Notes under the pieces: model-generated
What the model saw: only the letters and a program-made list of their open reading frames with translations
What the model was told of the DNA's origin: nothing
Databases searched by the model: none
Shown here: positions 1 through 44,652 of the stretch, one piece after another
How the letters are laid out: each line of letters starts with the position of its first letter
Position numbering within the stretch: the stretch's first letter is position 1
Program-made: the position numbers and the translations under genes
NCBI GenBank assembly: GCA_011322445.1
Contig: DRMV01000022.1
Location: 1-44,652, forward strand
Reading direction: 5' to 3'
Source of the DNA: Chloroflexota bacterium
Lineage (GTDB): Bacteria; Chloroflexota; Anaerolineae; Anaerolineales; DRMV01
Length of the DNA stretch: 44,652 nt

Positions 1-9
1 CCCCTGGCT

Positions 10-33
10 CCCCTCCCCGCATGCGGGGAGGGG
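10..33. repeat. Perfect 24-bp palindrome
   Basis: Each 12-nt half reads CCCCTCCCCGCA-type sequence and its exact complement, so the whole 24 bp is self-complementary. No T-run follows, so a classical intrinsic terminator for an upstream gene is not supported. It may be a 3' hairpin of a gene left of the window or a dispersed palindromic repeat. The remaining sequence up to position 171 shows no gene or convincing promoter. Confidence 0.6.
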
Positions 34-183
34 ATGGGGGTGGGGTAAAGAGGGCGGCTCTGGAAACGCTACTGCGTTGCAAGAGCGGGGGTAGGGAGAG
101 ATTAAATGCGAGAACCATCCAGGTGAGATTTGTCAGTCAACGCGCTGAACCACCGCCCGGCTTGAACCCACGGGAGGAAACCC

Positions 184-1608
184 ATGCGCCGCCTGACCGC
201 TTTGCTCGTGCTCTTTGCTGCCGCCCTGCTGCTGGCCGCCTGCGCCGCGCCCGCACCGACGCCTGCGCCCGCGGCCCTGCCCAGCCCCACACCCCAGCCC
301 ACCGCCACCCCGCAGCCGCTCACGGCCACCCCGACGCCGACGGCAACGCCTTCGCCGACGCCCCTGCCCGCGGGCCTGGGCGACCTCCTCGGGCAACTGC
401 GCGCCGCCTGGTCCACCAACCCCACCTACGCCCCCGCTACAGCGGAGCAAGTAACCCAGTTAGCCAAGGATTTGGGGATTGAACCGGCGAAATTGGGACA
501 AGTCTATCGAGTGGAAGCCGGGAACGGGGCGGTATTTTGGGCGAGCGCGGAAACCGGCCAGACTTATGCTATTCGTCAGGTGCCAGACGCGAGCAAGATG
601 GAGAACCTGCAAGGATTGCTGGGCCTGGAAAACACCCAAAAAGCGGTCAAGGGTGGGGAAGAGGTGTTAGCGGTAAAAGAGGTGGCAGAACTGGAGCGCT
701 GGGGCAAGGTGGTTAGAGGTGAGGATGGGCATTGGTGGCAATGGGATGAAAAGAAAGGGGCGTGGGAAAAAGTGCCTTATAGCGGGTTTGACCCGGAAGT
801 TAGGGTGGAAGTGGTAGAGCGATTTTTGACGCTCAAAGGTTATACCAATGTGGAAGAGGCAGTGACAGATTTCATTGAAAATCATGGTGGTAAGTATTAT
901 GTTGATTTTGGTTTGCGGCAGCATGATGTAGACACTTTTGATAAAGCCCATTTTGTGGGTTTTGCCTTTGCGAGGCCAATGAATATGGGGACAGGCTGGT
1001 TACGGGTAGAGATGGATGGGGGCAAAGAAGTAGATGCTTTAGCCATTTTTGCTGGCTTTCCGGTGCGTGACCGAAGCCGGGTGAGAACAGGCGAGCCAAG
1101 ATTGATGGTAGTGCCGGTGGTAATCGGTTTTTATGATGAAAATGGTCGGTGGTGGGATACTGTTGGAAGATTATATGGGATGTCAAATGCTGCAGTGTTA
1201 GATTCTAAAGGAGTAATTGGGGGGTGGGAAACTGGCTATCACTTACCTATTGATGATCCAAGTAAGATGGAAGCCCTATTTGACAATCCGAAGAATGTGG
1301 GAAAGAAGATGTATATGGATGATGTGAGCATAGTTTATTTACCTTGGTTAGAAGGTAAACAGCCCGAGACAGACAGGCAACCAAGCAAGGGAATGCGAGA
1401 GTGGTTTGAGAATCTGAAGAAGAGTTGGTGGTATAAGTTGTCAACCGATAAGCAGGTGATGCAGGCAGAGGTGGGTAAAAATCCCCTGAGGGAGTTGGCA
1501 ACAGGAGAAAAAGAGGAATGGGAGGAAACACCTGCGGTTATACCGGTAATGTTGACTTTTGATGGAGATGGTGAGGATCCATGGGACTATAGTGTCTTGA
1601 AAAAGTAG
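184..1608 (+). CDS. Secreted lipoprotein of unknown function
   Basis: 474 residues. The start is set by a GGAGGA ribosome site at 172-177. Residues 1-20 form a lipoprotein signal peptide ending in the lipobox LLAAC (Cys20), so the protein should be lipid-anchored outside the membrane. Residues 21-62 are an Ala/Pro/Thr-rich spacer. A mixed, Trp-rich globular part follows, with no family I recognise; it ends in an acidic tail. Odd: the signal and spacer are very GC-rich, while the DNA from about 450 onward drops clearly in GC and uses many A/T-ending codons, unlike most genes of the window. The gene is followed after 32 nt by another secreted protein of similar low GC, so the two may have arrived together. 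A role at the cell surface is inferred from the anchor only. Confidence 0.85.
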   Translation: MRRLTALLVLFAAALLLAACAAPAPTPAPAALPSPTPQPTATPQPLTATPTPTATPSPTPLPAGLGDLLGQLRAAWSTNPTYAPATAEQVTQLAKDLGIEPAKLGQVYRVEAGNGAVFWASAETGQTYAIRQVPDASKMENLQGLLGLENTQKAVKGGEEVLAVKEVAELERWGKVVRGEDGHWWQWDEKKGAWEKVPYSGFDPEVRVEVVERFLTLKGYTNVEEAVTDFIENHGGKYYVDFGLRQHDVDTFDKAHFVGFAFARPMNMGTGWLRVEMDGGKEVDALAIFAGFPVRDRSRVRTGEPRLMVVPVVIGFYDENGRWWDTVGRLYGMSNAAVLDSKGVIGGWETGYHLPIDDPSKMEALFDNPKNVGKKMYMDDVSIVYLPWLEGKQPETDRQPSKGMREWFENLKKSWWYKLSTDKQVMQAEVGKNPLRELATGEKEEWEETPAVIPVMLTFDGDGEDPWDYSVLKK

Positions 1609-1640
1609 AGGAAAGCGGTGGGGTTTGGTATAGTGGAGAT

Positions 1641-1735
1641 ATGGGTTCATGGTTGATGGTTCATAGTTCATGGTTGTTAGTTGTTGGTTCGTGGTTTGTA
1701 GTTTATGGTTTATGGTTGAGGGTTTCAGGATTGAG
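1641..1735 (+). repeat. Degenerate 7-bp repeat array
   Basis: The stretch is made of variants of TCATGGT, TTATGGT and GTTGGTT in loose tandem, with strong G/T bias on this strand. It has the same texture as the 7-bp arrays at 6894-6984 and 9873-9940, although the unit differs. It overlaps the first codons of the possible long form of the next gene, which would translate it into a Trp/Val/Ser-rich string; that makes the 5' boundary of that gene doubtful. Confidence 0.55.
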
Positions 1736-3053
1736 GAAGGTTTTTTGGGTGGTTTTAGTGGTGGTTTTGGTGGCGGGGTGGGGAAAGGTTGATAAAGTTC
1801 AAGCGGACACTTGTTCGGCGGCAGATGGAGCGGTGTATTGCGCGGCGGAGAGTTGTGGGGTTTGGTATGACCCGCCAAACAATTGTTCGTTTACCAGCCA
1901 AAAGTGTGTTTATAAAGATCCAAGCGATACATCAAAGGCTGAGTGTGGGTTTGGTTCTGGATGTCATTGGGATACGGCATATAATAATTGTGTAGCTGAT
2001 GAAAATAATGCCGATGGCCTATGTTTGGTGTGCAATGACCAGACGCAGGTTTGCACTTGTGTAGATGCTTATGGCACGCCGGTGAGTTGTTGTTTTTATT
2101 GTCCTGATGGGTCGGGGTGTGGGAATGACAATCCGCCAGGGTCGCCAACGCCAACGCCGACAGGTTGTACGCCTGGGGCGCCAACCAAGCCGGCTATTAC
2201 TTCACCGACCAATGGAGAAGTGGTGGCAGCGGGGAGCAGTCCGGCGACGGTGACTTTGACCTGGCAGGCGCCAAGCGAATGGAATTCGTGTAACGGGACG
2301 GAAAAATATAATGTGTATGTTGAACAGGATGATACGCCCGGAGATGGTTTGGTGACGGATAGCAGCACTTTGGTGGGCAATTGCAGCGGAATTACGGCCA
2401 CCAGTTGTTCGGTGAGTTTGACGGCAGGACATAAATATGATTGGACAGTGATGGCCATGAATGAATCCTATGGTAATACGGCAGACCCTTCTTGGTTTGA
2501 TTTGGAGGGGGAAGTAAGTGGAACGGTGTATTTGGATGAGAACAACAGTTGTTCAACCAGCCAGCCGTCGAATTTTGGTGGGGGGATGACGGCCAGTTTG
2601 CGGAATACCAGTTACAGCGATTCGGTGGGGAGCGACGGCCAGTTTAGCATTGGGGCGCCGGGGGGAAGCTACACTTTAGACATGACCATTCCCAACGGTT
2701 ATATTTGTTCGACTGGGCCTTTGGGGACAGGTTGTGGAGGCGGTTGTCCGACCCAGACGGGAGTAACTTCACCCAGTGCGGGTAACAACTTCTTCTTTAC
2801 CCAACGGCGGTCGGCCTGGTGGCAGGTGGTTGGAGGTGACGTTTACGCCGGTTCAACGGGTGGGGGAACGGTGATTCGGTCGTTGATTCCAGGGTCAGTG
2901 CCGGCCAGCCAGCGGCACTTGATTTTGTCGCCTGATGGGGTGGTGATTTATCGCACCGGGAGTTTGGCGTTGGATAGTGGGGACGTTTCGGCGGGAGGCT
3001 ATAAAGCCAGGGCGGCTATTGTGAATGCTTCTGGCCCCCAAATTCGGGTATAA
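1641..3053 (+). CDS. Cys-rich secreted protein with FnIII-like and CNA-B-like domains
   Basis: Up to 470 residues. The ATG at 1641 lies in a 7-bp repeat array; an in-frame TTG at 1731 would give a cleaner signal peptide (start LRKVFWVV, hydrophobic core, cleavage near VQA before DTC), so the true start may be 1731. From the long start: signal to about residue 55; a Cys-rich segment at about 56-158; a Pro/Thr linker; a fibronectin-III-like fold at about 182-283 (LTWQAPSEW, then HKYDWTVMA); a carboxypeptidase-regulatory/SdrD-B-like beta domain from GEVSGTVYLDE at about 288-360; and a WWQVVGGDVYAG segment that I associate with secreted proteins of candidate-phylum bacteria. The protein stops about 75 residues into that last segment, and the stop codon lies inside a TATAAT box, suggesting a 3' truncation. 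GC is low compared with the surroundings. Probably extracellular; function unknown. Confidence 0.75.
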   Translation: MGSWLMVHSSWLLVVGSWFVVYGLWLRVSGLRKVFWVVLVVVLVAGWGKVDKVQADTCSAADGAVYCAAESCGVWYDPPNNCSFTSQKCVYKDPSDTSKAECGFGSGCHWDTAYNNCVADENNADGLCLVCNDQTQVCTCVDAYGTPVSCCFYCPDGSGCGNDNPPGSPTPTPTGCTPGAPTKPAITSPTNGEVVAAGSSPATVTLTWQAPSEWNSCNGTEKYNVYVEQDDTPGDGLVTDSSTLVGNCSGITATSCSVSLTAGHKYDWTVMAMNESYGNTADPSWFDLEGEVSGTVYLDENNSCSTSQPSNFGGGMTASLRNTSYSDSVGSDGQFSIGAPGGSYTLDMTIPNGYICSTGPLGTGCGGGCPTQTGVTSPSAGNNFFFTQRRSAWWQVVGGDVYAGSTGGGTVIRSLIPGSVPASQRHLILSPDGVVIYRTGSLALDSGDVSAGGYKARAAIVNASGPQIRV

Positions 3054-3054
3054 T
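3049..3054 (+). promoter_or_regulatory. -10 box TATAAT before the flavodiiron gene
   Basis: A perfect TATAAT lies 61 nt ahead of the flavodiiron start codon and overlaps the stop codon of the preceding gene. No good -35 hexamer is present at 16-18 bp (the sequence there is TGCTTC-like). A short hairpin CCTGG-GTTTC-CCAGG lies in the predicted leader at about 3063-3078. Confidence 0.45.
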
Positions 3055-3115
3055 CGGGTTGGCCTGGGTTTCCCCAGGCGCTATTTTGGAGGGCGCCAGC
3101 GCGCCGGAGGTACAC

Positions 3116-4327
3116 ATGAGCGCAGTGCAGACCGTGGCATTAGGCGACGCCATGTATCTGCTGCGGGTGACCGACCGCAGCAGCAAATATTTTGAAGGCG
3201 TTTGGGATATTCCCGAGGGGATCACTTACAACGCCTATGTTCTGAAAACGCCTGAAGGGGCGGTCTTGTTCGATACGGTCAAAGCGACGTTTACCGACGA
3301 CTACTTGAAGGCGCTGTGGGAACTGGTTTCCCCTGAGGAAATCAAACACATTGTCATTCACCACATGGAACCCGACCACAGCGGCGCCCTGCCCGCGGTG
3401 TTGGAAGCCACGGGAGGCAGGCCGGAAGTATGGGGCCATGCTTTCACCAGGCGCCTGCTGACCAGTATGTATGGCCTCAATCCCACCTTCCACACGGTGA
3501 AGGATGGCAACGAACTGGTCTTTGGCGGCGAGCGGATGGTTTTCTACCTCACGCCCTGGCTGCATTGGCCTGAGACCATGGTGACCTATTTCCCTGAGAA
3601 GGGCTATTTGCTGACCGGCGATATCTTGGGCGGGTTTGGCACGCCGGAAGCCGTGTTTGATGATGACCCTGCGGATGTGAGCGTTTTTCTCCCTATGGCG
3701 CGCAAATATTTTGCCACCGTGGTGGGGCACTACAAAGCGCATGTCATCAAGCAGTTGCCGCGTCTCAAGGCGTTGGGGGTGCAGCCTCGCATGGTGTTGC
3801 CAGCGCATGGCTTGTTGTGGCGGCATGATCCGCAGCGCATCATCGACCGCTACGTGGCATGGGCCGAAGGCGTCCCCACGCCGGGTAAAGTGGTCGTGGC
3901 CTACACTTCCATGTACCGCTACGCGGAAGAGGCGATCAATTACATTTTGGGCTTGTTGCGCGAGCGAGGGCTTTCCCCGGTGGTCTATCGGTATGTGGAC
4001 GACCACCATGATGAAGTTTCCGACTTCTTGGGGGAGTTGCCCGACGCCCAGGCGGTCATTCTGGGCACGGCGACTTACGAAGGCAGCATGTATTTGCCGA
4101 TGAAGCACTTGATTGAGGAAATCATCCACAAAGCCGACTACGCCAAGCCGTTGATGTTGCTGGCGGCTTATGGTTGGGCGGGGGCGGCAGGCAAGGAGGC
4201 GGCGCGCCTCTTCGAAGGCAGCGCTTACAACCTTGTCGACGTGGTGGAATTTCGCGGCAAGTTGAGCGCAGACGACCGGCAGAAACTCCAGGCCGCGGTG
4301 GCGCGGCTGCTGGAAGCCGAAGCATAG
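3116..4327 (+). CDS. Flavodiiron protein (FprA/A-type FDP)
   Basis: 403 residues. The ATG at 3116 is chosen because GGAGG (3106-3110) sits 5 nt before it; the frame is open further upstream without a ribosome site. The N-terminal metallo-beta-lactamase-like half keeps the diiron ligands: H83-x-E85-x-D87-H88, H150, D169 and H231, with spacings typical of the family. The C-terminal half (from about 254, VVVAYTSMYRYAEEA) is a flavodoxin-like FMN domain. There is no extra rubredoxin or flavin-reductase domain, so this is the simple class A form. Such cytoplasmic enzymes reduce O2 to water and/or NO to N2O using electrons from rubredoxin or a similar carrier, protecting anaerobes; which substrate is preferred cannot be read from sequence. 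It appears monocistronic, with its own -10 box and a terminator behind it. Confidence 0.93.
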   Translation: MSAVQTVALGDAMYLLRVTDRSSKYFEGVWDIPEGITYNAYVLKTPEGAVLFDTVKATFTDDYLKALWELVSPEEIKHIVIHHMEPDHSGALPAVLEATGGRPEVWGHAFTRRLLTSMYGLNPTFHTVKDGNELVFGGERMVFYLTPWLHWPETMVTYFPEKGYLLTGDILGGFGTPEAVFDDDPADVSVFLPMARKYFATVVGHYKAHVIKQLPRLKALGVQPRMVLPAHGLLWRHDPQRIIDRYVAWAEGVPTPGKVVVAYTSMYRYAEEAINYILGLLRERGLSPVVYRYVDDHHDEVSDFLGELPDAQAVILGTATYEGSMYLPMKHLIEEIIHKADYAKPLMLLAAYGWAGAAGKEAARLFEGSAYNLVDVVEFRGKLSADDRQKLQAAVARLLEAEA

Positions 4328-4415
4328 GGACGATATTTTCCCGCCGTGAGGCGGGGTTATGGCAGCGTGAAGTGGGTCGAGCGAGCGCCTGAGCGCCTGG
4401 CTGGGCCCCGGAAAG

Positions 4416-4459
4416 ACGCCCGGCGCGTCGGCTGCGGTCGGCGGGTGGGGCGTTTTTTT
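4416..4459 (+). terminator. Rho-independent terminator after the flavodiiron gene
   Basis: ACGCCC (4416-4421) pairs with GGGCGT (4448-4453), with further GC pairing inside the loop, and the stem runs directly into a T7 tract (4453-4459). It lies about 90 nt after the flavodiiron stop and just before the ribosome site of the next gene. Confidence 0.75.
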
Positions 4460-4479
4460 GCTCTTGTGGAGGTGTGATT

Positions 4480-6882
4480 GTGGCCGTTTCGGTCTCACGG
4501 AAGTTGTCGAATGCTTTCGAGGGTGCCCTGGCGGGCGGTGGTGACCCGGCAACCTCGCCGCTGTATGTTTTTGGGCCTTTCCTCAAACTCATCGTCGTCG
4601 CGGGGGTTGCTGAAGTTACCTTTGGTGCCAGCGTCTGGCTGGTGGTGTTCACCATCGCGATGGTCTCGGCCATGTATCGCCTGGTGATGCGTTGGGTCAC
4701 GGATGGCAGCGGCGGCAGCGGCCTCACCGAAGAGGAATTTGGCGGCTGGGCGGTCAAAATCAACGCCGGCATCACCTTCGTGGAATACACCCTTACCTTT
4801 CTGGTCAGTATGGCGGCCCTGGTGACCTTCATCGCCGACCGCCTGCCCATGCTCAACGACAAATTCCTGTTTTGGGACTACCGCGCCCTGGTAGCCGTCG
4901 CGCTGAGCATTTTCACCGGCTGGGCGGTCAACCGTGGGCCGAAGGTGGCAGCCGCCATCTTTGGCCCTGCCACCGCGGCTGTGCTGGCCCTGCTGTGGGC
5001 GATGAACATCGCCACGGTGGTCAAACTCGGCCTGCACCTCCCCGATTTTTCTTTGCAGGCGTTTACCGGTCCTTACCTGCACTATACCCTCGCCGGCTAC
5101 GCCCGCATTTTGGCGGTTATGACCGGCATCGAAGTCTTTGCCAACCTGGTCGCGGCTTACGAAGGCCCCCCCGAAGAAAAAAGCCGCAAGGCCTTTGGCA
5201 GCCTGCTGATCATCATGGGCACGGCTGCCGTGACCATGCTCATCACCGGCCCGGCCATCTTCCACCTGGCCGACCCCACCAACCCTGAAGTTTCGGTTTT
5301 TACCCAAACGATGGACAAACTGCTGCCGCCCTGGCTGGCCTATGCGGGCACGCTCATTGGGGTGGCCGTGCTGCTTTCCGCCAGCGCGGCCAGCGCCCAG
5401 GGGCTGCAAAACCTGGCCCTGGGTTTGAAAAGCCGCCGTTACGTCCCCGACCTGATTGGGCGGCGCAACAAGCATGGCGTGGCCGATGTGCCTGTATGGA
5501 TCGAGGTTGGCATTGCTTCCCTCTGTTTCCTCTTCATCGGCACGGCTGAAGAAACTTACCTTTCCATCTATGCCGCTGGCGTGTTCATTTTGCTCAGCAT
5601 GACGGGCTGGGCGGCCACCAAGCGGCTGGTACGCGAATTGAAGGTCGAGTTTACCTCTTCGCACGCGGCGACGCTGGTGGGCACGGTGATCGCTGCCTTC
5701 CTGACCACCGCGGCGACGGTCATTATTTTTGTGGAACGCTTCAAAGGGGGCGCGTGGACTTATTTCATTTTCATCCCTGTGCTTTATTTCATCTTCACTT
5801 ACTACCGGAAGAAACTCGGCCCGCCTTCGCCCCTGCAAGAGCAACTGGGGCGCCTGGAAGAGGCTATGTGGACGCTGGAAACCATTTCCCCTGGCGGCGG
5901 CAGTACGCGGCCGCTGGTCACGCCGCTGCCCCAGGTTGAGGCCTGGGAAGCCGCGCCGGAACGCGTGGCCCGCTGGCGGGAAACGGTCTCCCTGAAACGT
6001 ATTCTGGTGCCCCTGGGGGGCACGGCGTATGCCGAGCAGGCGGTGGAACTGGCTGCGCTGTTGGCGGAACATTTTGACGGGAGCGTGTTGTTGGTCTCGG
6101 TTATTCGCACGCGGCCGCCGCAGGCCAGGGATAAAGAGGCCCAAGAGGCGCTCGCGCGGGTGCGCGCCGAGAAGGCGGCTTACCTGGAAAGCGTGGCCGC
6201 GCGGCTGGAAGCCCGTGGCGTGCCGGTGACCACGCGTGTGGGTGTAGGCCCGATTGCCGACGTGCTCAACCACCTGGCTGCGGAGGAACACATTGACCTG
6301 GTCGTCATGACCACGCACAGCAAGTCGGCCTTCCGGCGCTGGTTCTTGGGCAGCAAAGCCAGCAAGATTCTGCAGCTGACGAACATCCCCGTGCTGGTCT
6401 TCCGCCCGGCGAGGGAAGGGCAGCAGCCGGCCTTCCGCTTCCAGCGGCTGCTGGTGCCCCTCGATGGCTCGGAATGGGCCGAGCGGGTGGTGCCTTATGC
6501 CCGCACGTTGGGCGAGGCGTTTGGCAGCCAACTCATCTTGCTGGGGATTCCGGAAGTGCCTGACCCCGCGCTTTATGGCACGATGGCCGATGTGGTTGCC
6601 AAACTGCGCGCCCAGGCTGAGGTCGAAACCCGCGCCTATCTGCGCGCGGTGGCAGGGGTGTTGACGGCTGAGGGCCTACCCACGGAAGTGCTTGTCACCG
6701 GCACCGAGGCCGACGAAACCATCCTCAAGGTGGAAGAGGAACGCGACGTGGACCTGGTGCTGATGTCGTCCCACGGCCACGGTGGGATGGATGCCGTGCT
6801 GCTCGGGTCAACCGCCGAGCGGGTGGTGCACCACAGCCCCCGTCCGGTGATGCTGGTGCCGATTCCTGAGAAGAGGCCCTGA
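4480..6882 (+). CDS. KUP/KimA-like APC-superfamily permease fused to two UspA domains
   Basis: 800 residues. GTG at 4480 is preferred over GTG at 4474 because GGAGG (4468-4472) then has 7-nt spacing. About 12 hydrophobic helices span residues 20-455; the motif GGGDPATSPLYVFG near the N-terminus recalls the GDIGTSPLY signature of KUP potassium transporters, and GAWTYFIFIPVLYF near the last helix resembles KimA/YdaO permeases. Two universal stress protein domains follow at about 505-642 and 652-796. The second keeps the nucleotide-loop glycines (GHGGMDAVLLGS); the first has SKSAFRRWFLGS there and probably does not bind ATP in the usual way. Likely role: cation (K+) or amino-acid uptake at the inner membrane, gated by nucleotide sensing. 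Substrate choice is inference. A 7-bp repeat hairpin follows the gene. Confidence 0.85.
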   Translation: MAVSVSRKLSNAFEGALAGGGDPATSPLYVFGPFLKLIVVAGVAEVTFGASVWLVVFTIAMVSAMYRLVMRWVTDGSGGSGLTEEEFGGWAVKINAGITFVEYTLTFLVSMAALVTFIADRLPMLNDKFLFWDYRALVAVALSIFTGWAVNRGPKVAAAIFGPATAAVLALLWAMNIATVVKLGLHLPDFSLQAFTGPYLHYTLAGYARILAVMTGIEVFANLVAAYEGPPEEKSRKAFGSLLIIMGTAAVTMLITGPAIFHLADPTNPEVSVFTQTMDKLLPPWLAYAGTLIGVAVLLSASAASAQGLQNLALGLKSRRYVPDLIGRRNKHGVADVPVWIEVGIASLCFLFIGTAEETYLSIYAAGVFILLSMTGWAATKRLVRELKVEFTSSHAATLVGTVIAAFLTTAATVIIFVERFKGGAWTYFIFIPVLYFIFTYYRKKLGPPSPLQEQLGRLEEAMWTLETISPGGGSTRPLVTPLPQVEAWEAAPERVARWRETVSLKRILVPLGGTAYAEQAVELAALLAEHFDGSVLLVSVIRTRPPQARDKEAQEALARVRAEKAAYLESVAARLEARGVPVTTRVGVGPIADVLNHLAAEEHIDLVVMTTHSKSAFRRWFLGSKASKILQLTNIPVLVFRPAREGQQPAFRFQRLLVPLDGSEWAERVVPYARTLGEAFGSQLILLGIPEVPDPALYGTMADVVAKLRAQAEVETRAYLRAVAGVLTAEGLPTEVLVTGTEADETILKVEEERDVDLVLMSSHGHGGMDAVLLGSTAERVVHHSPRPVMLVPIPEKRP

Positions 6883-6893
6883 GTGGGGCGCGG

Positions 6894-6984
6894 CAAGATG
6901 CAGGATGCAGGATGCGACTTGCAACTTGCAACTTGCATCTTGCAACTTGCATCTTGCATCTTGCAACTTGCATCCTGCATCTTG
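6894..6984. repeat. Degenerate 7-bp repeats forming a long hairpin
   Basis: The left arm consists of GATGCAG-type units and the right arm of CTTGCAT/CTTGCAA units. The outer 16 nt pair perfectly (6894-6909 with 6969-6984), and the pairing continues imperfectly inward. It lies 11 nt behind the permease-Usp stop codon and could act as a 3' hairpin. The first 22 nt (6894-6915) are identical to 9894-9915. Confidence 0.75.
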
Positions 6985-7006
6985 TAACTTATGCTATAGT
7001 AAAAAT

Positions 7007-7308
7007 ATGAGCCCTTGGTCGCCTCTGCTCGAAGCCTTTCTCTCTGTCGTGACGGTGGGGGGGGCTTCCTGTTGGCGTGGCTGGTAGCCCGCGAGCGCCT
7101 GTCGCCTGCCGCGCGCTGGGTGGGGGGGCTCAGCGTCGTGCTCGCCGCGGCAGGGCTCTTTTGGTCCGTGTGGGCCGAGAGCCGGGCGCCTTATTTGCGC
7201 ACTGGCCGGCATACGGCCGCCCTGCGCGCAGTGTTCGAGGTGCTGGGGGCGCTGGTAGGGATCGGGCTGGCCGTGATGGTGGGGTTGTGGCTTGTGCTGC
7301 TCTCGTAG
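7007..7308 (+). CDS. Small three-helix membrane protein, frame broken at a G8 run
   Basis: Reading from ATG 7007 gives MSPWSPLLEAFLSVVTVGG and then a stop at 7087. The -1 frame entered at the G8 run (7057-7064) continues as GGGFLLAWLVARERLSP to a stop at 7308, and the joined product is about 100 residues with hydrophobic helices near 8-28, 36-54 and 75-99. The first helix is completed only by joining the two frames, so the intact gene probably had nine Gs, or the ribosome slips here. A TATAGT hexamer (6995-7000) lies 6 nt before the ATG, which would fit a leaderless transcript, but no good -35 was found. Only 18 nt separate it from the DUF2207-like lipoprotein, so they are likely co-transcribed. 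Family unknown. Confidence 0.55.
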
Positions 7309-7326
7309 GGGAGGGAGGAGTGAGCC

Positions 7327-9864
7327 GTGAGGCATGGAAGGCGTTCCCGAGGATGGTTGCTGGGCTTCTTCCTGGCTTTGGCACTGCTGCTGGCGGGGTG
7401 CGGCGGCAAGTCGGTCGAGGTGCTGCGGCGCCAGGGTGAGTTCTTCATCCGCCCCGATGGACGGGTGGAGGTGACGGAGACCTGGGAAGTCCGCTTTCGG
7501 GGTGGGCCGTTTCGGAAGGCTTTCCGCAGCATTCCTTACTATCGCCTGGAGGGGGTGAGTGACTGGCAAATAGCCGAAGACGGGCAAACCTATCGTGAAG
7601 TGGAAGGCGCGGCCGAGGCCGCTCCCTACACTTTTTGGGTGGAAGACGACGGCACCGAGAGCCGGGTGGTCTGGCGCTTTCCTGAGACGCACAGCGCCAC
7701 CCGAACTTTTACGCTTCGCTATACACTGCACGGGGTGTTGTGGGTAGCGGAAGAAGGGGATCGCTTTTTCTATGCTTTCATCGAGGCCGATAGGGGGTAT
7801 TCCATCCGAGATGCCCGGGCCACGGTGCACTTGCCGGCGGCTTTCCCCCCTGGGCGGCTGGAGACGGCCACCTTTCGAGGGGAGGAACCCTCGGACGATG
7901 AAGTGACCTTTCCCGATCAGCGCACGGTTGTTTTCCATGCGCGTAAGTTGGCCCCCGGCGAGCGGTGGGAGATTGGGGTATCCTGGCCCCACGGCGCGGT
8001 GCAGGCTGCGTCGCCAGCCTGGCAGCGGGAAGCCATGCGTTGGGTGCGCCCTGAAGTCTATCAGGCTTTCCTGCGCCTGGAACCCGATGGGCGGGTGCGG
8101 GTGACCGAGACCTGGCGGTTGCATTTCGTCTCGGGGCCTTTCACCGAGTTCACTCGCACGTTGCCCCAAACCCGGCTCGACCGCATCACCGATTGGGGGC
8201 TGAGCATGGATGGGCAGCCGTGCCCGTGGGTGGACGACCCCTTCGGGGAGGATTGCGCGCTGACGATGAGTGACGATAGCGGCCTCTTGGGGGGGAAGAG
8301 GCGGTATGAAGCCGTGTGGCACTTCCCTGAGACGAATGACGCCACACACACCTTTACCTTCACTTACACGGTATGGGGGGCTGTGGCCCAGGGCGAGCGA
8401 GATCAACTGCACCTGACGCTGGTTGATTCCCTCTTCCCCCCTTGGCCGAGTCAGAAAGTCGAGGTGGGGCTGGCTTTACCTTCGGAAGCCCTGCAGACCA
8501 CCGCCCAGCCGACGCTGTGGGCGGGAAAAGCGCCGTGGGATGTTCCTTCCTGGAAGCAAGATGGCACCTGGTGGTTTCGCTGGGCCGGCGGGGCAACGCC
8601 TGGGGGCACTTCGCTGGCTATTGAGGCTTCCTGGCCCGGGGCCCTGCTGGCCCTGCCGGTACCGGCCTGGCAGCAACGCCAGCAGGCCAGGATTGCAGCC
8701 TATCATCAGCGGTTGTTCAAAATTGGCTTGTTGACCGCCCCCTTCGTGTTGCTGGTGGTGGTTTTGCTTGTGTTGCTGTTCCTGCTGGAGCCGCCCCTCT
8801 GGCCGTGGCCCTGGCCTAAATCGGCTCCCCCCGAGGCGCTGCCCCCGGCGCTGGTGGGGGTGCTGCTGGACCGGCAGGTGTTACAGCGCCACGTGCTGGC
8901 AACGTTGTGGGATCTGGCCCGAAAGGGGTATCTGCGCCTGGAACATCGGGGAGGAACTTACCGCTGGCGACGGCTGCGCGACGCCGATGTGCATTTGCTG
9001 CCTTATGAGCAGGCGGTCTTGGAATCTTTGTTCCCGGGGGACGAGAAACGCTCTTGCTCTCTGGCGACGGCGCAAAGGCGCCTGGAGGTGGGCTGGGATG
9101 AGGTGGTGCGCCTGCTTGAAATCGAGGCCCTGGGAAACCGACACTGGTTCCGCTGGCCGTGGCATATTCGGGCGAAGGTTCGCCGGGTTTTGAACCTCGC
9201 GGTAGGGGTGTGGGGGTTCGTTTTCGTGGGCGGGTGTCTGTTGGTTGATGCGCCCGCAGAAGAGCAGAAGATTTACCTTCTCTGGCCGGTGCTGCTGGGT
9301 GGAATGTTGGTGGTGCAATGGTGGCTGCCCCGACGTCTTCCGCCGCGCACGTGGGGAGGATGGCGCGCGGCGGCCCGCTGGCGGGCGTATCGTCTGGGGC
9401 TGTGGCTGCGTTGGCTTCGCCCTTCGGCCTTGTCTCAGGATACCTTGGACGAGACGCTGGCTTATGCCACGGCTTTTGGGCTGGGCCCACGTTTGTGGCG
9501 CCGCTTGCAGGCCCGGCCGCCTGCTGCGGCTTCGGCGTCTTTTGCATGGGTGCATTTGCCTGCTGCGGCATCGGCGGCGGGCCGCTCGTCCAGTCCATCG
9601 GAGGGCGGAGTGACCGTTTCCGCCACAGATGCGCTGAATGCAGCCGCGGGCGCGGTGTTTGCCGCCCTCGAGGCCGCGGCGAATGGCGTTTTCTCGGCGC
9701 TGAACGCGGCTACAGCGCCTTCGACGCCTTCTTCCGGCAGCAGCGGCTACAACAGCAGCGGTAGCAGTTCCTCTTCCGGCTTTGGAGGCTCGTCGTCGTG
9801 GGGAGGCAGCACTTTCTCCGGCGGTGGCGGCAGCGGCGGCGGTTCGAGCGGGTTTGGGGAGTGA
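7327..9864 (+). CDS. Lipoprotein/membrane protein with tandem DUF2207-like ectodomains
   Basis: 845 residues. GTG 7327 is chosen because GGAGG (7315-7319) precedes it by 7 nt. The signal ends in lipobox LLAGC (Cys25). Two homologous beta-rich ectodomains follow: about 30-225 (FIRPDGRVEVTETWEVRF, then RVVWRFPETHSATRTFTLRY) and about 236-455 (RLEPDGRVRVTETWRLHF, then EAVWHFPETNDATHTFTFTY). After a helix at about 464-490 comes a cytoplasmic-type region that looks like the winged-helix part of DUF2207 proteins (LLDRQVLQRHVLATLWDLAR, GYLRLEH), two further helices near 620-660, and a Ser/Gly-rich tail ending SGGGGSGGGSSGFG, typical of this family. DUF2207 proteins have no settled biochemical function. 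A single ectodomain is usual, so the duplication is notable. Confidence 0.85.
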   Translation: MRHGRRSRGWLLGFFLALALLLAGCGGKSVEVLRRQGEFFIRPDGRVEVTETWEVRFRGGPFRKAFRSIPYYRLEGVSDWQIAEDGQTYREVEGAAEAAPYTFWVEDDGTESRVVWRFPETHSATRTFTLRYTLHGVLWVAEEGDRFFYAFIEADRGYSIRDARATVHLPAAFPPGRLETATFRGEEPSDDEVTFPDQRTVVFHARKLAPGERWEIGVSWPHGAVQAASPAWQREAMRWVRPEVYQAFLRLEPDGRVRVTETWRLHFVSGPFTEFTRTLPQTRLDRITDWGLSMDGQPCPWVDDPFGEDCALTMSDDSGLLGGKRRYEAVWHFPETNDATHTFTFTYTVWGAVAQGERDQLHLTLVDSLFPPWPSQKVEVGLALPSEALQTTAQPTLWAGKAPWDVPSWKQDGTWWFRWAGGATPGGTSLAIEASWPGALLALPVPAWQQRQQARIAAYHQRLFKIGLLTAPFVLLVVVLLVLLFLLEPPLWPWPWPKSAPPEALPPALVGVLLDRQVLQRHVLATLWDLARKGYLRLEHRGGTYRWRRLRDADVHLLPYEQAVLESLFPGDEKRSCSLATAQRRLEVGWDEVVRLLEIEALGNRHWFRWPWHIRAKVRRVLNLAVGVWGFVFVGGCLLVDAPAEEQKIYLLWPVLLGGMLVVQWWLPRRLPPRTWGGWRAAARWRAYRLGLWLRWLRPSALSQDTLDETLAYATAFGLGPRLWRRLQARPPAAASASFAWVHLPAAASAAGRSSSPSEGGVTVSATDALNAAAGAVFAALEAAANGVFSALNAATAPSTPSSGSSGYNSSGSSSSSGFGGSSSWGGSTFSGGGGSGGGSSGFGE

Positions 9865-9872
9865 GGCAAAGA

Positions 9873-9940
9873 CAAGATGCAAGGTGCAGGGGGCAAGATG
9901 CAGGATGCAGGATGCAGGATGCAGGTTGCAGGTTGCAAGC
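9873..9940 (+). repeat. Degenerate 7-bp GATGCAG repeat array
   Basis: Tandem variants of the 7-mer GATGCAG (GATGCAA, GGTGCAG, GGTTGCA) fill the gap between the DUF2207-like gene and the importer promoter. 9894-9915 is identical to 6894-6915. Unlike the first array, only one orientation is present, so no hairpin forms. No gene is seen here. Confidence 0.75.
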
Positions 9941-9965
9941 GTGGCTCGCGAGGCAGGGCAGGGAT

Positions 9966-9999
9966 GGCAATTGCCCTATGGAAGGGGGTATAATTGCCC
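9966..9999 (+). promoter_or_regulatory. Promoter of the ABC importer with paired AATTGCCC sites
   Basis: A perfect TATAAT (9989-9994) lies 61 nt before the start of the binding-protein gene, with a weak TGGCAA hexamer (9965-9970) 18 bp upstream. The octamer AATTGCCC occurs at 9969-9976, inside the palindrome GGCAATTGCC, and again at 9992-9999 overlapping the -10 box. The two copies are 23 bp apart, about two helical turns, as expected for a repressor site; the regulator is unknown. Confidence 0.45.
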
Positions 10000-10055
10000 C
10001 ATGCACTTTGCCCTTTTTTGGCAGAAGTGCGCACCCCAACGATGGAGGTATGACC

Positions 10056-11450
10056 ATGTCCTTGAAGCACAAAGTGCTCGTCCTTGTCTCGCTGCTGTTG
10101 GTGCTGAGTATGGCGTTGGCGGCGTGCGGTTCGAAGGCCACTTCGACGCCCGCCCCCGCAGCCACTGAGGCCCCGGCGGCGACTGAGGCCCCGGCAGCCA
10201 CCGAGGCCCCTGCGGCCACGGAAGCGCCTGCGGCCACGGAAGCGCCCGCGAAGCCCGTCACCATTGAGGTTTATTACCCCGTGGCGGTGGACGCGCCGAT
10301 TGCCAAAATCCTCAATGGCTATATTGCCGAATTTGAGAAAGAAAACCCCAACATCACCGTGAAGCCGGTGTTCGCGGGGGGCTACGGCGATGTCAAGACT
10401 ACCATCCAGACCACCATTGAGGGTGGCGGGAAGCCGCCGGTGCTGGCCGTGATGCTCGCTGCCGACCTGTACGACCTGGTCAACGCTGGCTACATCGTCC
10501 CGTTGGACGACTTCATCAAGGCCATGCCCAATGGCGATGCCTACATCAACGACTTCTTCCCGGCCTTCCTGGCGAATTCCAGGTACGACGGCAAGATCTG
10601 GAGCATTCCCTTCCAGCGCAGTGTGGTGACGCTTTACTACAACGCCGACCTGTTCGAGCAGGAAGGCATCAAGCCGCCCGACAGCTGGCAGGCGCTGGCA
10701 GAAGCCGCCCAGAAACTCACTATCCCCGACAAGCGCTGGGGCATCGAATGGCCTTCTGGCTGGCCTTACTGGCTGTTCCAGCCGCTGGCCATTGGCAATG
10801 GCCAGAACATCGTGAAATCGCCCACCGAGGTGGTCTTCAACGACCCGAAGGTGATCGAGGCCGTGCAGTATTACATCGACCTCTCGCACAAATACCACGC
10901 GATGCCCGAAGGCGTGCAGAAGAACTGGGGCAACGCGCCGGCCGATTTCGCTTCGGGTGCCGCGGCAATGATCGTGCATTCCAGCGGCAGCCTGAACGGC
11001 ATTCTCAAGCAGGCCGACTTCAAGGTGGGCGTGATGGCCGTGCCTGGTAAGGAGCCCGGCACTTACGCCACCGTGACCGGCGGCGGCAATTTCTACATGC
11101 TCAAGGGCGCGACGCCTGAGCAGCAGCAGGCCGCCTGGAAGTTCATCGAATTCGTCACCCAGCCCAAGTATGCCGCCGACTTCAGCATCCAGACGGGCTA
11201 CATTGCTACCCGCAAGAGCGCCTACGAAACCGATGCGATGAAAGCCTACATCGAGAAGGTGCCGCAGGCCGGACAGTTGAAGGATATGCTGCAGTACGCT
11301 GGCGCGGAACTTTCGTGCATGAACCTGGGCAAGGTGCGCAACATCTTCCACAAGTACCTGCAGGCAGCCTATAACGGCCAGATGACGCCTGAAGAGGCCA
11401 TGCAGAAAGCCCAGCAGGAAGCCGACAAGGCGCTGGAGATGTTCAAGTAG
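10056..11450 (+). CDS. ABC transporter substrate-binding lipoprotein (UgpB-like, family 1)
   Basis: 464 residues. ATG 10056 is chosen over ATG 10050 because GGAGG (10044-10048) then has 7-nt spacing. The signal peptide ends in lipobox LAAC (Cys24), and an Ala/Thr/Glu/Pro spacer (about 25-69) follows. The rest is a type-1 solute-binding fold: TIEVYYPVAVDAPIAKILN at its start, a GNPP-like turn (GGGKPPVLAVML), NADLFEQEGIKPPDSWQAL, and a C-terminal helix pair. The sequence resembles UgpB/MalE-type proteins for glycerophosphoesters or oligosaccharides, and I cannot tell which. It delivers substrate outside the membrane to the two permeases encoded next. Between it and them lie 150 nt with two hairpins, as often seen where the binding protein is made in excess. 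Confidence 0.9.
   Translation: MSLKHKVLVLVSLLLVLSMALAACGSKATSTPAPAATEAPAATEAPAATEAPAATEAPAATEAPAKPVTIEVYYPVAVDAPIAKILNGYIAEFEKENPNITVKPVFAGGYGDVKTTIQTTIEGGGKPPVLAVMLAADLYDLVNAGYIVPLDDFIKAMPNGDAYINDFFPAFLANSRYDGKIWSIPFQRSVVTLYYNADLFEQEGIKPPDSWQALAEAAQKLTIPDKRWGIEWPSGWPYWLFQPLAIGNGQNIVKSPTEVVFNDPKVIEAVQYYIDLSHKYHAMPEGVQKNWGNAPADFASGAAAMIVHSSGSLNGILKQADFKVGVMAVPGKEPGTYATVTGGGNFYMLKGATPEQQQAAWKFIEFVTQPKYAADFSIQTGYIATRKSAYETDAMKAYIEKVPQAGQLKDMLQYAGAELSCMNLGKVRNIFHKYLQAAYNGQMTPEEAMQKAQQEADKALEMFK
10158..10247 (+). repeat. Five 18-bp tandem repeats coding AATEAP
   Basis: Five consecutive 18-bp units encode Ala-Ala-Thr-Glu-Ala-Pro. The last two differ only at the final base. They form the flexible tether between the lipid anchor and the binding domain. 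In-frame copy number can change without breaking the gene. Confidence 0.85.
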
Positions 11451-11475
11451 TGTGCGTTTGAAGTCTAATCCGTAC

Positions 11476-11506
11476 CATAGGGGCGAGGCGCCACCTCGCC
11501 CCTATG
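11476..11506 (+). promoter_or_regulatory. 13-bp intergenic hairpin behind the binding-protein gene
   Basis: CATAGGGGCGAGG (11476-11488) is perfectly complementary to 11494-11506, with a 5-nt loop. No T-run follows directly, so it more likely protects the 3' end of the upstream message than ends transcription. Confidence 0.7.
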
Positions 11507-11515
11507 TGTCATTCC

Positions 11516-11550
11516 GTCCACCGATGCGCGCCGATGGACGCTGTTTTTTT
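11516..11550 (+). terminator. Weak terminator/attenuator before the permease genes
   Basis: GTCCA (11516-11520) pairs with TGGAC (11535-11539), with two more pairs beyond one mismatch, followed by a T7 tract (11544-11550). It lies 50 nt before the first permease. Partial termination here would give more binding protein than permease; this is inferred from layout only. Confidence 0.45.
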
Positions 11551-11600
11551 CTGGGTGCTGTGCTCGTCGGTGCAGTCGGTCGTTTTTCCCGGAGCCTGCC

Positions 11601-12506
11601 ATGTCTGCTGCTGCCCCTCCGCTTTCCCACCGCAAAGCCCCCAAGTGGCTGCCCTATTTACTGATTTCTCCCACGCTGGTGATTGTGCTGGTGTTCACCG
11701 CCTGGCCCACGGTGCAGGCGATTTACATGAGTTTCTTTCGCCAGTATCTTAATTTTGCCAAGTTCCGCACGCCCACTTTCATTGGCTTACAGAACTATAA
11801 AGAGCTCTTCACCAGCCCCGATTTTCTGCAGGTGCTGAAAAACACGGCTATTTATGTGATTGGTACCGTGCCCGCGAGCATTGTGTTGGCTTTCCTGTTT
11901 GCCTTGCTGGTCAACCGGGCGGTGAAGGGGATTGGCCTGGCGCGTTTGGGTTTTTTCTATCCCACCATTTTGCCTATGGTGAGCGCCGCGACTATCTGGA
12001 TGTTCTTTTTTACGCCTGATTATGGGCTTTTCAATACTTTCCTGGAAACCTTCGGCTACCACGGCCCTGAAAACTGGCTGGGGAACCCCCACCTCGCCTT
12101 GCTTGCTGTCATGATTGTGGCCGTGTGGAAGAACGCCGGTTATTTGATGATTTTCTACCTCGCCGGGCTGCAAAATTTGCCAGAAGATGTCTTCGAGGCG
12201 GCTTCCCTCGATGGGGCCAGCTGGTGGACCCAGTTGTGGAAGATCGCCTTCCCCCTGCTGCGCCGCACGACACTTTTTGTTTCCACCATTGCGATTATTG
12301 ATGCTTTCCAGGTGGTGGACCATATTTTCGTGATGACGCAAGGCGGCCCCAGTGGTGCCAGCACGGTGTTGTTGTATTACTTGTGGCAGGTGCGCTTTGA
12401 AGACCAAAACGTCGGGCTGGCTTCTGCATTGACGGTGGTGCTCATCGTGATTATGCTGGCGATTACGATTACAAACTTTGTGCTTTCTGAGCGGGAGGGG
12501 GCATGA
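11601..12506 (+). CDS. ABC transporter permease, UgpA/MalF type
   Basis: 301 residues, with GGAG (11591-11594) at 6-nt spacing. A typical six-helix BPD_transp_1 permease: the first helix follows KAPKWLPYLL (about 18-40), and the cytoplasmic EAA loop is EAASLDGASWWTQLWKIAFP (about 199-218), the contact site for an ATPase. MTQGGPSGAS near 252 is a common signature of sugar-type permeases. Its stop overlaps the start of the second permease (ATGA), so the two are translationally coupled. Together they form the membrane channel for the substrate bound by the upstream lipoprotein. No ATPase gene is present in the window, so a shared ATPase encoded elsewhere (MsmX/UgpC style) is likely. Confidence 0.93.
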   Translation: MSAAAPPLSHRKAPKWLPYLLISPTLVIVLVFTAWPTVQAIYMSFFRQYLNFAKFRTPTFIGLQNYKELFTSPDFLQVLKNTAIYVIGTVPASIVLAFLFALLVNRAVKGIGLARLGFFYPTILPMVSAATIWMFFFTPDYGLFNTFLETFGYHGPENWLGNPHLALLAVMIVAVWKNAGYLMIFYLAGLQNLPEDVFEAASLDGASWWTQLWKIAFPLLRRTTLFVSTIAIIDAFQVVDHIFVMTQGGPSGASTVLLYYLWQVRFEDQNVGLASALTVVLIVIMLAITITNFVLSEREGA

Positions 12507-13351
12507 TGGTCGTAAGCAGTGCAAAACTCCGCAAACGTTTGACGGATGTGTTCCTCAATGTGCTCACGGCGGTGCTGGCCGCGGGATGGGCTTCTATCAT
12601 CGTCTGGGCGGTGGTGGTGTCGTTTCGGCCTTCCAGCGAGCCGCTGGGGCGCGGCGATGTGTGGTTCGGCCATGCGCTGACCTTTGCGAATTACCTCAAA
12701 GCATGGTCGCTGGCCCCCTTTGGAATTTACTACCGCAACACGATCATCATTGTGGGGATGATTTTAATTGCCCAGTTGATTACGATCACGCTGGCGGGCT
12801 TTGCTTTTGCCCACCAGGAATTTTGGGGCAAGAAGGCGATTTTCTTCTTCATCCTGCTGCAATTGATGATTCCCGCGGCGGCGCTTTTGGTGCCTAACTT
12901 CTCTACCATCCGCAAACTGGGGCTGTTCGACACCACGCTGGCAGTGGCGTTGCCTTATTTTGGCTCGGCTTTCGGCACGTTCCTCATGCGGCAGGCTTTC
13001 CTGGAGGTGCCGCGCGACCTGGTCGATGCGGGCATCATGGATGGCTGTTCGTGGTGGCAGTTGTTGTGGCATATCTATCTGCCGCCCTCGGTGCCCACCC
13101 TGGTGGCGTTTGCCCTTTCTTCGGTGAGTTGGCACTGGAACGAGTTTCTCTGGCCGTTGGTGGTCACCTTGACCAACCGCTCGCGCCCGCTGACGATTGG
13201 CCTGGTGCGCTTTACGCAGTTGGGCGAAATTGGGGCGCGCTGGCCGTTGCTGGCGGCGGCGACGATCACGGTGATTGCGCCGCTGTTCCTCCTCTTCCTG
13301 ATTTTCCAGAAGCAGTTCATCCGCAGTTTCCTGCACTCTGGGCTGAAATAA
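12503..13351 (+). CDS. ABC transporter permease, UgpE/MalG type
   Basis: 282 residues. The ATG overlaps the stop of the first permease by 4 nt. There are six predicted helices, and the EAA-type loop is VDAGIMDGCSWWQLLWHIYL at about 174-193 with the invariant Gly. The C-terminus ends QKQFIRSFLHSGLK, close to the usual end of MalG/UgpE proteins. It pairs with the preceding permease to make the channel. The next gene starts 6 nt after the stop codon, so this operon runs on into an exporter gene. Confidence 0.93.
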   Translation: MMVVSSAKLRKRLTDVFLNVLTAVLAAGWASIIVWAVVVSFRPSSEPLGRGDVWFGHALTFANYLKAWSLAPFGIYYRNTIIIVGMILIAQLITITLAGFAFAHQEFWGKKAIFFFILLQLMIPAAALLVPNFSTIRKLGLFDTTLAVALPYFGSAFGTFLMRQAFLEVPRDLVDAGIMDGCSWWQLLWHIYLPPSVPTLVAFALSSVSWHWNEFLWPLVVTLTNRSRPLTIGLVRFTQLGEIGARWPLLAAATITVIAPLFLLFLIFQKQFIRSFLHSGLK

Positions 13352-13357
13352 CGGCTG

Positions 13358-14251
13358 ATGTCCCGCCGCTGGCTTGCTAACAGCCTTTTGCTCATCACCG
13401 CCGCGGTGTGGGGGCTGGCTTTTGTGGCCCAGCGTGTGGGGATGGACTACATTGGCCCCTTTACCTTCAACGCGGTGCGGTTTGCGTTGGGGGCGGTGGT
13501 GTTAGGGTTTATCGTGCGCTTCCGCCGGGGCCGCGCTGCGCGGCTTGCTTTGCCGCGAGCCAGCGTGCAGCGCGGCCTGGTGTTGGGGCTGGTGCTTTTT
13601 GTGGCTTCCTCGTTTCAGCAGGTGGGCTTGGTTTACACCACCGCCGGGAAGGCGGGCTTCATCACAGGGCTGTATGTGGTGCTGGTGCCGCTGGCGGGGG
13701 CGCTGCTGCTGGGAGAACGCCACGGCGCGCAAGTATGGCTGGGGGCAGGATTGGCTGCCGCGGGCCTTTACCTGCTGAGCGTTACCGGCGCGTGGCAGAT
13801 GGAAAAAGGCGACCTGCTGGTGCTGATGAGTGCCTTTTTCTGGACGGCGCACGTTATTTTGGTGGGGCGGTGGACGGTCGCCCACGATAGCCTGACGCTG
13901 GCTGCGTTGCAATTCGCCGCGGTGGCGCTGCTCAGCGGCGTGGTGGCCGCGGACTGGGAAAGCGTGACGCTTGCAGGCTTGCAGGGGGCGCTGTGGGCGA
14001 TTTTGTATGGTGGGCTGATTTCGGTGGGCGTGGGCTATACGCTTCAGGTGGTGGCCCAGCAATACGCCTTGCCGGCTCACGCGGCCATTATCATGAGCCT
14101 TGAGGCGGTGTTTGCTCTGCTGGGCGGTGTGGTGTTGTTGGGGGAACGCGTGAGCGGGCGCGGCCTGGTGGGGGCGGCGTTGATGCTCGCGGGCATGGTA
14201 ATTTCCCAATGGGAAGCCACGGCCGACGACGTGGCAGGCGGGGCGGGCTGA
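13358..14251 (+). CDS. EamA/DMT-family transporter
   Basis: 297 residues and about ten hydrophobic helices arranged as two EamA repeats (about 8-140 and 150-285). The characteristic starts are AAVWGLAFVAQRVGMDYIGP and, in the second half, SAFFWTAHVILVGRW; the GLYVVLVPL and MSLEAVFALLGGVVLLGE segments are typical. Members export amino acids, metabolites or drugs, or move nucleotide sugars; the substrate cannot be told. The start lies 6 nt after the second ABC permease stop, without a clear ribosome site of its own, implying translational coupling with the importer operon. Confidence 0.88.
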   Translation: MSRRWLANSLLLITAAVWGLAFVAQRVGMDYIGPFTFNAVRFALGAVVLGFIVRFRRGRAARLALPRASVQRGLVLGLVLFVASSFQQVGLVYTTAGKAGFITGLYVVLVPLAGALLLGERHGAQVWLGAGLAAAGLYLLSVTGAWQMEKGDLLVLMSAFFWTAHVILVGRWTVAHDSLTLAALQFAAVALLSGVVAADWESVTLAGLQGALWAILYGGLISVGVGYTLQVVAQQYALPAHAAIIMSLEAVFALLGGVVLLGERVSGRGLVGAALMLAGMVISQWEATADDVAGGAG

Positions 14252-14379
14252 AAGCATGGCCGGCGCGATAACCTACGGCTGGGAGGGGTGTCGCCGGGAA
14301 ACGGAGGCGCGTGAAGGCTATTTGAAGGGTGGCTTTACTGCTGGCCGGAGGAGGGGGTTTTTTGTAGAGGGCTTTCGAC

Positions 14380-14408
14380 TTGATTTTTTTCGCAAATTCG
14401 TCTACGCT
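14380..14408 (+). promoter_or_regulatory. Candidate promoter for the STAND-BTAD regulator
   Basis: TTGATT (14380-14385) and TACGCT (14403-14408) are separated by 17 bp, about 42 nt ahead of the regulator start. The -10 match is weak. The rest of the 199-nt gap after the exporter shows no gene. Confidence 0.3.
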
Positions 14409-14450
14409 TAGGCTGGCTGTGGTCATAAACATTTACCCCCCGTAGGTGAA

Positions 14451-17400
14451 ATGGCGAACCGGACCCCCGCTTCAGAGGAATTTCCTCTGCTCCTCACCAA
14501 AATCCAGGTGCCGCGTCGGCCTCCGGGTGTGTTGCGTCGCGCCCGGTTGGTGGAAAGGTTGCACCAGAACCTCCACCGCCGCCTGACGTTTGTTACGGCC
14601 CCTGCGGGTTTTGGCAAAACAACCCTGCTGGTAGACTTCGCTGCTGAAGCGCCTGCCAGGGTAGGGTGGTATCACATCACCGCCGAGGACCGAGACCTGC
14701 GGCGCTTTGTGCGCTACCTCGCAGGGGCTTTCCTGCAGGTCTTCCCGCAGATGCGGGAGGTGTTTGCCGATTTGCTGGAAGGCGTGCTGCCGGCTCAAAA
14801 CCCGGTGGCCCTGGCGGGGTGGTTGAACAACTTGCTCGCCGAGCACGTGGATGATTTTACGCTGTTGGTGATTGACGATTACCACCTGGTGGGGGAACAG
14901 CAAGAGGTGGTGGATTTTGTGGAAGCATGGCTGGAGCATTTGCCCGACCAGGTGCGCTTGCTGATTGCCTCGCGCAGTGTGTATGGCATTCCTACCACCC
15001 GCCTTTACCTGCGAAATGAACTTGGCCTGATAGGCCCTGAAGATCTGCGCTTTACGGCGGAGGAGTTGCGGGCCCTGGCGCGGCTGGCTTATGACGTCGA
15101 CCTGCCGTTGGATTATGCCACTGATCTGGCTGCCCGTACCGATGGGTGGATCATTGCGATGCTGCTGGCTATTCGCCTGCGCACCGAGGGCAATATTCCT
15201 CTCATTCACGGTGAGCGAGAAGAACTGTACGCTTTTTTGGCGGAAGAAGTTCTCAGGCATCTGCCGGCCTATCTGGTGGATTTTTTGCTCAAGACCAGCC
15301 TTTTCGACGAGTTCGATGCCCCGCTGTGTCAGGAAGTGCTGCAGGAGCCGAAAGCGGCGGCTTATTTGCGGGAGGTTGAAAATCGCAATTTGTTCGTCAC
15401 CCGGGTAGATACGCGCGAAGGCGCGGTTTATCGGTATCACCAATTGTTTGCGGATTTTCTGCAGAGCCGCTTGCAGGCAGAGGCTCGAGAGGGCCGGGTG
15501 GCGCTTCATGCGCGGGCGGCGCGGTGGTTTTGGGAGCGGGGCGATGTCGAGCGGGCGGTGGCTCATCGGTTGGCGGCTGGCGATCGGGAAGGCGCGGCCG
15601 AATGGATGGATGCGGCAGCCCGGGAAGCATTTTTGAATGGTCACTTGGAGCTGTTGGCCCAGTGGGTGGCAACGTTGGAGAAGCCGGTGGACCTGCGCCC
15701 ACGCGCGCCGCGCTTGCTGCTTTACCATGCCAAGGCGTTAGGCAATCAACAACGCTTTGCCGATAGCGATGCGCTGCTGGCGCTGGCGCGGCCGGTGCTG
15801 GAACAGCAGCACGATGACTTGCTTTGGGCTAACCTTCTGGAAGCCCAGGGACTGAACGCCTACATGCAGCGCGACTATGCCCGGGCAGCGCAATTGGCCC
15901 GCAGTGCCAGCGAAGCACTGAGCAAACTGGGGGAAGGGCTCTGGGAAAAAGCACTGCGCTTTGCCCAGTCGCGACGGGTAGAGGCCCTGGCAATCTATTA
16001 TTTGGGGCAGCGTAGGGAGGCGTTGAAGAAGTTAGAAGGCGTGGTGCACGATCTGCGCGCGTTGGGCGGAGAGACGGCACGCGAGCGGCAGGAAAAGGCC
16101 TACAACCTGGCGATGGTTTTGCAAGACCTGGGGGTGCTCTATTTCCAGGAAGGCCGTTTAGGTGATGCGTTGCGTGCCTTTAGTGAAGTGAGAGATCTAT
16201 GGCGTGAGCATCATTTGAACCCGGTGGAATTTCCCGCCGTGCTGAACAACCTGGCGTTTCTGTACCACCGCAGCGGACAGCAGGAAATGGCGCTGCGCAC
16301 CTATTTAGAGGCCGCCGATGCGGCGCGTAAGCAAGGCTCTCCTAACCTGGCGGCCGTACTTTCAGGCATTGGGGAAATTTACTACGAAGAAGAGCGGTGG
16401 GAAGAGGCCCACAAGACCTTTCAAGAAGCGCTTGCTGTGGCGCGACAAAGTCAGTCGGCTGACTTCCTCGCCGCGGCCCATCGGGGAATGGCAAAACTGT
16501 GGGCTGCGCGTGGTCAGTTTGCCATGGCTTTCGAGCACTTGCGACAGGCGGCTGTGTTGTTGGGGCGTTCTGAGGAAAGCGCGTGGTATGCGGCCTGGAA
16601 GGGGCGGTTGTATTGGTTGCTGGGCGACGACAAGGCGGCTTTGGCCGCACTGTTGCCGCTTTTGGAACCGCGCGACGAGAGCCTTTTGCAGGAAGACGAG
16701 GCGCGCATCTTGTTGCTGACGGCAGCATTGTTGGCCGATCAGGGGGAAACCGAGCGCCCCCTGCGTTTGTTGCAGCGCGCTTTGGAAATGGTGGCCCATT
16801 TGGGGTATGTCCACTTCCTGCGGGTGGAAGCGCGCCGGTTGCAGGCGTTTTTCCGTCAGATGTCTGCGCGCCTGTCGCATCCTGTTTTGGAAGAGTTGGT
16901 GCGCCTGGGGCAGCCGCCCTTAGCCCTCGCGCTGGAAGCCCCTCAGCAGGTTGCCTGGCCGCCTTTGGTGGCGCATGGTTTTGGGGTGGGGGAAGTGTGG
17001 CTTGGCGAGGCGCGTATTTCTCGCGCGGCATGGCGGGCAATGGGGGCGCGGGCGCTGTTTTTCTTCATCCTCGACCGCGGCCCGGTGCGGAAAGAGGAAA
17101 TTGCGCTGGCTTTTTGGCCTGATTTCTCGCTGGCAAAGGTGAATAGCAATTTGCATGCTACCTTGTGGCGGGTGCGGCGAGCGTTGGGCGATAAGCATTT
17201 CATTCAGGTGGAAGAGGGGCGTTACCGCCTGCATCCTAATTTGCAGGTGCGCTATGACGTCGCGACGTTTGAACAACTGCTGCAAGAGGCTGCCCGCCTC
17301 ACCGAAGTGGAGAAGCAGCGGGGCTTGTTGGCGGAGGCGGTGCGGCTTTACCGCGGTGATTTCCTGGAGGATATGGACTTTCCCTGGGTGAGTGATCGGC

Positions 17401-17681
17401 GCTATGAATTGCAGCGCCGCTATGGAGAAGCCCTGGCGTGGCTGATTGAAGACGCCATGCGCCGGCGGGCGTGGCGAGAAGCCCTGACGTGGCTTGAGCC
17501 TGCCCTGGCAACGGAGCCGTATAACGACCGCTGGCATCTTTACCGTTTGCAGTGCCTCGCGGCCATGGGAAAGCCTTCCCGCGCGCGAGCCTACTACCGG
17601 GATTACCGCCGCCGTTTGAAAAAGGAGTTGGGGGTTGAGCCGGATGAGGCATTGCAACGTTTTGTCGAGTCCTTAGGGTAG
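14451..17681 (+). CDS. STAND ATPase-TPR regulator with C-terminal SARP-type winged helix and BTAD
   Basis: 1076 residues. The N-terminal NTPase of the MalT/STAND kind has Walker A APAGFGKTTL (50-59) and Walker B TLLVIDDYHLV (about 137-147), then an arginine-sensor-like ASRS segment. A long helical TPR region spans about 340-820. Instead of the LuxR helix-turn-helix usual in MalT, the C-terminus carries an OmpR/SARP-like winged helix (about 843-930, RGPVRKEEIALAFWPD, LHATLWRVRRALGD) followed by a bacterial transcriptional activation domain (about 935-1076). The protein should be an ATP-dependent transcription activator that oligomerises on an inducer. Its targets may be the importer/exporter genes just upstream, but it has its own candidate promoter and terminator, so that is only a guess. 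Confidence 0.9.
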   Translation: MANRTPASEEFPLLLTKIQVPRRPPGVLRRARLVERLHQNLHRRLTFVTAPAGFGKTTLLVDFAAEAPARVGWYHITAEDRDLRRFVRYLAGAFLQVFPQMREVFADLLEGVLPAQNPVALAGWLNNLLAEHVDDFTLLVIDDYHLVGEQQEVVDFVEAWLEHLPDQVRLLIASRSVYGIPTTRLYLRNELGLIGPEDLRFTAEELRALARLAYDVDLPLDYATDLAARTDGWIIAMLLAIRLRTEGNIPLIHGEREELYAFLAEEVLRHLPAYLVDFLLKTSLFDEFDAPLCQEVLQEPKAAAYLREVENRNLFVTRVDTREGAVYRYHQLFADFLQSRLQAEAREGRVALHARAARWFWERGDVERAVAHRLAAGDREGAAEWMDAAAREAFLNGHLELLAQWVATLEKPVDLRPRAPRLLLYHAKALGNQQRFADSDALLALARPVLEQQHDDLLWANLLEAQGLNAYMQRDYARAAQLARSASEALSKLGEGLWEKALRFAQSRRVEALAIYYLGQRREALKKLEGVVHDLRALGGETARERQEKAYNLAMVLQDLGVLYFQEGRLGDALRAFSEVRDLWREHHLNPVEFPAVLNNLAFLYHRSGQQEMALRTYLEAADAARKQGSPNLAAVLSGIGEIYYEEERWEEAHKTFQEALAVARQSQSADFLAAAHRGMAKLWAARGQFAMAFEHLRQAAVLLGRSEESAWYAAWKGRLYWLLGDDKAALAALLPLLEPRDESLLQEDEARILLLTAALLADQGETERPLRLLQRALEMVAHLGYVHFLRVEARRLQAFFRQMSARLSHPVLEELVRLGQPPLALALEAPQQVAWPPLVAHGFGVGEVWLGEARISRAAWRAMGARALFFFILDRGPVRKEEIALAFWPDFSLAKVNSNLHATLWRVRRALGDKHFIQVEEGRYRLHPNLQVRYDVATFEQLLQEAARLTEVEKQRGLLAEAVRLYRGDFLEDMDFPWVSDRRYELQRRYGEALAWLIEDAMRRRAWREALTWLEPALATEPYNDRWHLYRLQCLAAMGKPSRARAYYRDYRRRLKKELGVEPDEALQRFVESLG

Positions 17682-17730
17682 AGGGCACACCCAGGGGGAA
17701 GCCGGATGTGGAAGATGGTGACGCGTACAG

Positions 17731-17752
17731 ACCGCCTCAAGGCGGTTTTTTT
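17731..17752 (+). terminator. Rho-independent terminator of the regulator gene
   Basis: ACCGCC (17731-17736) and GGCGGT (17741-17746) enclose a TCAA loop and run straight into a T8 tract, 50 nt after the regulator stop codon. A clear intrinsic terminator. Confidence 0.9.
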
Positions 17753-17856
17753 ATTTGTTCAGAGGGTTGTTCATAGAGTAAGGGGTAAGATGCAGGCAAG
17801 AATTCGGTGATGACGTGGAGAGCGTCATTCGGTGGCTTGAACTAAGGAGGTTTCTC

Positions 17857-18024
17857 ATGTTGAACAATGTGATGAATCGGACGATGATGGCGCTGGCTGA
17901 CCCGCGTCGGCGGGCGTTGCTGCGGGTGGTGGTGATCGCGTTGGCGCTGCTGGCCAGCTGGCTTATTCCCCAGCACTACGCTTGGGCAGAAGGGGTTTTG
18001 ATTCCGGGCGGCCATGGCGTTTAA
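17857..18024 (+). CDS. Small exported pre-peptide (predicted 11-residue product)
   Basis: 55 residues. ATG 17857 is chosen because AAGGAGG (17844-17850) stands 6 nt before it, an excellent ribosome site; the frame is open a little further upstream without one. The sequence has a basic stretch (DPRRRALLR), a hydrophobic core (VVVIALALLASWLI) and an AWA signal-peptidase-I-type site at 42-44, leaving the predicted mature peptide EGVLIPGGHGV. It could instead stay as a single-pass membrane peptide. The next gene, 26 nt on, has an equally strong ribosome site and resembles RiPP-leader-like Os1348 proteins. Upstream, an ATTCGGTG direct repeat (17802-17809, 17827-17834) brackets a small ATGACG/CGTCAT hairpin. 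No family recognised. Confidence 0.7.
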   Translation: MLNNVMNRTMMALADPRRRALLRVVVIALALLASWLIPQHYAWAEGVLIPGGHGV

Positions 18025-18050
18025 CGGCAACCTCGACAAGGAGGCTCCCA

Positions 18051-18323
18051 ATGTGCAAACTAACCCTCAACGCCATTGTGACCCGGGCTTTGATGGATGA
18101 GCGTTTCTGCCAGGCCCTGTTGGCGGGACAGACCGACCAGGTCCTGCGCGAATTCCCTCTGGGCGAGGAAGAACGCTGGGTGTTGGAACATGCCCGGGCG
18201 GCCACGTTGGATGGGTTTGTCGCGCAGCTTCACGCGTTGATGCATCAACAGCAAGCGCCAGTGCCCGCGCCCGCAATGGACATGCCTGTGGCGGCGGCTT
18301 ACCAGGCGGTGGGCGCAGCCTGA
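18051..18323 (+). CDS. Os1348/NHLP-leader-like small protein
   Basis: 90 residues. ATG 18051 is set by AAGGAGG (18038-18044) with 6-nt spacing. Residues 1-65 are helical with the pattern IVTRALMDERFCQALLAGQ, then FPLGEEERWVL and TLDGFVAQL, which matches my recollection of the Os1348 family, short proteins related to the nitrile-hydratase-like leader (NHLP) peptides of RiPP precursors. The tail (about 70-90) is Pro/Ala/Met-rich and ends in alanines, without a double-Gly core or Cys/Ser/Thr-rich core. It may therefore be a regulatory or leader-like relative, not a true precursor. No RiPP-modifying enzyme is encoded in the window. It is probably co-transcribed with the pre-peptide gene. Confidence 0.7.
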   Translation: MCKLTLNAIVTRALMDERFCQALLAGQTDQVLREFPLGEEERWVLEHARAATLDGFVAQLHALMHQQQAPVPAPAMDMPVAAAYQAVGAA

Positions 18324-18491
18324 GAGAGCGGTGTAGTGGGCCTTCCTGGGGCGCATTCAAAGGTAGGGGTAGTAGATGCAAATAGTCTGACGAGCCTTTC
18401 CCCGTTGGAGCCTTGGGTGGGTGCGCATCGCTTTCCCGAGCACCGCAGAGGAAACACGCCGGGACCGCGGCCTCACGACGCACACGGAGCG

Positions 18492-19169
18492 ATGGAAATG
18501 GTGCCCACAAATTCTTTACAGGCAGTTGTGGGGGAAGATGCGGAGCGAAGGGCTCGTCTGAGGTTGGCCCTGGATGAGGGTGGGGGTGTTCTCCGGGCCT
18601 ACCTGACAGACCTCTTCGTGCAGGGGTGGGTGGCGGCGCTGCACGTCCGCGATCTGGAAACCAGCGACCATACCCATCGCGTGGCGCGCGCGACCGTGGC
18701 TCTCGGCCGGGCGTTGGGCCTTGATGAGTGGACGCTGCGTATCTGGCGCTGGGGAGCACTGTTGCACGACATTGGGAAAGTGGCCGTGCCCGATAACATC
18801 CTCCACAAACCGGGGCCGTTGACGGCAGAGGAGTGGCGCGTGATGCGCCGTCACCCGCTGCTGGCGCGAGAGATTCTTGAAAAAGCCGCTTTCCTGCCGG
18901 CCGAAATTGTAGAAATCCCTCTCTATCATCATGAGCGCTGGGATGGGAGTGGCTATCCCTTTGGCCTCAAAGAAGGTGAGATTCCGCTGGCGGCGCGAGC
19001 CTTTGCCGTCGTTGATGTGTGGGATGCCCTCCAAAGCGAGCGCCCGTATCGTCTTCCCTGGCCGCGGGAACGCGTGGTCCGCTACATGCAGGCCAACGCA
19101 GGTGTTCTTTTCGACCCCTATTTGGTAGAACTGTATATCCGCCTGTGGCGGCAAGGGTTGCAAGGTTAA
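18492..19169 (+). CDS. HD-GYP domain protein, probable c-di-GMP phosphodiesterase
   Basis: 225 residues from ATG 18492; ATG 18498 has better spacing from GGAG (18486-18489), and a GTG far upstream at 18336 is possible but has no ribosome site. The domain carries the family residues: H60/H62 in SDHTHRVA, the HD pair H92-D93 in LHDIGKVAVPDNILHKPG, H121, H146/H147 and the GYP signature HHERWDGSGYP (146-156). There is no receiver, GAF or PAS domain, only a short helical N-terminus, so it is a stand-alone HD-GYP protein. It should hydrolyse cyclic di-GMP in the cytoplasm and so lower matrix/adhesin output. The giant adhesin-like gene 1.4 kb away is a tempting but unproven target. Confidence 0.88.
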   Translation: MEMVPTNSLQAVVGEDAERRARLRLALDEGGGVLRAYLTDLFVQGWVAALHVRDLETSDHTHRVARATVALGRALGLDEWTLRIWRWGALLHDIGKVAVPDNILHKPGPLTAEEWRVMRRHPLLAREILEKAAFLPAEIVEIPLYHHERWDGSGYPFGLKEGEIPLAARAFAVVDVWDALQSERPYRLPWPRERVVRYMQANAGVLFDPYLVELYIRLWRQGLQG

Positions 19170-19260
19170 AGTTTCTACCAGGTCGAAAAATGTGAGGGGT
19201 ACGACGGTGAGCTGAAGGTGAAAATGGATTAGGTTGGTTGTGTGGGGAAAGTGTAACGAA

Positions 19261-19293
19261 GAAAGCGGAGCAGAAGAAACCTGCTCCGCTTTC
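19261..19293 (+). terminator. Strong 13-bp hairpin terminator behind the HD-GYP gene
   Basis: GAAAGCGGAGCAG (19261-19273) pairs perfectly with CTGCTCCGCTTTC (19281-19293) across a 7-nt loop, 92 nt after the HD-GYP stop. The T-tract is short on the plus strand. The hairpin lies between convergent genes and may serve both directions. The rest of 19170-19402 holds no gene. Confidence 0.6.
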
Positions 19294-19369
19294 TCGCGCC
19301 TTTGGTGCTTTCCTTTCTTGGGCCGTTGGCCTTGTGCCTCACCCTTATGCTGTGTTGGGGAAGGAGGAA

Positions 19370-19390
19370 GGAAGAAGGAAGAAGGAAGAA
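19370..19390 (+). repeat. Three GGAAGAA 7-bp tandem repeats
   Basis: Three exact copies of GGAAGAA (19370-19376, 19377-19383, 19384-19390), with purine-rich partial copies before. They lie 12 nt from the 3' end of the CopD-like gene. The 7-bp period is the same as in the other intergenic arrays of the window. Confidence 0.8.
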
Positions 19391-19402
19391 AATAAGCAGC
19401 CT

Positions 19403-19870
19403 CTATCCAGCCAGGGCCGCGCCAAAGCTGCTGAGAAGCAAAACGCCGATGCCTAACGCGATGTTGATGTAAAGCAAGGTGGCGCTGAGTTTGGCGCGCT
19501 GGGGCGTGGCTTGCCCTTTACTCAGCACCAGCGTCCGCACCAGTGCGATGATGACCATGACGATGACGAAGATGTGTTTGGTGGCGAGGGTGTTGGCGTA
19601 AGGGTTGCCGAAGTGGAAAAGCCCCAGAAAGTGCGGGGAATGCTTTGCCATCAAAGCGCCGGTGATGGCCAGCCCTACCATGCTGATGTAGGCCAAAATG
19701 CTTTGGCGCTTTTGCATGGTGCTGAGCACTTTTTTGGTTTGCGGTGTTTGGCCTAATACCTGAACCACAGTGGGGCGGAAAGTGATCCCGATGGCAATCA
19801 TCCCGCCGATCCAGGTGACGGCAAACAGGTCGTGCAAGAAAGAAATGATGGCTAAACTTTGTGCAGACAT
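19403..19870 (-). CDS. CopD-like four-helix membrane protein
   Basis: 155 residues, encoded on the minus strand with AGGAG (plus 19877-19881) at 6-nt spacing. There are four hydrophobic helices. The first contains LHDLFAVTWIGGM, the His-xx-(6)-WIGGM pattern of CopD/DUF2269-type integral membrane proteins, and the third begins KHIFVIVMVI with another in-membrane-edge His. These could bind haem or copper by analogy with the family, which is not proven. It lies 21 nt behind the MarR-family gene and is almost certainly in its operon, so its expression probably responds to the MarR ligand. Confidence 0.75.
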   Translation of the reverse strand: MSAQSLAIISFLHDLFAVTWIGGMIAIGITFRPTVVQVLGQTPQTKKVLSTMQKRQSILAYISMVGLAITGALMAKHSPHFLGLFHFGNPYANTLATKHIFVIVMVIIALVRTLVLSKGQATPQRAKLSATLLYINIALGIGVLLLSSFGAALAG

Positions 19871-19891
19871 GGTGCTCTCCTGAAAAGAGGG

Positions 19892-20338
19892 TTAGGTGGA
19901 CAAATGGGAAGGGTTGCGCGAACTGGCTTCCGCGGCGTGCAGGGCGCGTTCCCAAAGGGCGAGCAGGGTTTCCTGCTCGGCGGCGGTCAGCCCGCTGAGG
20001 AACTGGCGCGCTTTGGCACGGCGGAATGCCAGGACTTCCTGATACAGGGCCTCTCCCTGTGGGGTGAGGAAAAGACGTCGTGCCCGTTTGTCGGTGGGGT
20101 CGGGCTCGCGGCGCAGCAGCCCGCCTTGCTCCAGCCGACGAAGCCCCACGCTGACGGTGGGCGAGGTCAGCCCCAGCCCGGTCGCCACGTTTTGAATGTG
20201 GCAGCCGGGGTGGTCGGCAATCCAGCTCAAGAGCATGAGTTGCGCGGGTGAGATCTGGAAGGCTTCGAAGGGCGGGGCTTCTGCCCCCAGGGTGCGCAGG
20301 CGGTAAAGCAGGTGGAGAAAGCGATCTTCGATGTTCAT
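19892..20338 (-). CDS. MarR-family transcriptional regulator
   Basis: 148 residues on the minus strand. It has the MarR winged helix-turn-helix: PAQLMLLSWIADHPG, then VATGLGLTSPTVSVGLRRLE as recognition region, and the wing REPDPTDKRARRLFLT with the conserved Asp-x-x-Asp-Lys-Arg pattern. N- and C-terminal helices serve dimerisation. It is the first gene of a two-gene operon with the CopD-like protein. A 17-bp palindrome of the MarR operator type overlaps its own promoter region, suggesting autorepression relieved by a small ligand or oxidant. The only Cys in the protein is in PGCHIQN, at the start of the DNA-binding domain; whether it senses redox is unknown. Confidence 0.93.
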   Translation of the reverse strand: MNIEDRFLHLLYRLRTLGAEAPPFEAFQISPAQLMLLSWIADHPGCHIQNVATGLGLTSPTVSVGLRRLEQGGLLRREPDPTDKRARRLFLTPQGEALYQEVLAFRRAKARQFLSGLTAAEQETLLALWERALHAAEASSRNPSHLST

Positions 20339-20361
20339 GGGGAGGCTCTTCTGAGGTGGTG

Positions 20362-20374
20362 CTCATAGTATGAG
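20362..20374. promoter_or_regulatory. 13-bp perfect palindrome in the marR leader
   Basis: CTCATAGTATGAG is a perfect inverted repeat (6+1+6), 24-36 nt ahead of the MarR start codon, within the predicted transcript. It may be a second operator or a small RNA hairpin. Confidence 0.4.
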
Positions 20375-20418
20375 GGGGAGATCACACTTTTCGGCCGCGC
20401 ACTGAGCCGCAAGCGATG

Positions 20419-20435
20419 TTAGTTAGGCTATCTAA
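20419..20435. promoter_or_regulatory. MarR-type operator palindrome
   Basis: TTAGTTAGGCTATCTAA is a 17-bp inverted repeat with one mismatched pair (TTAG.TAG.CTA.CTAA around a central G), the shape of MarR/SlyA-class sites. On the minus strand it begins directly after the -10 box, so a bound dimer would cover the transcription start of the marR operon. Confidence 0.65.
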
Positions 20436-20441
20436 ATTATA
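20436..20441 (-). promoter_or_regulatory. -10 box TATAAT of the marR-copD-like operon
   Basis: A perfect TATAAT on the minus strand about 100 nt upstream of the MarR start codon, abutting the operator palindrome. No good -35 hexamer is visible at 17 bp. Confidence 0.5.
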
Positions 20442-20540
20442 CTCCCGTTTTGGCTCAGGGGAAGAGGTGGTCTGTCAGCGTTTGGCCACGTACTGAACTT
20501 TTCCACCCGATTTGGCACGGTCACCCTGGAAACGGTCTCC

Positions 20541-20569
20541 TTGACAATAGGACTAAAGGGCTATATACT
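20541..20569 (+). promoter_or_regulatory. Near-consensus sigma-70-type promoter of the giant gene
   Basis: TTGACA (20541-20546), a 17-bp spacer and TATACT (20564-20569), ten of eleven informative positions at consensus or better. The transcription start should fall near 20576, giving a leader of about 34 nt. It is the best promoter match in the window and points away from the marR operon. Confidence 0.8.
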
Positions 20570-20598
20570 TTATGTCGTAAAGTCGATTCCGGAGGTTG

Positions 20599-20610
20599 AT
20601 GGGCCCTTAA
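20599..20610 (+). CDS. Three-codon upstream ORF (Met-Gly-Pro) overlapping the giant gene start
   Basis: ATG GGC CCT TAA follows GGAGG (20591-20595) by only 3 nt. Its TAA shares the A of the giant gene's ATG (TAATG). The giant gene start lies 14 nt from GGAGG, too far for normal initiation, so re-initiation after this mini-ORF is plausible. It may also be a chance arrangement. Confidence 0.35.
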   Translation: MGP

Positions 20611-23600
20611 TGAGATTCTCTCGACGATCTTGGCTTGCCAGGTTTGGCATCATGGGGCTTGTAATGATGGCCCTCTTGGCTCGGCCGCAAACGGCACTTG
20701 CGGCGACGAGCGGGAGGGTTGCTGCGTTTAATACGGGGGGATACAGCCACCAGGCTTTTGAAGCGGGAACAGCAACCTCTACCCCGAGTGCGACGCCTGC
20801 CCCGAGCAATGCCGAAGGGCCTGCGCCGACGGCGACGGTCATGGCGACCTCGGGGGCAGATGAGGCGGCGCCCCCGGCGGATACGCCAACGTCAACGCCA
20901 ACGACCATGCCGACAGCGGGCGTGACGCCGACGACCACCCCAGCGGTGACGGCCACGGCGACCTCGCCTGTCACTGCAGCGCCCACGGTCACGGCGACGC
21001 CTGCACCCACCGGAACGGTCACGGCGACAGGGCCGCCACCACCCGCCACGGCAACAGTCACGGCAGCACCGGCAACCACGGCCACGCCGGTCGCCACGAG
21101 CGAGGCCCGGCCAACAGAGGGGGACGCGGGCGCCGCAGGAACGGGGGGACAGGATCCTTACTTTACGGCCACAGACGCAAGCGGGAATTCCACCACTTAT
21201 GCCTATGAAACCGATTGCAGCACTGCCCCGACGGGGAGCACCTGTACCACAACGACCACCCCAGTGCAGGCTGCAGTTGATGGGGCTAAAACGCAAAAAG
21301 CCAACGGTGATACGATTCAAAATGACACCATCAACATCGAGGCCGGCGAGTTCACTGAGACTTCGCTGACCTTGCAAGACATTGATTTCCCGTTGACTTT
21401 GGAGGGGGCGAGCGGCGGTACCACCACGCTGGACGCCGACATTTCGGTGCAGAACGTCAGCGCGACGTTGACCTTCCTCAACCTGGTGCTCAAGGGGACG
21501 ATCTCGGTACAGAACAGCACCGACGTGCAGTTTCAAAATGCCACGGTGAGCAATGCCCTTACGGTGCAGAATGCCTCGGTGACGCTGGACAATGTCAGCG
21601 GCAATGCGACCACGAATACCGTGACCGTGGTTTCCGATGGGAAGGACGCAGCCACGAATGTATCCAACACGCTGACCGTGCAAAACACGAGCGACAACGT
21701 GACGGTAGCGGTGCAGAACAGCGACGGCAACGATGCGCACACCGTGGTCGCCAACGGCGCCACGGTGACGGTCAACGGCTCGTCGGGCGACGACCACGTC
21801 ACGGTGCAACTCCAGGGCGGCAACACGACGACCAACGCGGTGGCGGTGAACGGCGGCGACGGCGATGATGCGCTCACGGTGGAACAGCAGGGCGATGCTA
21901 CGAGCACGGTGAACTACAACGGGGGAAGCCAGACCACCGGCGACAGCCTGACGGTGACGGGGAGGAACACCGACGCAGCGACCTACACCCCCGCCGCCAA
22001 CACCTCGGGTGTCGGCACGGTCACAGCAGCCAACGCCACGGTGAACTTTGCCAACCTGGAACCGGTCACGGTGCACGATGTCGCCAGCCTGACGGTGAAC
22101 GGCAGCGCCGGTGTGGACGCCTTCGCTGTGGATAGTCCGGCGGCGGGCGAGAACCGCATCCACGGCACGGTGAACGGCGGCACGCCTTTCGAAGCCGTGA
22201 CTTTCTATAATGTGTCGACGGTGACGGTGGCGCTGGGCGCGGGCAACGATAGCCTGACGCTGGAAAGCGACCTGGGAGCCGCGAATCTGACCAGTTTCCA
22301 GGTGCAGGGCGGGGCGGGCACGGATACGCTCACGGCGTATGACAGGGTGAACGATTGGCAGATTACGGGAGCCGATACGGGGACGCTGAACAGCGTGCTT
22401 TCCTTTACAGGGGTGGAAAACCTCGTGGGCGGCAGCGACGCCGACACCTTCACCATCGGGAGCAGCGGCAGCCTGAGCGGCGCGCTGGACGGCGGCGGCG
22501 GGTCGGACACGCTCGTGGGGCCGAACCTGGATGCAGCCTGGGGGGTGACCGCGGTGAACGCGGGCACGCTTTCCGTGGGCGGGGCGCAGGTCGCCGCATT
22601 CCAGGATGTGGAAACCCTGACGGGCGGCGGCGGCAACGATGATTTCACCATCGGGAGCGGCGGCAGCCTGAGCGGCGCGGTGAATGGCGGCAATGGCACC
22701 GATACGCTGGATTTTGGCAATTACAGCGCCGCCGTGGCGATGGTGCTTCTGGCCCTGGGAACTGGCGGCTTCCGCGGCACGGTGACGGCGTTGGGGGGCG
22801 GCTTCGACGGCATCGACGGCGTGATTGGCAGCGCCCAGGTGGACCACCTCACCGGCCCTGACGGCGGTTTGACGTGGCAGATCACCGGGGCGGATGGAGG
22901 CATGGCGGGGAGTTTCGCTTTCGAAGCCATCGAAGATTTGAGCGGTGGCAGCGGCGCGGATACCTTCGTGATGGGCGCGGGCGGCAGCCTGAGCGGCTCG
23001 CTGGACGGCGGCAACGGCACCGATACCCTGGATTACAGCGCCTACAATACCACCGTGGTGGTGAATTTGATGCAAGGCACGGCCACGAATGTTCAGCAAG
23101 GGATTTCTTCCATCGAAAATGTCACAGGGGGCAACGGGAATGACGAGATTACCGGCAACGACAGCGCAAATGATCTGGAAGGAGGGGGAGGCGACGACAC
23201 GTACTTCCTCGCCGAGGGTTGGGGAACGGATACGATTGTAGATAGCGGCGGCAGCGATACAGTGGACTGGCTGGCGGTCACCGTGAACACCACCCTGCGC
23301 TTCACTGCCAGCACGACCGCAACGCTTTCCGACGGCGCGGGGGATTCTGCCGGTATTCAGGGCGTGGAAACCTTCCAGGCAGGCAGCGGGAACGATACCT
23401 TCCAGGTTGATGGCGGCGTGACGGCAACGGCCACCATCTACAGCAACGGCGGGGATGACACCATCGTTTTGGGCGATGGAGGGAAAATCAGCGGGGCAGT
23501 GGACGGCGGCGATGGATCGGACACGCTGAATTACAGCGCTTACACGACGACGGTCTGGGTGAATTTGACGACGAGACAGGCCGTGAACGTGGCCGGCGGG

Positions 23601-26600
23601 GCGCAGAATGGGGTGTCGAACTTCGAAAATGCCATCGGCGGCAGCAATGATGATACGCTGGAGGGCGACGGCAGCGACAATATGCTCCAGGGCAATGGTG
23701 GCAACGATACCATTTACGGCTACGGCGGGAACGACACCCTCAGCGGTGATGTGGGGAACGACGTGGTTTACGGCGGCGACGGCGACGATACCCTCGACGG
23801 CGGCTCGGGGAACGATAAACTTTACGGCGAGGCCGGCAATGACACCCTCAGCGGTGGCCCGGGGAACGACGCGATTTACGGCGGCGATGGCACGGATACC
23901 TTTTCCGAAACCCAGGATGCCGTCGGGTTCAGCGTGGATTTGTCGGATATTCAACAGGATACCACGACGGGGGATTACTATGTAGAAGCCACCCAGAACG
24001 GCGTCGGCGGCATTGGCACGGACCGACTGTATGCCGATAGCGTCGGTAATTATTGCGAGATCGAGAACGTCACCGGCGGCAGTGGGAACGACACGCTCAC
24101 CGGCGACGACCGGAACAATGTCCTCAAGGGCGGCCCCGGAAGCGATACCCTCGACGGCAAGAGCGGGGACGACACCTATGTCTTTGGCCCCAATTGGGGA
24201 GCGCATGACTATGTAAAGGAAGCGGACAACGGCGGGGAGGATACGTGGGATTTCAGCGCTGTGCCGGGCACGGTTGGCCTGCGGGTGGTGGTGGACAACA
24301 AGCCGGGGCAGGAAAAGGTGTTTGCTTACACCACCACCGGTCTCGACTTCGTCGAGTTCGTGAACGCCAGCGGCACCTCGGGGAACGACATTGAACACTT
24401 CGTGGGCACCTCGGGCGATGACCTGTTTTACTATCGTGCCATGCGCAGCCCCGACGTTTTCTTCGATGGGGGGGACGGCCACGACGTCCTTTACCTGGAT
24501 GCGGGCAGTGCTGCCATTGATTACACCCTTGCCAGCGGCCTCAACAGCGGGCAAACGAAGGTCTCTATGCAAGGGGTACCAGTACCACCCTCTGTCTCTT
24601 TCCAGCATGTCGAGAAAGCGGAACTGTATGATGGCATCTTGCCCTTGCGCAATGGGGAAGCCAGTGCGCTGCGCGACCTGTTCGTGGCTTGGTACACATG
24701 GGGCGGGCGCCTGCAGGCCACAGGCTATCTGGATGTCACCCTCCCGCTGGTGGGCAGTACAGCCTATGGTGCAGAGGACGAGCGCCGCACCCTGGGAAAC
24801 ATCCTCGACCTGCAAACGCTGTGGCAAACGTATCTTGCCGACGTCGTGTTCCCGGCGGGCGACCTGCCCTCCAACACCCTTGAGGTGCAAACTCGCCTGG
24901 AGAGCATTACCGGCAACGGCAGCGACCTCAGCATTGCGGTGACGCTGGCTTCCCTGCCTGCGGCGTTCCCCTTCGACCCTGCCGATTTCTCAGCACCCAC
25001 GTGGGTCGAAATCACCTGCGATGCGGCTTCGTGCGACGACAGCCTGCACTTCGACGCCGATTACAAGGCCACGCGTGCCTACACCACCTTCTACCCCTCT
25101 GCCGCCGATGGCCTGAAAGAGTGGAACTTCGCTTTCATCGACCCGACCACGGGGGACAACCTGCAAGTGCGCCTCCAGAACGAGGCTGTGCTGGATATGC
25201 CCATGACCTTCGGCGACTGGCATCGTTCGGACGGGAACAACCGGGAAGCCTTCCTTACCCTCGACGGCGGGGAGATGGCGGCTTCTTTGGGCGATGGTTC
25301 GGGAAAGGATCTGGTGCGCGAAGACGACCCCAGTGATAACGTGCTGCCTGCCCTCTTTGGCTTTGCCCCAATCGAAGTCTCGGGCGGCCAGACCACTTTC
25401 CAGGCTGCATTGACCCTGGCCCCGCCCGACCTCGATGGCAACGGTTACTTCACCACGGCCGAAATCGGGCAGTGGGATCAAAACGGAAGCCACGCCACCA
25501 CGCAGACCATCCAAAGCGAGACCTTTAGAGCCGACCTGCCCGTGGCCTTGCGCGGCAGCGACACCACATGGTTGACGGTGCCTGCGGGCGCGAAAGTGAC
25601 GCTGCAAAACGACCATGTTTTCACCCAGCCCACCTACACCCTGACCACTTTTGAGAACTTCGGCGATCTCTTCTACTTCCATCGCGCCAACGCGATGGCC
25701 GTGCTGGGCATGTGGCGCAAACTGACGGCGTGGTTGGTGCAGTTTTCAGGGTCGCCGTTCCTGAATATTCCCATTCCCTTTGTGGGGGGCGTGACCATTA
25801 TCGACGCTAACGGGCATGAGCACCATCTGGCCCCGCCGGTGCTGGGGCAGTTGATCAACTACGGGGCGGTGTTCAAGAGTAAATTGCTCGATGCGCTTTA
25901 CAACCAGCCCTGCGACCCCAACGACGCCAGTTGTCAGGAAGCCGTTTCCCTTTGGTGGCAGGATTTGAAAGACTACCCGAACTGTGGAGCGGGCGGCAGT
26001 GCGGATTGTGGCACGCCGACTTTCGCCGATGCTGTGGAACTGGCTGACAAACTCAAAGGGGCGGTGGGCGATACGCACCTCACCTGGGAATATGATTCGG
26101 CGAGCAAGGAACTCCGCTACACCATCACGAACTGGCAGGTCGCCTTTGCCCTCTCGGTGGACCCGGCGATTTACGCTTCTTACGACCTGGGAAGCGCCGG
26201 CGACCTGCTGGAGGACCTGACCGCCCAGGGCAGCGCGACGGTGACGGGGACGCTGACCTTCAACTTTACCTTTGGCATCAACCTGGGGCAGGTGTCCGAT
26301 CGGGCCGTGCTGGGGCCGGACATCCCCACCGTGCCTTCGCTGTACGGCGAGCCGCTCTTCATTCAGCGGGTGATGGACGCCGCCAACGATACCACCAAAC
26401 TGGATGGCGTGCCGATTACCGGGCAAATCGACGGCACCCTGGATGCCAACGGCGACCCCACTCATGACCACCGGGCGGTGTTCTCCATGACGGTGGATAC
26501 CTCGAATGGGCCGCTTACGAGAAACATTACCCTCGATACCAGCGGGAATGCCGACCCGCAGGCCGCTCAAGATCAGGGATACCCGATTTTGGACGACCCT

Positions 26601-29600
26601 CAAAATCATCCCACCGGGCTGGACGTGCTGATCGGTGAATTGAATGCTGCGTTTCAGGCCGCTGGGCTGGGCAGTTATGTCACCGCGCGGCGGGCGGACG
26701 GGAAGATGCCAAACCGCATTGAGATTTTGCCCGGTGGTGCAAACGCCGAGGCCGTCACCGGCCTCACGCTGACGTGGAGCAACGATGAAAGTCGCTGCAA
26801 TGACGCCGCCGAGAGCAGCCTTTCCCAGTTGGGCTTTACCCCTTCCTGGGATGGCAGCGCCTGCGTGGTTCGCGCGAGTCACGTGCCTTTGCCTTCGCCT
26901 CTGGCCGACCAGGGTTATGTGCTGGGCAGCGACGCCCGGTTCGTCGTGCGGGTGGTGCAGCCGGGCGGCGGCGGATGGCAAACCAACGATTACACCGTGA
27001 CCCTGCCGGCCACAGCCACGGCAGACAACAGCACCATTGACGACCTGATTGCCGACATGCAGGCCGCCCTGGCAAATGCGGGGCTTGGCGGGACGCTGAC
27101 GGCGGCCAACATTTTCGACCTCAACCAGACGCCCGACCCCGTCTATCTCACCGATGCCAGCACGCTGGATAGCGACGGCAACCCCGAAATCGTCGATGAC
27201 CCCAACACCGGCAACCCCATCGTGCTTTACACGCCGCCTTCCAAAGGGGAATGGGTGGTGCTTCCGGCGGCCAACGGCAGCAATGTCGAGATGCTGCGCT
27301 TCCTGCAGGTGAACGACGAGGCGTACCATTCCCTTGCCTACGGCGTGAATGCCCCCACCTCGCCGCTGGCTACCTTCTTCGTGCGCAACATGACGCTGGA
27401 TGGCGCGGTGTCGGCCACGCTGAAGCAAAATACCTCCCTGACCACCGATGCCCACCTGGGCTTCGTTCACCTGCCGGGCACCAACGGGCAGATGAACACG
27501 AATCTGGTGGTTTCTTTCGATATTTACAAAGGCGACGGTACCCAGGTGGGCGATCACGACCTGACGATGGACGACCTGGCGGCGTATGGAAGCCAGTGCG
27601 TCGACCCCACCAACCCGCCTCCCGACCCCTACAAGAACCCCGACCCCGTGAACAACGCGACCGACCCCTGCATGGGTAAGGTGGTGCATCCCGACCCTAC
27701 CGTGCAGACGGCGAGCCTTTCCTTTACCATCCCGCAAGATAGCGCCTTTGGCGTGCCGAATGATATTGATGTCCTCCTGACCTTCCCTAACGATAGCGCC
27801 AATGCCGACGACGGCTGGTACTGGTGCGCCTTGAGTATGAGTTTCCTGGGGCCGTGTGTGCCGCGCAACCCCGACCCCACGGTGGCCGACGACCCGCCTT
27901 CCAACGCCGTGGCCGTGTATTTCAACGGCACCCTGGCGCAGAACAGTCACCTGCTGGACGCGGCTGCCGAGTTGCGCCATCTCACCTTCGACCAGGTGGT
28001 GACTTCGTTGGACCAGGTGACGGCCTACCTGCGCGATCTGGAAGCCCAGAAGGCTGCCTACCGCAACGATCTGCCCATTCTTTCTAAGAGCCTGGCCGAG
28101 TTCTTTGACTATGCTGACGCCTTCCAGCACCTGGTGGACCAGGTCGCTGCCTATGGCGGGCGCTACGCGCAGGATATTCAACCCGCGCTGGCCTCGGCGG
28201 GGGCGACGAATGTGGACGTCCGCCTGGACAGCGCCAGCCACCTCCTGAACATTGCCCTCCAGCATCAGGAAACCGTCAGCGGCACGTATTCGTTTGCCTT
28301 CCATGTGGCGGAGTTGTGTGCCAACCCCACTCAGGCCCAGCAGCAGGCTTGCGATAATCTGAAGGGCATTAACACTTTCGTGAGCGCGCCTTCCAACACC
28401 GCGGGGGCAGTGCAGGCCGTGGGCACGGCGACGCTGAACCTGGGGCTGGGCATCGATCTCAACCGCGTCGACCAGAACGCGCAGGATGTCGCCGATGGGA
28501 AGGCGAAAACTTACGGGGACGACGAGGTGGCTTTCCTGTACGACGATACGGCCAGCGCGGCCAACCCCGACCTGCGCACCCGTCTGGCGTTGAACCTCCA
28601 TGCGTCGGTAGGGGGCGGCGTCAACGGCAGCGGCGCGGACCTGGCGCTCGTGGCCGGGCCGTTGAACCTGCTGGTGGTTGGCGGCGTCGCCGATTTGGGC
28701 GACGGCAGCGGCGGCGGTATGCAGGCCGTTTTCCGGCTGACACACGGCCATCAGGCGGACACGGCCCACCCCTATTACTATTTCAGCGATGACATTGTCG
28801 GCGGCACGCAGCCCGCGGTCACGGGCGCGGCTTCCCTGCAATTTCCCCTTTACTACCCCTCGGAAGAGCAGGGCGACTTCCAGGGTATTTTGGACGTCGA
28901 TTTCGGGGCCATTGCCTCCTGGCTGGCAAACTCCTTTGCCAATGTCACCATCACCACGCCCAACCTGGGCATGAACGGCGGGGTCATTGCCCAAAATATT
29001 ACCATCATCGGGATGCTCAACGACGTCGATTTGCTGGTGAATGGCCTGGACAGGCTGCTTTACCGCGTGCAAGAGGCGCTGAACGCACGCTTCTTCGGGC
29101 TGCAACTGCCGGTGATTGGCAACGCCCTCGCGAACAATCCGGCCGCCCAGTTCATCGCCAACCTGCGGCCTGTGCTGCTCCAGAAAATTGCCAACGCCTT
29201 GCGGACTTCCGATGGCTCGTCGCCGGCGAAGGTTTTGCAGCATGCCCTTTTCCTGGCCTTCATGAGCATGGGCGTGTTGAATGATTTGGATGGGGATAGT
29301 GACGTCACCCAAGACGATGTGGTGGTGGATACGGACGACCCCGATGCCAGTAAACTTTGCGGCTATCAGGCGACGTATTGCCAGTATTACCTCAAATTGG
29401 GGCAAAGTACGTCTTTCTCGATACAAAACGGCTTCAGTACGGGGATGCCCGCGCTGGGGCTGGATGTTCAGGCGGGCGTTCAGGTGGATTTAAGTTGGAC
29501 GTTCTACCTCTCCTTCGGCGTGTCGGAAGAGACCGGCTTTTATCTGGATACGAACAATGACGATTGGAGCAATGTCAACAACATCGCCAATCCGCCGCCT

Positions 29601-32600
29601 AACAATCGCGAACTGGAAGCCACGATTGACATCCACCTCACCGATGGTTCGCACATCAAGGGTAGTTTCCTTTTCCTCACCGCCGAGGCTACGGATGGCA
29701 CGCTGCCTTCCATTGACACAGGGGGTAATGAAGTGCCCGCCGATGGAAAGCCCGACGACCTGGACTTTAGCGCTACGGCTTCCTGGACCGACGGCCACAC
29801 CACGACGTACGATATGCAGTTGGACTCAGGGGAAGTCCAGGACAACCACACTTTGCAAGACCTGGTCGACGATTTGAATACGCTGTTTGCGGACCAGCGC
29901 GCGCCGATGATTATCATGGTGTGGGTGCCGACGGGGGAGACGGAGAACCGCCTGTTGCTGGCCGTGCCAGATAACCGCGTGCAGCAAGTCGACCTCACGG
30001 GAAGCGGATGGGGAAGCATAGGGTTCGACGAGAACTCCATTGAGCGAGAATCCACCGGCCTCAGCGTTACACTGTACGTGGATTTGAAAGACCCCCATGC
30101 CGGCACGCCGGAAGCCGACGGCAAGTTGAGTTTCTCTGAACTGCTGGATCCCTCTGTCGGTCTGGCCGACATTGTCCACATCGGCATCCAACTCCAGGCC
30201 GGGATTCACCTTTACCTGCATCTTTCCATTGCTGGTAGTGACGCTTTCCCCTCATATGGCGTCGATTTCAACGTCTCGTGGAATTACAACAAGAGCCTGG
30301 TCGGCGGCCCCGGCCCGGATGACGACCCTGACCTCTACGCGAATGGCGTGACGATCTCCTTCGATAACGCCCGGCTGTATTTCGGCACTTTCCTCACCCA
30401 TTACGTCCTCCCCGTGATGGACAAGATCAAGGAAACCTTGCAGCCCTTTGCCTGGCTCATTGACCGGCAGACCGGTTTCCTCTACCGACGTGAGCCGATC
30501 ATGAGTTTTCTCACCGGGCGGAACATGACCTTCCTGGACGAGATTTCGCTTTACTGGAGGAGTCAGGGGGCGCAGATCAAACTGTTCGTCAACGCGGCTT
30601 CTTTCCTCTACGAACTGGCCTCGAATGTCCATGCTGTGGTGGATGCTGGTGGCGTTGACCAGAACGCCTATTTGTACCTTGGCAGTATGCACAACCTGTC
30701 GATTCACAGCAGTGGTTCGCTGGATCAATACCGCCGGGTGAATTATGGGCAGTCCCTGGAAGACGCTATGCGGAACGGCAACCTGCCGACGCCCTCGGCG
30801 AACTGGTCGAAGTGGTCGAGCATTTCGGGAGCCCGGCTGGCTGCCAGGAACGCTTCCCAGGTGGCGAAAGACAAAGTCAAGACTGTCGCCAGCAACATGC
30901 AGGTCAAGGTGGGCAAGCCGAAAACCTCGCAGCAATGGGGAATGCGCTCCCAGTTCCAACTGGAATTCCCCATCATTACCCAACCGCTCAATGTGTTCTA
31001 TCTGTTGCTGGGGCAGAACGTCGACCTCGTGACCATCAAACTGCCGACCTTCTACTTTGAAGGTTCCTTGAGCGTGAACATTGTTTTCTACACCCCGCCC
31101 ACGATCAAGGCGACGGTGACGGCGACGGCGAGCATTGAAATCAACCTGGCGTTTGGCTACGACACCAAGGGGCTGCAGGAATACGCGGTTTCCAAAGACC
31201 CCGCCGACCTGTGGGATGGCTTCTATGTGGATGTGCGGGATGACAACGGCGATGAGCAGCCCATCGTCACCTTCACCGCCGATTTGTCGGTGGCGCTGGC
31301 GCTGAACATTGTCGTGGCGGAAGTCGGTGGCGGCGGCGGCATTCGCGCCACGGTGCGCCTGTATCTCGACGACCCCAACGGCGACGGCAAGGTGCGCGGC
31401 CAGGAAATCGCTCGTAACGCCCAGTGTGGCTCGTCCTGTGTGCTGGACGCCGAAGGCGACGTGCATGTCTATTTCTTTGCCTACATTGACGTCCTGGGCC
31501 ACCGGGTGCACACCTGGCACATCGCCGATATCGAAGTTTATAAATCACCGCGCTTCACCTGCGACCGGCCGCCGCTGCTGGGTACCACGCTCAAAGTGCC
31601 GGATGGTTACGGGAAGCAGATCCTCGAATTGAATATGGGGCCGATGGCCGGCATGCGCATGTTCAAGACCCTGGACGACGTCGATGAGGCCTTCACGATC
31701 CACGTCGGCAGTCCGGGGGCTAAGGGCGGCGTAGACGTGACCTTGAGCGCGGTCATTGGCGGGGTGTCGTACCCCAAGGACTTTGGCGGGACATACCACA
31801 ACATTGTGGAGATCCGCGCCTACGGCGGTGCTGGGAACGACCAGGTGCTGCTGACCGGGACGTTGAGCAATCTGGTCGGCCAGGGTGTGGTGATGAAACT
31901 CTGGGGTGGCCCGGGGAACGACACCCTCCAGATTGGGGGCACCTCGGATTCCGAAGCCCACGGCGATGGTGATGACGATACGCTCACCGTGATGACCGGC
32001 AGCGGCGGCGCCCTCTACGGGGGTGCGGGCGACGATACCCTCACCGGCGGCGGCGGGAACGACGCCCTCTACGGCGGCGGCGGGAACGATACCCTCACCG
32101 GTAACGGCGGCAACGACACCCTCGAGGGCGGCAGCGGCGATGATACCTTGATCGGCGGTGCAGGCAATGACACTTACGTCTTTACCGATAACGCCGGCAA
32201 CGACACCGTCACGGAAAACCCCGGCGAGGGCACCGACGATTTGCTGGACTTTTCCCAGAGTTACAGTCCGCTGACCGTCACTTTCCAGAGTTCCGGCATC
32301 ACTGTCGGCGGCGCAGGCACCCACGTCACCGCTGACCTTTCCATCGAGCGGTGGTACGGTTCCCATAGCCAGGATACCGTCGATGTCTATGCTGCTTCGG
32401 CGGATTACAACAGCAACGGCGATTACAATCTCTTACTGGACGGCTACGAAGGGTCGGACCTGTACAACCTCTACCTGGGCGGACCCGGCATGAATGGCAA
32501 GAAGGTTCGCATTCAGGATACCGGCAGCGCCTGGTTCACCGATACCCTGAACGTTTACGCTACCAACAACGACGACATGGTGAGCGTAACGAATGCCCAG

Positions 32601-35600
32601 GTTTGCCTGGTTGCCAACAACGCCTGCGTGGCCTACGATATCACGCCCTTGATTGTCCGCGCCGTTACCCTTGAGAACACCGTTCTCGGCTTTGGTACTG
32701 CGACGGTGACTTCGGCGGAAGGCGAACTGTCTGCCGGGAACTACTATGTGGAAGTGCGCGATAACAGCGGCTATCAATTCCGCCTGACGGACGCTTTTGG
32801 CAGTTGCGTGGCGACGCAGGGCGCCGATTGCGGCAGCGACCCCAGCGATCCGGACACAGGCTGGCAGGCCTGGAGCGCGGGTTGGGTGGACACCGGGCGC
32901 GGCCTGAAATTCCAACTCGGCGCTTCCCCTGACCACGAGGGCGGGCGCTACAGCGGTGCAGCCCACGCCTATTACACTGGCAATGCTTCGGGGCTGGAGA
33001 AACTGCGGGTGATCACCCTCAAGGGGAGCGATACTTTCCAGGTGGAAAGCACCCCGCAGCCTATCGCCGTTTCCCTCTACGGCAATGAAGACGACGACAT
33101 CTTCATCTTCGGCTATGGCGTGCAGAAACTGGAAGGCATCGTCGGCGACATAGGCCCGGTGGAAGTCTACGGCGGCACGGGTTACGACACGCTGCAACTG
33201 GATGACCGGCAGGACACGGCAGGCCGCACCGGCACCACCGACCACGAGAGGATCCACGGCCTGAGCATGGGCACGGATGTCCACTTCAGCGACATCGGGC
33301 ATCTGGTGGTTTACCTCGGTCAAGGCAACGACATGCTGGACGTCCAGGAAAACATCGCCGGTTCCACCGAACTTTACGGCGATGGCGGCGATGACATTTT
33401 CAACATCTACGACGGCGTCACCATCAATAAAGACGAGTACAACCCCGGCAAGGTGGACGGCGGGCCGGGTTGGGACATCCTGGATTACTCCCGCTACACC
33501 ACGGCGCGCGATTTCACCCTGACCGCGGTCAGCGCCGATGGCTTCGACGGCAAGGCGTTGAGCATTGCCGCCTACGCTGGCGCGCCCAGCGGCTTTTTCG
33601 CTATCGACAAACTCGTGGGGGCCAACACCGCCGACGGCAACGGCGTGATGCCCACCACCGACAAACTGACCGCCCTGGACATGGACGCCACCTGGGCTAT
33701 CAAGGATGCTGTGGATGCACCGGATACCTACACCGTGCCGTTGGCGGGCGGTGGTTCGCAGACCCTGGACTTCACCCACATCGAGCAGCGTTTTGCCGGC
33801 GCCGGGCAGGATACCTTTTTCATCACCGGCGCCGAGGGGGGCGTCCTCTCCGGCCGTGAAAGCGGCGATACGTTTATCTTCACCAACGACGCGACGTATG
33901 GCGAGGCCACCTTCGACGGCACCATCGACGGCGGCGGCGGCAACGATACCCTGGACTACGACGAATACACCACCCCGGTGCAGGTGGACCTGCCCGGCCA
34001 GACCGCCCAGGCCAACGGCGTCACCACCACGGTGCTCAACATCATCGCCGTCGTGGGCGGCAGCGCCGACGATACCCTCATCGGCGACAACGCGGGCAAC
34101 ATCTTAGTGGGCGGCCCCGGCGACGACATGCTGGAAGGCGGCACGGGCGACGACACCTACGGCTTCGGCGACGGCTGGGGCCACGATACACTGGTGGAAA
34201 CCCCCGACGCAGGCACCGACACGGTGGACTTCTCCGCGACTTACGCTCAGGCCACGGCGGGCTTGCAGCGTCTCGCGAACAACGGCACGATGACGGCTGC
34301 CACAGCAAACCTGCTCTTCCACCTCACCGGCAGTTTGCAGGTGACCGATGGCAGCGGCAACATCCTTGATCACAACGTCGCCCCCGCCGCGCCTTCCCAG
34401 GTGGAGAACCTCATCGGCGGCGCGGGCGACGACACTTTCGACTTCAGCGCTGGCGTGACGGTGGCAGGCTACATCGATGGTTTCGCCGGCCACGATACCC
34501 TGGATTACAGCGATTACACTGACACCCGCGACATTGTGCTCACCGGCTTGGGCGCGCAAGACGGCTTCAACGGCACTGACAACAAAGGCAGCATTGGTGG
34601 TGGGTTCCGCAACATCGATGGCCTTATCGGCACGCCGGTGGGAAGCCACGCGGGCGACGCCCCCAAGGGCGACCATCTCGCCGGTTACGACGGCGACGCC
34701 ACCTGGTGGCTGGACGCCTCTCAACCGGTCGATCGCTATGAGGCCGCCGGCCATACGCTGGACTTCCGCGGCATGGAATTCCTGCGTGGCGGCGTGGCGG
34801 TGGATACCTTCGACATCCGTGGAGAAAACGACCTCTCGCTGAACGGCGGATTGGGGGATGACTGGTTCGTCTTCCACGCTGGTGCAGCCTTGAACGGCGA
34901 TTATGCGGGCATCGAGGGTAGCGGCGGCATCAACACCCTCAATTACCACCCGGATGCCGACCCCTACACCGCGGATGTCACGGTCAACCTCTACCAGGGC
35001 ACCGCGACCAGCATCAACCACGGGGCAGCCGATGGCTTTGCCAACATCCGTAACGTGTACGGCGGCACAGGGAACGACATCCTCACCGGCGACGCGCTGG
35101 ACAACGAAATCCGCGGCTATGAAGGCAACGACCGCCTGGTCGGCGCGGGCGGCAACGACACCCTCAACGGCGGCGCGGGTGATGACACCTATGTCTTCGA
35201 GCCGAACTGGGGGCAGGACACGGTCATCGAGGCGACCAATGAAGGGAACGATACCCTGACTTTCTCGGCCACCGACCTGGGCTACCAGGCGGTGAGCGCC
35301 GATCTGCGCTTCGATATCGGCGTGAGCGATTTGGCCGTCGGCGATGGGCAGAGCAACACCATCACCCACAGCGGCAATCACGTCGAAAACCTCGTGGCAG
35401 GCACGGGCGACGACCGCTTCGTTTTTGCCGACGGCGCGCAGTTGGTGGGCGGCACCGGCATCATCGACGGCGTCGGCGGCACGAACACCGCCGATTACAG
35501 CGCCTACACGAGCGCGGTGAATGTGGATCTGGCCGCCCAGACCGCCACCGGCCTGCAGAACGGCGGCATTACCGGCATCCAGAACCTCATCGGCGGCAGC

Positions 35601-38600
35601 GGCGACGACACGCTGACGGGCGACGCGCAGGACAACGTCCTCACTGGCGGCACGGGGGACGACGCCATCGACGGCGGCGCGGGCACGGATACCTGGGATG
35701 AGCACACTGCGACCTGCGATATCGACGCGAACCTCTCCACCGGGCAGGCTTCCGGCGCCTGCATCGGCACGGACACCCTCGCGCATATCGAAAACCTGAC
35801 CACGGGCAGTGGGAACGACACCCTGACCGGCGACGGTCTGAGCACGGTGGACAACGTCCTCACCGGCGGCGACGGCAACGACACCTACGCTTTGGTGGAT
35901 CACTGGGGCCGCGTCACCGTGGTGGAAACCAGCACCACCGATGACGACACCCTCACCTTTGCCGCCGTTACCGCGCCGCTGGATTTCGACCTGACTCACG
36001 GGCAGGTGACGGATAACGCCGGCGACCTGGTGACTTACAGCCCCGACAACATCGAGAATGTGGTCGGGGGGCAGGCGGATGACGTTTTCCACATCGAGGG
36101 CGACCGCCGGGCCAATCTCGACGGGAGTGGAGGGAATGACACCTTCGTCTTTGCCAACGGCGCCACGCTGGAAGGCGTGCTGGAAGGCGGCGCGGGCCAC
36201 GATACCCTCGACCTGAGCGCCTACCAGGGCGATCTGACCATGCGCCTCACCGCGGTGGGTGCGACCGATGGCTTCGACGGCACCCTCACTGCCGCGGGTG
36301 GCCAGGCCGTCGTCACGCAGGGCTTCCAGGATGTGGATGCCTTCACCGGCGGTCAGGGCCACGATGCCCTTTACGGGCTGGACGCCGCCAGTACCTGGAC
36401 GCTGGGCGCGGTGCATCAGTACGCCGAGACAGCCAGCGCGCACACGCTGGACTTTGCCGGGGTGGAAGCCCTCCACGGCGGCGCGGCGGCGGACACCTTC
36501 ACCCTGAGCGGGACGCAGGCTGCCGAACTTTACGGCGGCGGCGGCGACGACACTTTCGCCTTTGCCGATGGCGCGACCCTCACCGGCCAGATCGACGGCG
36601 GCGCGGGCAGCGATACGCTGGACGCCTCGGCTTATACCACGGCGCTGGATGTTGCCCTGACGGCCCTGGGTGCGACCGACGGGTTCCGGGGGCAGGTCGC
36701 GGCGCTGCTTCCCAACAACGGCTTCTTCACCAACCTGGAAGCCCTCATCGCCGGAACGGCGGAGGATGCGCTCCACGGCCTGAACGCGGCGGCCGACTGG
36801 CTGGTGAACGGGAACGCCAGCACCTACACCAGCGGCAGCCGTACCCTGACCTTCGGCGGCTTTGAGGCGCTCCACGGCGGGGATCAGGCCGATACCTTTA
36901 CCATTGCAAGCGGTGCGCAGGCCGTGAGCCTCTATGGGGAAGGCGGCGACGACACCTTCGTCTTCCAGAATGGAGCCAGCATCACCGGCGTGCTGGATGG
37001 CGGCCCCGGCACCGACCGCCTGGATTACAGCGCCTCTCAAAGCGCCGTGCAGGTGAACCTGAGCACGGGCACGGCTTCCCACATTGGCGGCGGCATCGTC
37101 ATGGTGGGCGGGCTGAGCAGTGTGGAAGACGTCACCGGCGGCGCGGGGAACGATACCCTCCAGGGCGACGCGGGCGCCAACGTCCTCGCGGGCGGCGCGG
37201 GCGACGACGTCTACGTCTTCGCTCCGGGTTGGGGAAACGATACGCTCGACGAAGCGCCGGGTGAGGGCCATGATACCGTCGATTTCTCCGGTGTGATGGC
37301 CAACCTGCTGTTCCTGCTGGGCACCGCGGGCCTCACCGTGACCGACCCCAACGGCAACAAACTGACCGCCGCGGGCAAGGCGCTGGAAAGCCTCGTCGGC
37401 GGCAGCGGCAACGACACCTTCCGCTTCGACGCCGACACGTTCTGGCCGGCTGCCGCGGTGGACGGGCGCGGCGGTTACAACACCCTGGATTACGCGGCCT
37501 TCACCGTGCCCATCGACCTGCGCCTCACCGCCGTCGGCAGCCTCGCCGTCGACAACGACGACGGCTTCCAGGGCACGGAGGCCAACGGCTCACTGCTTTC
37601 CTTCGACAACATCGACGAGGCCGCGGCCGGTTCGTCGGATCAGGATACGCTGGAAGGGCTGAACGCGCCTTCCCAGTGGCTCTACAACCCGCAGCGCTAC
37701 CTCAGCGAAAACCACACGCTGTATTTCAGCAACTTCGAGAACCTCATCAGCACTGGTGGCAGCACCTACTACATCGTCGGCCACCACGACCAGAATTACG
37801 TCGGCTCCAACGAGGCCGACCGCTTCATCTTCGCCGACGGGGCGACGGTGAACGGCACCATCGACGGCCTCGGCGGGAACGACAGCATCGAGTTTGGCGA
37901 ATACACCACCGACATCGTGGCGACGCTCACTGGCCTGGGCACCACCGACGGCTTCCAGGGCCGGGTGCAGGACGCCGCGGGCAATAACATCCTCACGGCC
38001 TTCGATAATGTGGAAACCTTGCAGGGCGGGCAGGGCAGCGATACCCTCGTCGGCGCGCCGCGGGACGCCCACTGGAATGTGGCCGCCGAAACCTACCGGG
38101 ACGATGCCACCGCCCGCACCCTGGCCTTCAGCAGGTTCGAGACGTGGATGGGCGGCGCGCAAGCCGATGCCTTTGTCTTCGACGATGGGGCTACCGCCGG
38201 CGTGGATCTGGACGGCGGCGCGGGCAGCGATACGCTTGATCTCAGTGCCTACACCACCGCCCGCACGGTGACGCTGACCGGCGGCGGCGCGGTGGATGGC
38301 TTCACCGGCAACGAGACCGCTTTCCAGAACGGCCATACCTTCACCAACATGGATGCCTTCCTGGGCGGTCAGGCCGCTGCCGACCGCTTCATTGGCGTGG
38401 ATGCGCCCGCCGTCTGGAATCTCGCCGCGGCCTGGACGTACACTGCCCTCGGCCACACCGCCGCGCTGGCGGGCTTCGAGGACCTGCAGGGCGGCACCAT
38501 GACGGACACTTTCTATGTGACGGGCGCGCAGATGGCCCGCCTGTGGGGTGCGCAGGGTGCCGATGCCTTTGTCTTCGCCGACGGCGCGACGCTCACAGGC

Positions 38601-41600
38601 CGTGTGGATGGCGGCGGTGGTAGCGATACGCTCGACTTTAGCGCCTACACTTCGGCGGTTTCGGTCAACCTGGAAGAGGGTTGGGCCGACAAGGTCAGCA
38701 GCGGCCAGCAGGGCGATGTGACCAACATCCAGAACATCATCGGCGGCGAGGGGGATGATGCCCTCATCGGCGATTCCGGCCCCAACCGCATTGTGGGCAA
38801 CGGCGGCGATGACGATCTGGAAGGCAAGGCCGGCGATGACCTCTATGTGTTTGCCGATGGTTGGGGGGATGACACCCTCGTGGAAGCCGCGGACGGCGGC
38901 ACAGATACCGTGGACTTCGGCGCAGCCCTCGCCAACCTGGACTTCAACCTGAACAACGGCCTGACCGTGACCGACGGCGTGAACCATCTGACCCAGACCG
39001 GCGGCCTGAACATTGAATACCTGCTCGGCGGTGCGGGCGACGACGCCTTCCACTTCGCCGACGGCCAGACCCTCGTGGGCAGCATTGATGCCAAGGATGG
39101 CAGTGACACCCTCGATTTCAGCGCCTACACCACGCCCGTGAGTGTGGATCTGGCCGCGGGCACCGCCTCGCCGGTAAATGCGGGCATCACGGGCATTGAA
39201 AACGCCATTGGCGGCAGCGCCGACGACATCCTGCGCGGCGACGCCGGAAACAATGCCCTGACCGGCAACGCGGGGAACGATACGCTGGAAGGCCGCGATG
39301 GCGACGACACCTTGAACGGCGGTGCGGGCAACGACACTTACCGCTTTGCCGCCGGCTGGGGGCAGGACACCCTCACCGACGCTTCGGGCGCGGACACCCT
39401 CGATTTCTCCGCCGTGAACGCCGCGCTGGCCTGGAACATTGGGGCGCAACTGGTGGTCGGCGATGGACAGAACGCCCTCACCGCCGACAACGCGCTGGAA
39501 ACCCTGCTGGGCGGCGGCGGCAGCGACCGCTTCGTTTTCGCCGACGGCGCGACGGTGGCGGGCGGCGCGGGCACGCTGGACGGCGGCGCAGGCGTCAATA
39601 CCCTGGATTACAGCGCCTACACCACCGCCGTCGCCGTGAACCTGACGGCAGGCACGGCCACCGGCACCGCGGGGGTGAGTCACATCCGTGACCTGGTGGG
39701 CGGCAGCGGGAACGACACCCTGACCGGCGATGACCAGGACAACACCCTCACCGGCGGGCCGGGCGACGATACCATTGATGGCGGCGCGGGGCAGGATACC
39801 TACGCCGAGCCCAACGACGCTGTGGGCATCACCGTGGATTTGCCCCACGGCACTGCCGACCAGAAGGCCGCCGGCGGCGTCGGCCACGATACCCTCACGA
39901 GCATTGAGCGGGTGGTCACGGGTGCGGGGAACGACACCCTCATCAGCAGCCCCGCCGACGAGGTGCTGGAAGGCGGCGCAGGCGACGACGTCTATGTCTT
40001 CCCCAACGCGGGCTGGGGGAACGATACCGTGGTGGAAGCCGCGGGCGACGGCACGGACACCTGGGACTTCAGCGGCGTGACCTTTGACTTGCAGGCGAAC
40101 ATCGGCACGGCTTCCCTGACCGTCAGCGGCAACGGCAGCACAGTCACGGCCAACGGCGCGGCGGTGGAAAACCTCCTCGGCGGCAGCGGCGATGACACGT
40201 TCACCTTCGCCGACGGCGCTTCCCTGAACGGCTGGGTGCACGCGGGCAGCGGTGCCGATACGCTGAACTTCAGCGCCTTCACCACCCCCGTCACCGTGGC
40301 CCTGACGGCCAACGGCGCGACCGACGGCTTCGACGGCACGGCGACGCCGGTGGCGGGAGGTTTCGCCGACATCGATGCCGTGATCGGCGGCGCGGCCGCG
40401 GACACCCTGGATGCCACGGCGCTGAACGACCCCGCCGAGTGGACGCTGAACAATGATAGCGGCAATTACCGCGACACCGCCACGAACCACGATTTGGACT
40501 TCCAGAGCATGGAACGCCTGCTGGGCGGCGGCGCCAACGTCTTTGACATCGTGGGCGACATGCACGCTGACCTGGTGGGCGGCCCCGGCCAGGATATCTT
40601 CCGTTTCCACGCGGGGGCTACGCTCACCGGCAGCCTGGACGGCCAGGGCGGGAACGATACGCTGGACGACCACCTCTATGACGGTGCGGTGGCCGTGGTG
40701 CTGACCGGTCTGGGCGCTCAGGACGGCTTTGCGGGCACGGAAGCCGCCACGCTGCCCAACGGCGGCACCTTTACCAACATCGACCACCTCTTGGGCAGCC
40801 CCCAGGCCGATACACTGACCGGCCCCGACGCCGCGGCCACCTGGCACATCAATCAGGGCGACGACGACATCCAGAGCGGCGGGCACGTGTTCACCTTCGG
40901 CGATGTGGAAAGCCTGACGGGCGGCGCGGGCGCCGATACCTTCACCTTCGCCGATGGCGCTTCGTTGCTCCCCGGCGGCGTGTTGGACGGCGGCGCGGGG
41001 GTGGACACCCTGGACTTCAGCGCCGCCAACGCGGCCCTGAACGTGACCCTCACGGGCGCAGGCGCGACCGATGGCTATGCGGGCAGCGAACCCGCGGCCC
41101 TGCCCGCCGGTTTCACCAACATCGGCGCCCTCACGGGAAGCCAGAGCAACGCCGACCGCCTGACCGGCCCCGACACGGTGAACACCTGGCACCTCACCGC
41201 TGCCGACCAGGGCGATCTGAACGGCGTGCTGGCCTTCCAGGGGGTGGAGAACTTGACCGGCGGCGCGCTGCAGGATGCCTTCCTGGTGCAGCCGGGCGGC
41301 AGCCTGAGCGGCGAACTGAACGGCGGCGCAGGCGAGGACACGCTGAATTACAGCGGCTACGATCAGGCGGTGGTTGTGGACTTGGGCGCGGGCACCGCCA
41401 CGGCGCTGGGCAGCGTCGCCGCGGTGGAAGACCTGGTGGGCAGCGCCTACGACGACCACCTGACTGGCGACGCGGCCCCCAACCGCATCACCGGCGGCCC
41501 GGGCGACGATGCCCTCGACGGCCTGGGCGGCGACGATACCTACATCTTTGCCGATGGTTGGGGGAACGACACGCTGGTGGAAGCCTTGAACGGCGGCACC

Positions 41601-44600
41601 GACACCGTGGATTTCAGCGCGCTGAACGCCGACCTCACTTTCACCATCAACGACACCCTCACCGTGGCCGACGGCGCGGGGAACACGCTGACCCACAACG
41701 GCCACGCCGTCGAGAACCTGCTGGGCGGTGCGGGCGACGATGCTTTTGTCTTCGGCGCGCAGGCTCAGTCCCTCGGCGGCTGGATCGACGGCGGCGCGGG
41801 CAACGACACCCTGAACGATGCCCAGTACCCCAACCCCGTGGCTGTGACCCTCACCGGCGCGGGCGCCACCGACGGCTTCGACGGCGCCGCCACCGCTGTG
41901 GGGGCGGGCTTCCGCAACCTCAATGCCCTGGTGGGCAGCGTCCAGGCCGATACCCTCATTGGCCCGAACCATGCCAACGCCTGGCATCTCACCGGTCAGG
42001 ACGCGGGCGATGTGGATGGCTTCGCCTTCCAGAGCGTGGAAAACCTGACCGGCGGCACAGCGGAAGACACCTTTACCTTCGATGACGGTGCGAGCCTGAC
42101 CGGCGCGCTGGACGGCGGCGCGGGGGACGACACGGTGGACTTGAGCGCCTACACCGCCGCCCTGAACGTCACCCTGACCGGCCTGGGGGTGACCGATGGG
42201 CTGGCGGGCACCGAACCAGCGGCTCTGCCGGGCGGCTTCACCGACCTGGATGTGTTCCGTGCGGGCAGCGCCATGAACGACCGCCTGACCGGGCGGGACG
42301 CCGCCGCCACCTGGCAGTTTGGCGCGGCCTGGCAGTACCGCAGCGGCGGGCGCAGCCTGACCTTCGACGGCTTCGAGCAACTGCTGGGCGGCACGGCGGA
42401 TGATACCTTCGCCTTCCTGGCCGGTGGGGCGTTGCCCGCGGGCGTTTCCCTGGACGGCGGCGCGGGCAGCGACACGCTGGATTACAGCGGCTACGCTCAG
42501 GCCGTCACCGTTGCTTTGAGCAGCGTTGGAGCGACGGACGGCTTCGACGGCGCTGAAGCGGCGACCGTGCCCGGCGGCTTTACCAACCTGAACGCTTTCA
42601 TCGGCACGCCGCAGGCCGACGCCTTCCAGGGCTTGGATACCGACGCGGTCTGGACGCTGACGGCGGCCAACACCGTCTATGCCACGGGCGGGCGCCAGGC
42701 GGGCGTGAGCGGCTTTGAGGCGCTGCACGGCGGCGCCGGCGAGGACACCTTCCAGTTGCAGGGGAATGCCACGGCGGATCTGTTCGGCGGCGACGGTGCC
42801 GACCCCTTTGCCTTGGCCAATGGCGTGGTGCTTACCGGCGCGATCCACGGCCAGGCCGGCGCTGATGTGCTCGACTTCTCGGCCTACACCACGACCCGCC
42901 ATGTGACCCTGACCGGCGTGGGCACCGGTGGCTTCAGCGGCACCGAGGCGGCGGTGACGGGCGGCTTCGACGGCATGGCCGTCATCCACGGCGGTGCGGC
43001 GGATGACGATACCCTGACCGGTGCCGACCGCGAGACCACCTGGACGGTGGACACGAACACCTCGCTGACCGACGCCGCAACCCACGAAGTGCTGACCTTC
43101 GACGGCTTCGAGACGCTGATTGGCGGCGCAGTGAACGACACCTTCGGCATTACCGGCGACCGGCACATCCACATGCAGGGCAGTGCGGGCGATGACCGCT
43201 TCGTCTTCGCCGACCAGGCCGCCTTGCAGGGCACGGCGCCGATGGTAGACGGCGGTGCGGGCGATGACACGCTGGATTACAGCGCCTACACCACCGGCGT
43301 CACCGTGAACCTGATCACCGGCGCAGCCAGCAATATCAACAGCGGCGCGGACGGTGGCTTTACTGGCATTGAAGAGGTTATCGGTAGCCAGGTTGGCGAC
43401 ACCATTACCGGCACGTCCGGCGATGACACGCTGGAAGGCGGCCCCGGCGACGACACCCTCATCGGCGGCGGCGGGAACGACACTTATGTCTTCCAGGGCA
43501 ATTGGGGCCATGACACCGTGGTCGAGAAAGCCGGCGGCGGGAACGACACCCTGGACTTCCGGGGCGTGACCGTCCCGCTGAGCATCGACATTGCCACCAA
43601 CCGCATCTTCGCCGACGACGGCCACGGCAACACGGTGGAACACGACGGCGACGCGGGCGGCATCTACATCGAGAACATCTACGCCGGTCAGGCCGACGAT
43701 CACATCACCTTCCAGAATCAGGCCACGCTGGCGGGCTTCCTGGATGGCTACAACGGCACCGACCATCTCGATTACAGTGCTTACCAGACCGCGGTGGATG
43801 TGGACCTGAGCGCCGGCACGGCTGCGCCAGTGGGGCTGAGCGTCACCACGACCGTGCGCAATGTCGAGAACCTGACCGGCGGTGCAGGCGACGATACGCT
43901 CACCGGCGACGACAGTGCCAACGTCATCACCGGCGGCCCTGGCAACGACACGCTGGACGGGCGCGGCGGCGACGATGCCTTTGTCTTCGCCGACAATTGG
44001 GGCGATGATACGCTGGTGGAAGCCGCCGGTGGCGGCACCGACACCGTGGACTTCTCGGCGGTGAACAGCGACCTGACCTTCACCTTAGACGCCGACCTGA
44101 CCGTGGCCGATGGGCAGGGCAACACCCTGCACGCCGCGGGCAATCCGGTGGAGAACCTCATCGGCGGCAGCGGCCACGATATCCTGGACTTCAGCGGCTA
44201 CAGCGATCCCGTGGCCCTTGCCCTGACCGGCTTGGGCGCGCAGGGCGGCTACGATGGCAGCGCCACAGCCCTCGCGGCGGCGTGGAATTTCTGGAACATG
44301 GACGCGGTGGTCGGCACGGCGGGGAACGATGCCCTGAGCGGCGCTGACCGGGCGACGACCTGGGCAGTGACGGCGGCGGACGCCGGGCGGCTGACGGACA
44401 CGGCCAGCGGGCGTACCTTTGATTTTGTTAGCGTGGAACGGCTGGCGGGCGGCAGCGCGGCGGACACCTTAGACTTCAGCGGTTACAGCAGCGCCGTGAC
44501 GGTGACGCTCACGGGGCTGGGTGCGGCGGACGGCTTCGACGGCACGGCCACCGGGCTGACCACGGGCTTCGAGAACATGAACGCGCTCACGGGCAGCGGG

Positions 44601-44652
44601 CAGGCCGACATGCTGCAAGGGCTGGATGCGGAAACCACCTGGGCCGTGACGG
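20610..44652 (+). CDS. Giant secreted RTX/EF-hand repeat protein, 3'-partial (at least 8,014 aa)
   Basis: Open from ATG 20610 to the window edge without a stop: I read the codons continuously from 20610 to about 37990 and at many points beyond. Residues 1-31 are an export signal (FSRRSWLAR, hydrophobic core, TALA cleavage). Then: Thr/Pro/Ala-rich stretch (about 50-170); beta-helix-like region (about 215-450); Gly/Asp repeats with RTX blocks (about 540-1200); a mixed core (about 1430-3720) with EF-hand-type loops; RTX block (about 3764-3861); a link domain; and from about 4264 an array of RTX and Trp modules to the edge. The motif GG-x-G-x-D-T-L binds Ca2+ in RTX proteins, so calcium-dependent folding outside the cell is expected. 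No protease or lipase site was recognised. A role in adhesion, surface coat or matrix is inference. Protein is extremely acidic, with hardly any Lys in the array. Confidence 0.96.
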   Translation, partial: MRFSRRSWLARFGIMGLVMMALLARPQTALAATSGRVAAFNTGGYSHQAFEAGTATSTPSATPAPSNAEGPAPTATVMATSGADEAAPPADTPTSTPTTMPTAGVTPTTTPAVTATATSPVTAAPTVTATPAPTGTVTATGPPPPATATVTAAPATTATPVATSEARPTEGDAGAAGTGGQDPYFTATDASGNSTTYAYETDCSTAPTGSTCTTTTTPVQAAVDGAKTQKANGDTIQNDTINIEAGEFTETSLTLQDIDFPLTLEGASGGTTTLDADISVQNVSATLTFLNLVLKGTISVQNSTDVQFQNATVSNALTVQNASVTLDNVSGNATTNTVTVVSDGKDAATNVSNTLTVQNTSDNVTVAVQNSDGNDAHTVVANGATVTVNGSSGDDHVTVQLQGGNTTTNAVAVNGGDGDDALTVEQQGDATSTVNYNGGSQTTGDSLTVTGRNTDAATYTPAANTSGVGTVTAANATVNFANLEPVTVHDVASLTVNGSAGVDAFAVDSPAAGENRIHGTVNGGTPFEAVTFYNVSTVTVALGAGNDSLTLESDLGAANLTSFQVQGGAGTDTLTAYDRVNDWQITGADTGTLNSVLSFTGVENLVGGSDADTFTIGSSGSLSGALDGGGGSDTLVGPNLDAAWGVTAVNAGTLSVGGAQVAAFQDVETLTGGGGNDDFTIGSGGSLSGAVNGGNGTDTLDFGNYSAAVAMVLLALGTGGFRGTVTALGGGFDGIDGVIGSAQVDHLTGPDGGLTWQITGADGGMAGSFAFEAIEDLSGGSGADTFVMGAGGSLSGSLDGGNGTDTLDYSAYNTTVVVNLMQGTATNVQQGISSIENVTGGNGNDEITGNDSANDLEGGGGDDTYFLAEGWGTDTIVDSGGSDTVDWLAVTVNTTLRFTASTTATLSDGAGDSAGIQGVETFQAGSGNDTFQVDGGVTATATIYSNGGDDTIVLGDGGKISGAVDGGDGSDTLNYSAYTTTVWVNLTTRQAVNVAGGAQNGVSNFENAIGGSNDDTLEGDGSDNMLQGNGGNDTIYGYGGNDTLSGDVGNDVVYGGDGDDTLDGGSGNDKLYGEAGNDTLSGGPGNDAIYGGDGTDTFSETQDAVGFSVDLSDIQQDTTTGDYYVEATQNGVGGIGTDRLYADSVGNYCEIENVTGGSGNDTLTGDDRNNVLKGGPGSDTLDGKSGDDTYVFGPNWGAHDYVKEADNGGEDTWDFSAVPGTVGLRVVVDNKPGQEKVFAYTTTGLDFVEFVNASGTSGNDIEHFVGTSGDDLFYYRAMRSPDVFFDGGDGHDVLYLDAGSAAIDYTLASGLNSGQTKVSMQGVPVPPSVSFQHVEKAELYDGILPLRNGEASALRDLFVAWYTWGGRLQATGYLDVTLPLVGSTAYGAEDERRTLGNILDLQTLWQTYLADVVFPAGDLPSNTLEVQTRLESITGNGSDLSIAVTLASLPAAFPFDPADFSAPTWVEITCDAASCDDSLHFDADYKATRAYTTFYPSAADGLKEWNFAFIDPTTGDNLQVRLQNEAVLDMPMTFGDWHRSDGNNREAFLTLDGGEMAASLGDGSGKDLVREDDPSDNVLPALFGFAPIEVSGGQTTFQAALTLAPPDLDGNGYFTTAEIGQWDQNGSHATTQTIQSETFRADLPVALRGSDTTWLTVPAGAKVTLQNDHVFTQPTYTLTTFENFGDLFYFHRANAMAVLGMWRKLTAWLVQFSGSPFLNIPIPFVGGVTIIDANGHEHHLAPPVLGQLINYGAVFKSKLLDALYNQPCDPNDASCQEAVSLWWQDLKDYPNCGAGGSADCGTPTFADAVELADKLKGAVGDTHLTWEYDSASKELRYTITNWQVAFALSVDPAIYASYDLGSAGDLLEDLTAQGSATVTGTLTFNFTFGINLGQVSDRAVLGPDIPTVPSLYGEPLFIQRVMDAANDTTKLDGVPITGQIDGTLDANGDPTHDHRAVFSMTVDTSNGPLTRNITLDTSGNADPQAAQDQGYPILDDPQNHPTGLDVLIGELNAAFQAAGLGSYVTARRADGKMPNRIEILPGGANAEAVTGLTLTWSNDESRCNDAAESSLSQLGFTPSWDGSACVVRASHVPLPSPLADQGYVLGSDARFVVRVVQPGGGGWQTNDYTVTLPATATADNSTIDDLIADMQAALANAGLGGTLTAANIFDLNQTPDPVYLTDASTLDSDGNPEIVDDPNTGNPIVLYTPPSKGEWVVLPAANGSNVEMLRFLQVNDEAYHSLAYGVNAPTSPLATFFVRNMTLDGAVSATLKQNTSLTTDAHLGFVHLPGTNGQMNTNLVVSFDIYKGDGTQVGDHDLTMDDLAAYGSQCVDPTNPPPDPYKNPDPVNNATDPCMGKVVHPDPTVQTASLSFTIPQDSAFGVPNDIDVLLTFPNDSANADDGWYWCALSMSFLGPCVPRNPDPTVADDPPSNAVAVYFNGTLAQNSHLLDAAAELRHLTFDQVVTSLDQVTAYLRDLEAQKAAYRNDLPILSKSLAEFFDYADAFQHLVDQVAAYGGRYAQDIQPALASAGATNVDVRLDSASHLLNIALQHQETVSGTYSFAFHVAELCANPTQAQQQACDNLKGINTFVSAPSNTAGAVQAVGTATLNLGLGIDLNRVDQNAQDVADGKAKTYGDDEVAFLYDDTASAANPDLRTRLALNLHASVGGGVNGSGADLALVAGPLNLLVVGGVADLGDGSGGGMQAVFRLTHGHQADTAHPYYYFSDDIVGGTQPAVTGAASLQFPLYYPSEEQGDFQGILDVDFGAIASWLANSFANVTITTPNLGMNGGVIAQNITIIGMLNDVDLLVNGLDRLLYRVQEALNARFFGLQLPVIGNALANNPAAQFIANLRPVLLQKIANALRTSDGSSPAKVLQHALFLAFMSMGVLNDLDGDSDVTQDDVVVDTDDPDASKLCGYQATYCQYYLKLGQSTSFSIQNGFSTGMPALGLDVQAGVQVDLSWTFYLSFGVSEETGFYLDTNNDDWSNVNNIANPPPNNRELEATIDIHLTDGSHIKGSFLFLTAEATDGTLPSIDTGGNEVPADGKPDDLDFSATASWTDGHTTTYDMQLDSGEVQDNHTLQDLVDDLNTLFADQRAPMIIMVWVPTGETENRLLLAVPDNRVQQVDLTGSGWGSIGFDENSIERESTGLSVTLYVDLKDPHAGTPEADGKLSFSELLDPSVGLADIVHIGIQLQAGIHLYLHLSIAGSDAFPSYGVDFNVSWNYNKSLVGGPGPDDDPDLYANGVTISFDNARLYFGTFLTHYVLPVMDKIKETLQPFAWLIDRQTGFLYRREPIMSFLTGRNMTFLDEISLYWRSQGAQIKLFVNAASFLYELASNVHAVVDAGGVDQNAYLYLGSMHNLSIHSSGSLDQYRRVNYGQSLEDAMRNGNLPTPSANWSKWSSISGARLAARNASQVAKDKVKTVASNMQVKVGKPKTSQQWGMRSQFQLEFPIITQPLNVFYLLLGQNVDLVTIKLPTFYFEGSLSVNIVFYTPPTIKATVTATASIEINLAFGYDTKGLQEYAVSKDPADLWDGFYVDVRDDNGDEQPIVTFTADLSVALALNIVVAEVGGGGGIRATVRLYLDDPNGDGKVRGQEIARNAQCGSSCVLDAEGDVHVYFFAYIDVLGHRVHTWHIADIEVYKSPRFTCDRPPLLGTTLKVPDGYGKQILELNMGPMAGMRMFKTLDDVDEAFTIHVGSPGAKGGVDVTLSAVIGGVSYPKDFGGTYHNIVEIRAYGGAGNDQVLLTGTLSNLVGQGVVMKLWGGPGNDTLQIGGTSDSEAHGDGDDDTLTVMTGSGGALYGGAGDDTLTGGGGNDALYGGGGNDTLTGNGGNDTLEGGSGDDTLIGGAGNDTYVFTDNAGNDTVTENPGEGTDDLLDFSQSYSPLTVTFQSSGITVGGAGTHVTADLSIERWYGSHSQDTVDVYAASADYNSNGDYNLLLDGYEGSDLYNLYLGGPGMNGKKVRIQDTGSAWFTDTLNVYATNNDDMVSVTNAQVCLVANNACVAYDITPLIVRAVTLENTVLGFGTATVTSAEGELSAGNYYVEVRDNSGYQFRLTDAFGSCVATQGADCGSDPSDPDTGWQAWSAGWVDTGRGLKFQLGASPDHEGGRYSGAAHAYYTGNASGLEKLRVITLKGSDTFQVESTPQPIAVSLYGNEDDDIFIFGYGVQKLEGIVGDIGPVEVYGGTGYDTLQLDDRQDTAGRTGTTDHERIHGLSMGTDVHFSDIGHLVVYLGQGNDMLDVQENIAGSTELYGDGGDDIFNIYDGVTINKDEYNPGKVDGGPGWDILDYSRYTTARDFTLTAVSADGFDGKALSIAAYAGAPSGFFAIDKLVGANTADGNGVMPTTDKLTALDMDATWAIKDAVDAPDTYTVPLAGGGSQTLDFTHIEQRFAGAGQDTFFITGAEGGVLSGRESGDTFIFTNDATYGEATFDGTIDGGGGNDTLDYDEYTTPVQVDLPGQTAQANGVTTTVLNIIAVVGGSADDTLIGDNAGNILVGGPGDDMLEGGTGDDTYGFGDGWGHDTLVETPDAGTDTVDFSATYAQATAGLQRLANNGTMTAATANLLFHLTGSLQVTDGSGNILDHNVAPAAPSQVENLIGGAGDDTFDFSAGVTVAGYIDGFAGHDTLDYSDYTDTRDIVLTGLGAQDGFNGTDNKGSIGGGFRNIDGLIGTPVGSHAGDAPKGDHLAGYDGDATWWLDASQPVDRYEAAGHTLDFRGMEFLRGGVAVDTFDIRGENDLSLNGGLGDDWFVFHAGAALNGDYAGIEGSGGINTLNYHPDADPYTADVTVNLYQGTATSINHGAADGFANIRNVYGGTGNDILTGDALDNEIRGYEGNDRLVGAGGNDTLNGGAGDDTYVFEPNWGQDTVIEATNEGNDTLTFSATDLGYQAVSADLRFDIGVSDLAVGDGQSNTITHSGNHVENLVAGTGDDRFVFADGAQLVGGTGIIDGVGGTNTADYSAYTSAVNVDLAAQTATGLQNGGITGIQNLIGGSGDDTLTGDAQDNVLTGGTGDDAIDGGAGTDTWDEHTATCDIDANLSTGQASGACIGTDTLAHIENLTTGSGNDTLTGDGLSTVDNVLTGGDGNDTYALVDHWGRVTVVETSTTDDDTLTFAAVTAPLDFDLTHGQVTDNAGDLVTYSPDNIENVVGGQADDVFHIEGDRRANLDGSGGNDTFVFANGATLEGVLEGGAGHDTLDLSAYQGDLTMRLTAVGATDGFDGTLTAAGGQAVVTQGFQDVDAFTGGQGHDALYGLDAASTWTLGAVHQYAETASAHTLDFAGVEALHGGAAADTFTLSGTQAAELYGGGGDDTFAFADGATLTGQIDGGAGSDTLDASAYTTALDVALTALGATDGFRGQVAALLPNNGFFTNLEALIAGTAEDALHGLNAAADWLVNGNASTYTSGSRTLTFGGFEALHGGDQADTFTIASGAQAVSLYGEGGDDTFVFQNGASITGVLDGGPGTDRLDYSASQSAVQVNLSTGTASHIGGGIVMVGGLSSVEDVTGGAGNDTLQGDAGANVLAGGAGDDVYVFAPGWGNDTLDEAPGEGHDTVDFSGVMANLLFLLGTAGLTVTDPNGNKLTAAGKALESLVGGSGNDTFRFDADTFWPAAAVDGRGGYNTLDYAAFTVPIDLRLTAVGSLAVDNDDGFQGTEANGSLLSFDNIDEAAAGSSDQDTLEGLNAPSQWLYNPQRYLSENHTLYFSNFENLISTGGSTYYIVGHHDQNYVGSNEADRFIFADGATVNGTIDGLGGNDSIEFGEYTTDIVATLTGLGTTDGFQGRVQDAAGNNILTAFDNVETLQGGQGSDTLVGAPRDAHWNVAAETYRDDATARTLAFSRFETWMGGAQADAFVFDDGATAGVDLDGGAGSDTLDLSAYTTARTVTLTGGGAVDGFTGNETAFQNGHTFTNMDAFLGGQAAADRFIGVDAPAVWNLAAAWTYTALGHTAALAGFEDLQGGTMTDTFYVTGAQMARLWGAQGADAFVFADGATLTGRVDGGGGSDTLDFSAYTSAVSVNLEEGWADKVSSGQQGDVTNIQNIIGGEGDDALIGDSGPNRIVGNGGDDDLEGKAGDDLYVFADGWGDDTLVEAADGGTDTVDFGAALANLDFNLNNGLTVTDGVNHLTQTGGLNIEYLLGGAGDDAFHFADGQTLVGSIDAKDGSDTLDFSAYTTPVSVDLAAGTASPVNAGITGIENAIGGSADDILRGDAGNNALTGNAGNDTLEGRDGDDTLNGGAGNDTYRFAAGWGQDTLTDASGADTLDFSAVNAALAWNIGAQLVVGDGQNALTADNALETLLGGGGSDRFVFADGATVAGGAGTLDGGAGVNTLDYSAYTTAVAVNLTAGTATGTAGVSHIRDLVGGSGNDTLTGDDQDNTLTGGPGDDTIDGGAGQDTYAEPNDAVGITVDLPHGTADQKAAGGVGHDTLTSIERVVTGAGNDTLISSPADEVLEGGAGDDVYVFPNAGWGNDTVVEAAGDGTDTWDFSGVTFDLQANIGTASLTVSGNGSTVTANGAAVENLLGGSGDDTFTFADGASLNGWVHAGSGADTLNFSAFTTPVTVALTANGATDGFDGTATPVAGGFADIDAVIGGAAADTLDATALNDPAEWTLNNDSGNYRDTATNHDLDFQSMERLLGGGANVFDIVGDMHADLVGGPGQDIFRFHAGATLTGSLDGQGGNDTLDDHLYDGAVAVVLTGLGAQDGFAGTEAATLPNGGTFTNIDHLLGSPQADTLTGPDAAATWHINQGDDDIQSGGHVFTFGDVESLTGGAGADTFTFADGASLLPGGVLDGGAGVDTLDFSAANAALNVTLTGAGATDGYAGSEPAALPAGFTNIGALTGSQSNADRLTGPDTVNTWHLTAADQGDLNGVLAFQGVENLTGGALQDAFLVQPGGSLSGELNGGAGEDTLNYSGYDQAVVVDLGAGTATALGSVAAVEDLVGSAYDDHLTGDAAPNRITGGPGDDALDGLGGDDTYIFADGWGNDTLVEALNGGTDTVDFSALNADLTFTINDTLTVADGAGNTLTHNGHAVENLLGGAGDDAFVFGAQAQSLGGWIDGGAGNDTLNDAQYPNPVAVTLTGAGATDGFDGAATAVGAGFRNLNALVGSVQADTLIGPNHANAWHLTGQDAGDVDGFAFQSVENLTGGTAEDTFTFDDGASLTGALDGGAGDDTVDLSAYTAALNVTLTGLGVTDGLAGTEPAALPGGFTDLDVFRAGSAMNDRLTGRDAAATWQFGAAWQYRSGGRSLTFDGFEQLLGGTADDTFAFLAGGALPAGVSLDGGAGSDTLDYSGYAQAVTVALSSVGATDGFDGAEAATVPGGFTNLNAFIGTPQADAFQGLDTDAVWTLTAANTVYATGGRQAGVSGFEALHGGAGEDTFQLQGNATADLFGGDGADPFALANGVVLTGAIHGQAGADVLDFSAYTTTRHVTLTGVGTGGFSGTEAAVTGGFDGMAVIHGGAADDDTLTGADRETTWTVDTNTSLTDAATHEVLTFDGFETLIGGAVNDTFGITGDRHIHMQGSAGDDRFVFADQAALQGTAPMVDGGAGDDTLDYSAYTTGVTVNLITGAASNINSGADGGFTGIEEVIGSQVGDTITGTSGDDTLEGGPGDDTLIGGGGNDTYVFQGNWGHDTVVEKAGGGNDTLDFRGVTVPLSIDIATNRIFADDGHGNTVEHDGDAGGIYIENIYAGQADDHITFQNQATLAGFLDGYNGTDHLDYSAYQTAVDVDLSAGTAAPVGLSVTTTVRNVENLTGGAGDDTLTGDDSANVITGGPGNDTLDGRGGDDAFVFADNWGDDTLVEAAGGGTDTVDFSAVNSDLTFTLDADLTVADGQGNTLHAAGNPVENLIGGSGHDILDFSGYSDPVALALTGLGAQGGYDGSATALAAAWNFWNMDAVVGTAGNDALSGADRATTWAVTAADAGRLTDTASGRTFDFVSVERLAGGSAADTLDFSGYSSAVTVTLTGLGAADGFDGTATGLTTGFENMNALTGSGQADMLQGLDAETTWAVT
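21255..21950 (+). other. Beta-helix-like region of the giant protein
   Basis: Residues about 216-447. It opens with GDTIQNDTINIEAGEFTE, the pattern that usually starts right-handed parallel beta-helices, and continues with short strands punctuated by VQN/VQF repeats (SVQNVSA, SVQNSTD, TVQNASV, TVQNTSD, AVQNSDG). Regularly spaced Asn suggests an asparagine ladder. It probably forms a stalk next to the N-terminus. Confidence 0.55.
23637..23901 (+). repeat. RTX nonapeptide block 1
   Basis: Residues about 1010-1097: some eight consecutive nonapeptides of type GG-x-G-N-D-T-L/I-Y (for example GNGGNDTIY, GYGGNDTLS, GGDGDDTLD). Such runs fold into a Ca2+-filled beta-roll. A shorter block with GGSGNDTLTG follows near 24072-24180. 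Confidence 0.9.
24900..31760 (+). other. Non-RTX core of the giant protein with EF-hand-type loops
   Basis: Residues about 1431-3717, mixed beta domains with helical inserts and many Cys, unlike the flanking repeats. EF-hand-type 12-residue loops: DLDGNGYFTTAE (25428-25463), DLDGDSDVTQDD (29283-29318), a partial one ending EADGKLSFSE (30105-30140) and DPNGDGKVRGQE (31371-31406). Two related helix pairs contain LNIPIPFVGG (about 25740) and RNDLPILSKSLAEFFDYADAF (about 28060), and a third contains LQLPVIGNAL (about 29100). From memory, the last quarter (LPVMDKIKETLQPF ... GGGGGIRATVRLYLDDP) resembles the core of other giant RTX/LEPR-XLL proteins; this was not checked against a database. Confidence 0.6.
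31899..32193 (+). repeat. RTX nonapeptide block 2
   Basis: Residues about 3764-3861. After GGPGNDTLQ and a short break, six or more perfect nonapeptides follow (GGAGDDTLT, GGGGNDALY, GGGGNDTLT, GNGGNDTLE, GGSGDDTLI), ending in GGAGNDTYVF, the usual transition to a following beta strand. It separates the core from the C-terminal link domain. Confidence 0.92.
33400..44652 (+). repeat. Long array of RTX and Trp modules in the giant protein
   Basis: Residues about 4264 to the edge. The DYSAYTT-type motif recurs about 25 times, spaced roughly 280-990 nt and often near 340-490 nt. Two unit kinds alternate irregularly. One has DTYVFADGWGNDTLVEA and DTVDFSA, with calcium-type GGxGDDTL. The other has a GATDGFDG loop, a TW-x-L/V strand and VENLTGG. 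RTX clusters recur near 34070, 35080, 35600, 37140, 38750, 39210, 39710, 41450, 43390 and 43890. The array is still running at the last base. Copies are divergent, not identical, so this is an old expansion. Confidence 0.85.

Follow-up and report, generated by a model that had tools for sequence, protein, structure and literature searches.

The closest precedent for the locus described here is the AfsR-afsS pair of Streptomyces, in which AfsR, a SARP regulator with NOD and TPR parts, directly activates the adjacent afsS gene via two 11-bp repeats (PMC10936776, PMC10972967); the product AfsS has 63 residues with three 12-residue repeats (PMC2267785). SARP operators are defined as direct repeats of about 11 bp near the -10 box (PMC10936776, PMC10972967), and in SARP promoters the repeats lie 11 or 22 bp apart, with 8 bp between the 3' repeat and the -10 element (PMC10936776). 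The SARP-LAL regulators PimR and SanG also combine SARP and STAND/TPR parts and use heptameric direct-repeat operators (PMC10972967). In the RRNPPA pairs of Bacillota (Rap-Phr, NprR-NprX, Rgg-SHP) the gene of a TPR regulator adjoins that of a tiny propeptide that is exported and has a short C-terminal tail, and tandem repeated pheromone units also occur in these systems (PMC11343458). Os1348 of Pseudomonas sp. Os17, a protein of the NHLP clan (PDB 6lk7), is linked to antibiotic activity and modifying genes (PMC7726476).

The window, by which we mean the whole 44,652-nt stretch of Chloroflexota DNA that was analysed, holds a small operon preceded by a large regulator gene (Table 1). Across many Chloroflexota families it looks as if such a regulator switches on a neighbouring peptide gene together with a partner and signalling enzymes, which would make a peptide-signalling circuit not described before. 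The earlier note on this DNA, which dealt with the peptide gene (ORF A) and the gene following it (ORF B), had overlooked the SARP-STAND-TPR regulator encoded upstream and, immediately before the peptide gene, its operator. The regulator matched PF03704 (BTAD) with 75.3 bits, above the curated cut-off of 22.1, and TPR_MalT with 54 bits, while its match to MalT NF003420 (265 bits over residues 13-807) does not reach the model cut-off of 537 bits. A STAND-TPR-SARP gene also lies upstream in relatives. Just before the regulator the window carries genes for a solute-binding protein (PF13416), two permeases (PF00528) and then an EamA transporter (9798-14251).

Table 1. Features of the regulator-peptide locus (positions in the window).
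Feature	Position	Strand	Basis
MalT-type STAND NTPase-TPR-C-terminal SARP (BTAD) regulator, 1076 aa	14451..17681	+	PF03704, TPR_MalT, MalT NF003420
Intrinsic terminator (predicted) between regulator and peptide operon	17729..17757	+	stem 17729-17748 plus T-run
SARP-type operator (predicted), direct repeat TGTTCAGA-GGGT-TGTTCATA, 12-bp period	17756..17775	+	conserved in 6/6 genus genomes
Putative -10 hexamer TAAGAT	17786..17791	+	sequence; 10 nt past second repeat
Shine-Dalgarno AAGGAGG, peptide gene	17844..17850	+	sequence; 6 nt to ATG
55-aa pre-peptide gene (ORF A), predicted export	17857..18024	+	sequence, genus conservation, dN/dS comparison
Predicted mature tail EGVLIPGGHGV	codons 17989-18021	+	sequence
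Shine-Dalgarno AAGGAGG, Os1348-like gene	18038..18044	+	sequence; 6 nt to ATG
Os1348-like (NHLP-clan) small helical protein gene (ORF B), 90 aa	18051..18323	+	NF038399 match, relatives
HD-GYP domain protein, probable c-di-GMP phosphodiesterase	18336..19169	+	PF13487, 118 bits

The likeness to AfsR-afsS lies in the regulator architecture, in the adjacent tiny gene, whose product is sometimes built of repeats, and in the two direct repeats of about 11 bp at a fixed distance from the -10 box. Here, however, the SARP domain is C-terminal in a MalT-like architecture, whereas that of AfsR is N-terminal, and in a Chloroflexota host the regulator is accompanied by a mostly exported or transmembrane peptide (as predicted) as well as Os1348-like, DUF5317 and signalling genes. 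While SARP-LAL regulators control antibiotic gene clusters, the present operator precedes a peptide operon. With RRNPPA systems the locus shares an adjacent small propeptide gene, secreted as judged from its sequence; the regulator is of another type, STAND-TPR-SARP and not HTH-TPR or a Rap protein, the tails are very Gly-rich and the role as ligand is hypothetical.

ORF A encodes MLNNVMNRTMMALADPRRRALLRVVVIALALLASWLIPQHYAWAEGVLIPGGHGV, which reads as an RRR n-region, a hydrophobic core and the stretch HYAWA immediately before EGVLIPGGHGV; secretion calls in this study were made by eye from the sequence, without a signal-peptide predictor. ORF A had no match in Pfam and NCBIfam, and the cassette peptides of other genomes gave nothing above cut-off in the same libraries. 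The claim of a short exported peptide with a conserved tail holds up within the genus, sampled as six genomes (G000-G005, three of the relatives being MAGs of two Anaerolineales bacteria and one Chloroflexota bacterium): ORF A is signal-like and the tails (AEGVLIPGGHGV, AEGILIPGGHGV, AEGVLIPGGQGVN, AEGILIPGGQGA, ADGYLIGGGQPA and AEGVLLPGGQPA) follow the pattern A[ED]G[VIY]L[IL][PG]GG[QH]. The proposed conservation of EGVLIPGGHGV is thus genus-wide in the form of this pattern, but other families have other tails. For the peptide gene we estimated dS 0.48 and dN 0.025 between G000 and G005, and dS 1.55 and dN 0.148 between G000 and G004, and the dN/dS picture for ORF B among the genus members compared is similar. 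Since changes among close members are mostly synonymous, both frames appear to be coding and under purifying selection. They stand side by side in all six genomes, and both proposed AAGGAGG sites, 6 nt before each ATG, were verified. On these comparisons ORF A and ORF B are real genes, paired and maintained by purifying selection.

The second protein had been described as NHLP-like. This stands in so far as ORF B matches NF038399 ('Os1348 family NHLP clan protein') with E 1.5e-5, but at 25 bits it is divergent and stays below the curated cut-off of 40 bits, and we therefore name it Os1348-like and do not file it as a member; PF14407 gave E 0.061 only. Os1348 homologues of relatives in the same cassette do score above the NF038399 cut-off, the helical core of ORF B is homologous to these related sequences, and a profile of the relatives weakly finds Os1348 (6lk7, E 0.13) and the alpha subunit of nitrile hydratase (4ob1, E 0.0033). 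By profile and homology, then, ORF B is a divergent relative of the Os1348/NHLP clan and the family link is real. A fold model (pLDDT 63, 4 sequences) gave nothing meaningful in Foldseek, Os1348 (6lk7) not being among the matches. The helical core is conserved, and the C-terminal extension is absent or unrelated outside the genus.

The signalling context suggested from the neighbouring HD-GYP gene was borne out. The match of this gene, which perhaps starts at the ATG at 18492, is clear (Table 1), and it adjoins the pair in G005, G003 and G001, the contigs of G002 and G004 stopping short of that position. The gene after Os1348 encodes an HD-GYP protein in the genus and in L041, L132, L254 and L256, a histidine kinase in L108, L129, L135 and L143, and a receiver domain in L121 and L142 (identities by Pfam, for L254 by local profile and sequence); in many other families, too, the next gene is a signalling gene of the HD-GYP, histidine kinase, response regulator or PAS/GAF kind. 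DUF5317 (PF17248) is common between the peptide and Os1348 genes in other families and absent from the genus cassette. Genes for DUF5317-like membrane proteins are a recurrent partner in L117, L119, L121, L139, L145, L146 and L148, either in that place or just past Os1348.

The order of regulator, tiny peptide, Os1348-like protein and signalling gene was counted by hand in more than 30 family-level groups of the phylum, so that both the small ORF and the gene pair, whose occurrence in relatives and in other Chloroflexota had been proposed as a check, recur well beyond the genus. An NF038399 search of 150 genomes of the class led to 60 scored loci. All 28 scored as having a SARP regulator and an Os1348 homologue carry in the gap a small ORF that is led by a Shine-Dalgarno site and encodes a TM/signal segment ahead of a short tail (24 loci under strict criteria; L139, L144, L148 and L149 by eye). 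Under the strict criteria the 24 kb of gap gave 27 matches and 845 kb outside it gave 6, of which four hold the cassette position in L120 and L128; as the criteria were chosen after examples had been seen, this ratio is descriptive, though large. A less biased control comprised 70 BTAD genes from 30 + 40 loci that were not selected for the cassette. The BTAD domain was C-terminal in 25 of them, with Os1348 nearby in 11, and every one of these 11 also had a peptide (10 found by script, that of L293 by eye). For the remaining 14 the script found neither peptide nor Os1348, and a peptide without Os1348 was seen in none of the 25. Os1348 was near 0/45 of the N-terminal or internal BTAD genes, the peptide search having covered the C-terminal set.

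Outside the class, cassettes of the same order were found in the family groups f70, f74, f76, f92, f103 and f105, with different tails, some of them Pro/Trp-rich and not Gly-rich (L234, L238, L246, L249). L221 (f73) has the peptide, the operator and Os1348, and its regulator was not recognised by the profile used; the Os1348 homologues of family f69, with neither regulator nor peptide nearby, were set aside. A second group of Os1348 homologues (L223-L229, L232, L233, L235, L241, L242) starts with MSQ.AVQQIIGRAV..., and many of its members end in KSAGRGFI or a similar sequence; neither a SARP regulator nor a tiny peptide is encoded near this group.

The repeat in the window reads TGTTCAGAGGGTTGTTCATA. 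The pattern TGTTCAKANNNNTGTTCAKA has one site per genus genome, at the peptide gene and with 0 mismatches, in 6/6; with up to two mismatches allowed, the window's genome yielded no second site, and the genus relatives had 0-2 extra sites with 2 mismatches each, which is the control level. Among the loci as a whole, 24/56 peptide promoters contain an exact 8-mer repeat with a period of 11 or 12 bp, compared with 1.4% of 160-bp windows drawn at random from these loci; for repeats matching at 7 of 8 positions the figures are 39/56 and 16%. The repeats picked by script are not always the operator (e.g. L103, L106). In 34 of the 39 promoters TANNNT follows the start of the second repeat at 14-22 nt (shuffled mean 5.4). 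The repeat itself varies among families (GTGAG, GTAAG, GAAGC, GTTTATAG). The layout described for SARP promoters agrees with that of the peptide promoters, the period in the window being 12 bp. A sigma-70 scan found no promoter, which is weakly consistent with dependence on an activator, and the terminator before the operator is a consensus match only (3 found; mean of shuffles 2.3). From the linkage of regulator and peptide gene together with the operator we infer direct activation, and we consider it highly probable that the regulator binds the direct repeats and directly activates the peptide operon. In the window's genus this operon is probably its only or main target.

In most peptides of relatives a signal/TM segment precedes a short tail that is usually rich in Gly, with ends such as LIIAGGAPTGPGGPGA (two copies in L123), IVASGAPAGPGGSNGG (two copies in L121), LALAGGAPDGYSGSG (L132) or VASGAPSSVCASC (L139). 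Tandem gene copies with near-identical tails are present in L106, L121 and L123. In the L293 peptide three LLANPPVGGGSSATG units come after a signal segment, and in L037, L039 and L040 leaderless peptides of 63-66 aa are made of four PRGGGIGTGP, PVGGGVGTGP or PIGGGIGSGP units. The tandem copies and the repeat peptides of three to four units suggest that the tail is the functional unit. Leaderless forms also occur in L045 and L257 (19 aa in the latter), and Sec export is thus not universal.

The regulator was modelled with AlphaFold2 from three sequences, giving a mean pLDDT of 56 for the whole protein, weak outside the TPRs and about 80-90 over most of residues 350-740. This TPR part resembles domain III of MalT (Z 22.7) and two pheromone receptors, Rap-phi3T (Z 23.2) and NprR (Z 21.4). 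Unrelated TPR proteins match equally well (LGN, Z 24.6), and the shared fold is no proof of function. The model shows a superhelix of a kind able to hold peptides, and nothing beyond that. Tails covary with the TPR part (partial Mantel 0.33, 0/200 permutations), but as the leader does so as strongly (0.40), this covariation probably reflects shared ancestry.

It is tempting to speculate that these elements form a loop. The regulator, acting on the SARP-type repeats, would activate the peptide operon; Sec export and cleavage between AWA and EG would release free EGVLIPGGHGV, which after re-import could be sensed by the TPR superhelix, while in the leaderless repeat lineages sensing might take place before export. 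Sensing would close a positive loop with an HD-GYP, kinase or response-regulator gene as output. The Os1348-like protein may serve as a partner, either holding the peptide or tuning the regulator, which is the weakest step of the model. We regard the chances as evenly balanced that this is a dedicated, self-regulating circuit in which the exported peptide is an autoinducing ligand of the TPR domain; feedback by the peptide as the regulator's ligand seems nearly, though not quite, an even prospect. The broader proposal, that the tiny peptides are ligands of adjacent STAND-TPR-SARP regulators and so form a phylum-wide autoinducer class outside Bacillota in which a STAND ATPase is the receptor and an Os1348-like protein the accessory, is tentative and falls somewhat short of even. 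The single regulatory site in the genus appears narrow for a quorum-sensing system and counts against an autoinducer.

By analogy, the main rival is a one-way relay such as that of AfsR and afsS, in which another cue (a nutrient or kinase input) would turn on the tiny gene and the product would be a downstream membrane or exported effector and not a ligand. The AfsR precedent fits the operator, and the repeat-built AfsS may be set beside the leaderless forms, which are of about the same length. The genes for a solute-binding protein and permeases upstream of the regulator mean that a sugar, as in MalT, or another solute could be its cue. Against this, the sigma-like AfsS differs from most of the products here, which combine a signal/TM segment with a short tail of diverse sequence, and the duplication of genes and of tail units fits a ligand precursor no worse. 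We consider a relay possible but on balance doubtful.

The peptide or the Os1348-like protein could instead be the precursor of a modified antimicrobial (a RiPP or bacteriocin) with the NHLP-like protein as detached leader, and the modified-peptide reading had been offered for this locus before. The role of Os1348 in Pseudomonas sp. Os17, which belongs to the same broad family as ORF B by sequence, and the paired cysteines in some tails (L139, L148, L117) speak for it. Here, however, the Os1348-like gene accompanies the genes of a regulator and a peptide, without a modifying-enzyme cluster in the ORFs scanned; this subset of window ORFs contained no recognised modifying enzyme, dedicated exporter or immunity gene, and the downstream genes of the cassettes scanned with Pfam encode signal-transduction proteins or DUF5317. 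Conservation of the Os1348-like protein in its helical core and not in the C-terminus, which is not kept outside the genus, likewise argues against a RiPP precursor. With no modifying genes in the parts examined, we rejected this as the main explanation and hold it to be improbable. Very improbable is a small membrane protein, the uncleaved ORF A product staying in the membrane to control a membrane partner such as the DUF5317 protein: the hydrophobic segment close to the tail, imperfect cleavage sites in several families (e.g. QLA before EG in G002) and the frequent place of DUF5317 between the peptide and Os1348 genes favour it, but the genus cassette has no DUF5317, and the peptides of L037, L039 and L040 are free repeat units without a TM segment.

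If the peptide circuit is real, peptide signalling would extend to Chloroflexota, and NHLP-like proteins would gain a role besides that of RiPP leaders. A limited search of the open-access literature found no described peptide-signalling system in Chloroflexota, which speaks only weakly for novelty. According to the AfsR structure paper, it is not known whether the sensor domain of AfsR is bound by an inducer (PMC10936776), and an AfsR-like regulator whose evident target is a single operator and a single tiny peptide gene offers a concrete candidate ligand.

Elsewhere in the window, the minus strand has an open frame of 1365 codons (20892-24989), repetitive and rich in H, R, A and G, while the plus strand has no long open frame there. 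The frame could encode a genuine repetitive protein or have arisen spuriously from GC content.
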